Shown: in pieces, positions 1-60,952 of the stretch
How positions within the stretch are numbered: the first letter of the stretch is position 1
Layout: each line of letters starts with the position of its first letter
Assembly (NCBI GenBank): GCA_018816705.1
Contig: JAHIVG010000103.1
Location: 1 to 60,952, forward strand
DNA from: Nanobdellota archaeon
GTDB taxonomy: Archaea; Nanobdellota; Nanobdellia; Woesearchaeales; JAHIVG01
Length of the DNA: 60,952 nucleotides
Direction of reading: 5' to 3'
Notes under the pieces: model-generated
Databases searched by the model: none
What the model was told of the DNA's origin: nothing
The model's input: the letters and a program-made list of their open reading frames with translations, nothing else
Made by a program: the position numbers and the translations under genes

Positions 1-11
1 ATGCGTGCACC

Positions 12-281
12 ATGGAACGGGCCTTCGAGAGGATGAAGCAGGTGTCGGGAACCCTATTAACAAAATCAGACGAGCTCTATACATATTATACTGCTGAGAC
101 CAATCCAGCTTGCGATGACCTATCGCCTTACGTTACCAGCGCTAACGGCCTGGAATCCATTCATGACAACGCTGTCTTTGATTCAACAAACAATAGGATG
201 AGAGACTTATACAACAATGGTAAACGCCTGAAGGCGGAGAACAGGGCCTTGCAGATAAAGTCCTGCCCCCTGCTGTACTAA
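12..281 (+). CDS. Hypothetical protein, C-terminal part (frame open to the window edge)
   Basis: Open frame upstream of the ATG; followed closely by the next CDS. Confidence 0.45.
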   Translation: MERAFERMKQVSGTLLTKSDELYTYYTAETNPACDDLSPYVTSANGLESIHDNAVFDSTNNRMRDLYNNGKRLKAENRALQIKSCPLLY

Positions 282-282
282 G

Positions 283-777
283 ATGAGACGAAGCCAGATA
301 AAGATGGGAGAGAACATCGCCGTGATATTCATATTCTTCATACTCGTTGCAGGAGGGCTAATGTTCTACATGAACATCAAGCAGAGGCTGATCCAGGATA
401 AGTTCAGGGAGCAGCAGGACCTCATGGCCATAGAGCTGGCGCAGAAGATACTCAACCTGCCGGACCTGCAGTGCACCAAGGACAACGTGCCGGTGCCGAA
501 CTGCATCGACAGCATGAAGATAGACGCGGTCGTAGCAAGGGCAGAAGAGGACCCTGTAGGGTATTTCCGCGTGTTCGGGCCGACAGAGGTCGGTATTGAT
601 ATCATTTATGCTGCTGTAGATCCCCCACAAAATGAAATCCACATTTATGGGACACTAGATGAAGCATGCCCGGACTGCACAAGGACCCTGACTGCGAACA
701 TGCCAGTGACCCTATACTCACCGATTCAGGGGTCCTACAGCTTCGCAGTGCTGAAAGTGGGGGTGCAGCTGAGATGA
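283..777 (+). CDS. Hypothetical membrane-anchored protein
   Basis: N-terminal TM (IAVIFIFFILVAGGLMFYM); tightly spaced with neighbours. Confidence 0.65.
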   Translation: MRRSQIKMGENIAVIFIFFILVAGGLMFYMNIKQRLIQDKFREQQDLMAIELAQKILNLPDLQCTKDNVPVPNCIDSMKIDAVVARAEEDPVGYFRVFGPTEVGIDIIYAAVDPPQNEIHIYGTLDEACPDCTRTLTANMPVTLYSPIQGSYSFAVLKVGVQLR

Positions 778-1265
778 AGGCCCAGATGGAGATACTCGGG
801 CTTGCGTTCGTCATAATGTTCATAGCAGTAGGGATGCTCTTTGTCATCAAGTTCGTGCTGATGCCCAGCGAGAGCCCGCGGCAGGACTTCACCAGGACAC
901 AGCTGGCTTATAACACCATCAACGCCCTGCTCCACACGGACAGCGAGTGCGCAGGCATGTCATTCAGGGACCTGCTTATTGCGTGCGCGGACGGGAGCGA
1001 GGTAACCTGCGGTGATACACTTGACCCAGTTTGCACTTATGCAGCCAATACAATCAAGGATCCTATCCTAACAAGCACGTTGGATGCCTGGGAATTCGAA
1101 TACGAGTTCGATGCGTATACTATCGATTCTGTATCAAGTGATGAAATTAGCATATTCAGCAATCCTCTTTCGAACGGCGAATGCGACGAGTGGAAGTCAG
1201 CCAGGTTCCCATTGCAGACCCAGACTGCCGGGACGATGTTCGTTGAGCTGAAGATGTGCGGTTGA
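774..1265 (+). CDS. Hypothetical membrane-anchored protein
   Basis: ATG at 774 overlaps the upstream stop (ATGA); MKAQMEILGLAFVIMFIAVGMLFVIKFVL TM start; later in frame than the listed ORF start. Confidence 0.65.
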   Translation: MKAQMEILGLAFVIMFIAVGMLFVIKFVLMPSESPRQDFTRTQLAYNTINALLHTDSECAGMSFRDLLIACADGSEVTCGDTLDPVCTYAANTIKDPILTSTLDAWEFEYEFDAYTIDSVSSDEISIFSNPLSNGECDEWKSARFPLQTQTAGTMFVELKMCG

Positions 1266-1334
1266 ACCTATCAAAACCTTTATATATTAGGCCGACAAGG
1301 AATAATGCATCATTATTAAAACAGAGGTGAGCCC

Positions 1335-1598
1335 ATGAAACGCGGTCAAGGACTATCAATGAATGTCATAATAATAGCCGCACTAGCATTACTGGTTCTC
1401 GTCGTGCTGGCAGTCATATTCATCACCAGGACAGACGACTGGGCAGGGCAGACTGATCCTGGAACGCTCTGCGAGAGCACACTGGGCGGGGAATGCCGCG
1501 CGCCAGCCGACAACAAGTGCCCCTCAGACGTGCCGAGGAAGATCGGTACCTGCGGAAGCGATGATGGCGGCAACGACATCTTCTGCTGCAAGGCATGA
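1335..1598 (+). CDS. Small Cys-rich protein with class III-like (pilin-like) signal segment
   Basis: MKRGQGLSMNVIIIAALALLVLVVL start followed by a Cys-rich ectodomain. Confidence 0.7.
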   Translation: MKRGQGLSMNVIIIAALALLVLVVLAVIFITRTDDWAGQTDPGTLCESTLGGECRAPADNKCPSDVPRKIGTCGSDDGGNDIFCCKA

Positions 1599-1606
1599 GG
1601 TGAAAG

Positions 1607-1864
1607 ATGAAAAAAGGCCAAGGACTCTCAATGAATGTGATTGTCATCGCGGCCCTCGCGATAGTCGTGCTGGTGGTCGTCACTCTGATAACCGTGAATC
1701 AGCTAGGACTGTTCGACGAGAACTTCAAGGCAGAGAAGACCTGCAAGCGTGCGGGAGGCGAATGCGTACTATCCGCTGACGGCACCTGCCCGGAAGGCCA
1801 GCAATGGATGAATGATTGCGGCGTAGACGATGCAGGGAGCGCCAGGGCCTGCTGCAAAACATGA
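1607..1864 (+). CDS. Small Cys-rich protein, tandem paralogue of the preceding CDS
   Basis: MKKGQGLSMNVIVIAALAIVVLVVV; conserved GGEC...C...C..DD....CC pattern. Confidence 0.7.
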   Translation: MKKGQGLSMNVIVIAALAIVVLVVVTLITVNQLGLFDENFKAEKTCKRAGGECVLSADGTCPEGQQWMNDCGVDDAGSARACCKT

Positions 1865-1943
1865 TTTTTCTTTCATTATCCTCATTCTGGAAAACAATAA
1901 AACATAAATAGCCCGGCGGAGTTGCGATTCTTGGGTGTGAGAC

Positions 1944-2927
1944 ATGATAAGGATCCCTTATGAAGACATACTGCAGAAGATAACAGACAACAGCAACCTC
2001 AGCAAGGATGACATAGAGACCAAGATCAAGCAGAAGACTTCTCAGCTCTCAGGCCTGATAAGCAAGGAGGGGGCAGCCCACATAGTGGCCAATGAATTAG
2101 GGATAAAGCTGCTGGACGGCTTCACAGGCAAGCTCCAGGTAAAGAACATCCTGCCAGGCATGAGGAACGTAGAGACTGTGGGCAAGGCGGTAGAGGTCCA
2201 CGAGGTCAGGGAATTCACCAGCAACAAAAGGCAGGGCAAGGTCGGATCCCTCGTGGTGGGGGACGAGACAGGCACGATAAGGGTCGTGATGTGGAACGAC
2301 CAGGCAAAGCTCATGGAAAGCATCAACAAGGGCGACGTAATAAAGATAATCGGTGGCTACGTGAGGGACAACTCCGGCAGGAAGGAGATACACATAAACG
2401 ACAGGAGCAAGCTGACGATCAACCCGGAAGGGGTAACTGTAGAGGTCAAAGAGCCTGAGTCGACAAGGAAATCCATCAAGGACCTCAGCGAGAGCGACAG
2501 CGACGCAGAGCTCGTGGGCACCATAGTACAGGTGTTCGACCCTAACTTCTTCGAGGTCTGCCCAACCTGCGGCAAGAGAGCGAAGCCTGAAGGGGACGCA
2601 TTCAAGTGCGCCACGCACGGCGCTGTGACGCCAGATTTTTCCTACGTGACAAACGTATTCCTGGATGACGGCACAGAAAACCTGAGAGTTGTTTTCTTCC
2701 GGAACCAGACAGAGCAGCTCACCAAGAAGACCAAGGCTGAGATCATGGGATTCAAGGACAAGCCAGAGACCTTCGAGCAGGTCAAGACAGACCTTCTAGG
2801 CACGATAATCAAGGTCCAGGGCAGGGTTACCAAGAACCAGATGTTCGACAGGCTCGAGCTTGTGGCCAATAAGGTCAACCCGGACATAGACCCTGAAGAG
2901 GAGATCAAGCACCTCCAAGGCGCATAA
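1944..2927 (+). CDS. rpa: Replication protein A-like ssDNA-binding protein (OB folds plus zinc finger)
   Basis: OB-fold segments (VGSLVVGDETGTIRVVMWND) and CPTCG...CATHG zinc finger. Confidence 0.85.
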   Translation: MIRIPYEDILQKITDNSNLSKDDIETKIKQKTSQLSGLISKEGAAHIVANELGIKLLDGFTGKLQVKNILPGMRNVETVGKAVEVHEVREFTSNKRQGKVGSLVVGDETGTIRVVMWNDQAKLMESINKGDVIKIIGGYVRDNSGRKEIHINDRSKLTINPEGVTVEVKEPESTRKSIKDLSESDSDAELVGTIVQVFDPNFFEVCPTCGKRAKPEGDAFKCATHGAVTPDFSYVTNVFLDDGTENLRVVFFRNQTEQLTKKTKAEIMGFKDKPETFEQVKTDLLGTIIKVQGRVTKNQMFDRLELVANKVNPDIDPEEEIKHLQGA

Positions 2928-3058
2928 GCCACTGGACACTGGACATCCACGGATAAGGTATATAAACCAGCCAGAATTCCTTCATAGCACTGCTATAGCA
3001 GCCTTCCCACCCCGCGAGGGGTGCTGAAAGAAAAAGCGAATAGCAAGGAGGGATATAT

Positions 3059-3313
3059 ATGGAAAAGAAACAGCCTGAGATAAAGTTCCGTGCTGGAGCC
3101 ATCAGCGCCTCAGTATGGGAGAACGAAGTGGAAAAGCAGGACGGCACCACCGGCAGCTACAAGACGATTTCTCTGCAAAGGTGCTACAAGGACAAGGCCG
3201 GCGACTGGAAGAACTGCAACTCCATGAGAGCCAATGACCTTCCGAAGGCTATGGTTGTCCTGACAAAGGCCTATGAACACTTAGTGATGAAGGACACCGC
3301 TGAGGCGGCTTAG
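3059..3313 (+). CDS. Small conserved-looking protein between RPA and RadA
   Basis: 84 aa ORF with upstream spacer, stop immediately before radA. Confidence 0.7.
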   Translation: MEKKQPEIKFRAGAISASVWENEVEKQDGTTGSYKTISLQRCYKDKAGDWKNCNSMRANDLPKAMVVLTKAYEHLVMKDTAEAA

Positions 3314-3322
3314 GTGAATCAG

Positions 3323-4270
3323 ATGGCAAAAGAGAAGACTATCGAAGAGCTCCCAGGAGTGGGAGCTGCAACATCAGAAAAGCTCAGGACTGTGGGCTAC
3401 ACGACCCTGATGTCTATAGCGGTCGCGTCCCCTGGCGAGATCATAGACGCAGCAGGCATCAACGAGGCAGCCGCCAGGAAGATGATCCAGGCAGCCAGAG
3501 ACTCGCTGGAGATGGGCTTCGAGAGCGCCACAGACATCCTGGCCAAGCGCCAGAAGGTCGAGAAGATAAAGACCGACAGCGAAATGCTCAACAACCTCCT
3601 CGGAGGGGGCTTTGAGACTGGTGCCATAACAGAGGCCTTCGGCGAATACGGTTCTGGCAAGACTCAGATCGGACACCTGTTGTCTGTACGCGTGCAGATG
3701 ATGGAAAAGGAGAAGGACCCGGTGGTTGTCTATATCGACACGGAAAACACGTTCAGGCCTGAGCGCATAATAGACTTTGCGAAAGAAGCAGGAATCGACC
3801 AGGAGAAGGCACTCAAGGCCATAAAGGTGGCAAGAGCATACAACTCAGACCACCAGATGCTTATGGCGGAGAAGGTCGAGGACCTGATAAAGGACAAGAA
3901 GCTCAACGTGAAACTGGTCGTGGTCGATTCCTTGACAGCCCACTTCCGCGCCGAGTTCGTAGGCAGGGGCACGCTGGCCGAAAGGCAGCAGAAGCTCAAC
4001 AAGCACATGCATGTCCTGCTCAGGCTGGCCGATGTATACAACCTCTGCGTGTACGTGACGAACCAGGTCATGTCCAGGCCAGACGTGTTCTTCGGCGACC
4101 CGACCCAGGCCATCGGCGGACATGTTGTTGCCCACGCCTCAACCTTCAGGATATACCTGAGGAAGGGGAAGAAGGGCAGCAGGGTGGCCAAGCTCGTTGA
4201 TTCGCCCAACCTGCCTGAAGGGGAAGCGAACTTCTACGTGGAGACGGCCGGGCTGAGGGATGTGAAGTAG
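3323..4270 (+). CDS. radA: DNA repair and recombination protein RadA
   Basis: HhH domain (IEELPGVGAATSEKL), Walker A GEYGSGKTQ, Walker B LVVVDSLTAHFRAEF; GTG at 3314 is an alternative start. Confidence 0.95.
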   Translation: MAKEKTIEELPGVGAATSEKLRTVGYTTLMSIAVASPGEIIDAAGINEAAARKMIQAARDSLEMGFESATDILAKRQKVEKIKTDSEMLNNLLGGGFETGAITEAFGEYGSGKTQIGHLLSVRVQMMEKEKDPVVVYIDTENTFRPERIIDFAKEAGIDQEKALKAIKVARAYNSDHQMLMAEKVEDLIKDKKLNVKLVVVDSLTAHFRAEFVGRGTLAERQQKLNKHMHVLLRLADVYNLCVYVTNQVMSRPDVFFGDPTQAIGGHVVAHASTFRIYLRKGKKGSRVAKLVDSPNLPEGEANFYVETAGLRDVK

Positions 4271-4272
4271 GA

Positions 4273-5649
4273 TTATTTTCCCTTTTTTCCTCTTTTCTTC
4301 TTTTCTTTTTCTTTCTTAAGTTCCCATGCAAGTCCATTTAACAATGCTATCTCTTGATCAGAATGTAATCTTGTGGAAAGATGCAATTTTCTTTGTTCTT
4401 CTTCCACTTTTGTAACTTTTGCTAAAAAATCCATCCAGCGCTCATAATATTTCTCTATCAACAATTCATCTGGTTCCGGGCGCGAAGTCCATTCAGGCAT
4501 CTGGTTGTAACCAACGACTGCTGCTCTTGATAAACCTGCTCCCATGGAAAACCAGAATAGATAATTATCTGGGAGTAACCATCGATCTTCTCTGGCCGAA
4601 TCAAAAGCAACGACTGCAGACGCTCCCGAGGTATTGCCTCTCAGCCTGATGCCCTCCCTATATACATTCTCTATTGGTACACCAAAAGCAGGTGCACCCA
4701 ATTGCAGGGAACGATCATTCGGTTGATGGCTTACCAGCTGCACTTTTTGTTTATCCATCGGTTGACGCCCTCTTGTCTCCAACTCTTTTTGGACAGCGTC
4801 CCAAATTTTAGGAAGCCAATTTCCAAATGTGCGTATTACAAACTTATGCACTTCAGGACCATCCATTTCAAAGTAATGCCTTTTTGTATGGGAGGGGGAT
4901 TCGAATAACAATGGATCATAACTTGTTACAAGTGATTCCATGCCGGAACGCAAGATAATATTAGGGCCTAGACCACCATAGACTGCACTATCTGTGTGCA
5001 AAATTTCCATTCCAAGTCCGTTGGTGGATTCTAGAACAACTGCAGCTGCAGCATCAGATGCCATTGAAGAGAATACCCTGTTGCGCCAGTTAGGATATCT
5101 GCTCATCAGATCCGTAACAATCACCAGGTCAACCTTGCCAGGATATTCTTTTTGAAAATCTTCCGGGGAAAAATCCTCTGGAGCGGCTTCTTTTGGCTTG
5201 GAAAATAAGTATCTTTCAAAATTTGAAAGCTCTTCATGCCTCAAATGATGAAAGGAGCTGATCACTGCATTTATTCCGCCAGAACAACCCATACCGATAT
5301 CAACTGCAGGCCTCCCTTCTCTCTCCATAAGGTGTGTGATTATCGCTGATGCGTGCGGCACTACAAACTCATCGCTCCCGTTATGGGCGACATAGACATT
5401 TGCCACCTCATCTAATGTTTTTCCAGCTTGGGCTAATGCCTTTTCAGCAGCAACCGCGCCAAGAATGTACATGTTCTCATGAGGACCTGCAATCCTGCGT
5501 TCCTCGCAACCGACCCCTCCTCCAATGAACGGCTCATTGGTATGAAGCTCTACCATCTTCGTCAAATATTTCGTTGACACAACCAGGGAAGCGTCCGCCC
5601 TGCCTGTTGCTATGACTTTCACCGGCCGGAGATAATTCAAGGGATTCAT
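4273..5649 (-). CDS. Thiolase-fold 3-oxoacyl-ACP synthase III (FabH)-like protein
   Basis: Active-site-like DIGMGCSGGINAV, GNTSGASAVVAF; thiolase-like layout. Confidence 0.65.
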   Translation of the reverse strand: MNPLNYLRPVKVIATGRADASLVVSTKYLTKMVELHTNEPFIGGGVGCEERRIAGPHENMYILGAVAAEKALAQAGKTLDEVANVYVAHNGSDEFVVPHASAIITHLMEREGRPAVDIGMGCSGGINAVISSFHHLRHEELSNFERYLFSKPKEAAPEDFSPEDFQKEYPGKVDLVIVTDLMSRYPNWRNRVFSSMASDAAAAVVLESTNGLGMEILHTDSAVYGGLGPNIILRSGMESLVTSYDPLLFESPSHTKRHYFEMDGPEVHKFVIRTFGNWLPKIWDAVQKELETRGRQPMDKQKVQLVSHQPNDRSLQLGAPAFGVPIENVYREGIRLRGNTSGASAVVAFDSAREDRWLLPDNYLFWFSMGAGLSRAAVVGYNQMPEWTSRPEPDELLIEKYYERWMDFLAKVTKVEEEQRKLHLSTRLHSDQEIALLNGLAWELKKEKEKKKRGKKGK

Positions 5650-5722
5650 TCAGCTAAATGAATTGTTGTTACTATAAAAAGGTTATGGCAAGGTATTTAA
5701 AGGCGAAAAATAAGCTGAGGAT

Positions 5723-6211
5723 ATGCGCTCATTTGTCGCCCTTGACATCCCAGAAGGATTGATCACGAAATTAAAGTATATTCAGGATGCGCTGAGGGGG
5801 CATGGTCAATTCTCTTTTCCAAAGAGCTTCCACCTCACGCTGAGCTACCTGGGTGAAATTGAGGACGCTGAAAGGATAATCGAAGGCCTGTCCCAGATAC
5901 GCTTCGACCCGTTCAAATTCAAGCTGGACAAGGTAGGCATGTTCGGCAAGCGAGTTATATGGATCGGCATCAAGCCAGAGCAGGATGTTGTTGAACTGGC
6001 CAAGCAGGTGAGAAAGGCAGCGCCTCCAAAAGACAGCAAGTTCCACCCCCACATCACCCTCGCCAGGATAAAATGGCTGAAGGACCAGGACTGGAAGGTA
6101 ACCATCCCGGAAGACGAAGTGCTGGTAGAAGCCTTCAAGCTGTACAAGAGCACCCTCACTCCGGAAGGGGCGGTATACGAAGTGTTAGGGAGTTTTACCC
6201 ATGGAAAATAA
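5723..6211 (+). CDS. thpR: RNA 2',3'-cyclic phosphodiesterase (LigT/ThpR family)
   Basis: Two HxTL/HxTx motifs: FHLTLSYLG and FHPHITLARIK. Confidence 0.9.
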   Translation: MRSFVALDIPEGLITKLKYIQDALRGHGQFSFPKSFHLTLSYLGEIEDAERIIEGLSQIRFDPFKFKLDKVGMFGKRVIWIGIKPEQDVVELAKQVRKAAPPKDSKFHPHITLARIKWLKDQDWKVTIPEDEVLVEAFKLYKSTLTPEGAVYEVLGSFTHGK

Positions 6212-6980
6212 GGTCATCAAGACAATGCTGAAACCTCTGTGGAGGACTTGGTATTCCTACATAAGCTCGCTGGACAAGAATTCTGAAATCAACTTCCTGA
6301 ATTTCGGCTATGCCAACGACGATAGACCAGAGCTGGATGAAGAGGATGAGATCAACCGGTATCCCATCCAGCTCTATGATCACGTCGGCAAGGGCATCAA
6401 GCTAGAGGGCCAAGATGTATTGGAAGTCGGTTGCGGGAGAGGAGGAGGTGCCTCATACATAGCCAGATACATGAAACCCAAGTCAATTGTCGGAATTGAC
6501 CGGTGTAAGAGGGCGATCGATTTCTGTAATAAAGGATATGACACCGCCGGGTTGTCTTTCTCACAGGGAGATGCGATGAAATTAGGGTTTGATGATATGA
6601 GCTTTGATGCAGTACTCAATATTGAATCATCCCATTCTTATGAGGGGATGGACAGGTTCTTGAGCGAAGTCCACAGGATCCTCAAGCCAGGAGGGCATCT
6701 CCTGTTGGCTGATTTCCGTGATAGGACCGACGTGCCCAGGCTGGAAAAGGTGTTGAGGGACTCACAGTTCAAGCTTGTGAAAAAGGAGCAGATAACACCT
6801 CAAGTGGTGAAAGCACTGGAGCTTGACAGCGGAAGACGCCTGGATCTCATCAGGAGATTGGTACCGACAATACTATATGGGCCATTACGGGTCTTTGCCG
6901 GGACAGAAGGATCAACCACCTACAACTCCTTCAAGACAGGGAAGAAGGAATACTGGAACTTCATCCTGAGAAAGGTCTGA
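6201..6980 (+). CDS. Class I SAM-dependent methyltransferase
   Basis: VLEVGCGRGGGASYIARYM, HRILKPGGHLLLADF. Confidence 0.88.
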   Translation: MENKVIKTMLKPLWRTWYSYISSLDKNSEINFLNFGYANDDRPELDEEDEINRYPIQLYDHVGKGIKLEGQDVLEVGCGRGGGASYIARYMKPKSIVGIDRCKRAIDFCNKGYDTAGLSFSQGDAMKLGFDDMSFDAVLNIESSHSYEGMDRFLSEVHRILKPGGHLLLADFRDRTDVPRLEKVLRDSQFKLVKKEQITPQVVKALELDSGRRLDLIRRLVPTILYGPLRVFAGTEGSTTYNSFKTGKKEYWNFILRKV

Positions 6981-7025
6981 TAGAAGGAAAGCTTTAAAAA
7001 CAGCTTTCTTCTCTTCTGCATCGGT

Positions 7026-7175
7026 GGGCCCGTAGCCTAGTCTGGATAAGGCGACAGCCTTCTAAGCTGAGGGTTCAAGTATCAGCTTGGATCCGCTTAA
7101 TAGATCGGGGGTTCGAATAGTTGACGCTTGCGGCAACGGCCGAGAAGCGCAGCTTCGACAGTCCCCCCGGGCTCA
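7026..7175 (+). tRNA. tRNA-Arg(UCU) with two introns (7070-7100 and about 7118-7161)
   Basis: Acceptor GGGCCCG/CGGGCTC, D-arm GCCT/AGGC, loop CTTCTAA. A mature cloverleaf forms only after removing two insertions; the first sits in a well-formed bulge-helix-bulge. Confidence 0.88.
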
Positions 7176-7307
7176 CTTCATTTTCATGAACCGTTACCTT
7201 CATGCCCTTGTGAAATTGGTGATAGTGGCAGTGCGGCACTTGGTTATTCTGCTGTTCTTCAGCAAGAAGAAACCTTTATAAATCCAGCAACACTAATCAA
7301 TAAATAT

Positions 7308-7393
7308 GCGGGGGTGGCCAAGCGGTTTAAGGCGGTCGCCTGCAGAGCGATTATTCGGGGGTTCGAAACCAAGCGAGAGTCCCTCCCCCCGCT
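7308..7393 (+). tRNA. tRNA-Cys(GCA) with a 12-nt T-loop intron (7368-7379)
   Basis: Acceptor GCGGGGG/CCCCCGC, discriminator U73, anticodon arm GTCGC-CTGCAGA-GCGAT, T-arm GGGGG-TTCGAA[intron]T-CCCTC. Confidence 0.9.
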
Positions 7394-7529
7394 CTTTTCT
7401 TTAATTGTACACATGGTTCATATAACCTTAAATGGACATTAGTATCATATTGGAGAACTATTTGAATAGTAACTATACAAAACACTCAATCTAATAAGAT
7501 TTTTAAATAATACCCTATTAAATACAGCC

Positions 7530-8231
7530 ATGAAGAAAAAGCATCTTGAGAAATCTTCTTCCCCCAAGATACTAATCAAAGAAATTAAAAGGTGTAATCG
7601 AAATTTATTTATAATATCACTCTTTATTGCAGTAATATCTGGATTCATTACTTATATTCTGTTAATGACTATTTATGGATTAATTTTTTCTATTTGTGCG
7701 TATGGATTAGTTGGATACTTGCTTTACTTAGTTTATATTAGAAATCTTGATTATAACAAATCTCCAATTATTATTCAAATGAAAAGATTTAGTGAGAATA
7801 AAAAAAATGTCATACTTGAGCTGGTAAAAGAGTTAAATGAGCGCAAGAATAAGATTGAATTTCGAAATGTAATAATTACTTCTTCATGGTTATGCCAAAG
7901 AACATTTTTATTCTTTAAAGTATTTCATTTTAGTCAATTATATTGGGTATATATAAAGAAAACACGACATTATACAAATTTTATCCCTTCAGGAACGACT
8001 TGGGAATTAGTATTCAATTTGTTTGATGGTAAAGATATTATCGGTTACCCAACAAAATCTGGAAATAAAAAGGATTCCGAAACAATTATTGAAGAAATTC
8101 ATAAAAGAGTTCCTTGGGCTTTTTTTGGTTATAGTGATGAGATAAAAAATGAATGGCAAAATAATCCAATAGTAATAATAAATGCGGTCCATGAGAGAAT
8201 ATTAGAAATTCAAGAGCAATTAAAAAAATGA
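7530..8231 (+). CDS. Hypothetical membrane protein (AT-rich island)
   Basis: Two TM segments; overlaps the next CDS start (ATGA). Confidence 0.7.
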   Translation: MKKKHLEKSSSPKILIKEIKRCNRNLFIISLFIAVISGFITYILLMTIYGLIFSICAYGLVGYLLYLVYIRNLDYNKSPIIIQMKRFSENKKNVILELVKELNERKNKIEFRNVIITSSWLCQRTFLFFKVFHFSQLYWVYIKKTRHYTNFIPSGTTWELVFNLFDGKDIIGYPTKSGNKKDSETIIEEIHKRVPWAFFGYSDEIKNEWQNNPIVIINAVHERILEIQEQLKK

Positions 8232-9673
8232 AGAAAAAACCTATCCCTTTGATTGTATTTATACTTATTGGTGGATTTGTGGGTTTGATTATTCATATTA
8301 GCCCCCTTTTATTTGAGATGGATATATTTCGACAATTGACTCTAAAAGAAAGTGGTAGATACCAACCAGAATATATATTTGAATATGATTGTCAAGAATA
8401 TAACTTTTCATTATTGTTATATCAAAGTTATTATGAACATTTTCAATCAAGTAAGAAGCAGGTTTTTTCTTTATCAGATATGGATGAAAATGAATTCTTA
8501 GACAAATATTATGGGATTTTCTTATCTAATAAAATTGATGAAAAAATATTGGATGAAATTATTCAGATCATTCAGGAAGAAATATCTTCGGAGGATAGTG
8601 ATAATGTTGTACTAGCAATAGTTTCTTTTGTCCAGAATTTCGAGTATAATTGTGAAAAAGCAAATAGTTACGAGCTTTTTAACCTTGACCCTTACTATGA
8701 CTTGGAGTATAATACGAATTATCCTTATGAAACTCTGTATCATTCAATTGGTGTTTGCGAAGACACCTCGATTCTGTTAGCCAAGTTATTAATAAAATTG
8801 GGGTATGGTGTTGCCTTATTATATTTTGAAGATGAAAAGCATATGTCCGTTGGATTAGCTTGTGCTGATGAATACTCTAACTATGAATCTGGTTATTGTT
8901 ATATTGAAACAACTCTTCCAAGCCAGATTGGAATTGTACCATATATAGCAAATGAGATTGAGATAAAATCGACTCCAAATATAATTGAAATAGCTGAAGG
9001 AAAAACATTTAATAAAATTACACAAATAAAAAAGCAACAGGAAGAATTGAGCAATGAATATGGACCCGATATTTTGCAATTGGCCAAATGTCAAGAAATA
9101 GAACTACTCAAAGAAATTATACAGTTAGAAAAAGAGCTAGAACCATTTACAACAAAATTAATGAAATATGAAGAGCGAATAAATAAATCCGAAAATAAAG
9201 TTGATTATCAGGAATCAATACTTGATTCATACGACGATCAATATAAAGAGATTGGGATTATGGATACTGATTATCAATGGTCTCTTTATGAATATGATAG
9301 TGCATGTTTCTATATTATCACCGACGAACAATATGCACAGTGTACAAAATTGTACAACAAAGCTGAGGACAAACGACAGGCATTAAATAGCGAAATTGAT
9401 GATTTTAATAGTGGATATTACACAGCATATGAAGAGTATAATACCACGTTAAATGAATATAATAATCTTATTGATGAATATAATGAATTTACAGAGGCAT
9501 ACAATACTCAAATTGAACCATATAATGAAAAAATTGAGATATATAACAATCTATTGTTAGAGTCGTATAAAGAATGTTCTCCTGTAAAATATGAACCTGA
9601 AGAACAGACTACTGTAATAACAGTACACCCAATAGAACCCTCAATTGTGATCTCAGAGGTTAATTCTTATTAG
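8228..9673 (+). CDS. Membrane-anchored transglutaminase-like protein with long coiled-coil/repeat C-terminus
   Basis: GVCEDTSILLAKLLIKLG plus KHMSVGL (Cys/His core), then EYN-type repeats. Confidence 0.65.
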   Translation: MKKKPIPLIVFILIGGFVGLIIHISPLLFEMDIFRQLTLKESGRYQPEYIFEYDCQEYNFSLLLYQSYYEHFQSSKKQVFSLSDMDENEFLDKYYGIFLSNKIDEKILDEIIQIIQEEISSEDSDNVVLAIVSFVQNFEYNCEKANSYELFNLDPYYDLEYNTNYPYETLYHSIGVCEDTSILLAKLLIKLGYGVALLYFEDEKHMSVGLACADEYSNYESGYCYIETTLPSQIGIVPYIANEIEIKSTPNIIEIAEGKTFNKITQIKKQQEELSNEYGPDILQLAKCQEIELLKEIIQLEKELEPFTTKLMKYEERINKSENKVDYQESILDSYDDQYKEIGIMDTDYQWSLYEYDSACFYIITDEQYAQCTKLYNKAEDKRQALNSEIDDFNSGYYTAYEEYNTTLNEYNNLIDEYNEFTEAYNTQIEPYNEKIEIYNNLLLESYKECSPVKYEPEEQTTVITVHPIEPSIVISEVNSY

Positions 9674-9956
9674 ATCAATAAAAAAAAAGAAAGAAATAAA
9701 TACTAGATAATAATTTAGTGGAATAAAGTTATAATTTAAAAGAGGGTGAAAAAATATTATACTCAACTGAGGAAGCGGATTCTTAGTGTAGCGTCACTTT
9801 GGATTCACTTTCCCTCACTTTTTTCTACCTGACAGTGTACACAAAAAACATAACAATTTTTCTATCTTCTTCCTCGTTGTCAAGTGATCTCTGCTCGATG
9901 AGACGCTACTCAAATGACGGTTTGAGAGAGCTTGAATAATTAAGTGAGGGAAAGCG

Positions 9957-10103
9957 ATGACTACGCTAGTACACATACTAGCCAGAAGTCCTCCAGCCAT
10001 TCTCCTAGCTTTAGGAGGGATTGGTTGGTTGCTTCACATCCAAGGATCTTGGTTACTCTTGGTCCTGGGTGTTGGATTGCAAATACTCTGGCTAGGAAAA
10101 TAG
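9957..10103 (+). CDS. 48-aa predicted membrane microprotein
   Basis: MTTLVHILARSPPAILLALGGIGWLLHIQGSWLLLVLGVGLQILWLGK, read directly from the sequence. Confidence 0.45.
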   Translation: MTTLVHILARSPPAILLALGGIGWLLHIQGSWLLLVLGVGLQILWLGK

Positions 10104-10207
10104 GCAAGTAAAGAAAGATTACAACAGGAACTCGGATTCATTTAATTAGTTGTACTTCTATCATATTTATAAAGTGGATAATTAACTCCCCATATCATCC
10201 ATTTTTC

Positions 10208-11020
10208 TCAAACGGGCCTACAATACATCCGCTCGAAGGCTCTCAGGTTGTCAAGAGAATCCGACTGGAAGTTGAATGGGAAATCATACATACGCCTGCT
10301 CTCAGCATCGACCGGCGTCCAAACATATAGTTGTGGCCTTTCCTTCTCCTCACCTGCGAGCCTGGTGCAGCGGATGGCCATTATATCACGGCAGCTGGTC
10401 AGCTGACTGCAGGACAGGTTCATCCACACTTCATACTTATCCGGGTAGAGAGACATCAGCTTTGAATCCGTCTTCTTGTCCTCTATCTCAGCCCAGAACT
10501 GGTCTGCAGTTATAGGTATGCCCATCCTGAAATGGTCCAATTCGGGGAACTCCATCACCTTTGAAGTGTATTTGCTCCGGATGATCCAGAACGGGTCATA
10601 AAAAACAGCTGTATAGACCCCTGAAGTATATGAGAAGTAGGTCTCATTGCCTATCAGGTACCTCACCCCGAACGGAACAATGTACTTAATCCCTGGAATC
10701 TCCTTGTCGAGGGTAGAGAGGAAATCGTCCATGTCCCACGCAGTGATGTTGTAGAAATACTGCGGCTCTGGCTCGGGTGCCTTCTTGGGCTTCTGCTCGA
10801 CATTAGGGTTCGGGAGCATGTTATAGATAGAGGCGTCGATGTCCGGCTGTGTCAAGTTCACTTGTATGACATTAGATGCCGTCCCGTTGACTGTCTCGTT
10901 GGAAAGGGTCACGTTCTGCGGCAAAGGCTCTGGTTTGTCCCTCAGCACCAGAAAATACAGCGCGGCAGCAATCCCGAGCAAGAGCACTGCTGCGGTGATG
11001 ATGATTATGATCTTCTTCAT
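10208..11020 (-). CDS. Hypothetical membrane-anchored protein
   Basis: N-terminal TM, 270 aa; upstream TATA-like sequence. Confidence 0.7.
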   Translation of the reverse strand: MKKIIIIITAAVLLLGIAAALYFLVLRDKPEPLPQNVTLSNETVNGTASNVIQVNLTQPDIDASIYNMLPNPNVEQKPKKAPEPEPQYFYNITAWDMDDFLSTLDKEIPGIKYIVPFGVRYLIGNETYFSYTSGVYTAVFYDPFWIIRSKYTSKVMEFPELDHFRMGIPITADQFWAEIEDKKTDSKLMSLYPDKYEVWMNLSCSQLTSCRDIMAIRCTRLAGEEKERPQLYVWTPVDAESRRMYDFPFNFQSDSLDNLRAFERMYCRPV

Positions 11021-11115
11021 GTCATGCCTCTTTTATTATCCCTGACTGGATTCGAGGATTTATAAAGTTAACTGAATCCAAACATATATAAACTTGCTCG
11101 GCGCTTTCTTTGGCC

Positions 11116-11832
11116 ATGGGGGTAGTGTTAATCGGGCAGGGAAAGAGCTATCTGGTCAAGGACCCAGCCAAGGCATTCCACACGCAATACGGCTTCATAG
11201 CCCCCGGTATGCTGAAGGAAGGGTGTGATGCAGAGACAAATATGGGCAAGGGCTTTGCTGTCATCAATGCCTCTTTCATCGACTTATACGGCAAGATATC
11301 AAGGAGCCCGCAGATAATTCCGAGAAAGGACATAGGCCTGATAATGGCAGAGACAGGCATCGGCAAGGACAGCCTGGTCATAGATTCCGGGACAGGCTCT
11401 GGCGCATTGTGCTGCATGCTCGCCAGGGTGGCCAAGAAAGTGGTGAGCTATGAGATCAGGCCTGATTTCCTGAACATAGCGGAAAAGAACAAAAAATATT
11501 TAGGCCTGAACAACCTTACCATAAAGGAAGGCGACATATACGACGGCGTACAGGAACGCAACGCTGACCTCCTGACCCTTGACGTGCCGGAGCCGTGGAA
11601 AGCATTGGACACAGCCAGCAAGTGCCTCAAGTCCGGAGGTTTCATCGTATCATACTCACCGAGCGTCCCGCAGGTGATGGACTTCGTCTCGTCTCTCGAC
11701 AAGAGGTTTGTCCATGTCAAGACCTGCGAACTGATCGAACGGGAATGGGAAGTCAACGAGCGCAAGGTCAGGCCCAAGAGCAGAGGCATAGGGCACTCTG
11801 GGTTCTTGACATTCGCGCGCAAGCTGAGGTGA
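11116..11832 (+). CDS. trmI: tRNA (adenine-N1)-methyltransferase (TrmI/Trm61 family)
   Basis: FHTQYGFI, VIDSGTGSGALCCMLAR, LLTLDVPEPW. Confidence 0.85.
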   Translation: MGVVLIGQGKSYLVKDPAKAFHTQYGFIAPGMLKEGCDAETNMGKGFAVINASFIDLYGKISRSPQIIPRKDIGLIMAETGIGKDSLVIDSGTGSGALCCMLARVAKKVVSYEIRPDFLNIAEKNKKYLGLNNLTIKEGDIYDGVQERNADLLTLDVPEPWKALDTASKCLKSGGFIVSYSPSVPQVMDFVSSLDKRFVHVKTCELIEREWEVNERKVRPKSRGIGHSGFLTFARKLR

Positions 11833-11837
11833 AAAAC

Positions 11838-12065
11838 ATGAAAGCCTATGTGTTGGTGACCCTCGAAGGGTCAAACGAGCAGAACGTGTTCAAGAAACTA
11901 GAGTCGCTGAAGGAAGTCAAGGACCTCCACATACTGTTCGGGGAATGGGATGTCATAGCTGAGCTCGAGATAGCCTCCTCTGATGAGCTGGGAGAGTTCG
12001 TCATGAAGAACATAAGGTCCCTGCCAGAGGTCAAGCTCACCAGCACCATGATAGTGGCCAAGTAG
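11838..12065 (+). CDS. Stand-alone Lrp/AsnC ligand-binding (RAM) domain protein
   Basis: MKAYVLVTLEGSNEQNVFKKLESLKEVKDLHILFGEWDVIAELE; ATG at 11838 is more plausible than the extended ORF start. Confidence 0.8.
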   Translation: MKAYVLVTLEGSNEQNVFKKLESLKEVKDLHILFGEWDVIAELEIASSDELGEFVMKNIRSLPEVKLTSTMIVAK

Positions 12066-12629
12066 ATGCCCAAGGAAGAGATAAGGGTCCTAGGCATAGA
12101 TGATACGCCCTTCGATAAGTTCAAGGACAAGAGGGCAAAGATAATAGGGGTCCTTTACAGGGGCGGCAAGTTCCTGGACGGAGTTCTTTCGGTCGATGTT
12201 GATGTTGACGGCACCGATGCAACCGCCAAGATAGCCTCGATGGTGAACAATAGCAAGTTCAAGGAGCAGCTCAGGGCTATACTCATGAAAGGCATCGCGG
12301 TTGCCGGCTTCAACATAATCGACATACATGAGCTTTCTGAGAAGACATGCCTGCCGGTCATAGTCGTGATGCGGTCACCTCCGAGATTGAAAGAGATGGT
12401 CTCTGCCCTGAAAAGGTTGGGATACACCGAGCAGCTCGAAAGCCTCGAGAAAGCCGGCAAGATAAACAATGCCGGCAAGGTACTCTTCCAGTGCGCAGGC
12501 TGCACGGAAGATAAGGCTGCCTCAATCATCGAGGTAACGACCACTCACGGCAACATACCTGAACCCCTGAGGGTGGCGCACCTTATTGCTGGCGGAATAA
12601 CCAAAGGAGAGAGCAGGGGACGGGCCTGA
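12066..12629 (+). CDS. DUF99 (endonuclease V-related) family protein
   Basis: IRVLGIDDTPF, archaeal DUF99 pattern. Confidence 0.8.
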   Translation: MPKEEIRVLGIDDTPFDKFKDKRAKIIGVLYRGGKFLDGVLSVDVDVDGTDATAKIASMVNNSKFKEQLRAILMKGIAVAGFNIIDIHELSEKTCLPVIVVMRSPPRLKEMVSALKRLGYTEQLESLEKAGKINNAGKVLFQCAGCTEDKAASIIEVTTTHGNIPEPLRVAHLIAGGITKGESRGRA

Positions 12630-12781
12630 AATTCTGGAAGGATTGCCGGAAAAAATATTGCCACAACACTTCTTTGCGATAGGATTTGCGGGACGAGGGA
12701 TGATTTATCCGGTCCACGGCCCAGGATTTCCGGATTTGCCTCGAAAAGACGTATAAAGGATTTTGACCGCTGCCTTGGACG

Positions 12782-14119
12782 GTGATGCACATGAAAAGAG
12801 GAATAATCATTATTTTGCTGATGTACTTGCCTATATGCCTGGCTGACAACATCGTGATAAGCGAGGTGCTGTTCTGGGCCAATAACACTGACGCTGGCGG
12901 AGAGTTCGTCGAGCTCTACAACCCCACAGAATACCCTGTGAACATATCCGGCTGGCTCATCGCTACCGAAAGCTCTGACACCGACGCTGAGATACCTGAA
13001 GGGACCTTATTGCTGCCCCATCAATACTACCTTATCGCAGACACAGGCTGGGACGAGAACAAGGATGATGCGGGTTGGCCGTCAGCAGACTATGAGGAAA
13101 CGATCTCATTATTCAACTCAGATTCAGGTGTGGCCCTCGTGGCCGATGATGTTGTCATAGACGCAACAGGTTGGGGGGACCCGAACAGCATAGAAGACAA
13201 CAAGTATGAGGGCACACCACACCCTATAATCATCAAGGGCAACAGTATCGAGAGAAGGCCCGGCCTGGAGGACGAGACAGGAGGCAACGGCCAGGACACA
13301 GACGACAACTCGGCAGATTTCCTCGAGCGGAGCCCTGAGCCGCAGAACAGCGACAGCTTCGAGATCCCGTTCGTCTATGACCCCGCGCATGTAGGCAACT
13401 TCACCATCGAGTTCACTGTCATCGGGAGTGGGCCCGAGTTCCTGCTAGTCGAAGTAGAGGATGACAGCGACGCCGAAGGCGTTCAGGTCCTGCCATTCCC
13501 AGGCGAAGAAAGAGAGGTGGAGGTGAACGCCACCATGCAATACAATGGCGTCGAGGGATTGGTGGTGCAGGCAAGATTCATGAATCTTACGCATAACCTC
13601 AGCCTTGACTGGCACAATGACACGCTCGGGCTGTTCACGGGATCGGTGAGCCTGCCGTATCACGCTTCCGGGAACCGATCAATCATCTTCACTGCTGTCG
13701 GTAGAGAGAACGCCTCTTACCAGGTCTGGGTCGGGGTGATGGAGGTCGCTGCATTGCTGCTGGACAGCCCCGGGACGAGCTTTGAATCAGAGCCAGGACA
13801 AGAGCACATACTCTGGGGGGATGATGATGTCGGGACAGCCGATAAGCCGACCCTGAAGAACATCGGCAACGTGCCGCTAGACATGAAGGTCAAGGGAGCA
13901 GAGTTCTCCAACGGGGATGTGGATTTGCCGCCAGAGACCTGCGGCTACAACCTCAACATGAGCCAGGTCTTCATGCCGCTATCGTCAAGCTGGCAGACCC
14001 TTGATGCCGGGCTGGAGAGCAGCCACACAGTGCCCTTGAGCGTGCAGCTGAGGATACCAGATGACGCTTCCAGCGGGGCCTATCTCGGGAGCTTGCTGAT
14101 TGCAGGAGCGGCATCATGA
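12782..14119 (+). CDS. Secreted protein with lamin-tail (LTD) domain
   Basis: Signal peptide; IVISEVLFWANNTDAGGEFVELYNPTEYPVNISGWLI. Confidence 0.8.
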   Translation: MMHMKRGIIIILLMYLPICLADNIVISEVLFWANNTDAGGEFVELYNPTEYPVNISGWLIATESSDTDAEIPEGTLLLPHQYYLIADTGWDENKDDAGWPSADYEETISLFNSDSGVALVADDVVIDATGWGDPNSIEDNKYEGTPHPIIIKGNSIERRPGLEDETGGNGQDTDDNSADFLERSPEPQNSDSFEIPFVYDPAHVGNFTIEFTVIGSGPEFLLVEVEDDSDAEGVQVLPFPGEEREVEVNATMQYNGVEGLVVQARFMNLTHNLSLDWHNDTLGLFTGSVSLPYHASGNRSIIFTAVGRENASYQVWVGVMEVAALLLDSPGTSFESEPGQEHILWGDDDVGTADKPTLKNIGNVPLDMKVKGAEFSNGDVDLPPETCGYNLNMSQVFMPLSSSWQTLDAGLESSHTVPLSVQLRIPDDASSGAYLGSLLIAGAAS

Positions 14120-14655
14120 GATGCATATTCATCTTGCTCTTTCTCCTCCCTTCGGTAACTGCCCTGACCCTCGGGGTCTCACCTCCGAGGGTCGACCTAG
14201 GGGAAATGGACAGAGGGGCTGAATCAACTGTGGAGCTTACGATCTTCAACCCCAACACTGTTGCCACAAGCTTCATCTTCGAGGAAGACGAATGCTTCGA
14301 GCCCACGAAGAAGACGGTTCGGATAAAGGGAAAAGGGATGAGCAAGGCTGGATTCAACGTCAAAGCCATTGACGAAACCTGCCCGATCACCATAAGGCCC
14401 AAGACAAGCGACGGCAGCCTGGTGCCTGGGATAACTGTTGAGGTGAACACGCGCCTGGCACAAGAAGTTGGACAGAAAGCGCTGGCAGCAGTTGTGCAGC
14501 CAAAGCCTCAGGCTATCATGACCGAGAATCCTGGAGAGATAATCCTTACAGATGACAAACCTATGGCAAAGCCGAACAGGTTCGTGGGAGCGGCGATCGT
14601 CGCATCGATAATACTATTGGGGATGGTAGTGTTCAAAGTAGTCAAAAGGGACTAA
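14116..14655 (+). CDS. Secreted membrane-anchored Ig-like protein
   Basis: Signal peptide, C-terminal TM; ATGA overlap with the upstream CDS. Confidence 0.65.
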   Translation: MRCIFILLFLLPSVTALTLGVSPPRVDLGEMDRGAESTVELTIFNPNTVATSFIFEEDECFEPTKKTVRIKGKGMSKAGFNVKAIDETCPITIRPKTSDGSLVPGITVEVNTRLAQEVGQKALAAVVQPKPQAIMTENPGEIILTDDKPMAKPNRFVGAAIVASIILLGMVVFKVVKRD

Positions 14656-15686
14656 CGCTTGGTCGCCACTATCTGCATGCTGGTCTCTATCCCTTCCCTA
14701 GGGAAGGTCGTGGTCTGCATGGTGCGCAGCAAGGCATTCCTCAAAGCGACCTCAATCTCATCCTGATCCATGCCAGAATCCTTCAAAGGGCCTAGGGCAG
14801 AGAGCAGGTAGACCTCCAAGAGCTGGGCAGGATTATACCTCAATTCTGTGGTGTCCCGTCTAACAATATTGAAATCGTGGCTTAACAGATCTTCAAGCTC
14901 GCCTTTCTGATAAGTATAAGGGCAGCCTTCCTCTAATTTCTTACCCGCCTCTGCGTTAGCCGCTATCATCAGGTGCTTGTAAAACTGGCGTTGCTTCATG
15001 TGCTTCTTATCCATCTTCTCATCGCCGAACTCATAGTCATGCCCTGTCAGGCTCAAAGCGAAAATGCCATTATCATCCAAAGCCTCATAAGCATTGTTTA
15101 TGACAAGGGCTGGATAATCATCCTTAGTCACCCCCTCTGGTGGGGCTCGCCTCCACCAGTGAGCGTTCTGCCAGGCGACAATCAGGCCAGCTCCGTCCCC
15201 CAACTCATTCACCTTATGAGGCCCACCATGTGAGAATGTAACATCCATAAAATGTTCCTCAAGCATCTTCCTCGTGACAGTGAGATGTTCCCTCAGGTCT
15301 ACCATGTCAGCAAGCTCTGCAATCAATGGCGGATAAGGATGGCCGTCTCGTAACTTATCAATTGAGTCAAAGAGACCCTCTGCAGATGTCTGGGAAAACT
15401 TGATCTTAGCCATCCTCAGATGGTCCTCGTTCGATTCGAGTGCCTTCACTTGGAGATGCGGCACCCTGCGGAGGGCTTGCTGGGTAAAGATGCCGCTCCT
15501 GGCTGCAATGTCGTACATGTCCTGTATCTTATCCAGATCCCTGACTTCCTGTATAGAATCGAGAAGATGATTGGCCATGTTCTCATAGCTGCGGAGATTG
15601 GCTGCGTGCTGCTCCCACTGCAAAGCGTCCTGACCCCTCCAAAAGGAAGGCTGCTCATAATTCGTAGTACCTGGCATTACCATCAC
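14652..15686 (-). CDS. Hypothetical protein, possible methyltransferase fold
   Basis: MYDIAARSGIFTQQAL...VKALESNEDHLRMA, ALDDNGIFALSLTGHDYEF. Confidence 0.55.
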   Translation of the reverse strand: MMVMPGTTNYEQPSFWRGQDALQWEQHAANLRSYENMANHLLDSIQEVRDLDKIQDMYDIAARSGIFTQQALRRVPHLQVKALESNEDHLRMAKIKFSQTSAEGLFDSIDKLRDGHPYPPLIAELADMVDLREHLTVTRKMLEEHFMDVTFSHGGPHKVNELGDGAGLIVAWQNAHWWRRAPPEGVTKDDYPALVINNAYEALDDNGIFALSLTGHDYEFGDEKMDKKHMKQRQFYKHLMIAANAEAGKKLEEGCPYTYQKGELEDLLSHDFNIVRRDTTELRYNPAQLLEVYLLSALGPLKDSGMDQDEIEVALRNALLRTMQTTTFPREGIETSMQIVATKR

Positions 15687-15760
15687 CCAAAAGGGGAAAA
15701 ATCCTGGGATTTATAAACATTATGGGGATTTGCTGGGGCAGGTTGATATTGCCCCCTGTG

Positions 15761-15891
15761 GGCTCTGTCCTAATTCTGGCGGATTGGTCGCGCTGGCTGT
15801 CGCTTCCTCTCTTTTCCCGCCTCGCCAGGCAGGGCGGGAAAAGAGATTCAGCCCGCAAATGTGGCGGTAAGCCGGGACTCAGGACAGAGCC
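15761..15891. mobile_element. MITE-like palindromic element, 131 bp, 11-bp TIRs, 9-bp flanking direct repeat
   Basis: GGCTCTGTCCT (15761-15771)/AGGACAGAGCC (15881-15891); CCCCCTGTG at 15752-15760 and 15892-15900. Confidence 0.7.
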
Positions 15892-15937
15892 CCCCCTGTG
15901 CAAACTTTTATTAACAAATCCCGTCTTCTGCCGGGTG

Positions 15938-16978
15938 ATGGAACCGCGAATTATGTCGCCTGATGAGCTAAAACAGCTGGAAGACGGATTCGGCATAAAG
16001 GTAATCCGGCAGTCGCCGCTGCGGCACAGCAGCTCGACAGTCGTGGCTTTGGAAACCGACCGCGGACAGCGCGTCGCGAAGAGATACCCGCCGCAATACA
16101 CGCCGGAGATGGTCCTTGCCCAGCAGGATGCAAATGTCCACATGCGCGGCCTTGGAACGCCTACGCCGGAGTTTTACAGCACTGGCAACGGTAGCACCGT
16201 CATGGTATTCGACGGCTCGGCGTACATCCTGATGGACCGGCTTCCAGGCGATGTCGCAGACTGGAAAGACCCTGACAACACGGAGCTGGTCATGCAGGGG
16301 CTTGCACTCGGCCATAATGGCTTGAGGGGCTTCAATCCTGAAGGATTTGCCCAGCCGCCGCGCTTCACAACCTTTCTTGTCGACCAGGCCGAGAACCTCG
16401 AGGGACTGCTTCCTGCATCGCCGAAAAGCGATACCGACCGATATGTCCTCGGCACCATGCCGTACATAAAGGAAGTTGCAGCAAAGTCTGATGCATTCTG
16501 GTCAGGGTTCCTCTCCGGGCTTCCCCCGCCTCGGAGGTATATCCTGGGTGATTATAACAGGGAATCACTGCTGGCAAAAGGAAAAGATATCACAGGCCTT
16601 GTTGTGCTCAACCATATCCGGCCGGGGTTCCTGGCTGCAGACGTTGTGCACACACTTGACTTATTGGCAATCGACAAAGAGACTGAAGGGATGGAGCTTG
16701 AAGAACGGGTTGACTGGAAGAGGATGTCTGAGGCGATGCAGGCATATCATGGAAATAATCCGGAAATCGCGGCAGATATCCCCCTTTTCCCGCCATTGCT
16801 GCAAGCGAAAGGCGTTGCGGATGTCATCCAGACCTGGCGGAAAGGGTATGACCCGGATGCATCTCAAGGGCAGAGGGATTATTTCAATAACAGGGTGAGC
16901 TTCTTCGTCGTGCGCGTGGATGCCGCAAAAAGGCTCGGCGGCAGGATGATTGATGTTCTCGAAAGCGCGATAAAGTGA
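15938..16978 (+). CDS. Aminoglycoside phosphotransferase-like kinase fold protein (tentative)
   Basis: Start at 15938 preferred (upstream part of the ORF runs through the repeat element); IRQSPLRHSSSTVVALETDRGQRVAKRYP. Confidence 0.5.
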   Translation: MEPRIMSPDELKQLEDGFGIKVIRQSPLRHSSSTVVALETDRGQRVAKRYPPQYTPEMVLAQQDANVHMRGLGTPTPEFYSTGNGSTVMVFDGSAYILMDRLPGDVADWKDPDNTELVMQGLALGHNGLRGFNPEGFAQPPRFTTFLVDQAENLEGLLPASPKSDTDRYVLGTMPYIKEVAAKSDAFWSGFLSGLPPPRRYILGDYNRESLLAKGKDITGLVVLNHIRPGFLAADVVHTLDLLAIDKETEGMELEERVDWKRMSEAMQAYHGNNPEIAADIPLFPPLLQAKGVADVIQTWRKGYDPDASQGQRDYFNNRVSFFVVRVDAAKRLGGRMIDVLESAIK

Positions 16979-17048
16979 AAGATGATTCATGAAACCAGGC
17001 ATGTACCTGATCCATAACTATCCTTCTGCTTGCAACGATTAAATAGAG

Positions 17049-18794
17049 TTATTGGTAATACAGCTTTCCCTTCTCCTTCTGCTCCCTGTCCTTCTGCGAG
17101 CCTTCCTTGTTAATCCGGGGGCGCTTGGATTCGGGATCGCGGCGGAGGGTTATGTTGAGGTCTGAGAGGAAGGTGTTCATGCCGTCCTCCATGGAATAAG
17201 GCCCTTTGAGGATACCGTGGACTGCGGGCTGGCCGTCGAAGACTATGAGGCGCTCTGCGACTGCCTCTGCAAACAACAGGTCGTGGTCGACAATGAGGGC
17301 TGACGCCCCGGAGTCCTGCAGCCGGTCATTTATGATCTTCGCGAGCTCGAGGCGCTGCTCAACGTCAAGGTAAGCTGATGGCTCGTCCAATAGATATAGG
17401 TCTGCCTCGCGGGCCAAGCACTCAGCAACCGTAACCCGCTGCAGCTCGCCGCCGGAAAGCTCGTTCAGCCTCTTTGTCATCAGCCCTTTGAGGTCCAACG
17501 GCCTCATGAGCTGCACCTCATGCCTTGCTGCGTCCTTTAGCTTTGCTGCCACCAAGGAATTGTCTGAAGTGAGGTATTGCGGCTTGTACGACACTTTCAG
17601 CTGCTTCATCTCACCCTCGTCTGGCTGGAGCTCGCCAGCGAGTATCCTTACGAACGATGTCTTGCCGATGCCGTTGGCGCCCAGTATGCCTATGACACGG
17701 TGCTGCTCGATGCTGCCCTGCTCCGCCTCAAGGCTGAATGAGCCGAGCTGTTTCTTAAGGACAGGCCATTCTGCAAGTATGGGCCTTGCCTTGTCCTTTA
17801 TCGGCGGCTTATCAGGGAAGGCGATCACGTGGTCCCGGAACCTTATGTTCTCCTCCTTGAGGAAGCCCTGGAGGTAGATGTTTAGGCCTGTCCTGGTGGG
17901 CTTCGGGTGGGAGACAATGCCATAGGCTGCTTCCTTGCCGTACATTATGTGCGCAAGGTCTGCCATGTAGTCCAGGACGATGAGGTCGTGCTCGATCACC
18001 AGCACTGCTGTATCCTTAGATGCGAGCTCTCTCAGGAACTTTGATAGGCGGATGCGCTGCTTGATGTCAAGGTAGCTCGTAGGTTCGTCAAACAAGTAGA
18101 GGTTGGCCTTCTTGAGCACAGTTCCTGCGATGGCCAGGCGCTGGAGCTCGCCTCCGGAGATCTTTGAGATGTCGTTGTCCATGACCGGGTTCAGGTCGAG
18201 CCTCTCTGCGACCTCGTTTAGCTGGCCGGTCTCGTCAACCTTCTGCAACAATTCCTTGACAGTGCCCTTGTACAGCTTGGGCAGCTGATCTATGGCCTGC
18301 GGCTTGTACGAGACCTTGATGTCTCCTGCCTTGAGCTTCTCGAAATAGTTCTGGGCCTCGCTGCCCTTGAAGAACTCGATTATCTGGTCGATCTCTGCCT
18401 CTTTTTCTCCCCCCATGTTGGGCTTTAGTACTCCAGCAAGGATCTTTATGGCAGTCGACTTCCCTATGCCGTTCTTGCCCACGATGCCGACAACCTTCCC
18501 GAACATCGGGGTAGGCAGGCTGTAGAGGTGAAAACCGTTATCGCCGTACTGGTGTATTATCTTTGTGTCAAGTTCTTCAGGAAGGTTTATGATGTGGATG
18601 GCGCCGTAAGGGCAGCGCTTTGGGCAGATGCCGCAGCCGGTGCACAGCTCTGTCTGTATCCTGGCCTTGAAGTCCTCACCCTCGATAATGCATTCCTTTC
18701 CCGTGCGGTTGACAGGGCAGAACCTGATGCACAGGTAGTTGCCGCAGTTATTAGGGTTGCACTTCTCCTTCTCGATGACTGCTAGTCGTGTCAT
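17049..18794 (-). CDS. ABCE1/RLI ribosome recycling ATPase
   Basis: N-terminal Fe-S Cys motifs (CGNYLCIRFCPVNR, CTGCGICPKRCPYGAI), two ABC domains with LSGGELQR. Confidence 0.95.
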   Translation of the reverse strand: MTRLAVIEKEKCNPNNCGNYLCIRFCPVNRTGKECIIEGEDFKARIQTELCTGCGICPKRCPYGAIHIINLPEELDTKIIHQYGDNGFHLYSLPTPMFGKVVGIVGKNGIGKSTAIKILAGVLKPNMGGEKEAEIDQIIEFFKGSEAQNYFEKLKAGDIKVSYKPQAIDQLPKLYKGTVKELLQKVDETGQLNEVAERLDLNPVMDNDISKISGGELQRLAIAGTVLKKANLYLFDEPTSYLDIKQRIRLSKFLRELASKDTAVLVIEHDLIVLDYMADLAHIMYGKEAAYGIVSHPKPTRTGLNIYLQGFLKEENIRFRDHVIAFPDKPPIKDKARPILAEWPVLKKQLGSFSLEAEQGSIEQHRVIGILGANGIGKTSFVRILAGELQPDEGEMKQLKVSYKPQYLTSDNSLVAAKLKDAARHEVQLMRPLDLKGLMTKRLNELSGGELQRVTVAECLAREADLYLLDEPSAYLDVEQRLELAKIINDRLQDSGASALIVDHDLLFAEAVAERLIVFDGQPAVHGILKGPYSMEDGMNTFLSDLNITLRRDPESKRPRINKEGSQKDREQKEKGKLYYQ

Positions 18795-18873
18795 GCATCC
18801 CAGAAAACTACAAGAGGTTTATAAACGTTTAGGCAACTGAATATAGTCTGGAATCCGCTTCTGCACCAAGAAG

Positions 18874-18965
18874 GAGCCGCGGTCTTGCCAGAGCAAGACT
18901 CTTTTTTCCTCCGCCCTGCCTTTGCGAGGCGAGGAAAAAAGACCACGGTTTCCGGGGCGCGGCTC
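18874..18965. repeat. Imperfect palindromic intergenic element
   Basis: GAGCCGCG/CGCGGCTC ends; core CTCTTTTTTCC...GGAAAAAAGA. Confidence 0.6.
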
Positions 18966-18986
18966 AAATGAGATACAGCCTAGAAA

Positions 18987-19502
18987 TCATGAACCGGCTT
19001 CAGAAAGGAAATAGAGAAGCACGTTTGCCACGATGAAGAGGAAGACGATGATGCTATTGGAGGTGAACCTGCTGCCCAGGCCTATGCCGAAGACGAAGGC
19101 CACGCATAGGAGTGAGATGAGCTTGTGCCTGAGGTCGCCCTTCTGGTAATACAGGTATGCCAGGATGAAACCGAGGATGACAGCTATGTACGTCACGATC
19201 GCACTGCCCACCAAGGCCCTTGAAAGGAAGAACCCTACTGCTGTGGATATTACAACCAGGAAGCCGAACCAGTCCTGGGTGAAGGTGAACTTAGGCAGGA
19301 TCTTGAAGATGATGGTGTTCGAGACAGGCCTGCCGAGCTCAATCTGGCCGAAGATCCAGTTTATGATCCAGAACACGATGAAGAACACGATCAGGTATGC
19401 ACCCAAGCCCAGTCCTGTTGTCCTCTCCCACCAAGAAAAAAGCTTGAGAATGAAGAATAGCTGTATCAACAGGAATATGAACTTGCGCCATGGCATTACC
19501 AT
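18987..19502 (-). CDS. Multi-pass membrane protein
   Basis: Several hydrophobic segments over 171 aa. Confidence 0.7.
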   Translation of the reverse strand: MVMPWRKFIFLLIQLFFILKLFSWWERTTGLGLGAYLIVFFIVFWIINWIFGQIELGRPVSNTIIFKILPKFTFTQDWFGFLVVISTAVGFFLSRALVGSAIVTYIAVILGFILAYLYYQKGDLRHKLISLLCVAFVFGIGLGSRFTSNSIIVFLFIVANVLLYFLSEAGS

Positions 19503-19535
19503 AACCTCATTTTTAAGGACATGGGTTTAAATAGT

Positions 19536-21389
19536 TTACTGCTCCAGCTCTGCGAGGTCTCTTGTGAAGATCCTTTCCATGTCTTCCATCTTCTTCAGGA
19601 GTGTGTCATAATTCGAATAGTACCTCAGGAAGGCCTGTGCTTCAGCAATCGCATTCTTCTCTGTGAGGACCTGGAAGATGGGGCCGCTGTAGTCCTGCTG
19701 GTAGGTATAGCTGTCCGGGGTCACGAAATCAACGATCATCAATGTCCCTTGGACCTTGCCTTCAGAGCCGAGAGCGCGAGAGCTCATCCTTGAGAGTAAT
19801 CCGGCGAGACGTCCAGCCTGGGCAGGCCTTCTTATCTGGCTGATAAGCTTCCCCCATTTAGACTTGTCATATCTGATCACCTTCTTAGTGAACCAATCCT
19901 CGAATTGGGGGTAATTATTCTCAATCCAAAGGCCTTTAGTCTCGATAGTATATCTGTCTCTCACTATCGGCTTGCCCTCTTTTGCAGGGAGGAAGAGTTC
20001 TTGATTCAAATCTGATGTGTCGGGGAGGATCATATGAACATCGGTTATCTGTATCGCCGCTCCAGGAGAACGGCCCTTAGATGAGAATTTAGGATCAAAG
20101 AGGTGGAATTCATCGAATGTCGTGACTTGACCTGTTGATTGCCCGACAGCAAATTTGTACCCCTGTTTCATGAGAGTCGCTGATTGTACAAGGACTCCTT
20201 CATCACCATATTGAGGTTCAACACCTATAGAGAAGGCCAAAGAGTATCCCTCAAGGTTAAATTGATTTTTATCAGCCCTTCTTGAAGCTGTAGCAAAATC
20301 GATCTTATGGTCCTGGAGATATGATATTGAAGCAACCACACCGTTGACAACCATCTGCATGAGCGGGTCAACACGCTTGCTGCCAGTATATTCATGTTCA
20401 GATGATGTCAGATGCGTGACCCATCTGCCCCCTACTTGGTCAAGAAGGTTTGATCCCTTACCCATCTCCTCAAGCTGTCTTTCCCGACATGGGTAATCCT
20501 CAAATTTCCTATGACAAACGTGTTCCTTTGAACCTTCGAACCTTTCAGCGAACCTGTCCCTGAGATCATATATCTTTTTGAACCTCTGGCTCAGCTCTTC
20601 CAGCATGGCCTTGGGCATGCAGTTCACCACCAGCTCTTGGTCGAATGTGAGGACCTTTATCTTCGGATGGTATGTGTCCAGGACGTGCCTGTATGATTTT
20701 AACAATTCCTCGAGGCGGTTGTATAGGGACTTATAATATTGTGATAATAGACGTTTCTCTTCCTCCAGATAGCTCTTCGCTTCCCGCCTGCATTTGTCCA
20801 GACCTCTTAAGCATCTTTGGATTGATTCTTCAGTTCTTTTGTCCTCTTCATGGCGTTCCAGGCCGAACTCGACGATGAGGATCCTGTTCCGCTCTTTCTT
20901 GAATTTTGTCTGTATCTGGATGGCAGAGGCCTTGAGTCCTGAGACATTACTCTCGAAGAGTTCGATGAGTCCTGTTTCATTGCTCTCAAACTCCTTGACG
21001 CTCTCTAATGTGCTATGCAGTTCTGGCGGCACAGGCATCCGCCTTGAGATGAACTCGATGAGGGGCACCTTCTTTAAAGTGATCTGTTCCCTTTCCTTCT
21101 TTGCTGCCTCAGTCTCAGAGTCTGCCAGGCGAATTATCCGCTCGTTGGTAACAAAGGCCTTATCCAGCTTTAGTTTATATTCATCGAAATCCATCTTCTT
21201 CCATCTGTCATTCGCCCACCAGAACGCGTCCTGCCTCTCGGCTATCCGCTTCTCCAGCTTGGAGAATTCCAACGCGAGGCCAGAAGGATATTCTGGAGGC
21301 TTATAACCCAGATTGAAACGGTGTCTCGCGACCCCTTCACGCTTCCCCAGCGGCCTTAAAATAGCTCTGAGGACCTTGCGGTGTACCAT
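19536..21389 (-). CDS. Hypothetical coiled-coil-rich protein (617 aa)
   Basis: Long uninterrupted ORF with helical charged middle region. Confidence 0.75.
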   Translation of the reverse strand: MVHRKVLRAILRPLGKREGVARHRFNLGYKPPEYPSGLALEFSKLEKRIAERQDAFWWANDRWKKMDFDEYKLKLDKAFVTNERIIRLADSETEAAKKEREQITLKKVPLIEFISRRMPVPPELHSTLESVKEFESNETGLIELFESNVSGLKASAIQIQTKFKKERNRILIVEFGLERHEEDKRTEESIQRCLRGLDKCRREAKSYLEEEKRLLSQYYKSLYNRLEELLKSYRHVLDTYHPKIKVLTFDQELVVNCMPKAMLEELSQRFKKIYDLRDRFAERFEGSKEHVCHRKFEDYPCRERQLEEMGKGSNLLDQVGGRWVTHLTSSEHEYTGSKRVDPLMQMVVNGVVASISYLQDHKIDFATASRRADKNQFNLEGYSLAFSIGVEPQYGDEGVLVQSATLMKQGYKFAVGQSTGQVTTFDEFHLFDPKFSSKGRSPGAAIQITDVHMILPDTSDLNQELFLPAKEGKPIVRDRYTIETKGLWIENNYPQFEDWFTKKVIRYDKSKWGKLISQIRRPAQAGRLAGLLSRMSSRALGSEGKVQGTLMIVDFVTPDSYTYQQDYSGPIFQVLTEKNAIAEAQAFLRYYSNYDTLLKKMEDMERIFTRDLAELEQ

Positions 21390-21536
21390 GGAAAAAACCT
21401 GGCAGAACTGACTTATAAATCTTTAGATGTCCTCGAAACCCCATAAATAAATTCACTAGAGAGTTAATATCATAGAATAATTGTTGAGGATGACGGCATC
21501 ATAACTTATTTAAACCTTGCAACAACTCTTTGACGC

Positions 21537-22181
21537 ATGCCGATATCTGAGAATATTGATAGGATAAGGGAACGCATCGGTTCTTCTGCGGAAATGACTG
21601 GCCGCAACCCGTCTTCTGTCAGGCTTATGGCTGTCACGAAGCTTTCGACAGTTGAGCAGATGATGGAAGCGATTTCTTGTGGGATTGATTTGATCGGAGA
21701 GAACCGCGTGCAGAATGCTGCGGAGAAGTTCCCTTCTCTCCCAGCTGTCGAGAAGCACATGATAGGCCACCTGCAGACCAACAAGGTGGGGAAGGCAGTT
21801 GAACTGTTCGACTGCATACAGAGCCTTGATTCGTTGAAGCTGGCCAAAGAGATAGATAAGAGGGCGAAAGATATAGGAAAGGTCATGCCTGTCTTCATCG
21901 AGGTGAATCCTGATGAGGAATCGAAGCATGGAGTGAGGCTAGATGAGGTCGCCGGTTTTTATGGCAAGGTCGTGAAGCTTACGAACGTAAAGGTCATAGG
22001 ACTCATGGCTCTCGCCCCTTATGTGCCAGCTGAGGAGACCAGGCCGTTCTTCAAGAGAATCTCATCGCTCAACAAGAAGCTTGGGCTGAAAGAGCTGTCC
22101 ATCGGCATGACAAATGACTTCGAGGTCGCTATCGAAGAAGGCTCAACGCTTCTTAGGCTTGGAAGAGCCATCTTTGGCTGA
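21537..22181 (+). CDS. YggS/PROSC PLP homeostasis protein
   Basis: LMAVTKLSTVEQM, GENRVQNA, MIGHLQTNK, LSIGMTNDFEVAIEEGSTLLRLGRAIFG. Confidence 0.9.
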   Translation: MPISENIDRIRERIGSSAEMTGRNPSSVRLMAVTKLSTVEQMMEAISCGIDLIGENRVQNAAEKFPSLPAVEKHMIGHLQTNKVGKAVELFDCIQSLDSLKLAKEIDKRAKDIGKVMPVFIEVNPDEESKHGVRLDEVAGFYGKVVKLTNVKVIGLMALAPYVPAEETRPFFKRISSLNKKLGLKELSIGMTNDFEVAIEEGSTLLRLGRAIFG

Positions 22182-23453
22182 GCCTCTCCTTCTCGCGTAG
22201 GATACAGGGTTCTTTATCCTCTCACAGAGGTTGTCAGGGTGGCATAACCTCAGGTCCTGGTAGAACGAGCGGCAGTTCGGAGGGAGGATCTTCTGCTTCC
22301 TGGACTTGTGATAACGCAGATGGCCCTTTATCATGACAGGGCGGAGATGCTGCGGGTTCTTCTTGTTCCACTCATCAATCCTCTTCTCCATCAGGTCGTA
22401 ATCCCAGCCGCAGCACGTCATGAAGTTGGTCAGGGCGAAGAGGAAGCGCTTCTTTCCGTCCTGCATGCCCTTGAAGCCGTGCTTGATGCACGGGGGAAAA
22501 CATAGTTCAGGTATGGCCTGCTCGGGGAGCTCGTACTCCTTGTGCTCGGCCTTGTCTTCGGGCAGCTCAGGCGCGTGGTCAAATGCTGCAATAAGCAGGT
22601 CCCTTGCCTCACCTGAAGAGGCCTTGCGCCCGAGGAAGGCTGTGCCGCCAAATTCCTTAGGTCCCTCGGCCATGTCCTTGGTGAATGAATCTATCTTCTT
22701 CGGGTCGATGGGGATGCTCAGCAACCCTGATTTCTCGTTGAAGGAATATGACATGCGATAGAGATGCCTGCTCGATATGAGTATGGTGTCTATGTTGAGG
22801 AAGGGTTCCACGTCTAGGTATGGGATGTCTGTGCCCATGGAATCCTGCTTGAAGGCCTGGACCTCCTTGGATGTCTTGCCCGTCTTCTTCAGTATGTTGG
22901 TGAGGCTGTCAGCTTCGAGGATGAGCTCGCCGAGCTTGGGCTTGATCATGACCTGTAGGTACATCGCTGTCCTCCTCGCGGCCTCTGGGAATAAGAGATA
23001 CGTATCATCTTTGCCGATCCTCTTGGGAAACGCCTCGTAAGGGATGCCGATGTGAAAACCCTTATTGCCGGAGAACTTGCATGATATCGACGATATCCCA
23101 TGATGCTTCAAGGCCCCTATGACCAGCTTTGCGGCAATCTTCGAATAATCCAGGATTGCACAGTCGATGTCCAGCACGAGGTCCCAGCCGATCCTCAACT
23201 GGTCCATGTCATGCTTGGACATCTCCGTGGACAGTTGGAGTGGGTTGGACCAGCGCTCCTCAGAGGCGTGGAAGGAGGTTGCGCCCTTCTTGGCCAATTC
23301 CAGTACGTCAGCAGGGTTGCGGAGCACGTCAGGTCGCTTGCCGAAGTAATTCGAGAACTTCACAGCGATCTCCTTGTCCCTGGCCTCCTCCACCAGGGCC
23401 TCCTGGATGGGCTTCTGCTTATAATGGCGGAGCAGGATGGACTTGTGTATCAT
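22143..23453 (-). CDS. priS: DNA primase: PriS catalytic domain fused to PriL-type Fe-S domain
   Basis: LVLDIDC, SCKFSGNKGFHIGIP (PriS) plus C-terminal FPPC...PPNC...LCHPDNLC (PriL-CTD-like). Start set at MIHKSILL. Confidence 0.85.
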   Translation of the reverse strand: MIHKSILLRHYKQKPIQEALVEEARDKEIAVKFSNYFGKRPDVLRNPADVLELAKKGATSFHASEERWSNPLQLSTEMSKHDMDQLRIGWDLVLDIDCAILDYSKIAAKLVIGALKHHGISSISCKFSGNKGFHIGIPYEAFPKRIGKDDTYLLFPEAARRTAMYLQVMIKPKLGELILEADSLTNILKKTGKTSKEVQAFKQDSMGTDIPYLDVEPFLNIDTILISSRHLYRMSYSFNEKSGLLSIPIDPKKIDSFTKDMAEGPKEFGGTAFLGRKASSGEARDLLIAAFDHAPELPEDKAEHKEYELPEQAIPELCFPPCIKHGFKGMQDGKKRFLFALTNFMTCCGWDYDLMEKRIDEWNKKNPQHLRPVMIKGHLRYHKSRKQKILPPNCRSFYQDLRLCHPDNLCERIKNPVSYARRRGSAKDGSSKPKKR

Positions 23454-23511
23454 GGAAAAGGATATAAGAGGGTTGTTTTTATTAGTTTTGATAAAGTGAT
23501 GTCGTTGCCTC

Positions 23512-23877
23512 GTGAAAATGGACACCCTCACCGATTGGGTAGAATCCCTGAAAGAATCTAAGAAAGCGATCGTAGTCGAAGGCAAGAAGGATGTGAGGGC
23601 CTTGGCTGCGTTCGGGATAGAGGCCTTTCCGATCGAGGGGCGCTCGGTCCTGGAGGCAGCCGAAGCGATCGCTGCCAAATCCGAGGACTGCGTCATCCTC
23701 ACAGACCTTGACAAGGAGGGAAGGAGGCTCTACAGCATGCTCAAGCATTATCTATCGCAGATGGGTGTGAGGATAGACAACAAGTTCAGGGAATGGCTGT
23801 TCAGGGAGACCAAGCTGCGGCAGATCGAGGGATTAGTAAGCTATTTGGAGTCTCTAACTGACAGGCTGCCTGAGTGA
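23512..23877 (+). CDS. Small Toprim domain protein
   Basis: AIVVEGKKDVRAL, VILTDLDKEGRRL. Confidence 0.85.
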   Translation: MKMDTLTDWVESLKESKKAIVVEGKKDVRALAAFGIEAFPIEGRSVLEAAEAIAAKSEDCVILTDLDKEGRRLYSMLKHYLSQMGVRIDNKFREWLFRETKLRQIEGLVSYLESLTDRLPE

Positions 23878-24324
23878 TTCTTCCAACTTGCTGAGTACGG
23901 AATAATAATCAAGGTTATCCAAAGGGAGTCCTGTCTGGGTATCATCTATCTTCCAGTTCTGGAGATCCCGAAAGGTCCCCTCAAGCAGAAAATAGTAATC
24001 AGAGATCTCTGGTGAACTGCCGTTGGGATGCGCCTCGGCATCTTCTTTGTCTTTCACCGCTTTTTCCCGGTCAAAATAGGCTCCCTTGATGTACCTGGTA
24101 CCGTCGAACTGGTCGACGCCCCGCACTATGAATACATCAGCCCGAGGGAATCTTTTGTTCAATATTGTACAAAGAGTATTGTCCTCCTTTTCACTGAGCT
24201 CTATCAGGTCTTCCCTATTCAATTCATCTGTAATATATTGTTGTTGCTCTTGCGAAAGCTGCATGCGAGGGGGGAAGGAGAAGTGATTAATATGTTTTAT
24301 TGTGTTGCAAACATATGTACCCAA
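23854..24324 (-). CDS. Hypothetical protein
   Basis: ORF in an otherwise empty interval; start uncertain. Confidence 0.5.
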   Translation of the reverse strand: MGTYVCNTIKHINHFSFPPRMQLSQEQQQYITDELNREDLIELSEKEDNTLCTILNKRFPRADVFIVRGVDQFDGTRYIKGAYFDREKAVKDKEDAEAHPNGSSPEISDYYFLLEGTFRDLQNWKIDDTQTGLPLDNLDYYSVLSKLEESLRQPVS

Positions 24325-24678
24325 TCAGTCTTGATCCTTTATGAACTTGCGAAGAATCGCCGTTATCTCATCCTGCATGTCCTCGTCTGAGTGGACTGAT
24401 AGAAAGACCTTATCCTTTCCAAAGATGACCTCGATGTAGTAACCTTCCTTCTCAAACTTAAACCTCCTGTCGATGTAATCCTTGACATCATCCACCTCAT
24501 TGAATATAGGATTGCCATCTTTGTCTTCCGGCCTGCCAAAGGATTCGCTTTCAGAGCCCTCAAAGCGCAATTCTTCCAGCAAATTCCTGATAACCAGGAG
24601 AATTACCTGTTCCTTTCGGAAGGTATAATGGTTATGTCTTTCTGATTTGCCTACTGCCAATAATCTTATCCGGGCCAT
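24325..24678 (-). CDS. Hypothetical protein
   Basis: 117 aa ORF. Confidence 0.55.
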   Translation of the reverse strand: MARIRLLAVGKSERHNHYTFRKEQVILLVIRNLLEELRFEGSESESFGRPEDKDGNPIFNEVDDVKDYIDRRFKFEKEGYYIEVIFGKDKVFLSVHSDEDMQDEITAILRKFIKDQD

Positions 24679-24721
24679 GAAGTCCAGGAAGAATACATGA
24701 TTATAAAAATCTTATTGAAAC

Positions 24722-24843
24722 GGGCTCTGATGAAAATCAGTTCATTTTTTTCCGTTTATCATACTTTCAGTGATTATTATCAGTACATATCATCATTGAA
24801 CGGAAAAAAATGAATCTTCCATTATAAATTTTCATTAGAGCCC
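24722..24843. mobile_element. MITE-like palindromic element with 16-bp TIRs (15/16 match)
   Basis: GGGCTCTGATGAAAAT ... ATTTTCATTAGAGCCC; internal TTCATTTTTTTCCGTT/AACGGAAAAAAATGAA; flanks TTGAAAC/TTGAAGC. Confidence 0.65.
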
Positions 24844-24868
24844 TTGAAGCGATATCCAGAAAGAATCT

Positions 24869-25189
24869 CTAGTCTCCAATCTCAATCAGGATGTGGCGCT
24901 TGTCAGGGACAGTTACGAAGATGTTGTCGCCGCCCTTGAGGCTGAGGCACCTCGCCACATCGCGGTTAAAGTACATGCCCAAACGGTCTTGCGAGAGCTT
25001 GATGATCCTCTGCTTGATCTTGAGCGGCGATTCTTTTACCTTCACTTCGCTTATGGCCCTCTTCATCGATTTGTCCTCAAAGTCGAAGTAACCGCACTTC
25101 ATGCACTGGTGAGAGGTCACGAGGCTGTCAGCATCCTGTATCTTCACCCTGACTTCCTTCAGGTTCGACTTGCATTCTGGGCATCTCAT
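24869..25189 (-). CDS. Zinc-ribbon plus AbrB-like protein (candidate antitoxin/regulator)
   Basis: CPEC...CMKCG followed by an AbrB-like C-terminus (FNRDVARCLSLKGGDNIFVTVPDKRHILIEI). Confidence 0.65.
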   Translation of the reverse strand: MRCPECKSNLKEVRVKIQDADSLVTSHQCMKCGYFDFEDKSMKRAISEVKVKESPLKIKQRIIKLSQDRLGMYFNRDVARCLSLKGGDNIFVTVPDKRHILIEIGD

Positions 25190-25401
25190 TTTTTCTTCAC
25201 GTTTATGATATATAATATCTTTCCATTGACCTCGCCTAAGATATATAAACGGTCATTCTGAATCTCGAATTTATCACCCTTCTTTCTCCCTTTCTTTATT
25301 GAGTATATAAGCTGCAGGAGCTCATTCCATGCTAAAGTGCCTTTATGATACTCGTCAAAATGGACGCTTTTCCTCACTTCCTTGAACCACACATCAATCA
25401 C
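25186..25401 (-). CDS. Small protein (candidate toxin) overlapping the zinc-ribbon gene
   Basis: 71 aa, 4-bp overlap with the downstream CDS. Confidence 0.55.
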   Translation of the reverse strand: MIDVWFKEVRKSVHFDEYHKGTLAWNELLQLIYSIKKGRKKGDKFEIQNDRLYILGEVNGKILYIINVKKK

Positions 25402-25409
25402 GTCATTTT

Positions 25410-25432
25410 GACTTGATTATTAAAATCAAGTC
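25410..25432. promoter_or_regulatory. Perfect inverted repeat GACTTGATT-ATTAA-AATCAAGTC, candidate operator
   Basis: 9-bp arms between the TATA-like TTTATATA and the start of the 25401 gene. Confidence 0.6.
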
Positions 25433-25472
25433 TACTATATAAACCTTTCTAAAAAAATAAAGAAAATCAGGC

Positions 25473-25637
25473 CTAGAGGGCAGGGTTGTCGAGTATGGCC
25501 TGATAATACTCCACAGGCTTGACCTGGGAGATAATGGTCTTGTGCACAACGAAGCGGCTGTCCGGGGTCTTGAAGACCTTGGACTCTATCATTGGCATCT
25601 TCTTCAGCTGCGCAACCTTCTTTTCAGAAAGCTTCAT
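25473..25637 (-). CDS. 54-aa conserved-looking microprotein
   Basis: MKLSEKKVAQLKKMPMIESKVFKTPDSRFVVHKTIISQVKPVEYYQAILDNPAL, read from the minus strand. Confidence 0.5.
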   Translation of the reverse strand: MKLSEKKVAQLKKMPMIESKVFKTPDSRFVVHKTIISQVKPVEYYQAILDNPAL

Positions 25638-25724
25638 AATATCACCTCTCCATCGATGAGGTATTAATCTAACTTAAAGCTTGTCCAGGAAAATCCGGAA
25701 GAATTCCGACGGTGACCGGAAGGT

Positions 25725-26783
25725 TTACGGCTCCAGGGTCAGAGTTTTCGACTTCTTGTCATGGGACTTTATAAAGCGGGATAGTCTCTTATTAGGTGTC
25801 TTGTTGTTTTTCATTGTATCCAAGGCCTCTTTCATGAGAGCATAATTCTCGAACACAGCCTGGCCTTTCTGCGTGTTCTCCTCGATGGACTGCTCCAAGG
25901 CCTTGAACTGCTTGAGCTGCTCCTCCTTGATGCGCTCCAATTTTTCCCTTTCCATGTCTTGAGCGGTCTTCTTCGGTGCCTCATGCATCTTAGAGAGAAT
26001 CTCTACTGCTGCGGAGAGGGAGGGCAAAGGATTTGTCTCTTTCCCTTCGTGCAGCTTCATCTTGAAGGGTGCGATCTCGCCTTCTTGCGTCTCATATGGG
26101 GCTGGTCTCTCGGCGAGAAGATTCCCCAGTTCCTGGAAGAGGGTTTGTTTCTCTTCTGCTGTGAGGGATTTGGCATTCTTGTCTACGCCTGCGCGCAGGC
26201 AGAGCTCCTCTGCGAAAATCCCCCCGAGGAAGAACCTTGTGGCCAAGAACTTGACGATACTGTCCCCTGCCCTGCTGATGGTCTCTGAGAAAGTCTTGCT
26301 GTCCATGCTGCGAAGGTCGACTGATTCCGGAAACTTGTATTCTGCTCCCCTGGTGATCTCCCTGTCTTTCCACATGCGCTTCTCAAGGACCATCTCGATC
26401 TTCTTGTCCTTCAGGATTATGAGGTTGCCGGTGCCGAAGAGCTCAAGGATCATCGTGAGCTTTTCTTTGGCCTCTAGCTCTAATATCAGTATGCGCTCAA
26501 AGCCGTGCTGAGCAATGCTGCGGATCCAGCATCCTGCAAGCAGCTTCCTCAGCCTCTGGCAGAACATCGGCGGCTCTGCCTGTGGTGGCTTTGTATCTGT
26601 GAAGAAGATGTAAGTGGGGAAGACTATCTTGAGCAGCCGCTTGCCCTCGTTCGGCACATGGAAGTGGAACAGGAACTCCTTCTTGCCCTGCTGGAAGAGC
26701 TTCTGCAGCCTCGCTCCTTTGAGGAGCTGCAGCTCCTTGGCCATTATCCCCAATTCCAAGGCAGATAGTTCGCGCTTCTTCAT
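25725..26783 (-). CDS. NFACT-N domain protein (Rqc2/FbpA-like), short form
   Basis: ELSALELGIMAKELQLLKGARLQKLFQ; lacks an obvious C-terminal NFACT-R domain. Confidence 0.75.
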   Translation of the reverse strand: MKKRELSALELGIMAKELQLLKGARLQKLFQQGKKEFLFHFHVPNEGKRLLKIVFPTYIFFTDTKPPQAEPPMFCQRLRKLLAGCWIRSIAQHGFERILILELEAKEKLTMILELFGTGNLIILKDKKIEMVLEKRMWKDREITRGAEYKFPESVDLRSMDSKTFSETISRAGDSIVKFLATRFFLGGIFAEELCLRAGVDKNAKSLTAEEKQTLFQELGNLLAERPAPYETQEGEIAPFKMKLHEGKETNPLPSLSAAVEILSKMHEAPKKTAQDMEREKLERIKEEQLKQFKALEQSIEENTQKGQAVFENYALMKEALDTMKNNKTPNKRLSRFIKSHDKKSKTLTLEP

Positions 26784-26905
26784 GCCAAGATTGCCGTCCA
26801 AGGGTTTATTTAAAGGTTGTGGGATAAGAATTCAGAAATCGATGTCATCACTAAAGAATAATAATTTGAGTAAGATTTATAAATTGAACAAGTCTCCCCC
26901 TGAGG

Positions 26906-28147
26906 ATGGCAATCCAGGGCAAGAGTAAAACATTGGAATATGTCCACCGTGAACTTCCCCACATCCCAATCCCTGAATTCGAAAGGGTTACTGTTGACTT
27001 GAATTGGAGATGGGGATTAAAAGACATTTTTGGATTCCAAAAATCAAAATTAGCGAAAAAGGTTGGATACCCTCTTATTGTAAGATCAGATTCAAAACAT
27101 GAGGATGGTCTTGGAAGGAGCTTTGCAGGGATTTTCAATTCAGATGTCGTGAATTCACCTTCGGAACTTGAAAGAGCGATAAGGAAATGCAGGGATGAAT
27201 ATGACCAGGACACGGCTGCTACTTATTCAGAAGTAAGAAATATAAAGGCACCAACCGGCCCGATTGATCTAATGTTCATGCGTTATCAAAAACCTTCTGT
27301 TTTATGTGTCATAACACGACATCCTCATCAAGAAGATGCGCACTATGTTGATTTTGAAGTGAATATAGGGACACGTTTTCCGAATAGATATGGCTTCATT
27401 TTCTATGAAAATTCAGATATAATACGAACAATAGAACATTTTTTTACCAAGACCGGGGATAGCAGGTTAATTGAGTATGTTTACAGGAAAGGATTCTTCT
27501 TTCAGTTTGCCGAAGCTCTTGGTCATTATAAGGAGGTTGAAAGATTAAAAGAGTTTGATGATGACAAGGTCGCATACCAGATGGAATCAACCCTATTGCC
27601 GTATTCTTTCGTGCAGTGGAGGCCTTTCAGAAGGAAAGAGAAGGCCAATTTCAGAGTCGAGGATATTGCTCCCCCGGTTGATGGAGAGAGAGTCTTGCTG
27701 GCCCCAACTGTTTTCAGCATCACCTCTGAACAAGGCATCCAAGCCCTTCATTTCCCAAATGACTCGTATGGGCTCAGTAAGCCTGATCGCAAAACATATC
27801 ATTGGGAAAGAGAAATATCACAATTATGGGATGATGCAGAACCGCTCAGGCAAACGGGTATCCCAATTGCGTTCTCATTCTATGAAATCAGCAGGTATGG
27901 GAATCCTTTGGACAAAAAATCAGTGGTTCTGCCCGATGTGTCATTCTTCCATTATGATTTAACCCTGTATGATGACCAGAATAGGCCAATAACAACTTCT
28001 GCTTGGCAGGTACATGATGCCTTCAGATTCTTAGAAAGGGAAAGCCTCGTGGGCCTTGTCGGAGATGCACCGTTCGTAGAACATTATTGTCAATTCATCA
28101 AATATTGGAGCGACGGCATCAAAAGAGTAGTAGAGTTCATCAAGTGA
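26906..28147 (+). CDS. PEP/pyruvate-binding (PPDK N-terminal-like) domain protein, tentative
   Basis: YPLIVRSDSKHEDGLGRSFAGIFNSDVV. Confidence 0.5.
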   Translation: MAIQGKSKTLEYVHRELPHIPIPEFERVTVDLNWRWGLKDIFGFQKSKLAKKVGYPLIVRSDSKHEDGLGRSFAGIFNSDVVNSPSELERAIRKCRDEYDQDTAATYSEVRNIKAPTGPIDLMFMRYQKPSVLCVITRHPHQEDAHYVDFEVNIGTRFPNRYGFIFYENSDIIRTIEHFFTKTGDSRLIEYVYRKGFFFQFAEALGHYKEVERLKEFDDDKVAYQMESTLLPYSFVQWRPFRRKEKANFRVEDIAPPVDGERVLLAPTVFSITSEQGIQALHFPNDSYGLSKPDRKTYHWEREISQLWDDAEPLRQTGIPIAFSFYEISRYGNPLDKKSVVLPDVSFFHYDLTLYDDQNRPITTSAWQVHDAFRFLERESLVGLVGDAPFVEHYCQFIKYWSDGIKRVVEFIK

Positions 28148-28199
28148 ATAATTAACTGTCACCGAAACCTTATTAAGACACCTGGCATGCTTAGGCACC

Positions 28200-28748
28200 A
28201 TGTTCATAAGGTTGAAGAAAATAAATGGTCAGCTCTATGCCTACAGGGTCAGGAACACGTGGACCAAGAAAGGGGCAAGGCAGAAGTCAGTCAAGTACCT
28301 TGGCAAGGCGCTTGAACTCGACAAGCCTGGAAAGCTTTCGTTCGAGGAATTCTTGAAGAAGTACCCGGCAGGCTTCATCGAGGAGGCAGAGCTCAAGCAG
28401 ATCATAGCAGCATTGGTATCATGGGAGCTGCAGCGCAGAGGCTTCAAGGCGAAGGAGGGATTTGTCAAAGGCGATGTGAACATCCAGCTCAACAAGCTCC
28501 AGCCTGAGATGAACGGCAAGCCCTTGATAATCAAGATGGGAGAAGGCTATCTCTGCGCCGAGACAATCAAGGCATTGCTGAGCTTCAGGCAGAAGGAAGA
28601 GGACCCTGAGACGGCAGGCATGAGGCTTGCAAACTCGTTCATCAGTGCGGGCATCCAGGTGCCGAAAGAAGTCTTCGTGAAAGTGTTCGAGAAGTGCTGC
28701 TACTTCGAGGAGCCAGAGGTAGAGACCTCATTGAAGAATTTTGAATAG
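28200..28748 (+). CDS. Conserved hypothetical protein
   Basis: 182 aa; MFIRLKKINGQLYAYRVRNTWTKKGARQKSVKYLGK. Confidence 0.7.
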   Translation: MFIRLKKINGQLYAYRVRNTWTKKGARQKSVKYLGKALELDKPGKLSFEEFLKKYPAGFIEEAELKQIIAALVSWELQRRGFKAKEGFVKGDVNIQLNKLQPEMNGKPLIIKMGEGYLCAETIKALLSFRQKEEDPETAGMRLANSFISAGIQVPKEVFVKVFEKCCYFEEPEVETSLKNFE

Positions 28749-29191
28749 ACAACCTCGTCCTTGTCAGGATAATAATGGCTCTTCAGCACAGCATCCTTCT
28801 TGGCCCCCATCTTCTCATAGAACCTATGAGCACGGACGTTGTCGTCATGTGTCATTATGAACAGCTTCCTCACCCTGAAACCCTGGCTTTTGAAGAAGGC
28901 TGCAGCTTCCTCCTCCATGGCCTTGAAGAGCTTATTTGCCACACCCTTACCCCTCGCATCCTGGATGATGCCGATATGATACAGCTCGTACAGGCCGTGA
29001 CTCGGACGGCCGTGCATCACCCAGCTGATCAACCCAAGACACATCCCAACCTCAACAGCGATGATGTAGTGATGGTGCTGCTCAAGCTCTTTCAGGAAGG
29101 TCTTCTCGGCCTCGGTCTTCATGTTGAAGCATTCGACCATCAGGGGCACCACTAATCCCGAGTCGTCTTTGGTCGCGTCCCTTATCTCCAT
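28700..29191 (-). CDS. GNAT-family N-acetyltransferase
   Basis: LYHIGIIQDARGKGVANKLFKAMEEEAAAFFKSQG. Confidence 0.85.
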   Translation of the reverse strand: MEIRDATKDDSGLVVPLMVECFNMKTEAEKTFLKELEQHHHYIIAVEVGMCLGLISWVMHGRPSHGLYELYHIGIIQDARGKGVANKLFKAMEEEAAAFFKSQGFRVRKLFIMTHDDNVRAHRFYEKMGAKKDAVLKSHYYPDKDEVVYSKFFNEVSTSGSSK

Positions 29192-31006
29192 TCATTCCAC
29201 CGTCACAGATTTTGCCAGGTTGCGGGGCTTATCGATATCGCAGCCGCGCAGGTCAGCGATATGGTAAGCGAGCAGCTGAAGCGGGATCACCGTGAGGAAC
29301 GGCGAGACGAGCTCGTGCACCTTGGGGATGGTTATCTTGTGGGCTACAAGCCTGTCCAGTGCAGGGTCTTCCTGGGATACGACCGCGATTATCTTGCCGC
29401 CCCTGGCCTTGACCTCTTCCATGTTGCTGAGGATCTTCTCATAGGCACCGCTCTTGGGCGCGACGAAGACCACGGGCATCTTCTCATCTATGAGTGCTAT
29501 GGGACCATGCTTCATCTCTGCTGCCGGGTAGCCCTCGGCGTGCATGTAGGATATCTCCTTCAGCTTGAGAGCACCCTCTAATGCCACTGGATAGTTCAGA
29601 CCACGACCCAAATATAGGAAGTTGTTGCCCTCGAAATAAGACTCAGCAATCTTCCTTATCTCCTTACTCTTCTTCAGTATCTCTGCCATGTGTTTAGGCA
29701 CCAGGTTGATATGGTGCTGAAGCTCCCTCGCCTTAGCAGGGGTTATCTGCCCTCTCTCGAGGGCAACCAGGATTATGAAGAGGTACATTGCGGCGAGCTG
29801 GGATGTGAAGGCCTTGGTGCTCGCAACCCCTATCTCAGGGCCTGCATGCAGATATATACCCCCTCCTGTCTCCCTTGCTATGGAGCTGCCGACGACGTTG
29901 ATGATGCCGAGGGTCTTGGCCCCTTTCTTCTTGGCCTCTCTGAGGGCGGCCAAGGTGTCTGCTGTCTCGCCAGACTGGCTCACGACGATTACGAGGTCAT
30001 TCTCATCCACGATGGGGTTGCGGTAGCGGAACTCGGAAGCATACTCCACCTCTGTGGGAATACATGCTATCTCTTCGAAGAGGTACTCTGCGATGAGGGC
30101 CGCGTGCCAGGACGTGCCGCAGGCCGTGATTATCACCCTGCGCATCTTCTTGAGGAAGCCCTTACCCAAATAATCCAGGCCTCCGAAGTGAGGGCCCTCG
30201 TCGGTGATCCTGCCCCTGAGGGTGTTCTCCATGCTTTCGGGCTGCCCCATTATCTCTTTCAGCATGAAATGCCTAAAGCCACCCTTCTCTATCTCCTCGA
30301 TGCTCCAGGTTATCCTGTCCTCCTTCTTGTTCAGCTTCTTCTTGTCCTGGGTCATGACGCTGTAGCCGTCCCTTGTTATGAAGGCCATGTCCCCGTCGTC
30401 CAGGTAGACGACTTTCTTGGTGTAAGGCACGATGGGTGAGGCATCGCTGGCGATGAAGAACTCATGGTCGCCCAGGCCAATCATCAGTGGGGAACCGTTC
30501 CTGGCTGCAAGCAGCCTGTCTTCGTCCTTGTGCATGACCAGCAGGCCGTAAGTGCCCCTTACCTGGGCGAGGGCCCGCCTTGTGGCCTCTGCGAGGTCCC
30601 CGTGGTAATAGTGGCAGACAAGGTTGGCAATGACCTCTGAATCCGTATCAGAGCTAAAGGAGTAACCCTTCTTGATAAGTTTGGCCTTGAGCTTTGCATA
30701 GTTCTCGACGATGCCGTTATGGACGATGGCGATGTTACCGAAACAGCTTATGTGGGGGTGGGCATTCTTCTGCGTTACCTCTCCGTGCGTGGCCCACCTC
30801 GTGTGGCCGATGCCTACGGTGCCTTTGCCGAGCTTGAAATCCTTGACCTCCCCTATCTGGCCCACGTGCTTCGACAACAGCAATCCTTTGTCGCTCCTGA
30901 TGGTGACGCCCCAGGAATCATAACCGCGGTATTCGAGCTGCTTCAGGCCGTTGATGATTATACTGTCCGCGTCCTTGGTCCCGATGTAGCCGAATATTCC
31001 GCACAT
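29192..31006 (-). CDS. glmS: Glucosamine-fructose-6-phosphate aminotransferase (isomerizing)
   Basis: MCGIFGYIG N-terminus, two SIS domains, C-terminal KPRNLAKSVTVE. Confidence 0.96.
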   Translation of the reverse strand: MCGIFGYIGTKDADSIIINGLKQLEYRGYDSWGVTIRSDKGLLLSKHVGQIGEVKDFKLGKGTVGIGHTRWATHGEVTQKNAHPHISCFGNIAIVHNGIVENYAKLKAKLIKKGYSFSSDTDSEVIANLVCHYYHGDLAEATRRALAQVRGTYGLLVMHKDEDRLLAARNGSPLMIGLGDHEFFIASDASPIVPYTKKVVYLDDGDMAFITRDGYSVMTQDKKKLNKKEDRITWSIEEIEKGGFRHFMLKEIMGQPESMENTLRGRITDEGPHFGGLDYLGKGFLKKMRRVIITACGTSWHAALIAEYLFEEIACIPTEVEYASEFRYRNPIVDENDLVIVVSQSGETADTLAALREAKKKGAKTLGIINVVGSSIARETGGGIYLHAGPEIGVASTKAFTSQLAAMYLFIILVALERGQITPAKARELQHHINLVPKHMAEILKKSKEIRKIAESYFEGNNFLYLGRGLNYPVALEGALKLKEISYMHAEGYPAAEMKHGPIALIDEKMPVVFVAPKSGAYEKILSNMEEVKARGGKIIAVVSQEDPALDRLVAHKITIPKVHELVSPFLTVIPLQLLAYHIADLRGCDIDKPRNLAKSVTVE

Positions 31007-31007
31007 G

Positions 31008-31691
31008 TTATCGCCCTAGGAAGGCCTCGATCTCAGGGATGTCTGAGGGCTGGCCGAGGTCGAGCCAGTAGTCGTGCAAAACCTTGATCTTGACCTTATT
31101 CTTGGCTGCAAGGGCTGTCAATGCGTCTGTGAGCTCGAGCTCGCCACGGGGAGAAGGCTTAAGCCCCTTGAGGGCAGGGAATATCTCCTTGGTGAGCTTG
31201 TACAGCCCAGTATTGATCAGGTTTGAAGGAGGGTGCTTGGGTTTCTCCAATATCTTCAACAGCCGCTCGCCATCAACCTGCAGCACGCCGTACTTTCCCG
31301 GATTGTCCACCTCCTTGGCTGCCATATACATGAATCTGTCGTCGATAAGCATCAGCCTCATGTCATCCGGGGACCACAGGTTGTCAGCTCCCACGACGAT
31401 GAAACCGCCCTTGACATGCTTCTCTGCCAGCAAGACAGCCTCTGCTGTGCCGCCTGGCTTGTCCTGTTCTATGAACTCGGCGTCAATGCTTTCCTCTGCG
31501 AAGAAATCTTTGATCTGTTCGCCCAGGTGTCCTATGACGACGACAAAGGATGTTATGCCGGCCTCCTGGAGGTTGCTGACCAAGTAAGAAAGGAAGGGCC
31601 TGCCCCCTATAGGGATGAGGCATTTCGGAACCTTGTCTGTGAGAGGACGCATCCTCACACCACTGCCGGCTGCGAGTATAACTGCTTTCAT
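31008..31691 (-). CDS. Sugar nucleotidyltransferase
   Basis: MKAVILAAGSGVRMRPLTDKVPKCLIPIGGRPFL. Confidence 0.92.
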   Translation of the reverse strand: MKAVILAAGSGVRMRPLTDKVPKCLIPIGGRPFLSYLVSNLQEAGITSFVVVIGHLGEQIKDFFAEESIDAEFIEQDKPGGTAEAVLLAEKHVKGGFIVVGADNLWSPDDMRLMLIDDRFMYMAAKEVDNPGKYGVLQVDGERLLKILEKPKHPPSNLINTGLYKLTKEIFPALKGLKPSPRGELELTDALTALAAKNKVKIKVLHDYWLDLGQPSDIPEIEAFLGR

Positions 31692-31800
31692 AGCTCAGCG
31701 GGATAACTCAGGGGGTTTATTAATTTTATTAAAAACTGATTCATAATTGACCATACATCGACGGGAAAATAAAGGGGTTGTTTTATAGAAAATGATAATA

Positions 31801-31824
31801 ATATTATGAATTGATTCATAATAT
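31801..31824. promoter_or_regulatory. 24-bp palindrome ATATTATGAAT-TG-ATTCATAATAT, candidate operator
   Basis: 11-bp perfect arms; half-site ATTCATAAT also at 31739-31747. Confidence 0.6.
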
Positions 31825-31863
31825 TCGAAAGATTTTTATAATCCGATCACTCTCACTTTTCGC

Positions 31864-31992
31864 ATGAACGCGAGGGATTTCGTCTACGTCGACCCTAAAG
31901 ACAAGTGGAACTGGATTCTCGGCGCACTCGCAATATTCCTGCTCTGGTGGGGGCTGAAGACCATATTAAGAAGTCTCACTTTAGCATCATGA
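31864..31992 (+). CDS. 42-aa predicted membrane microprotein
   Basis: MNARDFVYVDPKDKWNWILGALAIFLLWWGLKTILRSLTLAS; stop overlaps the next start (ATGA). Confidence 0.6.
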   Translation: MNARDFVYVDPKDKWNWILGALAIFLLWWGLKTILRSLTLAS

Positions 31993-32912
31993 AGAACGAT
32001 CACTACGTACTGCGAAGGGGAAACAAGCTCGAATACTGTGAAGCTGGACTGATCACCCCTGAGAACGCCCTCCTGCTAAGCCATCCTATAAGGCTGCAGA
32101 TACTCAGGCTGCTGGCCAAGAGGGAGATGTACCCTGCAGAGATAGCGTCGACGATCGGCGTGCACGAGCAGAAGGTATACTACCACATAAGGCAGCTTAT
32201 GAATGCAGGAATGCTCACTATCTACGAACGCAGCGAGATAAGGGGGACTGTGGCCAAGAGATACAAGGCTACAAGCCTCAACTTCTGCCTCAGCCTGGGA
32301 GGGGAATGGCAGAACGCCAGGAAGCTGCTATCGACCAAGAAAGAGAAGCTAAGCTATCTCTCACCCTTCATAGAGGGGACTGAGTTCAACTCGACATTCG
32401 TCGTCGGCAGCCCGGACCCGCACGGCCCGCACAAAGCAAGGGCGAGGGACTCCCACTATGCTGTTGAACTGGCCTTGTTCCTAGGCAACTACTGCTCTAC
32501 CAAGTCTCACTTTTCCACTATGCTGGACGTCGACATGAACATGAAGACTGATCCAGGCAATCTCATACTCGTCGGGGGGCCTGTCACGAACCTGCTCGTC
32601 GACTCGGTGAACAAGGCCTTGCCAGTGAGATTCAGCAAGAAGAAGCCTTGGGAACTGGTGTCCTCCACCACAGGGAAGAAGTACACCGAGGAGACCACAG
32701 GCATAGTGGCCAGGATACCTAATCCAGGATCAGACAGCCTCCTGCTCGTATTGGCAGGCATAAGGGCAGCAGGCACGAAATCAGCTGTCCTTGCAGTGAC
32801 GACCAACAAGGCGTTCAAGGACTTCAAGGGTGAGGAAAGCTATTGCAGGGTCGTGAACGGATTCGACCTGGACGGCGACGGGAGGGTGGACAATGTCGAG
32901 ATACTCGAATAG
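31989..32912 (+). CDS. ArsR-like winged-helix protein with large C-terminal S-layer-like domain
   Basis: LLLSHPIRLQILRLLAKREMYPAEIASTIGVHEQKVYYHIRQLMNAG; start at 31989 preferred over the listed 31905. Confidence 0.75.
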   Translation: MKNDHYVLRRGNKLEYCEAGLITPENALLLSHPIRLQILRLLAKREMYPAEIASTIGVHEQKVYYHIRQLMNAGMLTIYERSEIRGTVAKRYKATSLNFCLSLGGEWQNARKLLSTKKEKLSYLSPFIEGTEFNSTFVVGSPDPHGPHKARARDSHYAVELALFLGNYCSTKSHFSTMLDVDMNMKTDPGNLILVGGPVTNLLVDSVNKALPVRFSKKKPWELVSSTTGKKYTEETTGIVARIPNPGSDSLLLVLAGIRAAGTKSAVLAVTTNKAFKDFKGEESYCRVVNGFDLDGDGRVDNVEILE

Positions 32913-33011
32913 GTCTCACTTTTTACGAATACCGATCAGGATTCCAACTAGTAACTTTCATTCAGCCCATATAAGGGCGATTTTCGACTTAATAGGGGAA
33001 GAGGTGGAATA

Positions 33012-33671
33012 ATGCTCTGGATCTTCAGAAAAAGCCGATTTGAGGCCCTATCGAGGCGTATAGACACTGCCTTAGGGGGTATGGAGAAGGACATCTACAG
33101 CCTCCAGGACTGGATAAGGCACCTCCATGACCGGGACGAGGGGCTTAAGAAGTCCCACCAGGAGCATATAGTCCTCACCAAGAGGGACATCACCCACCTC
33201 AACTCCTGGATAAAGTACCTCTACAAGCATATGTCGACGCTGCACGGCAGCATGAAGCAGCTCGGCGAAGGCCTGGAAGACATCAGGAAGACCAATGAAG
33301 AGATGTCTAAGAAGCTTAAGGAGATCGAGTCTAACTCTCACTTTTTACCTGTACAACCTAGGGCTCAGCTCAAGGCCCAGCCTATGGCTCATAAGCCTGG
33401 ATCCGGGCCTGTCTTAGCTGATCTCACCCTCCATGATGTCGGTGAGCTCTCACCTTCGGAGAAGGCGCTCATCATGGTGCTGTACACAGAACCAATACCA
33501 TCAAGCTATCATTCCATCGCCTCGAAATTGGGTTTGAATTACACAACTGTCAAGAACCTCATGTATAAGGCCAAGAAGAAGGGCTTTGTCATCAAGAGCC
33601 GGCTGAATGAGGATGGGGAAAAGGAATTCTACCTTGACAAGGCCATGCGGATCAAGGTATCCGGAAGATAA
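33012..33671 (+). CDS. Coiled-coil protein with C-terminal winged helix DNA-binding domain
   Basis: LSPSEKALIMVLY...SIASKLGLNYTTVKNLMYKAKKKGFV. Confidence 0.75.
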   Translation: MLWIFRKSRFEALSRRIDTALGGMEKDIYSLQDWIRHLHDRDEGLKKSHQEHIVLTKRDITHLNSWIKYLYKHMSTLHGSMKQLGEGLEDIRKTNEEMSKKLKEIESNSHFLPVQPRAQLKAQPMAHKPGSGPVLADLTLHDVGELSPSEKALIMVLYTEPIPSSYHSIASKLGLNYTTVKNLMYKAKKKGFVIKSRLNEDGEKEFYLDKAMRIKVSGR

Positions 33672-33690
33672 ACGGGGGATAAATAGGGGT

Positions 33691-33966
33691 GTGACACGTG
33701 TCACGGGTGTGTCACACTAGTGACATAGACGACAAACTGGTTATTGAGTGACACATCACTTGTGACGTGTCACTGTGTCACTTACCTGGTGTCACATGTG
33801 TGACACATCGATGACATCGACGGTAAACAAGCTCGACTTAACAAGCAGAAGATATGTGGATCCGGGCTTGTTCGTGGGATTTCCGGAAGTGACACACGTG
33901 TGTCACACTAGTGACATAGACGACAAACTGGGAAAACGGTGACACACGTCACGGGTGGAGTGACAC
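33691..33966. repeat. Array of GTGACA/TGTCAC half-sites and palindromes
   Basis: About 16 half-sites; GTGACACGTGTCAC at 33691; 34-bp direct repeat 33707-33740 = 33898-33931. Confidence 0.85.
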
Positions 33967-34470
33967 AGAGTTTTCGAGAATTTTCTTGAGAATCTGCCTG
34001 GCGATCGCTCGCGAGGGGGTCTTGGAGGAGTCGGCTGTGAGGACCTTGAAGCCTGATTCCTCTGCTTCGTTCCCGCAGATATCAAGGTTCTCACATTCCA
34101 GGTTCTCCTTGATCTTCTCAGCAGAGTATTTCCTCTCCTCGAGGCGCCTCTTGAGGATGGCTGGAGAGCAGTGCAGGACTATACAGAAGTCGAACAGTGA
34201 GGGATCCATCACCTGGCTGAGGTGACCCTCGACGATGACTGACTTATCATCTTCCCTGGCCTTCTTCAGGATAGGGCCTAAACGCTCATTAAGGCTCTTA
34301 GAATCGACTATCTGACAGTCCCTCTGTTCATCATATCCCTCTGAGAGATCATGCTCCTTTATGAAGGCTGTAAGCCCTATCAGATGGCATCCTAGTAAAA
34401 GTGAGAGTTCCTTAGCTAATTCACTCTTGCCGGTGCCCGGCGTACCTGTGATGGCCAATATGAATCGCAT
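33949..34470 (-). CDS. AK6/Fap7-like adenylate kinase family NTPase
   Basis: MRFILAITGTPGTGKSELAKELS; start MRF preferred. Confidence 0.85.
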   Translation of the reverse strand: MRFILAITGTPGTGKSELAKELSLLLGCHLIGLTAFIKEHDLSEGYDEQRDCQIVDSKSLNERLGPILKKAREDDKSVIVEGHLSQVMDPSLFDFCIVLHCSPAILKRRLEERKYSAEKIKENLECENLDICGNEAEESGFKVLTADSSKTPSRAIARQILKKILENSVSLHP

Positions 34471-34501
34471 GAGCCGATGCGGTGAAGTGACATTTATAAA
34501 A

Positions 34502-35116
34502 CTATGCTCGGCGCCTGACAAGCCAGGTGGCCAGCAAAGCCACTATGACCACTGCTCCACCGACGAGAAACCATATGACCGGCTCGGGGACGAGGGCTGA
34601 TCTGACTGTCTCCACAGCCTCGGGAATAGGGGCAGCTGCTAGGTCTGGAACGGCCTCTGCCATAGGCTGGGCAGCCTCTTTAGCCATGTCTGCAGACCCG
34701 GCCAGCGTCTTGAACACCGCAGGCCTCTTGAAGAATGCCAGGATGCCTGCTCCGACGACCAGTGCGGCGATGGACGGGAGGATGTGCCTTATCTTGACAG
34801 AGACACCTTCCTTGGTGTCAGGGGTGATGACTATGAACTTGTTGGCGAGGGTGTAATGGTTGACCTCCTTGCCCTTCTTGCTGTAGTGGAACTCCTCGAC
34901 GTTGACGAGCTTTGCAGCGAGGAGCTGCTGGAGGTTGTAATGCACAGTGGATAGGGGTATGTCCAGCTCCTTGGCGATCCCGGTCTCGGTAGCGTCCTTC
35001 TCAGCGAGGTGATCCAGTATCTTCCTGCATGTCTCGCTCGAGATGACGTTCGCAAGCTTCTTCGCCTTGTCCTCCTTCATCGAGACCAGCACAAAGGTCT
35101 CATTCTTCTTCTTCAT
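34502..35116 (-). CDS. ArsR-like winged-helix protein with C-terminal TM segments
   Basis: ISSETCRKILDHLAEKDATETGIAKELDIPLSTVHYNLQQL; two TM segments. Confidence 0.85.
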   Translation of the reverse strand: MKKKNETFVLVSMKEDKAKKLANVISSETCRKILDHLAEKDATETGIAKELDIPLSTVHYNLQQLLAAKLVNVEEFHYSKKGKEVNHYTLANKFIVITPDTKEGVSVKIRHILPSIAALVVGAGILAFFKRPAVFKTLAGSADMAKEAAQPMAEAVPDLAAAPIPEAVETVRSALVPEPVIWFLVGGAVVIVALLATWLVRRRA

Positions 35117-35212
35117 GGGAAGTGTATGGTATCTTGCTTATTTAAAGGTTGTCAAGGGTTCAAAGCGGGTTGAAGCGATAGCTATATAAGTGCAGGATGG
35201 CTTCTGGTGCGC

Positions 35213-35614
35213 ATGGCAGTCATAACCGTTTCCACATCGAAGAGATACGAGCTGGTCGACGTGACTGAGGATGTGAGGGTTATAGTCAAGGAATCAGGTG
35301 TCAAAGAAGGGCTGTGCAATGTCTATGCTCCCCATGCCACTGCTGCCATCACGATCAACGAGAACGCGGACCCGAACATACGGGATGACATATCAGATGC
35401 CTTAAGCCAGCTCATCAAGGAGGGCTGCTGGAGGCATGACAGGATCGACAACAACGCGGCCTCGCACATAAAGGCGGCCATAGTCGGGGCCAGCGAGACC
35501 ATACCTATCGTCAACGGAGAGCTGGCCATGGGCACATGGCAGGACATATTCATCTGCGACTTCGACGGGCCAAGGACGAGAAAAGTTATCGTCACAGTGC
35601 TGCCCAAAAGCTGA
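35213..35614 (+). CDS. yjbQ: YjbQ (UPF0047) family protein
   Basis: NVYAPHATAAITINENADPNIRDDI, GTWQDIFICDFDGPRTRKV. Confidence 0.92.
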   Translation: MAVITVSTSKRYELVDVTEDVRVIVKESGVKEGLCNVYAPHATAAITINENADPNIRDDISDALSQLIKEGCWRHDRIDNNAASHIKAAIVGASETIPIVNGELAMGTWQDIFICDFDGPRTRKVIVTVLPKS

Positions 35615-35746
35615 AATAGAACTAACCGCATGGTGCCTAAAAATTATGGACAGAGCGCGATGACTGAGTGAACACCCACTGAGCCTTACGGCGATGATGA
35701 TCGGAAGTAACTTATGAGCGCGTCCAATATATTGAAAGAGGTCAGG

Positions 35747-36179
35747 TCACTTCTTCGGCTTGCGTGGCTTCTTGAAGAACATCTCATTATCCATGAGAAG
35801 AAGCAGGGTGACTGCGACTGTGACTAAGAGCGAAGCGAAGTAATGCCCCAGCCCGACTGAGATGCCTATCAGGCAGACTGCCCATATGGAAGCTGCGGTG
35901 GTGAGGCCCATCACTTTCTTCTTGGCGTGGAGTATCGTCCCGGCGCCGAGGAATCCTATGCCAGTGATAAGGCCTTGAGCAATGCGAGCAGCGGGGTCAG
36001 AGCCCTCGAAATGGGTTATCGCCACAATCATGGCCAGGGCAGAGCCCAGGCCAGACCAGGATGTGTGTGCGTAGGCCAGCAGCCATGTTCGCCCTCTCGC
36101 GCTCAAAACCAATCAACCCGCCGAAGAGAATGGCCACACCCAGGCGGAGAAGGGCTTCGTTCAACGCTATCTGCTCCAT
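35747..36179 (-). pseudogene. MgtC/SapB family membrane protein split by a frameshift near 36050-36060
   Basis: N-terminus MEQIALNEALLRLGVAILFGGLIGFERERANMAAGLRTHILV in one frame, LGSALAMIVAITHFEGSDPAARIAQGLITGIGFLGAGTILH in another. Confidence 0.75.
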
Positions 36180-36232
36180 AAAAATCCCAGAACACTTCAC
36201 ATTTATAAAATTATGTTATCATCAGGCGGGAA

Positions 36233-37366
36233 TCAGCCAAACATGAGGAGGTGGTCTTCCTTCTCCTTCTCCTTCACCTTGGCGATGGCCTCGATGAGAT
36301 CCTTCTCGTTGACCGTATTCCGGTTCTTCCTGATCGCAAAATAGCCTGCTTCGGTCGCGACAGCCCTTATCTCCGCACCGGAGAATCCATCCATCTTCAT
36401 CACGAGGCGCTTTATGTTCATCTTCTTGTTCAGCCTCATCCTCTTCGTGTGAATCCGGAAGATCTGCTCGATGCCTTCCTTGGTAGGGAGGGGGATGTGG
36501 ATCTGCCTGTCGAGACGGCCCGGCCGGAGCATAGCAGGGTCGAGTATGTCCCTCCTGTTGGTGCAGCCGATGACCTTCACGTCCGCAAGATGCTTGAAAC
36601 CATCTATCTCGGCGAGGAGCTGCATGAAGGTGCGCTGCACCTCCCTCTCGCCAGAGGTGCCTATCTCAATCCTCTTGGCCGCGATGGCATCCAGCTCATC
36701 GATGAATATTATCGAAGGCGCTTTCTCTTTTGCTAGGATGAAAATCTCCTTCACCAGCTTTGCGCCTTCGCCTATGAACTTCTGGACAAGCTCTGAGCCG
36801 ACTATCTCGATGAAAGTGCTTTTGGTCGAGGCAGCTACGGCCTTGGCAAGCAGTGTCTTCCCTGTACCTGGTTCGCCATGGAGCAATATGCCCTTAGGAG
36901 GCTGTATTCCCACCTTCTCGAATAGCTCGGGCTTCATCAAGGGAAGCTCTATGACCTCCTGCACCTCGATTATCTGGTCCTTCAGGCCGCCGACATCCTT
37001 CCAAGACACCTTGGGCTTCTCCATTATCACGAACTTCTCGACATCGAAACGCTTCGAGATGGACAGCCTCTTTATCACGGTCAGGTTGCGCTGCTCCACG
37101 AGCACCTGGTCCCCGACAGTGAGCTTTCCGCTGTTCCTAGACAGGTTGACGTAGAACCGGTTGCCGTTAGGGACCCTGATTATGACATGGTCCTTGAATA
37201 TCTCCCTGACCTCACAGACCATCAACGGAGGGGTCTTGAAGCGCTCCACCTCGTTCCTGAGCTCCTGAACTGTCTCCCTAAGAACTCTGTTCTCCTCCTC
37301 CATCTGATTCGTCTGAGTAGTGTAATTGTAGACTACGCTCTCCACTTCCTTGTCCTTCGATGTCAT
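36233..37366 (-). CDS. pan: Proteasome-activating nucleotidase
   Basis: N-terminal coiled coil and OB, AAA+ GEPGTGKTLLAKAVA, FIDELDAIAAKR. Confidence 0.93.
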   Translation of the reverse strand: MTSKDKEVESVVYNYTTQTNQMEEENRVLRETVQELRNEVERFKTPPLMVCEVREIFKDHVIIRVPNGNRFYVNLSRNSGKLTVGDQVLVEQRNLTVIKRLSISKRFDVEKFVIMEKPKVSWKDVGGLKDQIIEVQEVIELPLMKPELFEKVGIQPPKGILLHGEPGTGKTLLAKAVAASTKSTFIEIVGSELVQKFIGEGAKLVKEIFILAKEKAPSIIFIDELDAIAAKRIEIGTSGEREVQRTFMQLLAEIDGFKHLADVKVIGCTNRRDILDPAMLRPGRLDRQIHIPLPTKEGIEQIFRIHTKRMRLNKKMNIKRLVMKMDGFSGAEIRAVATEAGYFAIRKNRNTVNEKDLIEAIAKVKEKEKEDHLLMFG

Positions 37367-37376
37367 TATTATCCTA

Positions 37377-38684
37377 TCATTTCGATCCGGTTATGTTGAC
37401 GTCCTTCACCGACACCGCAGGGCTGATCACGGGGCTCTCTGTCTCCCAGCACATTATCTGCCTGCTTTCGTTGGAGGAATCAACCACAGAGCACAGCATC
37501 CTGGGCAGGTCATCACTCACCCTTATGCCCTTTACAGCCCCCTTCAGCTCTCCGTCCTCAATGATGAAGATCGCGTCCCTGGGGACAGTCGAGAACTGGC
37601 CTGTAAGGTAGTTCTGGAACCGTGTGTACCAAAGGTTTGTTATCAGCAAGCCTTTTCCTGTCTTTTTAAGCAGTTCCCCCTTATTATATTTTCCCTTTTT
37701 CATCACCACATTCCAGGGCCTGGGACAGACGAGGCCTGCATTGCCTGTGGTCCTCTTGCCGTGCTTTCGGGCCAGAGAGGTGTTGAACAAGTAGTTTTTC
37801 AGCACGCCCTCCTTTATTATCTCGGTCCGCCTGGTCGGCACCCCTTCATCATCAAAAGGAGTGGACTGCACCCCATTGGGTATCAGGGGATCATCGATTA
37901 TAGTGACCTTGTCTGATGCCACCTTTTTCCCGTGCTTGCCAGCCAGGAATGAAAGTCCTGCCTCCACGCTGAACATCGAAGCGGCGTTGCCGACATGGTC
38001 AAGGAGATTGGCAAACGCCAGTGGCTCGAACACGACATCATACTTGCCCAGCTTGATCCCCTTCGGATCCCTTGCGAGCAAGGCCGTCCTCGACGCATCT
38101 TTGGCCGCCTTTTCGGCGTCGAGGTGCTTGAGCATGCATCCTGCCCTGACCTCATGCGCAGAGGCATCCTTGGCTGCCAGCGCCCTCATAGAGAGATAAT
38201 AGCTAGAGCCCCTGGTCTCGGCATCAACACCATTAGATGTCAGGAGGTGTGTGTGACCGGTCCCATACTCGAAGACACCACCCAACCGGGTAGGCTTGGC
38301 AGCTACAATCGCTGACTTGACGATGTCCGGGGCCTGGCTGTCCAGGTCAAGTATGGACCCATCATATGTATCCCTTATCGTTTTGTAGTTGAAGCTGCCT
38401 TCGGCGATGCCGAAGTAATCCTCTTTGGGCTGCAATGCCTTGGCAAAGCTCACCAATGAGGAAGCCGTGGCCTTGAGATTGCTCTTGGTCAGGTGCTGCA
38501 ATGTGGTCGAGATCAGCCTTTTCTTATATGCGAAGAACAGCCTGTAGGAGGTATCCTCCCACATCTTCGTCGTGGCTATGACGCTGTTGACAAACTTTAT
38601 CTGGGTCTCGGTGAAGGTGTGGAGAGACATCACTATGTCATCTGCGCCTAGCCTTTCCAGCTCCTTGATCAGCAGTCGAATCAT
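37377..38684 (-). CDS. pmbA: TldE/PmbA family protein
   Basis: Paired with TldD; PFDDEGVPTRRTEIIKEGVLKNYLFNTSLARK. Confidence 0.88.
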   Translation of the reverse strand: MIRLLIKELERLGADDIVMSLHTFTETQIKFVNSVIATTKMWEDTSYRLFFAYKKRLISTTLQHLTKSNLKATASSLVSFAKALQPKEDYFGIAEGSFNYKTIRDTYDGSILDLDSQAPDIVKSAIVAAKPTRLGGVFEYGTGHTHLLTSNGVDAETRGSSYYLSMRALAAKDASAHEVRAGCMLKHLDAEKAAKDASRTALLARDPKGIKLGKYDVVFEPLAFANLLDHVGNAASMFSVEAGLSFLAGKHGKKVASDKVTIIDDPLIPNGVQSTPFDDEGVPTRRTEIIKEGVLKNYLFNTSLARKHGKRTTGNAGLVCPRPWNVVMKKGKYNKGELLKKTGKGLLITNLWYTRFQNYLTGQFSTVPRDAIFIIEDGELKGAVKGIRVSDDLPRMLCSVVDSSNESRQIMCWETESPVISPAVSVKDVNITGSK

Positions 38685-40063
38685 CTTCCCACCCTGATCT
38701 TCCGTAGCCTGATCGATGGGCCACCCATCGTCACGGGCATGCCTTGCATGGGCTCGCCCTTGCCGCACGTGCCTGCGAAAAGCTCTACCTTGTCACTTAT
38801 AGCGTCGATGGATCTGTACAGGGTGTGCGTGCTCAGCTCGAGCACGGGCTGCCTCACCGGGACTGTGATCTCTCCATCTTCGATCAGATAAGCCTCGTTC
38901 CCCACATATTTCTGGTGCACCCGCCTGTCATCGATGTTCCACTCCATGAAGCTCTTGATGAAGACCCCCTTCTTTATGCCGTCGAGCAGTTCGTCGAACT
39001 TGTGGGTGCCGGGAAGCATGAAAGTGTTGGACATCCTAGGTATTGGCTCGCGGTTATAGGCTGATGCCCTTGCCGAGCCGTTGCTCCTGATGCCGAGGCT
39101 GCCGGCGGTCTCCCTGCTGTGCAGGAACTCGTTTATCCTTCCGGCCTTCATCAGGTACTTACGCCTGGCCTTAACGCCCTCATCATCGTACTGGTAATAA
39201 CCGGCGCTGTTCCTCACCGTAGGATCATCTACGACATCCACCATGCTGTTCCCGATCGCCTTGCCGCGCATATTCAGCGTAATGAATGACTCGCCTGCTT
39301 GGGCAGCCTCCCTCCCGAGGATCCTGTCAGCCTCATACGGGTGGCCGCCGCTCTCGTGCACGATTATCCCCACCACTTCCGGAGAGGCGACCACATCGAT
39401 ATTTCCCTTCGGGCAGGGAGTGCCTTTCTCAATATTCTTCGTCAGGGCGCATATCTCTCCTGCGAGCGCCTCGTGGAAACACCACTTCTTAACGTTCTCA
39501 TAGCCGCCGATGGATACCTTCTCCATATGCCTCTGCATAGTGACCTTCTTGCCGACTGTGAAGACGGTGTGCAACCCGACGTAGGGCTTTGAGCTCTCTA
39601 TGTGTGCCCCTTCGGACGAGGCGTAGACAGTGTCTGTCTGGGACATGAAAAACGAGAAGTATCGCAAAGGCAGCCCCTTTGCCACGGAATCGAGCTCAGC
39701 AAGATAGCTCAGGTTCTCCTCAGGGGAGACAGAGAACAACTTCTGCTTCTGCTTGATGTGCATCTTTCTCTTCACCGGCTGCGCCTTGGCAAGCGAGGTC
39801 TTGCCTGAATGCCTCGCCGTGCTCGCAGCCCTCCGGATGAGTCGGGTGAGAGCCTTCTTCGTGAGATTGTTGGTCGAGCAGAAACCCTGCCTGCCATCGA
39901 TGATCAGCCTTATGCCTATTCCCTTGCGCTCGTCCAGGCTGCCGAGCTCTGGGATGCCGTTCTTCAGGATGAATGACCTTGACCGGGTATTCTCGAGCCT
40001 GGCGTCCACGAATCCTGCGCCGTGCGTCTTGCCCTGCTCAACTGCGAATTCTGCCAGGGTCAT
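38681..40063 (-). CDS. tldD: TldD family metalloprotease
   Basis: IIVHESGGHPYEADRILG (HExxxH). Confidence 0.93.
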   Translation of the reverse strand: MTLAEFAVEQGKTHGAGFVDARLENTRSRSFILKNGIPELGSLDERKGIGIRLIIDGRQGFCSTNNLTKKALTRLIRRAASTARHSGKTSLAKAQPVKRKMHIKQKQKLFSVSPEENLSYLAELDSVAKGLPLRYFSFFMSQTDTVYASSEGAHIESSKPYVGLHTVFTVGKKVTMQRHMEKVSIGGYENVKKWCFHEALAGEICALTKNIEKGTPCPKGNIDVVASPEVVGIIVHESGGHPYEADRILGREAAQAGESFITLNMRGKAIGNSMVDVVDDPTVRNSAGYYQYDDEGVKARRKYLMKAGRINEFLHSRETAGSLGIRSNGSARASAYNREPIPRMSNTFMLPGTHKFDELLDGIKKGVFIKSFMEWNIDDRRVHQKYVGNEAYLIEDGEITVPVRQPVLELSTHTLYRSIDAISDKVELFAGTCGKGEPMQGMPVTMGGPSIRLRKIRVGR

Positions 40064-41007
40064 CTCAACGGCCCAAGAATTGATATCAGCTCTTCTGCCA
40101 CCGCCTTCTTGAGGTCCTGCGGGTGAAGCTCCTTCTTCTCATATGACCTGGAAAGCTCGTCAAATGATCCGAAGGCCAGATTGCCGCCGAATTTCTCAGG
40201 TCTCTTCACTTCGAGGCTGTCTATGCGTGGGAACACTATGAGCCCGGTGATGGCCAGGACAGGGTTGTCCTTGATGACGCCTTCAGGGCAGAAGGCCTTG
40301 TTCAGCTTCTTCCTTATCGATTCAGGGGAGTCCTTGACGCTTATCAATGATTCCGGGTCAGAAGAGCTCATCTTGCCCTCCTTGGCTATGGACGGGATGA
40401 GGGGTGTGTGGATGCAAAGCGGCGCCTTCCATCCAAGTTCTGGGAGCAGCTCCCTTGCGAGCATGTGGATCTTCCTCTGCTCAATGCCTGCATAGGCTAT
40501 GTCCAGCTTCAATGCCTTGATGTCCTCGATCTGCATGAAAGGGTATATGAGCTGGGAGACCTTTGCGTGCTCTATGTCCCTGGCTACCTCCTGCATGCTC
40601 CTCAAGGCACGCTTCATGGTCGTCTTGAGCGACATCTTCAGGATGTCGTCGATGTATGCGAGGTCGCGCTGGAAAGAGCTTCCGAGGACGAACTCTGCGT
40701 CCTTCAGCCCTGCTTTCTTGAATATGGCTTTCCATTCCTTGACCTGGTCGTGGATGAAGTCCCATTCACCTTTCTGGTTCAACCAGGTATGCCAATCGGC
40801 GAACAGGACCTTTATCTTGCAGCCTGCTTCCATCAAGTCCATGAGCTTAGTGATGGTGACAAGATGGCCGAGGTGGACCTCTCCGGAGGTCTCGTAGCCG
40901 CAGTAAGCCACAGGATGCTTCTTTTCCTTGAAAAGTGGCTCGAGCTCTGACTCCTCGATTATCTCTACAGTATTCCTCCTCACGAGCCTTAATCTGTCGT
41001 CTACCAT
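40060..41007 (-). CDS. tyrS: Tyrosyl-tRNA synthetase, archaeal type
   Basis: YCGYETSGEVHLGHL, KMSSSDP. Confidence 0.95.
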   Translation of the reverse strand: MVDDRLRLVRRNTVEIIEESELEPLFKEKKHPVAYCGYETSGEVHLGHLVTITKLMDLMEAGCKIKVLFADWHTWLNQKGEWDFIHDQVKEWKAIFKKAGLKDAEFVLGSSFQRDLAYIDDILKMSLKTTMKRALRSMQEVARDIEHAKVSQLIYPFMQIEDIKALKLDIAYAGIEQRKIHMLARELLPELGWKAPLCIHTPLIPSIAKEGKMSSSDPESLISVKDSPESIRKKLNKAFCPEGVIKDNPVLAITGLIVFPRIDSLEVKRPEKFGGNLAFGSFDELSRSYEKKELHPQDLKKAVAEELISILGPLR

Positions 41008-41223
41008 ACCTTCAAAGATGAGTCGAGGAGTTTATATATCTTTGGGTGAGAAAAAAGCAGATGAAAACGCCACAACATTTATAAATGGACCCTGGCTCCT
41101 CAGGCGTATTACCAAATGCCTTCCCATTGGAGGGAGGCGGCTTGCGTGAGGTGATAAAAACCGCAAGGTTTTCTCGGCAGGCAATGATGTAAATGTCAAA
41201 TAAGGCAATCACATGGTGATATC

Positions 41224-41823
41224 ATGACAGAAGAGACCTTTTTGGTGCCCACGAACCAGTACCTCAAGGCAGGCATACACATAGGCACCAAGTTCCAGAC
41301 CAAGTACATGGCAAGATTCATCTACAAGACCAGGCCTGACGGACTGGCCGTGCTCAACCTGGCGAAGATAGACGAACGCATCAAGATAGCTGCAAAGCTG
41401 CTGGCAACGTACTCACCAGAAGACATCGTGGTCGTCAGCAGGCGAGAGAACGGCTGGAAAGCAGCAAAGATGTTCGGCAAGGCCACTGGAGTGAGGGTGT
41501 ACGCTGGAAGGTACCCTCCAGGCATCCTGACCAATCCCAACCTGGAATCCTTCATCGAGGCCAAGATAATCCTAGCGACGGACTCATGGCCAGACCGCAA
41601 CGCCATAAACGACGCCCTGAAGATGGGAATCCCGGTCATTGCGCTGTGCGACACCAACAACCAAGCGAACAACCTGGACCTGGTGGTGCCGTGCAACAAC
41701 AAGGGCAAGAAGAGCCTAGGACTATTGTTCTACATCCTCGCAAGAGAGTTCTTGAAAGAGAAGAAGACCATCAAGTCAGACGAGGAATACAAGCCCCAGA
41801 TAGATGACTTCACAGAGGAATAG
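41224..41823 (+). CDS. rps2: 30S ribosomal protein S2P
   Basis: AGIHIGTKFQTKYMARFIYKTRPDGLAVLNLAKIDERI. Confidence 0.96.
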   Translation: MTEETFLVPTNQYLKAGIHIGTKFQTKYMARFIYKTRPDGLAVLNLAKIDERIKIAAKLLATYSPEDIVVVSRRENGWKAAKMFGKATGVRVYAGRYPPGILTNPNLESFIEAKIILATDSWPDRNAINDALKMGIPVIALCDTNNQANNLDLVVPCNNKGKKSLGLLFYILAREFLKEKKTIKSDEEYKPQIDDFTEE

Positions 41824-42441
41824 CTAGCCCAACTGGAAGCCTGTCTGGGTGATGACGAATCGCTTTGTCAACCCTTCTTTAAGCGAGCGGTGCTTCCTCA
41901 GAGTCGCCACCCTGGAATCCGTGTCCTTGGAGAGTTCCAGCAAGCACTTGCTGCTGTAGCTTATCAAATCCCCACCGACGGGAAGGACCTCCTCTTTCGA
42001 GAACGGCGAGTAGACATGGTCAGTGAGCAAAGCCGGTATCTTAGCCTTCCTCGCAATCTTCCAGACCAGGCCGAGCTGGAGGGCCATGGCCCTGTTGACA
42101 GCCGCAGGGTCCTTTGTGCCTGCGAGCTCTAAGCGGTAGAGCATGGCGACCGAATCCAGGGCCAGCATGCCCATCCTCGGTGTCTGCCTGTACAGCATGG
42201 TCAGCTGCCGTTGCAGCTCCTGGAAAGACCTCGGCCTGAGCAATGACATGTCGATCCTTCCCAGCTGCCTAAGGCGGTCGGCAGACACGCCGTTCTCAGT
42301 GTCGATGAAGACAGTCTTCCTCTGTCCTGACAGGGATTGGGCTGCGAGCAGGCAGTAGTTGGTCTTCCCCGTGCCAGACGGCCCGTACACCGTGGTGAGC
42401 ACTCCCGGTTCAAGATTCATCATGCCTAACGGATCCTTCAT
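41824..42441 (-). CDS. radB: DNA repair and recombination protein RadB
   Basis: VLTTVYGPSGTGKTNYCLLAA, no HhH domain. Confidence 0.9.
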   Translation of the reverse strand: MKDPLGMMNLEPGVLTTVYGPSGTGKTNYCLLAAQSLSGQRKTVFIDTENGVSADRLRQLGRIDMSLLRPRSFQELQRQLTMLYRQTPRMGMLALDSVAMLYRLELAGTKDPAAVNRAMALQLGLVWKIARKAKIPALLTDHVYSPFSKEEVLPVGGDLISYSSKCLLELSKDTDSRVATLRKHRSLKEGLTKRFVITQTGFQLG

Positions 42442-42599
42442 GCCTCTTAATGGGGAGAAAATGCTTTAAAAGTTCTTGGGAGGCATTTCCGGAAAAGACA
42501 AGGCCTAGACCGGAAGGATTCCGGAGAATGCCGGAAATGTGCGTGAACAAGGCTCTGATGACAAAGAATTTTTAAATAATACGGATACAGGTTCTGGTT

Positions 42600-44087
42600 A
42601 TGAAAGCCAGCAGGATAGCAGTACTTATCACGGTGTTCCTCATCGTCTTCGGGGTGAGGCTGTTCCTGGCCTTCCAGACCCCTGAATTCAACTACGACTC
42701 CTACCAGGAGCTGAGACAGGTAGAGCATATAAAGGAGACCGGAAGGCACATCTCTCATGACCCGTTGAGCTACGGCGGCAAGGACGTCGGCGGCTCCCCT
42801 TTCTATTCATACATACTGGCTGCCGGCACCATATTCATGCCCTTGGACATAACCCTAAAAGTCCTGCCTAATGCCTTCATCAGCCTCCTTGCAGTCATAA
42901 TCTTCTTCATCACACTGAAGATCACCCGCAAGCGTGAGGTGGCACTCTTCACAGCGATAATCTCAGGATTCGTGCCGATAATATACGAGACCACGCTCTA
43001 CAACCTGTCTTCCCTATGCCTGGTGATCCCCTTGATATTCTTTTGCCTGCACTTCTTCATGAGCATCAAGACTTCCCTGCCCTGGTTCCTGGTGTGCTTC
43101 CTGGCGCTCACAGTCATCAGTCCCCTGGCCTTCGTGCTCATACTGAGCCTGATCTTCTACCTGGCACTTGCCAAGTCAGAGGGCCTCCGCATGAGCAGGT
43201 CAGAGCTCGAGGTTGTGCTGTTCACCACTTTCTTCGGGCTTTGGCTGCAGTTCCTCATCCACAAGAACACGCTGCTCTTCCACGGATCCAGCGTGATATG
43301 GAAGAACATCCCGGCAGACATGATAGGAAGATTCTTCAGCGACCTGACCGTAGTGGAATCCCTGGTCAGCATAGGCGTCATCCCCTTCGTCTTCGGAGTG
43401 TACATAATATACAGGTACATCTTCAAGGAGAAGGACAGGGCAATGCACCTCTTCGCAGCACTGGCCATCACCTTGGGATTGCTGCTATGGATGAAACTGA
43501 TCCTGCTCAGCACCGGACTGAGCATCCTGGGTATAGTCCTGGTCATACTCCTCGGCAAGTTCCTCCAGTTGTTCATAAACTATGTCCAGAAGACCAAGGT
43601 CGCCAGGTACAAGAACCTGTTCCTCGGCGTGATATTCACGGTCTTCTTCATCACATCCATCGTGCCTTCGGTCACCATAGCGCAGAAACAGCTTGTCGAA
43701 GATATACCCGGCCAAGACGAGATCCTGGCGCTCAAGTGGGTGGAGAGCAACTCCCCGGAAGGGACCATGGTGGCAGAGCTGGAGGAAGGCTACCTGGTCA
43801 TGGCAGTAGCCCATAGAAACACAATCATCAACCCTGACTTCCTCCTCACGGACAATGTGGCGGAAAGGATCTCAGACGTGGAAGAGATATTCACAGGCCC
43901 TCACAAGACAGACGCACTTTCCCTGCTGCAGAAATATAATGCCAGCTACATATACATGTCTCCGAAGACCATGGAAAAATATGACATCATCGGTCTGCCT
44001 TATGCTGACCAATGCTTCCCGACCGTCTACGACAAGGGGGTCAAGATATACAAAGTCGCGTGCAGGCTGGAGGAGGGAGAAGGATGA
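42600..44087 (+). CDS. Multi-pass membrane protein, GT-C glycosyltransferase-like
   Basis: Many TM segments, C-terminal soluble domain resembling STT3-type layouts. Confidence 0.6.
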   Translation: MKASRIAVLITVFLIVFGVRLFLAFQTPEFNYDSYQELRQVEHIKETGRHISHDPLSYGGKDVGGSPFYSYILAAGTIFMPLDITLKVLPNAFISLLAVIIFFITLKITRKREVALFTAIISGFVPIIYETTLYNLSSLCLVIPLIFFCLHFFMSIKTSLPWFLVCFLALTVISPLAFVLILSLIFYLALAKSEGLRMSRSELEVVLFTTFFGLWLQFLIHKNTLLFHGSSVIWKNIPADMIGRFFSDLTVVESLVSIGVIPFVFGVYIIYRYIFKEKDRAMHLFAALAITLGLLLWMKLILLSTGLSILGIVLVILLGKFLQLFINYVQKTKVARYKNLFLGVIFTVFFITSIVPSVTIAQKQLVEDIPGQDEILALKWVESNSPEGTMVAELEEGYLVMAVAHRNTIINPDFLLTDNVAERISDVEEIFTGPHKTDALSLLQKYNASYIYMSPKTMEKYDIIGLPYADQCFPTVYDKGVKIYKVACRLEEGEG

Positions 44088-45382
44088 ACCGCAAAGAGAT
44101 ACTTATGGTGATCTCAATCCTGGCCATAGTCCTCCTATTGGCGCTGATACCTGTACTGGCCAGAGGCATAGTGAGCGAAGGGCTGCTCATAGGACCTGAA
44201 CCCTACGAAGCCATCAACGGGACAGGTACAGCATTCTCTTGGATGCTCGGGATCATCAAATCCGTGCTGGGGCTCAAGGCTGCGCTAACTGCTGCCAAGG
44301 CCATACCGATTGCCTCGATCATCCTCGGAGGGTTCATGCTTTTCTTGATACTGAGGCTTGAGAGGAGCCGTATCGTCTCCCTGCTGGCCCTAACATTCTT
44401 CATCTCATCCTCTGCAGCAATATCAGCCATGCTGAGGTTCGGAGACTATGCCACACATTTCCTCCTCGCTTCCCTGGGGATTCTCATTTTCACAAGGAAG
44501 AGGGCTTGGCCCTTCTCTGTGATCCCCCTCATCATCATGTGCAGAAGCAGCCCAGCTTTCGGACTGGCCATCCTGGTCGGGATATTCATCTTCTCAGCAA
44601 AAAGATACCTTGTGCGGAGTCTTGCAGTATGCCTTGTTTCAGGCCTCGTCGGGATATCGGTCCAGGGCCTCGTGACCGTACCAGGACAGAAACTGCTGAT
44701 AGCAGACTTCGGCGCCATCACAGGAGTGTCCATATTCACCCTGCTGGCAGCCTTCGGAGGGATGTTCGTCATCTGGAACAGGAGGACGACCATGGCAGGA
44801 TATTACCTCTTCCTGGCAGCTGTGGCAGCGGGCTTCTGGCTCTGGCCCTCAGAATATGCGCTTCTTCTCGCAGCCATCTCCTCAATCTTTGCCGCCTTCG
44901 CAGTCGAGAGGCTGTTGGTCATGAAATGGCAGTTCAACCTCATCAAGCACCTCACGCTTCTGACCATCGCCTGCGGAGTGCTCTTCTCATTATTGGTTAC
45001 CCTTGACACGCTCACAGTATCCCAGCCGGACTCACTCATGGTACAGAGCTGGCTATCACTGTCAAGGATGCCTAAAGGGAACGTGCTGAGCCTCGAAGAA
45101 TACGGCCCGTGGATAAGGTCTTTCTCAGGCCAAGAGCATTCCATCCAGACATCCGACGCATATGAAATATTCTATGCGGTAGAACTCAAGAAGGCCAAGA
45201 CAGTCCTGGCTGAGAACAACATAAGCTACATCTGGATAAACGACGAGATGAAGAACGGAAGGATCTGGCACCAGCCAGAGGAAGGCCTCCTGTTCCTGCT
45301 GCGCAACAATGAGACATTCAACAAGGTCTACCAGCATGCAGGGATAGAGATCTGGGAAGTGGCTAACCTTTCCTTATCTTGA
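44084..45382 (+). CDS. Multi-pass membrane protein, GT-C-like, paralogous layout to the preceding CDS
   Basis: ATGA overlap; ALKSV.. and NISYIWINDEM C-terminal motif comparable to NASYIYMSPKT. Confidence 0.6.
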   Translation: MNRKEILMVISILAIVLLLALIPVLARGIVSEGLLIGPEPYEAINGTGTAFSWMLGIIKSVLGLKAALTAAKAIPIASIILGGFMLFLILRLERSRIVSLLALTFFISSSAAISAMLRFGDYATHFLLASLGILIFTRKRAWPFSVIPLIIMCRSSPAFGLAILVGIFIFSAKRYLVRSLAVCLVSGLVGISVQGLVTVPGQKLLIADFGAITGVSIFTLLAAFGGMFVIWNRRTTMAGYYLFLAAVAAGFWLWPSEYALLLAAISSIFAAFAVERLLVMKWQFNLIKHLTLLTIACGVLFSLLVTLDTLTVSQPDSLMVQSWLSLSRMPKGNVLSLEEYGPWIRSFSGQEHSIQTSDAYEIFYAVELKKAKTVLAENNISYIWINDEMKNGRIWHQPEEGLLFLLRNNETFNKVYQHAGIEIWEVANLSLS

Positions 45383-45806
45383 TCAGGTCGCCTATCGTGA
45401 GCTGGTCAGAACTCTTCTTGGCAGATGTCTCGTGCTTCTCCTCGATCTGCTCCACCAGGGTTATGCCGAGCACGCGCTCGAACTTCCTGGCCATGGTGAG
45501 CGAGGGCTCAAAGCCGCCGGTCTCAATCTTATGTATCAAGGATTCCTTCTCGTTCAGCTTCTTGGCAAAATCCTTCTGGGTCAAGCCGAGTGATTCTCTC
45601 TTGCGCCTGATGACTTCAGCGAAATCCGGTTTCACTGCCTGGATGCGCTCCACGGACGACTTGGGAATGTCCGGAGAATCTGTCCGGATCCTGACCCTGC
45701 CGAGAACCTGGCCGTAGCCAGCACATTTCTTGCATACTGTCAGCTCAGTGCCCTCGATCTTCGCGTGCACCAACATGCTCTCCGCCCCGCACATATCACA
45801 CTGCAT
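45363..45806 (-). CDS. MBF1-type zinc-ribbon/HTH protein
   Basis: MQCDMCGAESMLVHAKIEGTELTVCKKCAGYG plus XRE-type HTH. Confidence 0.92.
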   Translation of the reverse strand: MQCDMCGAESMLVHAKIEGTELTVCKKCAGYGQVLGRVRIRTDSPDIPKSSVERIQAVKPDFAEVIRRKRESLGLTQKDFAKKLNEKESLIHKIETGGFEPSLTMARKFERVLGITLVEQIEEKHETSAKKSSDQLTIGDLIKIRKG

Positions 45807-45841
45807 GTTACTGGAGAATAGACGAACGTATAAATATTTTT

Positions 45842-46666
45842 CTACAGTTTGACGCAGAATTTCTTCACAAAGTGGTCGGGATGGTAGCTTAGCTTGGCTT
45901 TCCTGAGGCCTTCGAGGCCGAGGTCCTGCTCCCGGTTGATCCATCTATAGCTGCTTAGCTTCTCGGCCATGGCCTTGTTGATGAATTGGTACAGACCCCT
46001 GTAAGAGCCGTTGGCCTTCTCGAAGTGTATCACGAACGTGGACTCGTTCAGAGGCTCTCCGAGAGTAAATGCTTCCACCTTTCCGTTGATTTTTATTGCC
46101 ATGCCCATGATTGGCAGCTCTGACACGTGTTTGAAGGTCTCCCTTATCGCCTGGTCCTCGCCAAGGAGTGTACCTGACGAGCAGTCCCTAAGATTGCACC
46201 AGGCCTCCTGGAGTGCGAGACATTCTTTCACTATCTCAGGCGTGCATTCGGCGAACTCCGGGCTGTGCTTAAAGGCGCTCTTAATGAAGTTCCTCTTCTC
46301 CATGTATTTTGTTCCTGGGAGGTCTGCCAGGTCAATCTGGTTGTATACATAGTCCCAGTTCTGCCTCTCCTCGATCACGTTAAGGCCCTTGGCCCTCTTC
46401 GCAAGCTCTTCTGGCACTCTTGAGAGTGGGGCTTCCTGTGCGAGCTCCTTCAGCAAGGATTCGGTGCTCGGCCCCACCGGGGCAAAGAAATATGGTTCGT
46501 CGATGTCGGCCTTGATAATAAGATGTTCCTGCCTCTCCTCGAACACAATAGGCCTGGTCTTCTGCCAGGTGAAGAGGTTGGTGAAGGTAAGCTCAGATAT
46601 CTCTGGCGGAAAGCGCTTGAAATAGCGATCAAAAAGCTCTCTGTCTTCAAGAGTCAAAGATCTCAT
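45842..46666 (-). CDS. DUF2156-like (phosphatidylglycerol lysyltransferase C-domain-like) protein
   Basis: LTFTNLFTWQ, FTLGEPLNESTFVIHFEKANGSYRGLYQFINKAMAE. Confidence 0.85.
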   Translation of the reverse strand: MRSLTLEDRELFDRYFKRFPPEISELTFTNLFTWQKTRPIVFEERQEHLIIKADIDEPYFFAPVGPSTESLLKELAQEAPLSRVPEELAKRAKGLNVIEERQNWDYVYNQIDLADLPGTKYMEKRNFIKSAFKHSPEFAECTPEIVKECLALQEAWCNLRDCSSGTLLGEDQAIRETFKHVSELPIMGMAIKINGKVEAFTLGEPLNESTFVIHFEKANGSYRGLYQFINKAMAEKLSSYRWINREQDLGLEGLRKAKLSYHPDHFVKKFCVKL

Positions 46667-46672
46667 CAGGTT

Positions 46673-47836
46673 TTAGACGGTCTTTGATTCTTTCTTCAGC
46701 GTCTCTGCCAGGTCTGTCTTCTCCCAGGTGAACTCCGGCTCTTCCCTACCGAAATGACCGTATGCTGCCGTCTTCCTGAATATCGGTCGCTTGAGCTTGA
46801 GATGTGTGATGATCTCAGCCGGCTTCAGAGGGAAATGCTTCATGACCATCTTGCTGATCCTCTCTTCGGGGATGGTGTTCGTGCCGAAGCAGTCCACTGT
46901 CACCGAAGTCGGCTTGGCAACGCCGATAGCATAGCTTACTGCGACCTCGCATCTTTCCGCAAGGCCTGCTGCTACTATGTTCTTGGCCACGTAACGGGCC
47001 ATGTACGCGCCGGAGCGGTCCACCTTGGACGGATCCTTGCCTGAGAAGGCTCCTCCGCCGTGCCTGCCCACGCCGCCATAAGTATCCACGATTATCTTCC
47101 TTCCGGTCACTCCGGTGTCCCCTTCAGGACCGCCGATGACGAAACGACCGGTTGCGTTGATGTGCAGTTTTGTGTCGGAGTCGAGCAAGCTGCCGAGAAC
47201 AGGCTTGATGACCTCCTTGATGATGTCAGCCTTCATCTTCTCGGTCTCGACCGAGTCCCTGTGCTGGTTCGCTATCACTACCGCGTCCACGCGCTTGGGC
47301 TTGCCATCAATGTATTCCACGGTAACTTGCGACTTGCCGTCCGGGCCGAGGTATGGCAGGATCCTCTTTTTCCTCACCTCTGCGAGGCGCCTTGTGAGCT
47401 TATGGGCCAGCATGATGGGCAATGGCATGAGCTCGGGCGTCTCGTTACATGCGTAGCCGTACATCATACCCTGGTCGCCTGCGCCCTGCTCCTTCTTCTC
47501 GTCCTCGTCGACGCCCTGGGCTATGTCCTCGCTCTGCTTGTGTATGGAGACAAGGACGCCCGCATCTTCGCAGTCGATGCCGAAGGAAGGGTCTGTGTAG
47601 CCGATGTCTTTCAATGTCGCCCGTACGATTTCCTGTACAGAGACGAAGCCCTTTGTGGTCACTTCGCCCGCGCATATGACGAGCCCTGTCGTTGTAAGGC
47701 ACTCCACAGCCACCCTGGAATCAGGGTCCTGGGAGATCAGGTTGTCGAGAATCGAGTCTGAGATTATGTCGCATATCTTGTCCGGGTGCCCTTCTGTAAC
47801 GCTTTCCGATGTAACGAATGTCTTCATGGCTATCAC
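46673..47836 (-). CDS. metK: S-adenosylmethionine synthetase, bacterial MetK type
   Basis: [45 protein letters not shown]. Confidence 0.96.
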
Positions 47837-47932
47837 CTTCTATTTGAGAATGAATGAAAGGAAACGCGCATGGTTTATAAAGATTTCTGAATGGTTTTTA
47901 TAGTCACAATGAGTGAAGGGTCAAGTGAACAC

Positions 47933-48970
47933 TCAACTGAACACCTTACCTTCCCTGAAATAGCTGACCAGGAACTCACCTACAACCCTGTTCCCCTCCC
48001 TGTTCCAATGCCTGTCACCGGTAATCTGGACCTGGACTCCCTCTGCCTCCCTGAGCTTCAGAATGTCATCGACCCTTCCGATAAAAGTTATGTTCGTCAG
48101 CCCACAGAGCCTTTCCTCATGCTGTGTGAGTTTCTCGTCCACGCCGAACATGTAGAACGGCCTATCTTCCGCTTGCCTTTTTGCGGCCGCCAATATCCTG
48201 TACGTGGTCTGGAAGGCCTCGTCGAATTGGTTGTCAAAGATCTCTGCCTCTGTAAAGTCCTTGTCCCAGAAATTTTTCCCATACACTTTATGATAAAAAA
48301 CATCGTCCCTAGCCGCGATCGACCGCCTAACCCTGTCATGCAGGCCTAATGCGATATCCATGGTCCTCGAGCGGCTTCTCAGCCAGCCCAAGGGGGCAGG
48401 AAAGCGGTAGACGATGGACTGGCCTTCGAGGAAAGGCCTGAAAGAGAGGCTGTTGAGGGGGTACTCCCTCCTGTCGAACTCAAACACGTTGTTGATGAAA
48501 TCGTTGAAATAGAACTGCCAGATAATCACGTCTGGGTCGATGATGTCCAGGTAGTCCTTGTAGACCATGTATTCCTGCAATGTGCCATAGCCTCCTGCGC
48601 CGAAAACGAAAAGCTCGACATCGAAGGCGTCCTCAAGATAGGCATAGTACTCCTCGCCGTTGTTGACAAATGACATCTCTGTGAAAGAGTCCCCCATGAT
48701 GAACACTTTTGTTTTATTTGTGTCCGGGTCCCCCCAGCGCTTGAAACCGTGGTAGGAATACGTAACATTAACCGAGCGGAAATGGCCATCGGTGTCCTGC
48801 CTCGAGATAGTCACAGTCTGGTTTATGGGCGGATACCACCCATATCTGTGGATGGGCTCTCTCGGCACGGCCAGCCTCAATACCGCTTCCATCATAGAAA
48901 AGCAGATCAAGGATACTGCAATCAATAGCAGCAGTTCTTTCCTTCGCCGCAACAATATAGGAGCACGCAT
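47933..48970 (-). CDS. Membrane-anchored SGNH/GDSL hydrolase-like protein
   Basis: VFIMGDSFTEMSFV; N-terminal TM. Confidence 0.75.
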   Translation of the reverse strand: MRAPILLRRRKELLLLIAVSLICFSMMEAVLRLAVPREPIHRYGWYPPINQTVTISRQDTDGHFRSVNVTYSYHGFKRWGDPDTNKTKVFIMGDSFTEMSFVNNGEEYYAYLEDAFDVELFVFGAGGYGTLQEYMVYKDYLDIIDPDVIIWQFYFNDFINNVFEFDRREYPLNSLSFRPFLEGQSIVYRFPAPLGWLRSRSRTMDIALGLHDRVRRSIAARDDVFYHKVYGKNFWDKDFTEAEIFDNQFDEAFQTTYRILAAAKRQAEDRPFYMFGVDEKLTQHEERLCGLTNITFIGRVDDILKLREAEGVQVQITGDRHWNREGNRVVGEFLVSYFREGKVFS

Positions 48971-48982
48971 ACTGCCTGCCCC

Positions 48983-50239
48983 TCACTCATTCTTCTTCCA
49001 GATGTTGCGCTGGTGCTGGCGGAAGACCTCCGGCAGGGAGATGATGTAAATCATCATGATGAACAGCCAGAAGAGCGGGAGGAAGAAGAAAGGTATTATG
49101 TGGTAGAGGTCTATACGCCTGTCGAGCCGGAAGATGGCATAGATGTACATAGGGTATGAGAGCAGAGCTGCCACAAGGCCGGCTGCCGAGACGAATGTGA
49201 GCGGGACCTGGCCAGCCAATATCTGCCCCACCCAACTGACGACGCCCACCATGGAGAACCAGCCCAGCAGGAACTTCACCACCGCGAAGCTGAAATAGAC
49301 CCCCTGAGATGCATAATATGTAAAATAGCCCGAGACGACCTGGTAGACCGTGAAGGCACCCATGATGACTGCCTGGATGTATGCGAACACGAAAAGGGGA
49401 AGGGTGTAGACGTCGATGAACTTCCTCGTCATCCCCAGATGGCGCTTGAATATGTTTATCATGCCGCGCGCGAACCTCGTGCGCTGCCTCCAGATGCCCT
49501 TGGGATCGTGAGGCATATTGGTCTCGGTTATCGCCTTCTCGGCGAAGCCGATGCGGTAGCCCTTCCTTATCAGCCTGATCGTCACGTCGATGTCCTCTGA
49601 GAAGCCCTCTGTGCTGAAGCCTCCTGCCTCCAGCAATTCCGTTTTCCTATAGACGCTAAGCGGGCCTGGTGTGACGATGTTCGCGTTCACTTTTGAGAAA
49701 AGCAGGCGTATGATCGAGTTATACAGCTGTTCGAGGTGGTACCACATGCAGATATGGCTCTTGCGGTTCCTGACCTTCACCACGCATGACGAGCCTATGA
49801 CCCCTTTTCTCGACACCTCTTTGGCCATCTCCTTGATCGAGTCCTTATGTATGTAGCTGTCTCCGTCGACCACGGCGATCAGCTGCCCCTTTGCCAGCTT
49901 CAGGGCATTGTTGAGGGATGCTGCCTTGCCGCTGTGCTCCTGAGTAATCAGCATGACACCCCTCTTCATGTAAGGCTGCACAATCTTCGACGTGCTGTCG
50001 GTGCTGCCGTCGTCCACCACTATGACCTGCTTCTTCCCCTTGAACTGGGCTGCCAGGACGTGGTCAAGGGTCTTGGAGATGAACCTCTCCTCGTTGTGCG
50101 CGGGGATTATGACTGTGATGCTCTCGAACCTCTTCTCGACAGGGGGCTTGCGCAGCCTTATGAAGAACAGGATGTAATAGGAGAGCACTACCAAGAGAAA
50201 TATCACTGTGATCATCGAAGAGATGTGCTCAAGAAGCAT
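48983..50239 (-). CDS. Membrane glycosyltransferase family 2
   Basis: ESITVIIPAHNEERFI, VVDDGSTD, QRTRFARG. Confidence 0.9.
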   Translation of the reverse strand: MLLEHISSMITVIFLLVVLSYYILFFIRLRKPPVEKRFESITVIIPAHNEERFISKTLDHVLAAQFKGKKQVIVVDDGSTDSTSKIVQPYMKRGVMLITQEHSGKAASLNNALKLAKGQLIAVVDGDSYIHKDSIKEMAKEVSRKGVIGSSCVVKVRNRKSHICMWYHLEQLYNSIIRLLFSKVNANIVTPGPLSVYRKTELLEAGGFSTEGFSEDIDVTIRLIRKGYRIGFAEKAITETNMPHDPKGIWRQRTRFARGMINIFKRHLGMTRKFIDVYTLPLFVFAYIQAVIMGAFTVYQVVSGYFTYYASQGVYFSFAVVKFLLGWFSMVGVVSWVGQILAGQVPLTFVSAAGLVAALLSYPMYIYAIFRLDRRIDLYHIIPFFFLPLFWLFIMMIYIISLPEVFRQHQRNIWKKNE

Positions 50240-51476
50240 TTTTCAATATCTGCGTGTTGGCTGCCTTGGGCGTGCAGTACCAGTGCAGCTTCTTGTTGAA
50301 TATCGCCCGGGTGAAGGCAAAGGTGTTCCATATCGCCAATAGCAGACCCATGGAGAATGCCGCCAGGATGTAATGGGGCAGCTCCCTGATGCGACCCCTC
50401 TTGTACAGCGTGATGAAACCCATGAAGATGAAACCGCCTGTCACCAGGAACCTGACGGATACGCTGAACAGGTCGTTTATCATGAACAGGCTCGGATCGC
50501 CCAAGAACCAGCCGAGCAGGCCGAAGAAGGTCATCAGCAGCACCAACGGCGCGATGACATTGCCGACGGTGATGAAGGTTATCATGAGACGCTGCCATAT
50601 GGTGAGGCCTGATTTGAACAGTATCGAGGAAGCGTTGTCGAAGAAGACACGCGCGTTGCCGTAGCACCAGCGCATCTGTTGCTTGATGAATGATTCGAAT
50701 GTGTCAGGCACCTCGCTCATGTGCTCCAGCTCGAGGTAGACAGTCTTATAGCCCTTGACAAGCATCCTTACGGTGAGGTCAGAGTCCTCTGTGATGCTGT
50801 CCAGGTTCCATCCGCCGACCTCGTCGAAGATGGATCTTCTGAAGGCGCCGCCCGTGCCGCAGAAGAACACGCAGTTTATCCTGTTGTTGATCGGCATCAT
50901 GATAGAATGGTAGGACATCAGAACATAGGCTGCGAATCTCGTTATCAGATTGGTCTTATGGTTGTAGAAGCCCTGCCGGGTCTGAACAACAGCGACCTTC
51001 GGGTCTGAGAACGGCCCCACCACCTCCTTCAGATAATCCTTGTGGGGTATCCAATCAGCGTCGAATATGGCGATTATCTCACCCAGGGTTTGCTTCATGG
51101 CTTTCTTCAACGCTCCGGGCTTGAAGCCATCCCTGTTCTCCCTGTGGACGAACTTGACAAACTTGCCGTCAGCCAACGCATTCAGCCTCTCTTGGGTCTC
51201 CCTGCTCGTGCTGTCGTCGACAATTATAATCTCGTAGCGGTCCTTCGGATAGTCCATCTGCATGCATCGCCTCACGCACCTGAGTGCAATGGGGTCGTTG
51301 AAGGTGGGAATCTGTATCGAGACGAAAGGGAAACGGGTCGTGGTGGGTCTCGGCGCGGGCTCCTTCTTGTCAATGAAGAGATTTATGAGCGACAGGGTGA
51401 GGAACATGACAGAGAACAGTATAATAGGGAACAGCGTGAGGTTATACACGAACAGCGCGATCTCCTGTGGGGTCAT
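50229..51476 (-). CDS. Membrane glycosyltransferase family 2
   Basis: PFVSIQIPTFNDPIAL, IFDADWIP, QQMRWCYG; start at MTPQEIALF preferred. Confidence 0.9.
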   Translation of the reverse strand: MTPQEIALFVYNLTLFPIILFSVMFLTLSLINLFIDKKEPAPRPTTTRFPFVSIQIPTFNDPIALRCVRRCMQMDYPKDRYEIIIVDDSTSRETQERLNALADGKFVKFVHRENRDGFKPGALKKAMKQTLGEIIAIFDADWIPHKDYLKEVVGPFSDPKVAVVQTRQGFYNHKTNLITRFAAYVLMSYHSIMMPINNRINCVFFCGTGGAFRRSIFDEVGGWNLDSITEDSDLTVRMLVKGYKTVYLELEHMSEVPDTFESFIKQQMRWCYGNARVFFDNASSILFKSGLTIWQRLMITFITVGNVIAPLVLLMTFFGLLGWFLGDPSLFMINDLFSVSVRFLVTGGFIFMGFITLYKRGRIRELPHYILAAFSMGLLLAIWNTFAFTRAIFNKKLHWYCTPKAANTQILKNAS

Positions 51477-52186
51477 ACACCTATCTCCAACTTTTTTGTC
51501 AGGATCTCCCTTCGCAGCCGGCTGTACGATGCACCGTCGAGCACCGTGTTGCCCCTTCCATGGATGCCCACATAAAACCTGGGCTCCACGCCGACCATGC
51601 CGAAGCTCTCCACCTCTGACACGTCCTGCAGCACCTCGGGGAAGTTGCCCTTCTGGAGGCACCTGCCGAAGGTCTCCTCGGATATGCCATGTGCATCCAA
51701 GAGGCTGTCCAGCTGCCCTGGATCATCAGTCCTGAAAAGGTCAAGCAAGAAGCCATAATAGACCTCTTTTCTGACCCTTGCGACGCACGATAGGGAGTTC
51801 GCATATTTAAGGTTATCATTTTCAGCCAGCAGATCCTGCCTGGACACGTGGCTCTTCTGGTAAAACCTGACCACACCAGACTGGATGAACTCCTCGTCCA
51901 ACAGCGGGAACATCTCCTGCATGAAACTCCTTGAGGACCCTGACGTAGGATCCAGGTAAGCTATCACCGTGACCTGGGCATCCTTGTCGCCATACCAAGG
52001 CCTGCCGGCTATGTCCGGCCTTGAGGAAAGATAGAGGTCATAGAGGCCTGAAAAGTCTGCCTCATCCATCTTGGTGCTCAGGATGGGCTTGCGTTCGAAC
52101 TCCCGGGAATACGAGACGACCAGGAACACCGCCAGATAGAGGATCAGGCATGTAGTGATCAAGGCTATCGTGGTCTTGGGATTCAT
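51473..52186 (-). CDS. DsbA/thioredoxin-fold membrane-anchored protein
   Basis: Thioredoxin-like layout (AQVTVIAYLDPTSGSSRSFMQEMFPLLDEEF). Confidence 0.65.
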   Translation of the reverse strand: MNPKTTIALITTCLILYLAVFLVVSYSREFERKPILSTKMDEADFSGLYDLYLSSRPDIAGRPWYGDKDAQVTVIAYLDPTSGSSRSFMQEMFPLLDEEFIQSGVVRFYQKSHVSRQDLLAENDNLKYANSLSCVARVRKEVYYGFLLDLFRTDDPGQLDSLLDAHGISEETFGRCLQKGNFPEVLQDVSEVESFGMVGVEPRFYVGIHGRGNTVLDGASYSRLRREILTKKLEIGV

Positions 52187-52851
52187 CGCGCCAGCTCCTC
52201 TGCTTCGAAAAGGCGACCCTGATATGTCTTGTAAGGCATTATCACTGCAGGGGCCCCTGTGAGGTTGTAGTACTGCTTGAAGATCCCGAGTATGCGCTCA
52301 TCCTCGTTGAAGTCGATGGTGAACACGACGACCCCCTGCTCAAGGACCTTCAGCCTGTCGAGCTCCCTCCCCTGGGCTACGCACCTTTCACAGTCGGATG
52401 AGTAGAAATAGAGGACAGGCACGAACTCAGGGCTGCACTGGTCGTAGATGTTCTTGGCTGTTATCCATGCCCTGATGGAGAGCTGTGTGTACTGCTGCTT
52501 GAGTTCCATGTAGTCAGGCGTCAGCTCCCTGCCGCGCTCGAATTCCTCTATGCGGAAAGGCAGCCTATCCCAGAATATCCCGAGCTCCTGCATCAGCTCG
52601 CCCATGGCTATTGCAGAGAAGGCGCACCGCTCCTCCCTGTCCAGTGTCTCTATGAAGACCTGCTCGAGCTGCATGCTCTCGAGGTTGGACTCCAGGATGT
52701 CCACATAGCCCTTGAGGAAGTCGATGTCCTGCTGGGTCTCCTTCTTGATTATCCTGTTGGCATAAAGCCCAGACATCACGCCGCTCATGTATAGCAGGAA
52801 AGAGACCAGCACTATGACGATGATCATCCCTGTTCTTCTTCTCTTCTTCAT
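52183..52851 (-). CDS. Membrane-anchored thioredoxin-like protein
   Basis: PVLYFYSSDCERCVAQGRELDRLK; start MKKRRRTG preferred. Confidence 0.7.
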   Translation of the reverse strand: MKKRRRTGMIIVIVLVSFLLYMSGVMSGLYANRIIKKETQQDIDFLKGYVDILESNLESMQLEQVFIETLDREERCAFSAIAMGELMQELGIFWDRLPFRIEEFERGRELTPDYMELKQQYTQLSIRAWITAKNIYDQCSPEFVPVLYFYSSDCERCVAQGRELDRLKVLEQGVVVFTIDFNEDERILGIFKQYYNLTGAPAVIMPYKTYQGRLFEAEELAR

Positions 52852-52852
52852 T

Positions 52853-53371
52853 CTAATCACGCTGCTGGATGGAGTCCTTCCTGACACCGGTCTTCTTGTA
52901 GTGAACCAATCCGACGATGAAAAGGAAAAGGCTCCAGATGAACAATGCGGGGGTGGTGAAGGTCAGCCAGCTGAACAAGAGGTATGGGAACAAGGCGTAA
53001 AGCATCACCTTCAACAGGTCTGTGTACCTGAGCTGCCTCACGAACAGACGAAGGATGATGCTCAAGATGAAGAGAAGGAAAGTTCCGGCGAAGACATAAA
53101 AGAATATGTACGAAGTGGACCTGCTGAGAGAATAGTTGAGCATCTTCAGGTAGTCGACGTTCACTAGGAGGAATGTGTCTAGGTAGAGCGCCTTCAGGAA
53201 GGAGTATGCCATGTTGAAGAGACCTGCCGCCAATCCCACTACCAAGAGCAGCCTTAGGTAATCGGCGACTATGCTCTCCAACGGTCGCCTGTGAAGCTGG
53301 GAAAATCCCTTGTCAGGGTTCACCAACAATGAGATGCCTGTCTTTATGGCTTCCTTTATCTTCTTTAACAT
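52853..53371 (-). CDS. Yip1-like membrane protein
   Basis: Four to five TM segments; LLVNPDKGFSQLHRRPLES. Confidence 0.7.
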   Translation of the reverse strand: MLKKIKEAIKTGISLLVNPDKGFSQLHRRPLESIVADYLRLLLVVGLAAGLFNMAYSFLKALYLDTFLLVNVDYLKMLNYSLSRSTSYIFFYVFAGTFLLFILSIILRLFVRQLRYTDLLKVMLYALFPYLLFSWLTFTTPALFIWSLFLFIVGLVHYKKTGVRKDSIQQRD

Positions 53372-53398
53372 GTCAATCCCCTTGCTGTATTGGACGCC

Positions 53399-54118
53399 TT
53401 AGAATATAAAGTTATCTATTGCCGAGGCTGGAAAGCGGTAGAACCTGTCTCCGAGCACAAAGTATTCCCTGATGGCGGCCTTCGGCAGGATAGGGCCGAG
53501 GCAGCCCTGCCTGACATCCGTGCCCTCGAAGAGGGGGTTGCTGGATGGGAGGACTATCAGTTGCCTGCTGCGCCACCTTGCGCTGATGAAGCACTTATAC
53601 CTCTCCGTCCTGACGGGCGACTTCAGGTCAAGGGCGGGATGCTCGTGGCCCATGATGACCGTCTTGACCTCCTTGGGAACCCTCATCTGCTTATCTCCGT
53701 GGAGGAAAAGGAAGTCTCCCAGATGGTATGAGTCATGCAGGGCAAGGTCTTTCTTGTCAGCTATCGGCTTCAGTATGTTGTCATGGTTCCCCTGTATCAG
53801 GACCAGCTCCCGGCCCTGCTTGAGAAGGTTTATCAGCCTCGATGCCTCCCTCCACTCCTGCTCAGAGATTCCACCGAAGTCATGCTTGACATCACCTGTC
53901 ACGATCACCATCTCGGGCTTTGTGGCCTGCAATATCTGTTTGGCATCCGAGAGCAGCTGCGAGAAATGCGTCTTCGGGATGAGTATGCCCTTTGACAGCA
54001 GCGCCTGCTCATAACCAATGTGAAAATCGCTGAAGACGAGGGTCTTGCGGGGCTTGATGTAAGCTGCTGTACCGATTAGCCTGATCCCTCCCCTGATATC
54101 GATAGTTGGTGTGGCCAT
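53399..54118 (-). CDS. Metallophosphoesterase
   Basis: FSDFHIGYE, VTGDVKHDFG, IQGNHD, MGHEHP. Confidence 0.93.
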   Translation of the reverse strand: MATPTIDIRGGIRLIGTAAYIKPRKTLVFSDFHIGYEQALLSKGILIPKTHFSQLLSDAKQILQATKPEMVIVTGDVKHDFGGISEQEWREASRLINLLKQGRELVLIQGNHDNILKPIADKKDLALHDSYHLGDFLFLHGDKQMRVPKEVKTVIMGHEHPALDLKSPVRTERYKCFISARWRSRQLIVLPSSNPLFEGTDVRQGCLGPILPKAAIREYFVLGDRFYRFPASAIDNFIF

Positions 54119-54215
54119 GATACCAGAGTTAGAAATATTTGTCTTATAAAGTTTTAGGGTCAGTTGACGCCTGCCATTAGAAAACTATTTAAAGGCCGTT
54201 TTCGATTATAAGGGT

Positions 54216-54449
54216 ATGCTTTACAGGTTCAGGAAAAAGAGGGCGCTGAAAGAGGCCAAGCGGATGGAGGAAGAGATGAGGAAAGAGATTCCCATATCAG
54301 AGATAAAGCAGCTCCATGCAGAATTTCATAAGGAGGTCGTGGAGCTCTCTAAACTTGTAAGGAGACCAAAAGCTAAGAAGAAGACAAAGAAGGAAGCTGT
54401 AAAGAAGAAGGCAAGAAGCGTAAAGCCAAGAAAAAAAAGTAAGCGCTAG
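54216..54449 (+). CDS. Small Lys-rich basic protein
   Basis: 77 aa with KKTKKEAVKKKARSVKPRKKSKR tail. Confidence 0.6.
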   Translation: MLYRFRKKRALKEAKRMEEEMRKEIPISEIKQLHAEFHKEVVELSKLVRRPKAKKKTKKEAVKKKARSVKPRKKSKR

Positions 54450-55234
54450 TTCTTGAGGAAATACTTCAATGACCTTATGCCCTTGGGCTTCAATATCTCC
54501 TTGGCGATGGGCTTGGTGTCCTTGTGCTCCAGAAGGAGCTTGATGAATCTCTTCCTAGTCCTCGGAGTGAGCACTTCTGTCACGAGGGCATCAACGAGAT
54601 GCTCCGGCTTGGTCAAGGTAGATTCCTTGAGCAGGGATATCAACAGGCCCTCGAAAGCCTCCTTGCCCAGTATTCTCTTCACCTTGGACTGGCTGAACAG
54701 CTCCTTGACAAAGCTCTCACGGGTCTTCTGCTTGAGGATCTTCTGGCTGCCGCTGTGCCTGATCAACGTGGCGAGCAGCTTCGGATTCGACAGCAGGACA
54801 TACTTGATCAACTGCAAAGAACGCACGACGCTGCTCCTGTAGAACTGCTTGTCCAGCTTGTGGATCACGTCCGCGAGGATGTCCTCGAAATAATTTATCT
54901 CGATGCCTTCCAGCTCCGGCTTCTTCCTGGTCAGGCCCAGGATCAGCATACGCTTGTATGGCTCGGACTTACCCACGAACTGCTCTATCAGCTCGGTCAC
55001 CTTGGTCGTGACAGCCTTATCCTTGAACTTGGCCTCATAATCCTTCGACGAGAATGAATCCGTCTGAGTTACAGATACGGCGGTCTCTATGTGGATAGCC
55101 TCGACCAGCCTGCCGTCGGCAAGCCTTATGGCGAATATGTCGACCTCCTTGTTCCCTGAAACCTTGACGCTGTTCATGACGAAGAATCCCTTCTTGTTGA
55201 GCCACCAGTTCATGATCTCCTTCTCAGGATTCAT
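54446..55234 (-). CDS. Hypothetical protein, possible N-terminal PD-(D/E)XK-like domain
   Basis: NWWLNKKGFFVMNSVKVSGNKEVDIFAIRLADGRLVEAIHIET; start MNPEKE preferred. Confidence 0.6.
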   Translation of the reverse strand: MNPEKEIMNWWLNKKGFFVMNSVKVSGNKEVDIFAIRLADGRLVEAIHIETAVSVTQTDSFSSKDYEAKFKDKAVTTKVTELIEQFVGKSEPYKRMLILGLTRKKPELEGIEINYFEDILADVIHKLDKQFYRSSVVRSLQLIKYVLLSNPKLLATLIRHSGSQKILKQKTRESFVKELFSQSKVKRILGKEAFEGLLISLLKESTLTKPEHLVDALVTEVLTPRTRKRFIKLLLEHKDTKPIAKEILKPKGIRSLKYFLKN

Positions 55235-55923
55235 CTTCTCACCCCCACGAGCCTCTTGACGTCCTGTATGTCCTGCTGAGGGATGGAACACCCGTTCAGG
55301 CGGAGCGCCCACACAAGGGCTTCCAGCAATGTCTTATCCGGAAGCTCCTCAGCGATGTATATGTCCAGCAGGCCCATCTCATATGCGATGCTCACCAGCT
55401 CCAGGGAGCGGAACACCTTCAGGCCGCGGACAGACTCCTCGAACTCCCTCAACGCATCCTTGTCAATCCTGACCTTTGTGTGGAGCTTGCTCTGCAGGAT
55501 ATGATGCAGGCCGTTCGGGTCCTCCAAGATGAGCCTTGCAGTCCGCTCATCGATGACCACGGCTTCGGACCCGTATGTGAGGGCTGCCGCGATGCTCTCC
55601 ATCTCAGCGCCATGCAGTATATTCAGAGGGTGTCCCTTTGCAGAGAAAATCCTGTTGGACAGCTCGAGCAGTCTCGAGGTCTTGTCTTCCAATTCACCTT
55701 GCTGAGTCATCTCCAATGTGCCTGAATTTATCTCCTTGAGCACCTGCAAGGCCTCGAACTCGAATCGCCTGATCTTCAGCGGCCTGTCGACCAGCTCCTG
55801 CTTAACAGAACGGGTGATGATGAAGGAGCCATTGAACTGCTTCTTCAGCTCAGGCAGCAACCACAACAGGTTGTTCACCGCCAAGGTGATTACCGGCCCG
55901 CTGTCGAACACCAATGATTTCAT
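55231..55923 (-). CDS. PIN-domain protein
   Basis: LVFDSGPVITLAVNNLLWLL, GAEMESIAAALTYGSEAVVIDERTARLI. Confidence 0.75.
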   Translation of the reverse strand: MKSLVFDSGPVITLAVNNLLWLLPELKKQFNGSFIITRSVKQELVDRPLKIRRFEFEALQVLKEINSGTLEMTQQGELEDKTSRLLELSNRIFSAKGHPLNILHGAEMESIAAALTYGSEAVVIDERTARLILEDPNGLHHILQSKLHTKVRIDKDALREFEESVRGLKVFRSLELVSIAYEMGLLDIYIAEELPDKTLLEALVWALRLNGCSIPQQDIQDVKRLVGVRR

Positions 55924-56459
55924 AGGCCGAACACCCTCCGCGCAAAGCCCATCCTGTCCTTAAATGAGGTACGGCCCTTCCCTTCAGGATCATCATGCAC
56001 CTTACCGACGAAGGACATCAGCTCCCACTGCGATACCCCCATGAGCGACGCAGCCTTGGCCAAGGAAAGGCCGTGCTCATATAGCTTTGTGCCTTTCTTT
56101 ATCTCAGCCTGGTTGATGACATGGATGATGTACAGTCGAAGACGGTGGTCTGCCTTCCTCACATGCTCGAAAACCTTCTGGATGGTCTCCCTGTAACCGT
56201 CCTCGTCGCCGTGCTGAAGCCTGGTCTTGGCACTCTGTATCTCTACCCTGACACCGTCTGCCAGCTTCCCCTCCCTGTCCAGTATCTTCGACAGGGCGTA
56301 GAAGAGTATCGCGACCGATAGTGAGTCCCCGTCCTGGAATATCGAGGCATTGTGCAGGGTGCGGTTGCTCAGCGCCTTTATATCAGAGACATCAAGCTTC
56401 GGGAGCTGGAGAAACCTTCCTAATACGTCCAAGATGTCCTCTCGCACAACCCCCTCCAT
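55920..56459 (-). CDS. All-alpha hypothetical protein, first gene of the PIN operon
   Basis: ATGA overlap with the PIN gene. Confidence 0.65.
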   Translation of the reverse strand: MEGVVREDILDVLGRFLQLPKLDVSDIKALSNRTLHNASIFQDGDSLSVAILFYALSKILDREGKLADGVRVEIQSAKTRLQHGDEDGYRETIQKVFEHVRKADHRLRLYIIHVINQAEIKKGTKLYEHGLSLAKAASLMGVSQWELMSFVGKVHDDPEGKGRTSFKDRMGFARRVFGL

Positions 56460-56505
56460 GCAGGATGACTATTACTCGAGATTATATAAAGGTTTCCTAG
56501 ATAAT

Positions 56506-56640
56506 GGCTCTGTCCTAAATCGTATGAATCGGTCGCGCCGGCTGTCGTTTACTCTTTTTTCCCGCCCTACCAACGCGAGGCAGGAAAAAAAAGAATTTGT
56601 CCGCAATCAGGGCAGGTGAAACGAGATTCAGGAAAAAGCC
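56506..56640. mobile_element. MITE-like element, second copy of the 15761 family
   Basis: GGCTCTGTCCT start, degenerate AGGAAAAAGCC end, shared internal GGTCGCGC.GGCTGTCG...CTCTTTT..CCCGCC. Confidence 0.6.
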
Positions 56641-56836
56641 CAAGATAGCAAGAATGTGTTAAGCTAAAAGCCTCTCCTGCGTTCGGCGCGCTCTGTCAGC
56701 GTGAGGTCGATGACGTCCTCCTTCTTCAGAAGCTCTTCGATCTCTGTGCGGTCCTTGCCCATCAGCGCAGCCAAGTCATCGAGGTTCATCTATGACAGCA
56801 TTGCAACAGGTCATTCATAAAGTTTTTGTTTTGTAA

Positions 56837-57137
56837 AGTCAATTAAATTATTAGCCGCGGGCCCTGTTAGGTGTAAATGATATTCCACTCGGCAGCAACA
56901 ATAATGGCACGGACGGCCAAACGCGAGAGATTGCCTGGGCAATTTCTGTGTGCCAGAAATCTACGATTTCTGAGCAGCCAGGCTTTGTCCTATTCCGCTG
57001 ACTGGAACCGTAAACTTCGTCTACGCGCAGTCACTCGTTCCGCTCGCTCGGCTGTTAAATCAGAGATTTAACAACCCAGTCAGCTCCATCCGGCCATTGT
57101 TGCTGCCTCGCCTCTGGCGAACTAACAGCAGTCAATT
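56837..57137. repeat. Composite palindromic intergenic element
   Basis: CTGTTAG/CTAACAG, GGCAGCAACAA/TTGTTGCTGCC, internal hairpins; AGTCAATT on both sides. Confidence 0.5.
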
Positions 57138-57224
57138 GGCCTCTTCATCGGCTGAGCCTAAAAGATTTTCATCAGAGCCAAAAATCCCAAAAGTTTTATT
57201 AAGACCTACTGTTTTGTAGTTACC

Positions 57225-57857
57225 ATGATCGGCATAATAAGACGGTTCATAAACAAGTTCTTCAACGGGCTCTTCAAGAAGAAGAAGCACATCAAGCTGG
57301 GGCTATACGGACCCCCAAACGGGGGCAAGACAACGCTGGCCAACAGGATCTGCAAGGACTGGCTCGGGGAAGAGATGGGCAAGGTCTCGAACATACCTCA
57401 CGAGACGCGTGAGATACAGATAAAGGAGCAGATAGTCATCAAGTCAGGCGGCAAGGAGCTTTCCTTCAACCTCGTGGATACGCCGGGAATAGCCACAAAG
57501 ATAGACTATGAGGACTTCCTCAAGAGCGGCATGAAGGAGAAGGAGGCCAAGATCAGGGCGAAGGAGGCTACCAAGGGTGTCATCGATGCCATAAGATGGC
57601 TTGACGACATGGACCTCGTCATCGTGGTGTTAGACGCCACAGCAGACCCGTATTCCCAGGTCAACATCACGATAATCGGGAACCTCCAGGCGAGGGACAT
57701 CCCTGTGCTGCTGGTGGGCAACAAGGTGGACCTGAAGAGGGCTAAGCTCAAGAGGGTCCAATCTGCATTCCCGCAGTACAATCTGGTAGGCATATCCGCA
57801 AAATACGGAAACAGCATGGAGGAGTTTTATGAGGCGCTTTTCAAGATAGCTTCCTAA
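57225..57857 (+). CDS. Era/Ras-like small GTPase
   Basis: GPPNGGKTTLANRI, LVDTPGIATK, VGNKVDLKRA. Confidence 0.9.
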   Translation: MIGIIRRFINKFFNGLFKKKKHIKLGLYGPPNGGKTTLANRICKDWLGEEMGKVSNIPHETREIQIKEQIVIKSGGKELSFNLVDTPGIATKIDYEDFLKSGMKEKEAKIRAKEATKGVIDAIRWLDDMDLVIVVLDATADPYSQVNITIIGNLQARDIPVLLVGNKVDLKRAKLKRVQSAFPQYNLVGISAKYGNSMEEFYEALFKIAS

Positions 57858-57871
57858 AAAAGAGGTGTACC

Positions 57872-58249
57872 ATGTTAACCCTACAATTCATACCTTATGC
57901 AGAGATTCAGGGGCTGAGCTCCGGCAGGAGGACAAAGAAGCTCCTCGACGCAGCGAAGCAGAACAAGATAGTGCTTCTCCAGGGCAGGCTGACAAAGCAG
58001 GAAGAAGCAGACCTGATACAGAAGACCATGGAGCAGATAGACGACAAGTTCAAGGGGATAGAGCTCTCCGTGATCGCGCCCGGCAACATGGACGGCGCAT
58101 GGCATGAGAAGGTCAAGCAGCAGCTGCTGAGCCTGCTGATGGGCGACAGGGAAGGCTTCACCATCATAGGCCCCGCGACGATAGTCAAGGAGATAAGGAA
58201 AGACCCACACAAGATACAGCTCCTGATGAAGGACAAGAGGAAAAGATAA
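57872..58249 (+). CDS. DUF2073-like protein
   Basis: Position and sequence layout in the archaeal GTPase/DUF2073/DUF2072 cluster. Confidence 0.8.
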   Translation: MLTLQFIPYAEIQGLSSGRRTKKLLDAAKQNKIVLLQGRLTKQEEADLIQKTMEQIDDKFKGIELSVIAPGNMDGAWHEKVKQQLLSLLMGDREGFTIIGPATIVKEIRKDPHKIQLLMKDKRKR

Positions 58250-58623
58250 TGCCCCACCAATGCGTGAGATGCAACAAGTTCTACACAGATGGTGCTGAGG
58301 AGATCCTGAAAGGGTGCACGTGCGGCGGCAGGCTGTTCTTCTACGTCAAGAAGGATTCTCTTGACAAGCTCAAGAAGGAGACTGTAAAGCTCTCTGACAG
58401 CCAGAAGAAGGAGATCGAAAAGGATGCCTTTGAGCTCGTGGGCGCGGACATAAACAGCGACGAGCCCATAGTGCTGGATTTCGAGAGCATAAGGATAATG
58501 AAGCCTGGCAGCTACCAGATAGACCTCGTGAACCTCTTCAGTAAACAACCGCTGATCTACAAGCTGGAGGAAGGCAAGTACATGATCGACCTGCCAGAGA
58601 CCTTCAAGAACATCAAAGAGTAA
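58249..58623 (+). CDS. Zinc-ribbon DUF2072-like protein
   Basis: MPHQCVRCNKFYTDGAEEILKGCTCGGRLFFY. Confidence 0.85.
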   Translation: MPHQCVRCNKFYTDGAEEILKGCTCGGRLFFYVKKDSLDKLKKETVKLSDSQKKEIEKDAFELVGADINSDEPIVLDFESIRIMKPGSYQIDLVNLFSKQPLIYKLEEGKYMIDLPETFKNIKE

Positions 58624-58655
58624 CCTTTAAATAAGCTTCTCCCAAATGATGCGAT

Positions 58656-59246
58656 ATGGCCAAAGCCGAACCGCTGGGTCTGCATGTGACTAACTACGAG
58701 GTGAAGAGCCAGCAGTTCCCGTTCCACAGCAAGAGCTTCTACGTCATGATCCACGAATGGATGCTGGAGCATGAGTTCGCACCGGATGCTGCAGACCCTA
58801 ACTTCCCTGAGACCATGTACTACGAGTCCAGACAGCAGGATGGCAACAAGGAGATCTGGTGCTGGTGGCGCAACAAATACGTGCCCGAAGAGAACCCTTT
58901 CTACAGGTATGCCCTCAACATAAACATGCACTGGCTAGGGGCCAAGGACCAAGACGTCGTCCAGGACGGCAGGAAGATAAGGCTGCAGTCGGGAGAATTT
59001 TGGTTCATCGTCCAGGCAGTGCTCGAGGTCGATTATCAGGGTAAGTGGAGGAATCACTGGCTACTGAAGCACCTGCTCGAGACCTTCTGGAAGCGGTTTA
59101 TCTGGAAAGACCTGGAGAAGCACAAACACGAGTTGCACAACATCGCCTACGAGCTGAGGAAGGACGTCATGGAATTCCTGCAGACGAGGCAACCGAGGAA
59201 AGTACCTAGGTCATGGTGGCCCGAGAAGGGGCATATAACGCACTGA
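58656..59246 (+). CDS. Conserved hypothetical protein
   Basis: 196 aa aromatic-rich ORF with upstream promoter-like TTTAAATA. Confidence 0.75.
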   Translation: MAKAEPLGLHVTNYEVKSQQFPFHSKSFYVMIHEWMLEHEFAPDAADPNFPETMYYESRQQDGNKEIWCWWRNKYVPEENPFYRYALNINMHWLGAKDQDVVQDGRKIRLQSGEFWFIVQAVLEVDYQGKWRNHWLLKHLLETFWKRFIWKDLEKHKHELHNIAYELRKDVMEFLQTRQPRKVPRSWWPEKGHITH

Positions 59247-59357
59247 GTTCTGGGAAAAATATATAAACCGCCTTTAAATACTCGACCGCGTGCCTCCGTA
59301 GTACACTCAGAAATCATAAAAATGATTTCTTCGTAACTACGGATGCTCGCTTCGCTC

Positions 59358-59430
59358 GCCTCCGTAGCATAGTAGCTATTGCGTGGGACTTGTAATCCCA
59401 AGGTCGTGGGTGCGAATCCCACCGGAGGCT
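59358..59430 (+). tRNA. tRNA-Thr(UGU)
   Basis: GCCTCCG/CGGAGGC, anticodon arm TGGGA-CTTGTAA-TCCCA, T-arm GTGGG/CCCAC. Confidence 0.88.
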
Positions 59431-59714
59431 GTCAAGAACCACTGGTCATAGACTGGTGGTGTGTATGTAAGTGACCATACCAATGGGTGTGGTTCTTGAC
59501 TTACGAATGTAACCAGTGGATTCACTGCTAGTGAAGACGCTGGTGGAATGAGTGTATTCAATATCCTGGCGGCAATCAATCTCACGACAATTGCGGACTT
59601 CTTGATAATTGTTTACATCTGTACGACAAGGCGATAGTTCGCAAAATACGTCTAAGGGGAACCTTATCTGAAGGTAGGGCTAAAGGATAACAATTGTCCA
59701 TACAAAATCTATGG
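59431..59714 (+). ncRNA. Candidate structured RNA of unknown family (extent uncertain)
   Basis: Several complementary helices, including 12-bp GTCAAGAACCAC/GTGGTTCTTGAC and nested ACCAG..TTCACT-gct-AGTGAA..CTGGT. Confidence 0.45.
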
Positions 59715-59822
59715 TAACCCGGCACGGCAGGAGGGTCTATTTCCCTAACTAAGTCAAATAACCACTACTGAGTGGTCAAAAAACCGAAAGATTTAAATAG
59801 TGAGCTTCATTTCATCAAAACC

Positions 59823-60635
59823 ATGGAAGAAGGGTCATCTGCTTCAAAACTTGAAGCCGAACTTAACCGGGAAAGAGCAGGGAGATTGCGTGATAGTTAT
59901 GACGGACCAATTAGCTTTCTTTCTTCAGTTTTTGAAAAATTCAGAACACCTGAGTTAGAATCTTATCAACTCAACAGGCTAATTTTGGGTCGGGGAGGAA
60001 TTGGTGAAGTTGCTGCCCGAATTGCTGAGGTCACAAAACGTGTTAAGAGCTACACACCCACAGATAATGAAGATACTTTGGCCTATATACAAAACCTTGC
60101 TTCGTTTCTTATTGAAGAACAACATTACTTTTTGGCCCACACGCCCGATTCCGCTGTTGAAGAGGCTGCTTCAATTCTACGCGATTATGCAAAGAGATGC
60201 AAAGAACAGTTGCCAACTCACCCTGATGAAGACACACCAAGTCTTATTGGTTATATTCAGCTTCTAGAACCTGCAGATTATAAACCTGCTGACGATCCTC
60301 AGATGAAAATTTTTAAAGATGAACATGCACAGCCTCTTGTTAACCGTGTTAGGGACACCCTATTAACTGATAATCTTGACTGGACTGCAAGAGTAAACCA
60401 AATCGCTAAATATATTGAAGAAACCGTTCCAAATCCTCCCTGGGGATCCAATCCCGAATTATATTTCATTTGGGGAGTGCAGGCGATTCTAGACAGAGAT
60501 GTTAAAATCGGGCATCTAAACGGATTAGTCGCAAAAGGAGAATTCGATCATTCATCATTAAACAAGCTTTCTGAAGCCATAGAAACATATCATACAAAAC
60601 ATAAAAAAATTACTGCAGATCATCCCTTTTTTTAA
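59823..60635 (+). CDS. Hypothetical protein (AT-rich region)
   Basis: Long ORF; start MEEGSSASK preferred. Confidence 0.6.
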   Translation: MEEGSSASKLEAELNRERAGRLRDSYDGPISFLSSVFEKFRTPELESYQLNRLILGRGGIGEVAARIAEVTKRVKSYTPTDNEDTLAYIQNLASFLIEEQHYFLAHTPDSAVEEAASILRDYAKRCKEQLPTHPDEDTPSLIGYIQLLEPADYKPADDPQMKIFKDEHAQPLVNRVRDTLLTDNLDWTARVNQIAKYIEETVPNPPWGSNPELYFIWGVQAILDRDVKIGHLNGLVAKGEFDHSSLNKLSEAIETYHTKHKKITADHPFF

Positions 60636-60952
60636 TAATTTGTTCTTCGGCTTTTCATGTGCTTTTTCTGAATTCTAAACCTGGGACCAAATACAGCTGA
60701 ACCTCCCTAGTTCCATGGATATACTAGACTCAAACAGCAAGAAAACCAAATAACCCCCCAAAATTGTTATTAGAATATGTGTAAGGCAGTATCCTACACC
60801 CCTCTAACCTATTCGCCTTCTAAGTAATAAGCGAACCAATCTAAAAGCCGATGAAATCTCAGGAAGAACCGGAAGAAAAGAGGGCCTGTACTTTAGAATG
60901 CGAAAGTTTTTATTCTAACTGGTAATCCGTTGGCTTCATGGACTATAAGACA

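What the first reader, a model, noticed from the sequence alone, without database searches (positions are those of the whole stretch)
7026..7175. tRNA-Arg(UCU) with two non-canonical introns
The gene folds to a normal tRNA only after removing 7070-7100 (31 nt) and about 7118-7161 (44 nt). Intron 1 lies at position 42/43 inside the anticodon stem. It shows a textbook bulge-helix-bulge: outer TCT/AGA, helix AAGC (7064-7067)/GCTT (7095-7098), bulges TGA and AAT, and an inner 9-bp stem GGGTTCAAG/CTTGGATCC. Cutting between the second and third bulge bases restores GCTG|T, which pairs with ACAGC. Intron 2 splits the T-loop at 59/60 (TTCGAA|T) with a relaxed motif. Predicted mature tRNA: GGGCCCGTAGCCTAGTCTGGATAAGGCGACAGCCTTCTAAGCTGTAGATCGGGGGTTCGAATCCCCCCGGGCTCA.
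Basis: partly seen in the sequence, partly recalled or inferred. Interest (0 to 1): 0.8.

Follow-up and report, generated by a model that had tools for sequence, protein, structure and literature searches.

The report
Twice-interrupted arginine tRNA, one mobile-looking intron
This is a real arginine tRNA gene from a Woesearchaeota-type archaeon that works only after two inserts are cut out, and one of those inserts belongs to a family of near-identical introns found at the same spot in several different tRNA genes of distant relatives.

Summary
Confirmed. Window 7026-7175 is a tRNA-Arg(UCU) gene with a 31-nt intron at 42/43 and a 44-nt T-loop intron at 59/60. Splicing gives exactly the claimed 75-nt tRNA, which ARAGORN accepts, while it rejects the unspliced gene. 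Intronless orthologues in the same order show both empty sites at the predicted junctions. No second Arg(UCU) was found in the 94%-complete genome. The gene is not an oddity there: 24 of 26 tRNA genes I reassembled are interrupted. T-loop introns of a shared design are enriched across the window's order (inferred Woesearchaeales; 622 pattern matches against 250 control in 353 genomes), but not in 86 genomes of the same class outside it. The T-loop's own TTCR forms half of the splice-site helix; its varying base pairs with a matching base in the intron (134 of 145). Intron 2 belongs to a near-identical family in T-loops of Arg(UCU), Arg(UCG), Lys(CUU), Glu(CUC) and Ala(GGC) genes from five taxonomic families, which indicates intron transposition. 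EndA is a single ~178-aa gene lacking the crenarchaeal loop credited with broad specificity. Splicing itself is inferred. The kind is known; the T-loop expansion and intron spread in this lineage seem undescribed.

The parts
6992..6999 (+). TATA-like box CTTTAAAA, 27-34 nt upstream of the tRNA
   Evidence: sequence; the neighbouring tRNA-Cys has TTTATAAA at the matching distance; promoter function inferred
7026..7069 (+). exon 1 of tRNA-Arg(UCU): positions 1-42, anticodon TCT
   Evidence: the 5' half is identical in other genomes of the order
7070..7100 (+). intron 1, 31 nt, position 42/43, strict BHB: helix AAGC 7064-7067 / GCTT 7095-7098, bulges TGA 7068-7070 and AAT 7099-7101, inner stem 7071-7079 / 7086-7094
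   Evidence: empty site GCTG|TAGATC in orthologues L221 and L249
7101..7117 (+). exon 2: position 43 through T-loop base 59 (TTCGAA)
7118..7161 (+). intron 2, 44 nt, T-loop position 59/60, relaxed BHB using the T stem and TTCG; member of an intron family found in Arg, Lys, Glu and Ala tRNAs of other genomes
7162..7175 (+). exon 3: position 60, T-stem 3' strand, acceptor 3' strand, discriminator A73; no encoded CCA
7275..7282 (+). TATA-like box TTTATAAA of the neighbouring tRNA-Cys
   Evidence: sequence
7308..7393 (+). tRNA-Cys(GCA) gene interrupted by a 12-nt T-loop intron (7368-7379, ACCAAGCGAGAG) at 59/60
   Evidence: spliced form called tRNA-Cys(gca) by ARAGORN, unspliced form not found

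Best explanation
7026-7175 is the single functional tRNA-Arg(UCU) gene found for this Woesearchaeota-type archaeon. The transcript carries two BHB introns. The splicing endonuclease EndA is inferred to cut a strict BHB at 42/43 and a relaxed one in the T loop at 59/60; the RtcB ligase is inferred to join the exons. The T-loop motif is built partly from the tRNA itself: the T stem is the outer helix and TTCR (54-57) is the 5' side of the central helix, so an insertion ending in YGAN-AG before T60 creates a splice site. Intron 2 is homologous to introns at the same position in other tRNA species of distant relatives, so it most likely arrived by intron transposition (copying between tRNA genes and/or lateral transfer), not by independent origin. 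Shown: gene anatomy, junctions by empty sites, uniqueness, pairing covariation, intron homology, presence of EndA and RtcB. Inferred: splicing in the cell, the enzymes acting on it, the mechanism of spread.
For: Exact spliced cloverleaf and shuffle control; 5'-half pattern unique in the genome; empty-site orthologues and orthologues with only a T-loop or only an anticodon-loop intron; T-loop intron pattern 622 against 250 control in 353 genomes of the order, and base 57 with its intron partner 104 A/T, 30 G/C, 6 G/T, 5 A/C; 49 candidates verified inside tRNA genes: 39 A/T, 9 G/C, 1 A/C; intron 2 homologues with at most 2 mismatches in 23 bases in five genomes, control 0 in 353; consistent fold of all six copies; one EndA gene and RtcB.
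Against: No RNA data for this organism. The genome is a 94%-complete draft in 114 contigs, so an unlisted second Arg(UCU), particularly one interrupted upstream of position 38, is not excluded. EndA is a single-gene, alpha-type enzyme without the crenarchaeal loop, a type described as narrow in specificity, yet intron 2 is relaxed. The covariation sequences are related, so the Fisher p-value overstates significance.
Confidence: 0.93

Rival explanations
1. A decayed tRNA pseudogene that picked up insertions; another Arg(UCU) gene does the work.
For: Two insertions; the genome is an incomplete draft.
Against: All stems and conserved positions are intact after splicing, both inserts carry BHB-type structure, no other Arg(UCU) 5' half was found, a TATA-like box is in place, and 24 of 26 reassembled tRNA genes of the genome are interrupted in similar ways.
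Confidence: 0.03
2. Intron 2 and its homologues in other tRNAs are not transposed; they are one ancient T-loop intron kept by vertical descent from ancestral tRNAs.
For: Two genomes carry it in the same tRNA, Arg(UCU).
Against: The near-identical stretch occurs in five tRNA species in five families, while most Arg(UCU) orthologues lack it; G232 has it in two different tRNAs; other T-loop introns are alike between different tRNAs of one genome (G018, z 3.0-5.8).
Confidence: 0.12
3. Intron 2 is conserved because the excised RNA has a function of its own (for example a guide RNA), not because of recent spread.
For: The 5' 23 bases, including the loop GCGGCAACG, are almost invariant while the 3' part varies.
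Against: No C/D box motifs seen by eye; the Rfam search of this stretch gave only weak tRNA and chance matches; most relatives do without it.
Confidence: 0.1

Closest known systems
Non-canonical BHB introns of archaeal tRNAs (Thermoproteales, Nanoarchaeum, Thaumarchaeota)
   Same: Several introns per gene, positions outside 37/38 including 59/60, strict and relaxed BHB (PMC4090602, PMC8450103).
   Different: Here in a Woesearchaeota-type lineage with the T loop as a major site; 42/43 is not among the positions named in the passage read (its list ends in 'etc.').
[quoted passage not shown]
   Same: Very similar introns in different tRNA species.
   Different: Here in a Nanoarchaeota-type order, at the T loop, with near-identical copies in five taxonomic families.
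EndA of Nanoarchaeum equitans, (alpha-beta)2, PDB 3iey
   Same: Best PDB match to this genome's EndA.
   Different: Only one EndA gene was detected here and in most sampled relatives; the ~178-aa protein keeps an acidic DAEGD loop as in the M. jannaschii homotetramer enzyme.

Membership tests
archaeal tRNA gene with BHB introns | canonical cloverleaf only after removal of the inserts | tested here: met
archaeal tRNA gene with BHB introns | BHB at the exon-intron junctions | tested here: met
   strict for intron 1, relaxed for intron 2
archaeal tRNA gene with BHB introns | empty sites in relatives at the same junctions | tested here: met
archaeal tRNA gene with BHB introns | splicing endonuclease and RtcB in the genome | tested here: met
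archaeal tRNA gene with BHB introns | spliced RNA observed | not testable with these tools
   no RNA data
transposed tRNA introns (Thermoproteales-like) | homologous introns in different tRNA species | tested here: met
transposed tRNA introns (Thermoproteales-like) | host tRNA bodies unrelated in phylogeny | tested here: inconclusive
   different isoacceptors in different families; no tree built
broad-specificity EndA ((alpha-beta)2 or epsilon2) | second (beta) subunit gene or three-unit fusion | tested here: not met
   one PF01974 match in the genome, encoding ~178 aa; a very divergent beta subunit or one in the missing 6% is not excluded
broad-specificity EndA ((alpha-beta)2 or epsilon2) | crenarchaea-specific loop | tested here: not met
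   insertion present in A. pernix alpha, absent in this EndA and 11 relatives; the ARMAN loop was not tested

The most novel reading that the evidence does not exclude
The window's order (inferred Woesearchaeales) harbours actively spreading T-loop introns that exploit the universal TTCR of the T loop as half of the splice site, move between tRNA species and between lineages, adjust one intron base to the host's base 57, and are removed by a single-gene EndA without the loops thought to be needed for relaxed substrates.
Probability: 0.5. Interest if true: 0.72.

Novelty: new variant of a known kind. Interest (0 to 1): 0.56.

Why it matters
It explains why standard tools miss tRNA genes in this lineage: only nine passed the Rfam cut-off in this genome. 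It gives a simple reason for the T loop as an insertion hot spot. It makes two open questions testable: how tRNA introns move, and whether a single-subunit EndA lacking the known specificity loop can remove relaxed-BHB introns.

Tried and rejected
A scan of genome contigs with the HMG-CoA-synthase-like protein found no relatives, and the neighbouring methyltransferase found no syntenic locus. Two 16-17-mers of intron 2 searched in viral contigs gave 13 and 33 matches, about what chance gives; the 17 contexts printed were not T loops, so no viral carrier is indicated. The first T-loop pattern was too loose (26 matches against 23 control) and was replaced by a stricter one. Literature searches in the open-access library found no description of tRNA introns in Woesearchaeota; subscription papers were not searchable.

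Full report
Observation. The tRNA-Arg(UCU) at 7026-7175 is real. An intron-tolerant cloverleaf search over both strands of the window returns this gene and the adjacent tRNA-Cys, and nothing comparable in 40 dinucleotide-shuffled windows. The Rfam tRNA model scores the unspliced gene below its cut-off.

Source. The window lies in G000, a draft of 1.74 Mb, 114 contigs, 94% complete. RadA of the window has its best matches (65-75% identity) almost entirely in Woesearchaeota/Nanoarchaeota assemblies. Relatives held are only at the level of order. Calling the order Woesearchaeales is inference.

Junctions. A pattern for the Arg(UCU) 5' half matches once in the genome and in 51 of 145 genomes of the order. 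Of some fifty genes read, most are intronless with ACAGC-CTTCTAA-GCTGTAGATC-type anticodon arms and TTCGAAT T loops, that is, empty sites at the predicted junctions; L249 and L221 keep GCTGTAGATC exactly. Others carry an intron in or near the anticodon loop; G232, G008, G015 and G307 carry one at 59/60. The 42/43 intron was seen only in the window. Its BHB is strict.

The genome. Nine tRNAs pass the Rfam cut-off in the whole genome, most of them 83 nt or longer. From the Rfam and pattern loci I could reassemble 26 tRNA genes, some by hand; 24 are interrupted and 17 have a T-loop intron. The pattern searches favour T-loop introns, but among the 16 genes found by the Rfam model alone 9 have one. 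Several genes also have D-loop inserts.

The T-loop design. In these introns the outer helix is the T stem, the central helix pairs T54-T55-C56-R57 with YGAA near the intron's 3' end, and cuts fall after base 59 and before T60. The pattern GTTCRAN...YGAAAGTCC occurs 622 times against 250 for the reversed pattern in 353 genomes of the order; in the 86 sampled genomes of the same class outside the order I count 23 against 43. R57 and Y were free in the pattern, yet they match in 134 of 145 distinct matches (Fisher p 5e-20; not corrected for relatedness). Of 68 candidates examined in context, 49 met strict criteria for lying in a tRNA gene, with 48 of 49 matching.

Intron 2 as a family. AATAGTTGACGCTTGCGGCAACG (two T-loop bases plus the start of intron 2) occurs with 0-2 mismatches in five genomes of five families, always in a T loop: Arg(UCU) in G000 and G232, Lys(CUU) in G232, Arg(UCG) in G074, Glu(CUC) in G163, Ala(GGC) in G171 (the last three isotypes assigned by hand). 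The reversed control gives none in 353 genomes. All six fold alike, and the copy in Ala, whose base 57 is A, has U where the Arg and Lys copies have C. In G018 four T-loop introns in different tRNAs are similar to each other (z 3.0-5.8), with C or U at the pairing base to suit G57 or A57; a TATC...GGAT family recurs in G101, G104 and G018. I read this as intron transposition, of the kind described for Thermoproteales (PMC4090602). The mechanism is unknown.

Machinery. One EndA gene is found, with PF02778 and PF01974 domains in about 178 aa; 52 of 60 sampled genomes of the order have exactly one match. It keeps the catalytic Tyr, His and Lys positions and an acidic DAEGD loop as in M. jannaschii, and lacks the A. 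pernix specificity loop. A review states that only (alpha-beta)2 and epsilon2 enzymes remove relaxed motifs efficiently (PMC6379350), so this lineage is either an exception or has an unseen partner. RtcB is present.

Verdict. The gene is a new member of a known kind; the order-wide T-loop expansion and the dispersed intron family make it a new variant worth testing.

Noticed in passing
window 7308-7393: tRNA-Cys(GCA) next to the finding has a 12-nt T-loop intron at 59/60; missed by ARAGORN and the Rfam cut-off.
   Followed up: yes
window 5723-6211: A LigT/2'-5' RNA ligase-like phosphoesterase (PF02834) and a methyltransferase (6201-6980) lie directly upstream of the tRNA genes; LigT-type enzymes act on RNA 2',3'-cyclic phosphate ends. 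Link to splicing not tested.
   Followed up: partly
L003 (G000:C6) and L005 (G000:C95): Partial repeats of the tRNA's own sequence lie just outside the tRNA-Ser(GCU) and tRNA-Thr(GGU) genes, reminiscent of integration sites.
   Followed up: no
L131, L132, L136, L140, L146 (G000): tRNA genes with large D-loop inserts; L146 spans 207 nt. L014 looks like tRNA-Lys(UUU) with a D-loop insert of about 100 nt plus a T-loop intron.
   Followed up: partly
window 59358-59430: tRNA-Thr(UGU), one of only two intronless tRNA genes found in this genome.
   Followed up: no
G068, G071 (L283-L291): Class II (Leu/Ser-type) tRNAs carry T-loop introns sharing a CTTNCGGTT stretch, possibly another intron family.
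   Followed up: no
window 8228-9673: Transglutaminase-like (PF04473) protein with a long coiled C-terminal region, next to a DUF6709 protein (7530-8231).
   Followed up: no

What the first reader, a model, noticed from the sequence alone, without database searches (positions are those of the whole stretch)
7308..7393. tRNA-Cys with a 12-nt T-loop mini-intron
Removing ACCAAGCGAGAG (7368-7379) restores a perfect T-arm GGGGG-TTCGAAT-CCCTC. The junction forms a bulge-helix-bulge: helix TTCG/CGAG, bulges AAA and AGT, with the intron core reduced to a CCAAG loop. This is near the lower size limit for an archaeal tRNA intron, and it is at the same 59/60 position as intron 2 of the neighbouring tRNA-Arg. 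That suggests intron spread or a shared endonuclease with relaxed substrate recognition.
Basis: partly seen in the sequence, partly recalled or inferred. Interest (0 to 1): 0.8.

Follow-up and report, generated by a model that had tools for sequence, protein, structure and literature searches.

The report
Tiny T-loop intron in archaeal tRNA-Cys
The only cysteine tRNA gene found in this archaeal genome is interrupted by a 12-base intron in its T-loop, the smallest of some twenty introns at the same spot in other tRNA genes, all sharing one short splice signal that pairs with the universal T-loop sequence.

Summary
tRNA-Cys(GCA) lies at 7308-7393. Among all deletions of 0-40 nt, only 12-nt ones restore the T-arm and acceptor stem. 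About 38 orthologues in the same order are intronless with the predicted T-loop; five carry longer introns at exactly 59/60. No second tRNA-Cys was found.

In this genome at least 20 tRNA genes appear to carry 59/60 introns, 12-46 nt long. Across the order these introns end in (Y)GAAAG|T, and the intron Y pairs with tRNA base 57 (A57-U 86, G57-C 28, A-C 3, G-U 2). This compensatory change supports a splice helix formed by the universal UUCR of the T-loop. The Cys motif is a relaxed bulge-helix-loop, not a full bulge-helix-bulge.

One EndA gene was found: single unit, intact triad, no crenarchaeal loop, no beta subunit detected. RtcB is present. If the enzyme really is alpha4, it contradicts the published rule that alpha4 enzymes handle only strict canonical introns. 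The intron itself is a new member of a known kind. Splicing was not observed.

The parts
7308..7393 (+). tRNA-Cys(GCA) gene with a 12-nt intron (anticodon 7342-7344)
   Evidence: spliced form called by ARAGORN; aligned orthologues
7368..7379 (+). 12-nt intron ACCAAGCGAGAG at position 59/60
   Evidence: only 12-nt deletions restore the strict T-arm and acceptor; absent from about 38 orthologues
7362..7365 (+). 5' strand of the splice helix: UUCG, T-loop bases 54-57
   Evidence: base 57 covaries with the intron partner in the order and in the own genome
7374..7377 (+). 3' strand of the splice helix: CGAG in the intron (U54-G is a wobble)
   Evidence: MFE of the isolated arm
7378..7380 (+). 3-nt bulge AG|T holding the 3' splice site
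   Evidence: matches the (Y)GAAAG|T consensus of the order
7357..7385 (+). T-stem (7357-7361 with 7381-7385) acting as outer helix h of the splice motif
7275..7282 (+). TATA-like TTTATAAA 26-33 nt upstream of the tRNA-Cys gene, suggesting its own promoter
   Evidence: read from sequence; inference
7026..7175 (+). neighbouring tRNA-Arg(TCT), introns at 42/43 (7070-7100, 31 nt) and 59/60 (7118-7161, 44 nt)
   Evidence: spliced 75-mer is a complete tRNA-Arg(TCT) in ARAGORN
59358..59430 (+). tRNA-Thr(TGT), uninterrupted, for contrast

Best explanation
The element is an enzymatically spliced archaeal tRNA intron of 12 nt at T-loop position 59/60 of the only tRNA-Cys(GCA) found. In the pre-tRNA the T-stem is the outer helix, T-loop bases U54-G57 pair with intron CGAG, and the 3' site sits in an AG|U bulge while the 5' site (AA|A) sits in an 8-nt loop: a relaxed hBH or bulge-helix-loop motif. 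The single EndA cuts both sites and the single RtcB joins the exons, giving the T-loop UUCGAAU. It is the smallest member found of a genome-wide set of 59/60 introns. Because the splice helix uses the near-universal UUCR of the T-loop rather than the anticodon, any insert ending in YGAAAG can in principle be spliced from any tRNA, which would explain why this site was filled so often. Shown: gene, intron, site, comparative conservation, shared grammar, enzyme genes. Inferred: cleavage, ligation, portability.
For: Only 12-nt deletions rebuild the tRNA. About 38 intronless tRNA-Cys orthologues have the predicted joined T-loop, and five others carry longer introns at the same junction (G139, G233, G143, G052, G110); one more in the wider class (G479). 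In own-genome 59/60 introns base 57 pairs with the intron: A57 always faces U (10 of 10), G57 mostly C or U (Fisher p = 0.0015 on the U/C cases). Across the order: A-U 86, G-C 28, A-C 3, G-U 2. A strict pattern gave about 150 listed matches (list cut) in 279 genomes, against about 10 for the reversed control. The decoder gave no call at or above 17 on shuffled loci, real calls being 17.2-22.3. EndA and RtcB are present.
Against: No RNA data. The arm's folding energy is not unusual (z = -0.21). The cloverleaf is not the MFE of the full precursor. The Cys intron ends GAGAG rather than GAAAG, giving a U54-G wobble. The genome is 94% complete, so a second tRNA-Cys cannot be fully excluded.
Confidence: 0.93

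Rival explanations
1. The gene is a decayed tRNA-Cys with a 12-nt insertion, and another tRNA-Cys does the work.
For: Standard tRNA finders do not call it.
Against: All stems are intact apart from the insert; no other tRNA-Cys in pattern or Rfam searches of the genome; the insert has the splice grammar of the other 59/60 introns; orthologues carry introns at the same site.
Confidence: 0.03
2. The insert is retained and the tRNA works with a 19-nt T-loop.
For: No RNA data here; 12 nt is short.
Against: It would destroy the 7-nt T-loop needed for D-loop contact; about 20 other tRNA genes would need the same oddity; compensatory change between base 57 and the intron has no reason to exist if the insert is retained.
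Confidence: 0.02
3. EndA is a heterotetramer whose diverged beta subunit was missed, so the relaxed motif is handled by a conventional broad-specificity enzyme (a rival on the enzyme, not on the intron).
For: The best PDB match of EndA is the alpha subunit of N. equitans, a broad-specificity (alpha-beta)2 enzyme (PMC6379350); some beta subunits are barely similar (2zyz_A at E = 0.008); the genome is 94% complete.
Against: The profile detects N. equitans beta at 6e-17 but finds only one gene here even at E <= 10; all 20 genomes in the sample have a single match above the family cut-off.
Confidence: 0.35
4. The Cys intron came by recent transposition from another tRNA of this genome (a rival on origin).
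For: Same site and splice end as about 20 others; Leu-CAA and Leu-CAG introns are homologous.
Against: No convincing similarity of the Cys intron to any other outside the splice-dictated end; 12 nt is too short to test well.
Confidence: 0.25

Closest known systems
Non-canonical archaeal tRNA introns at 59/60 (Crenarchaeota, Nanoarchaeota; review PMC4090602)
   Same: Same position; removed by the EndA/RtcB type of pathway; relaxed hBH motifs known; size range 11-129 nt includes 12.
   Different: Here 59/60 dominates the genome and recurs through an order of small archaea, with one consensus end and an apparently single-subunit EndA.
Thermoproteales tRNA intron expansion (Pyrobaculum calidifontis, 71 introns in 46 genes; PMC8450103)
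   Same: Many non-canonical and multi-intron tRNAs; similar density (about 45 introns in the 28 genes read here).
   Different: Intron sites there are scattered and the published crenarchaeal enzymes are (alpha-beta)2, typically with a CSL; here one site dominates and no CSL or beta was found.
Permuted tRNAs of Thermofilum pendens joined at 59/60 (PMC3218864, PMC3978253)
   Same: The same T-loop junction used by EndA.
   Different: Here exons are in normal order and spliced in cis.

Membership tests
Archaeal BHB-type tRNA intron (EndA-spliced) | Removal restores a complete tRNA | tested here: met
Archaeal BHB-type tRNA intron (EndA-spliced) | 4-bp central helix with a 3-nt bulge holding the 3' site | tested here: met
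   UUCG/CGAG and AG|U; covariation in relatives
Archaeal BHB-type tRNA intron, strict hBHBh' form only | Second 3-nt bulge and inner helix h' (not required for the relaxed hBH form) | tested here: not met
   Only one possible C-G pair inside, less stable than the open loop; filed as the relaxed hBH form
Archaeal BHB-type tRNA intron (EndA-spliced) | EndA and RtcB genes in the genome | tested here: met
Archaeal BHB-type tRNA intron (EndA-spliced) | Cleavage and ligation of the transcript | not testable with these tools
   no RNA data
alpha4 EndA (M. jannaschii type) | One-unit protein with catalytic Tyr-His-Lys | tested here: met
   178 aa; Y114, H124 and K155 are invariant in the 14-sequence alignment
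alpha4 EndA (M. jannaschii type) | No separate beta subunit gene | tested here: inconclusive
   one match only, but the genome is 94% complete and some beta subunits are very diverged
CSL-bearing broad-specificity EndA | Crenarchaea-specific loop with conserved Lys | tested here: not met
   the stretch is absent in the alignment with 3p1z and 2cv8

The most novel reading that the evidence does not exclude
A homotetrameric alpha-only EndA without CSL or ASL processes relaxed bulge-helix-loop introns at 59/60 in most tRNAs of an archaeal order, so relaxed specificity arose by another route, and the universal UUCR makes 59/60 a portable intron site.
Probability: 0.4. Interest if true: 0.7.

Novelty: new member of a known kind. 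Interest (0 to 1): 0.5.

Why it matters
Reviews state that alpha4 enzymes accept only strict motifs at the canonical site, and that relaxed introns go with heterotetramers or with special loops (PMC4090602, PMC6379350, PMC12397907). This lineage looks like an exception that can be tested with one small enzyme and a 29-nt hairpin. It also means tRNA counts for these archaea are badly underestimated: default tools call one of the three tRNA genes read in this window. Finally, 59/60 offers a natural experiment on intron gain at a site whose pairing partner is the same in nearly every tRNA.

Tried and rejected
ARAGORN on deletions is too permissive to fix the intron. Folding energy is uninformative. 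A kinship of the Cys intron with other introns was not found. A second EndA or beta subunit was not found. The Rfam tRNA search at E <= 10 finds few of the split genes. Papers on tRNA introns in Woesearchaeota or DPANN: none relevant in the held library; subscription papers were not searchable.

Full report
WHAT IS THERE. The window is from a 1.74-Mb, 114-contig archaeal genome, 94% complete. The nearest named relatives by ABCE1 are MAGs labelled Woesearchaeota (56%) and Aenigmatarchaeota (59%), so a DPANN archaeon, probably of the Woesearchaeales; the exact name was not established. The tRNA-Cys(GCA) gene is at 7308-7393. The T-stem is GGGGG/CCCTC with the insert ACCAAGCGAGAG at 7368-7379 between T-loop bases 59 and 60. 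Unspliced, it is missed by ARAGORN and Rfam. Spliced, it is a 74-nt tRNA-Cys.

IS IT CHANCE? ARAGORN also calls a tRNA after many other deletions (206 of 2747), so that test is weak. With a strict demand (7-nt TTCRANN loop, 5/5 T-stem, 7/7 acceptor) only deletions of 12 nt succeed, in seven registers and three products. The product with A59-T60 is the one found in orthologues. A pattern search of 288 genomes of the order, with the flanks read, gave about 38 intronless tRNA-Cys genes joined exactly there, for example G231 and G067 with the same anticodon-to-T-loop layout. Five other genomes carry longer inserts at the same junction: G139; G233 and G143; G052 and G110. One more in the wider class, G479, shows CGAAAG|TCC. 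A family with both states (f42) shows that the intron has been gained or lost within it; polarity is not known.

THE WIDER PATTERN. Searching the own genome for GGTTCRA...AGNCC and decoding the loci showed that the site is shared. A decoder that allows introns at 37/38 and 59/60 read 59/60 introns in Cys 12, Ile-TAT 13, Arg-GCG 14, Gly-CCC 16, Pro-CGG 16, Asp 19, Leu-TAA 19, Ala-GGC 20, Gln 20, Leu-GAG 31, Pro-GGG 35, Trp 44 and Glu 46 nt. tRNA-Arg(TCT) in the window has 44 nt there. A looser reading adds Lys, Leu-CAA, Phe, Ala-TGC and two of unsure identity, and Leu-CAG was read by eye. Uninterrupted at 59/60 are Gly-GCC, Ser-GCT, Lys-CTT, Asn, His and Tyr and Thr. So 21 of 28 genes read; but many loci were fetched because they matched the intron pattern, so the true share is probably between one half and three quarters. 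On shuffled loci that keep the T-loop seeds, the decoder gave no call at or above 17, while real calls score 17.2-22.3.

HOW IT WORKS. In these introns the last bases pair with UUCR of the T-loop: UUCA with UGAA, UUCG with CGAA, followed by a bulge AG|U. In the own genome A57 faces U in 10 of 10; G57 faces C in 6, U in 2 and A in 3 (and the sequences; Fisher p = 0.0015 on the U/C cases). In the order, among 127 introns ending GAAAG, A-U 86, G-C 28, A-C 3, G-U 2, others 8. These sequences are related, some are chance matches, and only the first 150 or so were listed, so the p-value overstates independence; but base 57 differs between tRNAs within single genomes, and both pair types occur side by side there. 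A stricter pattern gave about 150 listed matches (list cut) in 279 genomes of the phylum, nearly all in this order, against about 10 for the reversed pattern. The Cys intron uses CGAG, so G57-C is kept and U54-G is a wobble. There is no room for an inner helix: the 5' site lies in an 8-nt loop. That makes it a relaxed hBH motif, not the full bulge-helix-bulge claimed. The predicted hairpin is the MFE of the isolated arm, but its energy is ordinary.

ENZYMES. One EndA gene was found (178 aa, next to RNase Z), with Tyr, His and Lys of the active site intact. Its best PDB match is the N. equitans alpha subunit. The stretch that forms the CSL in A. pernix and S. tokodaii EndA is missing in the alignment. 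A profile of 14 relatives finds N. equitans beta at 6e-17 but no second gene here at E <= 10, and all 20 genomes in the sample have one match over the cut-off. The simplest reading is an alpha4 enzyme. Reviews hold that alpha4 enzymes are strict and live with few, canonical introns (PMC4090602), and that relaxed recognition comes with heterotetramers or with CSL/ASL loops (PMC6379350, PMC12397907). Either this lineage breaks that rule, or a diverged beta subunit was missed. RtcB is present.

WHY THIS SITE. Canonical introns pair with the anticodon (PMC4090602), so each fits few tRNAs. At 59/60 the pairing partner UUCR is almost the same in every tRNA, so an insert ending YGAAAG should splice anywhere. 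Archaeal tRNA genes use upstream TATA promoters (a TATA-like box is visible at 7275-7282), so a broken T-loop should do no harm to transcription. This is inference. Direct evidence for copying is limited: the Leu-CAA and Leu-CAG introns are homologous, but the Cys intron is not convincingly alignable with any other.

KNOWN OR NEW. Introns at 59/60 and introns of 11-12 nt are both known (PMC4090602). I found no paper in the held library on tRNA introns in this lineage. The Cys intron is therefore a new member of a known kind. The order-wide use of one site with one splice signal, together with an apparently loop-less single-subunit EndA, is the part a specialist would want tested.

Noticed in passing
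window 7070-7100: tRNA-Arg(TCT) intron 1 is at 42/43 rather than 37/38, with a good bulge-helix-bulge: AAGC/GCTT helix, AA|T bulge and an inner helix.
   Followed up: partly
L152, L139, L133, L144: Leu-CAG, Leu-CAA, Lys and Phe tRNA genes seem to carry additional D-loop introns, up to three introns per gene; about 45 introns in 28 genes overall.
   Followed up: partly
L139 and L152: The 59/60 introns of tRNA-Leu(CAA) and tRNA-Leu(CAG) are homologous, by gene duplication or intron copying.
   Followed up: partly
L154, L157: Probable Ser-type tRNA genes with several hairpin-like inserts that my decoder could not read.
   Followed up: no
window 5723-6211: A 2',3'-cyclic phosphodiesterase (LigT/ThpR family, TIGR02258) is encoded 0.8 kb upstream of the two split tRNA genes; RNA ends of this type arise in tRNA splicing.
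   Followed up: no
G000:C3:4006-4039, C23:24-57, C69:63-96: GTTCAAGAATTTCATCCCAAATTCTGAGAAAGTC occurs three times, near contig ends: a repeat, perhaps a duplicated tRNA or mobile element.
   Followed up: no
L019: The EndA gene lies head to head with an RNase Z gene.
   Followed up: no
whole genome: The Rfam tRNA model at its own cut-off finds only 9 tRNAs in a 94% complete genome; tRNA counts in such archaea will be badly low.
   Followed up: partly
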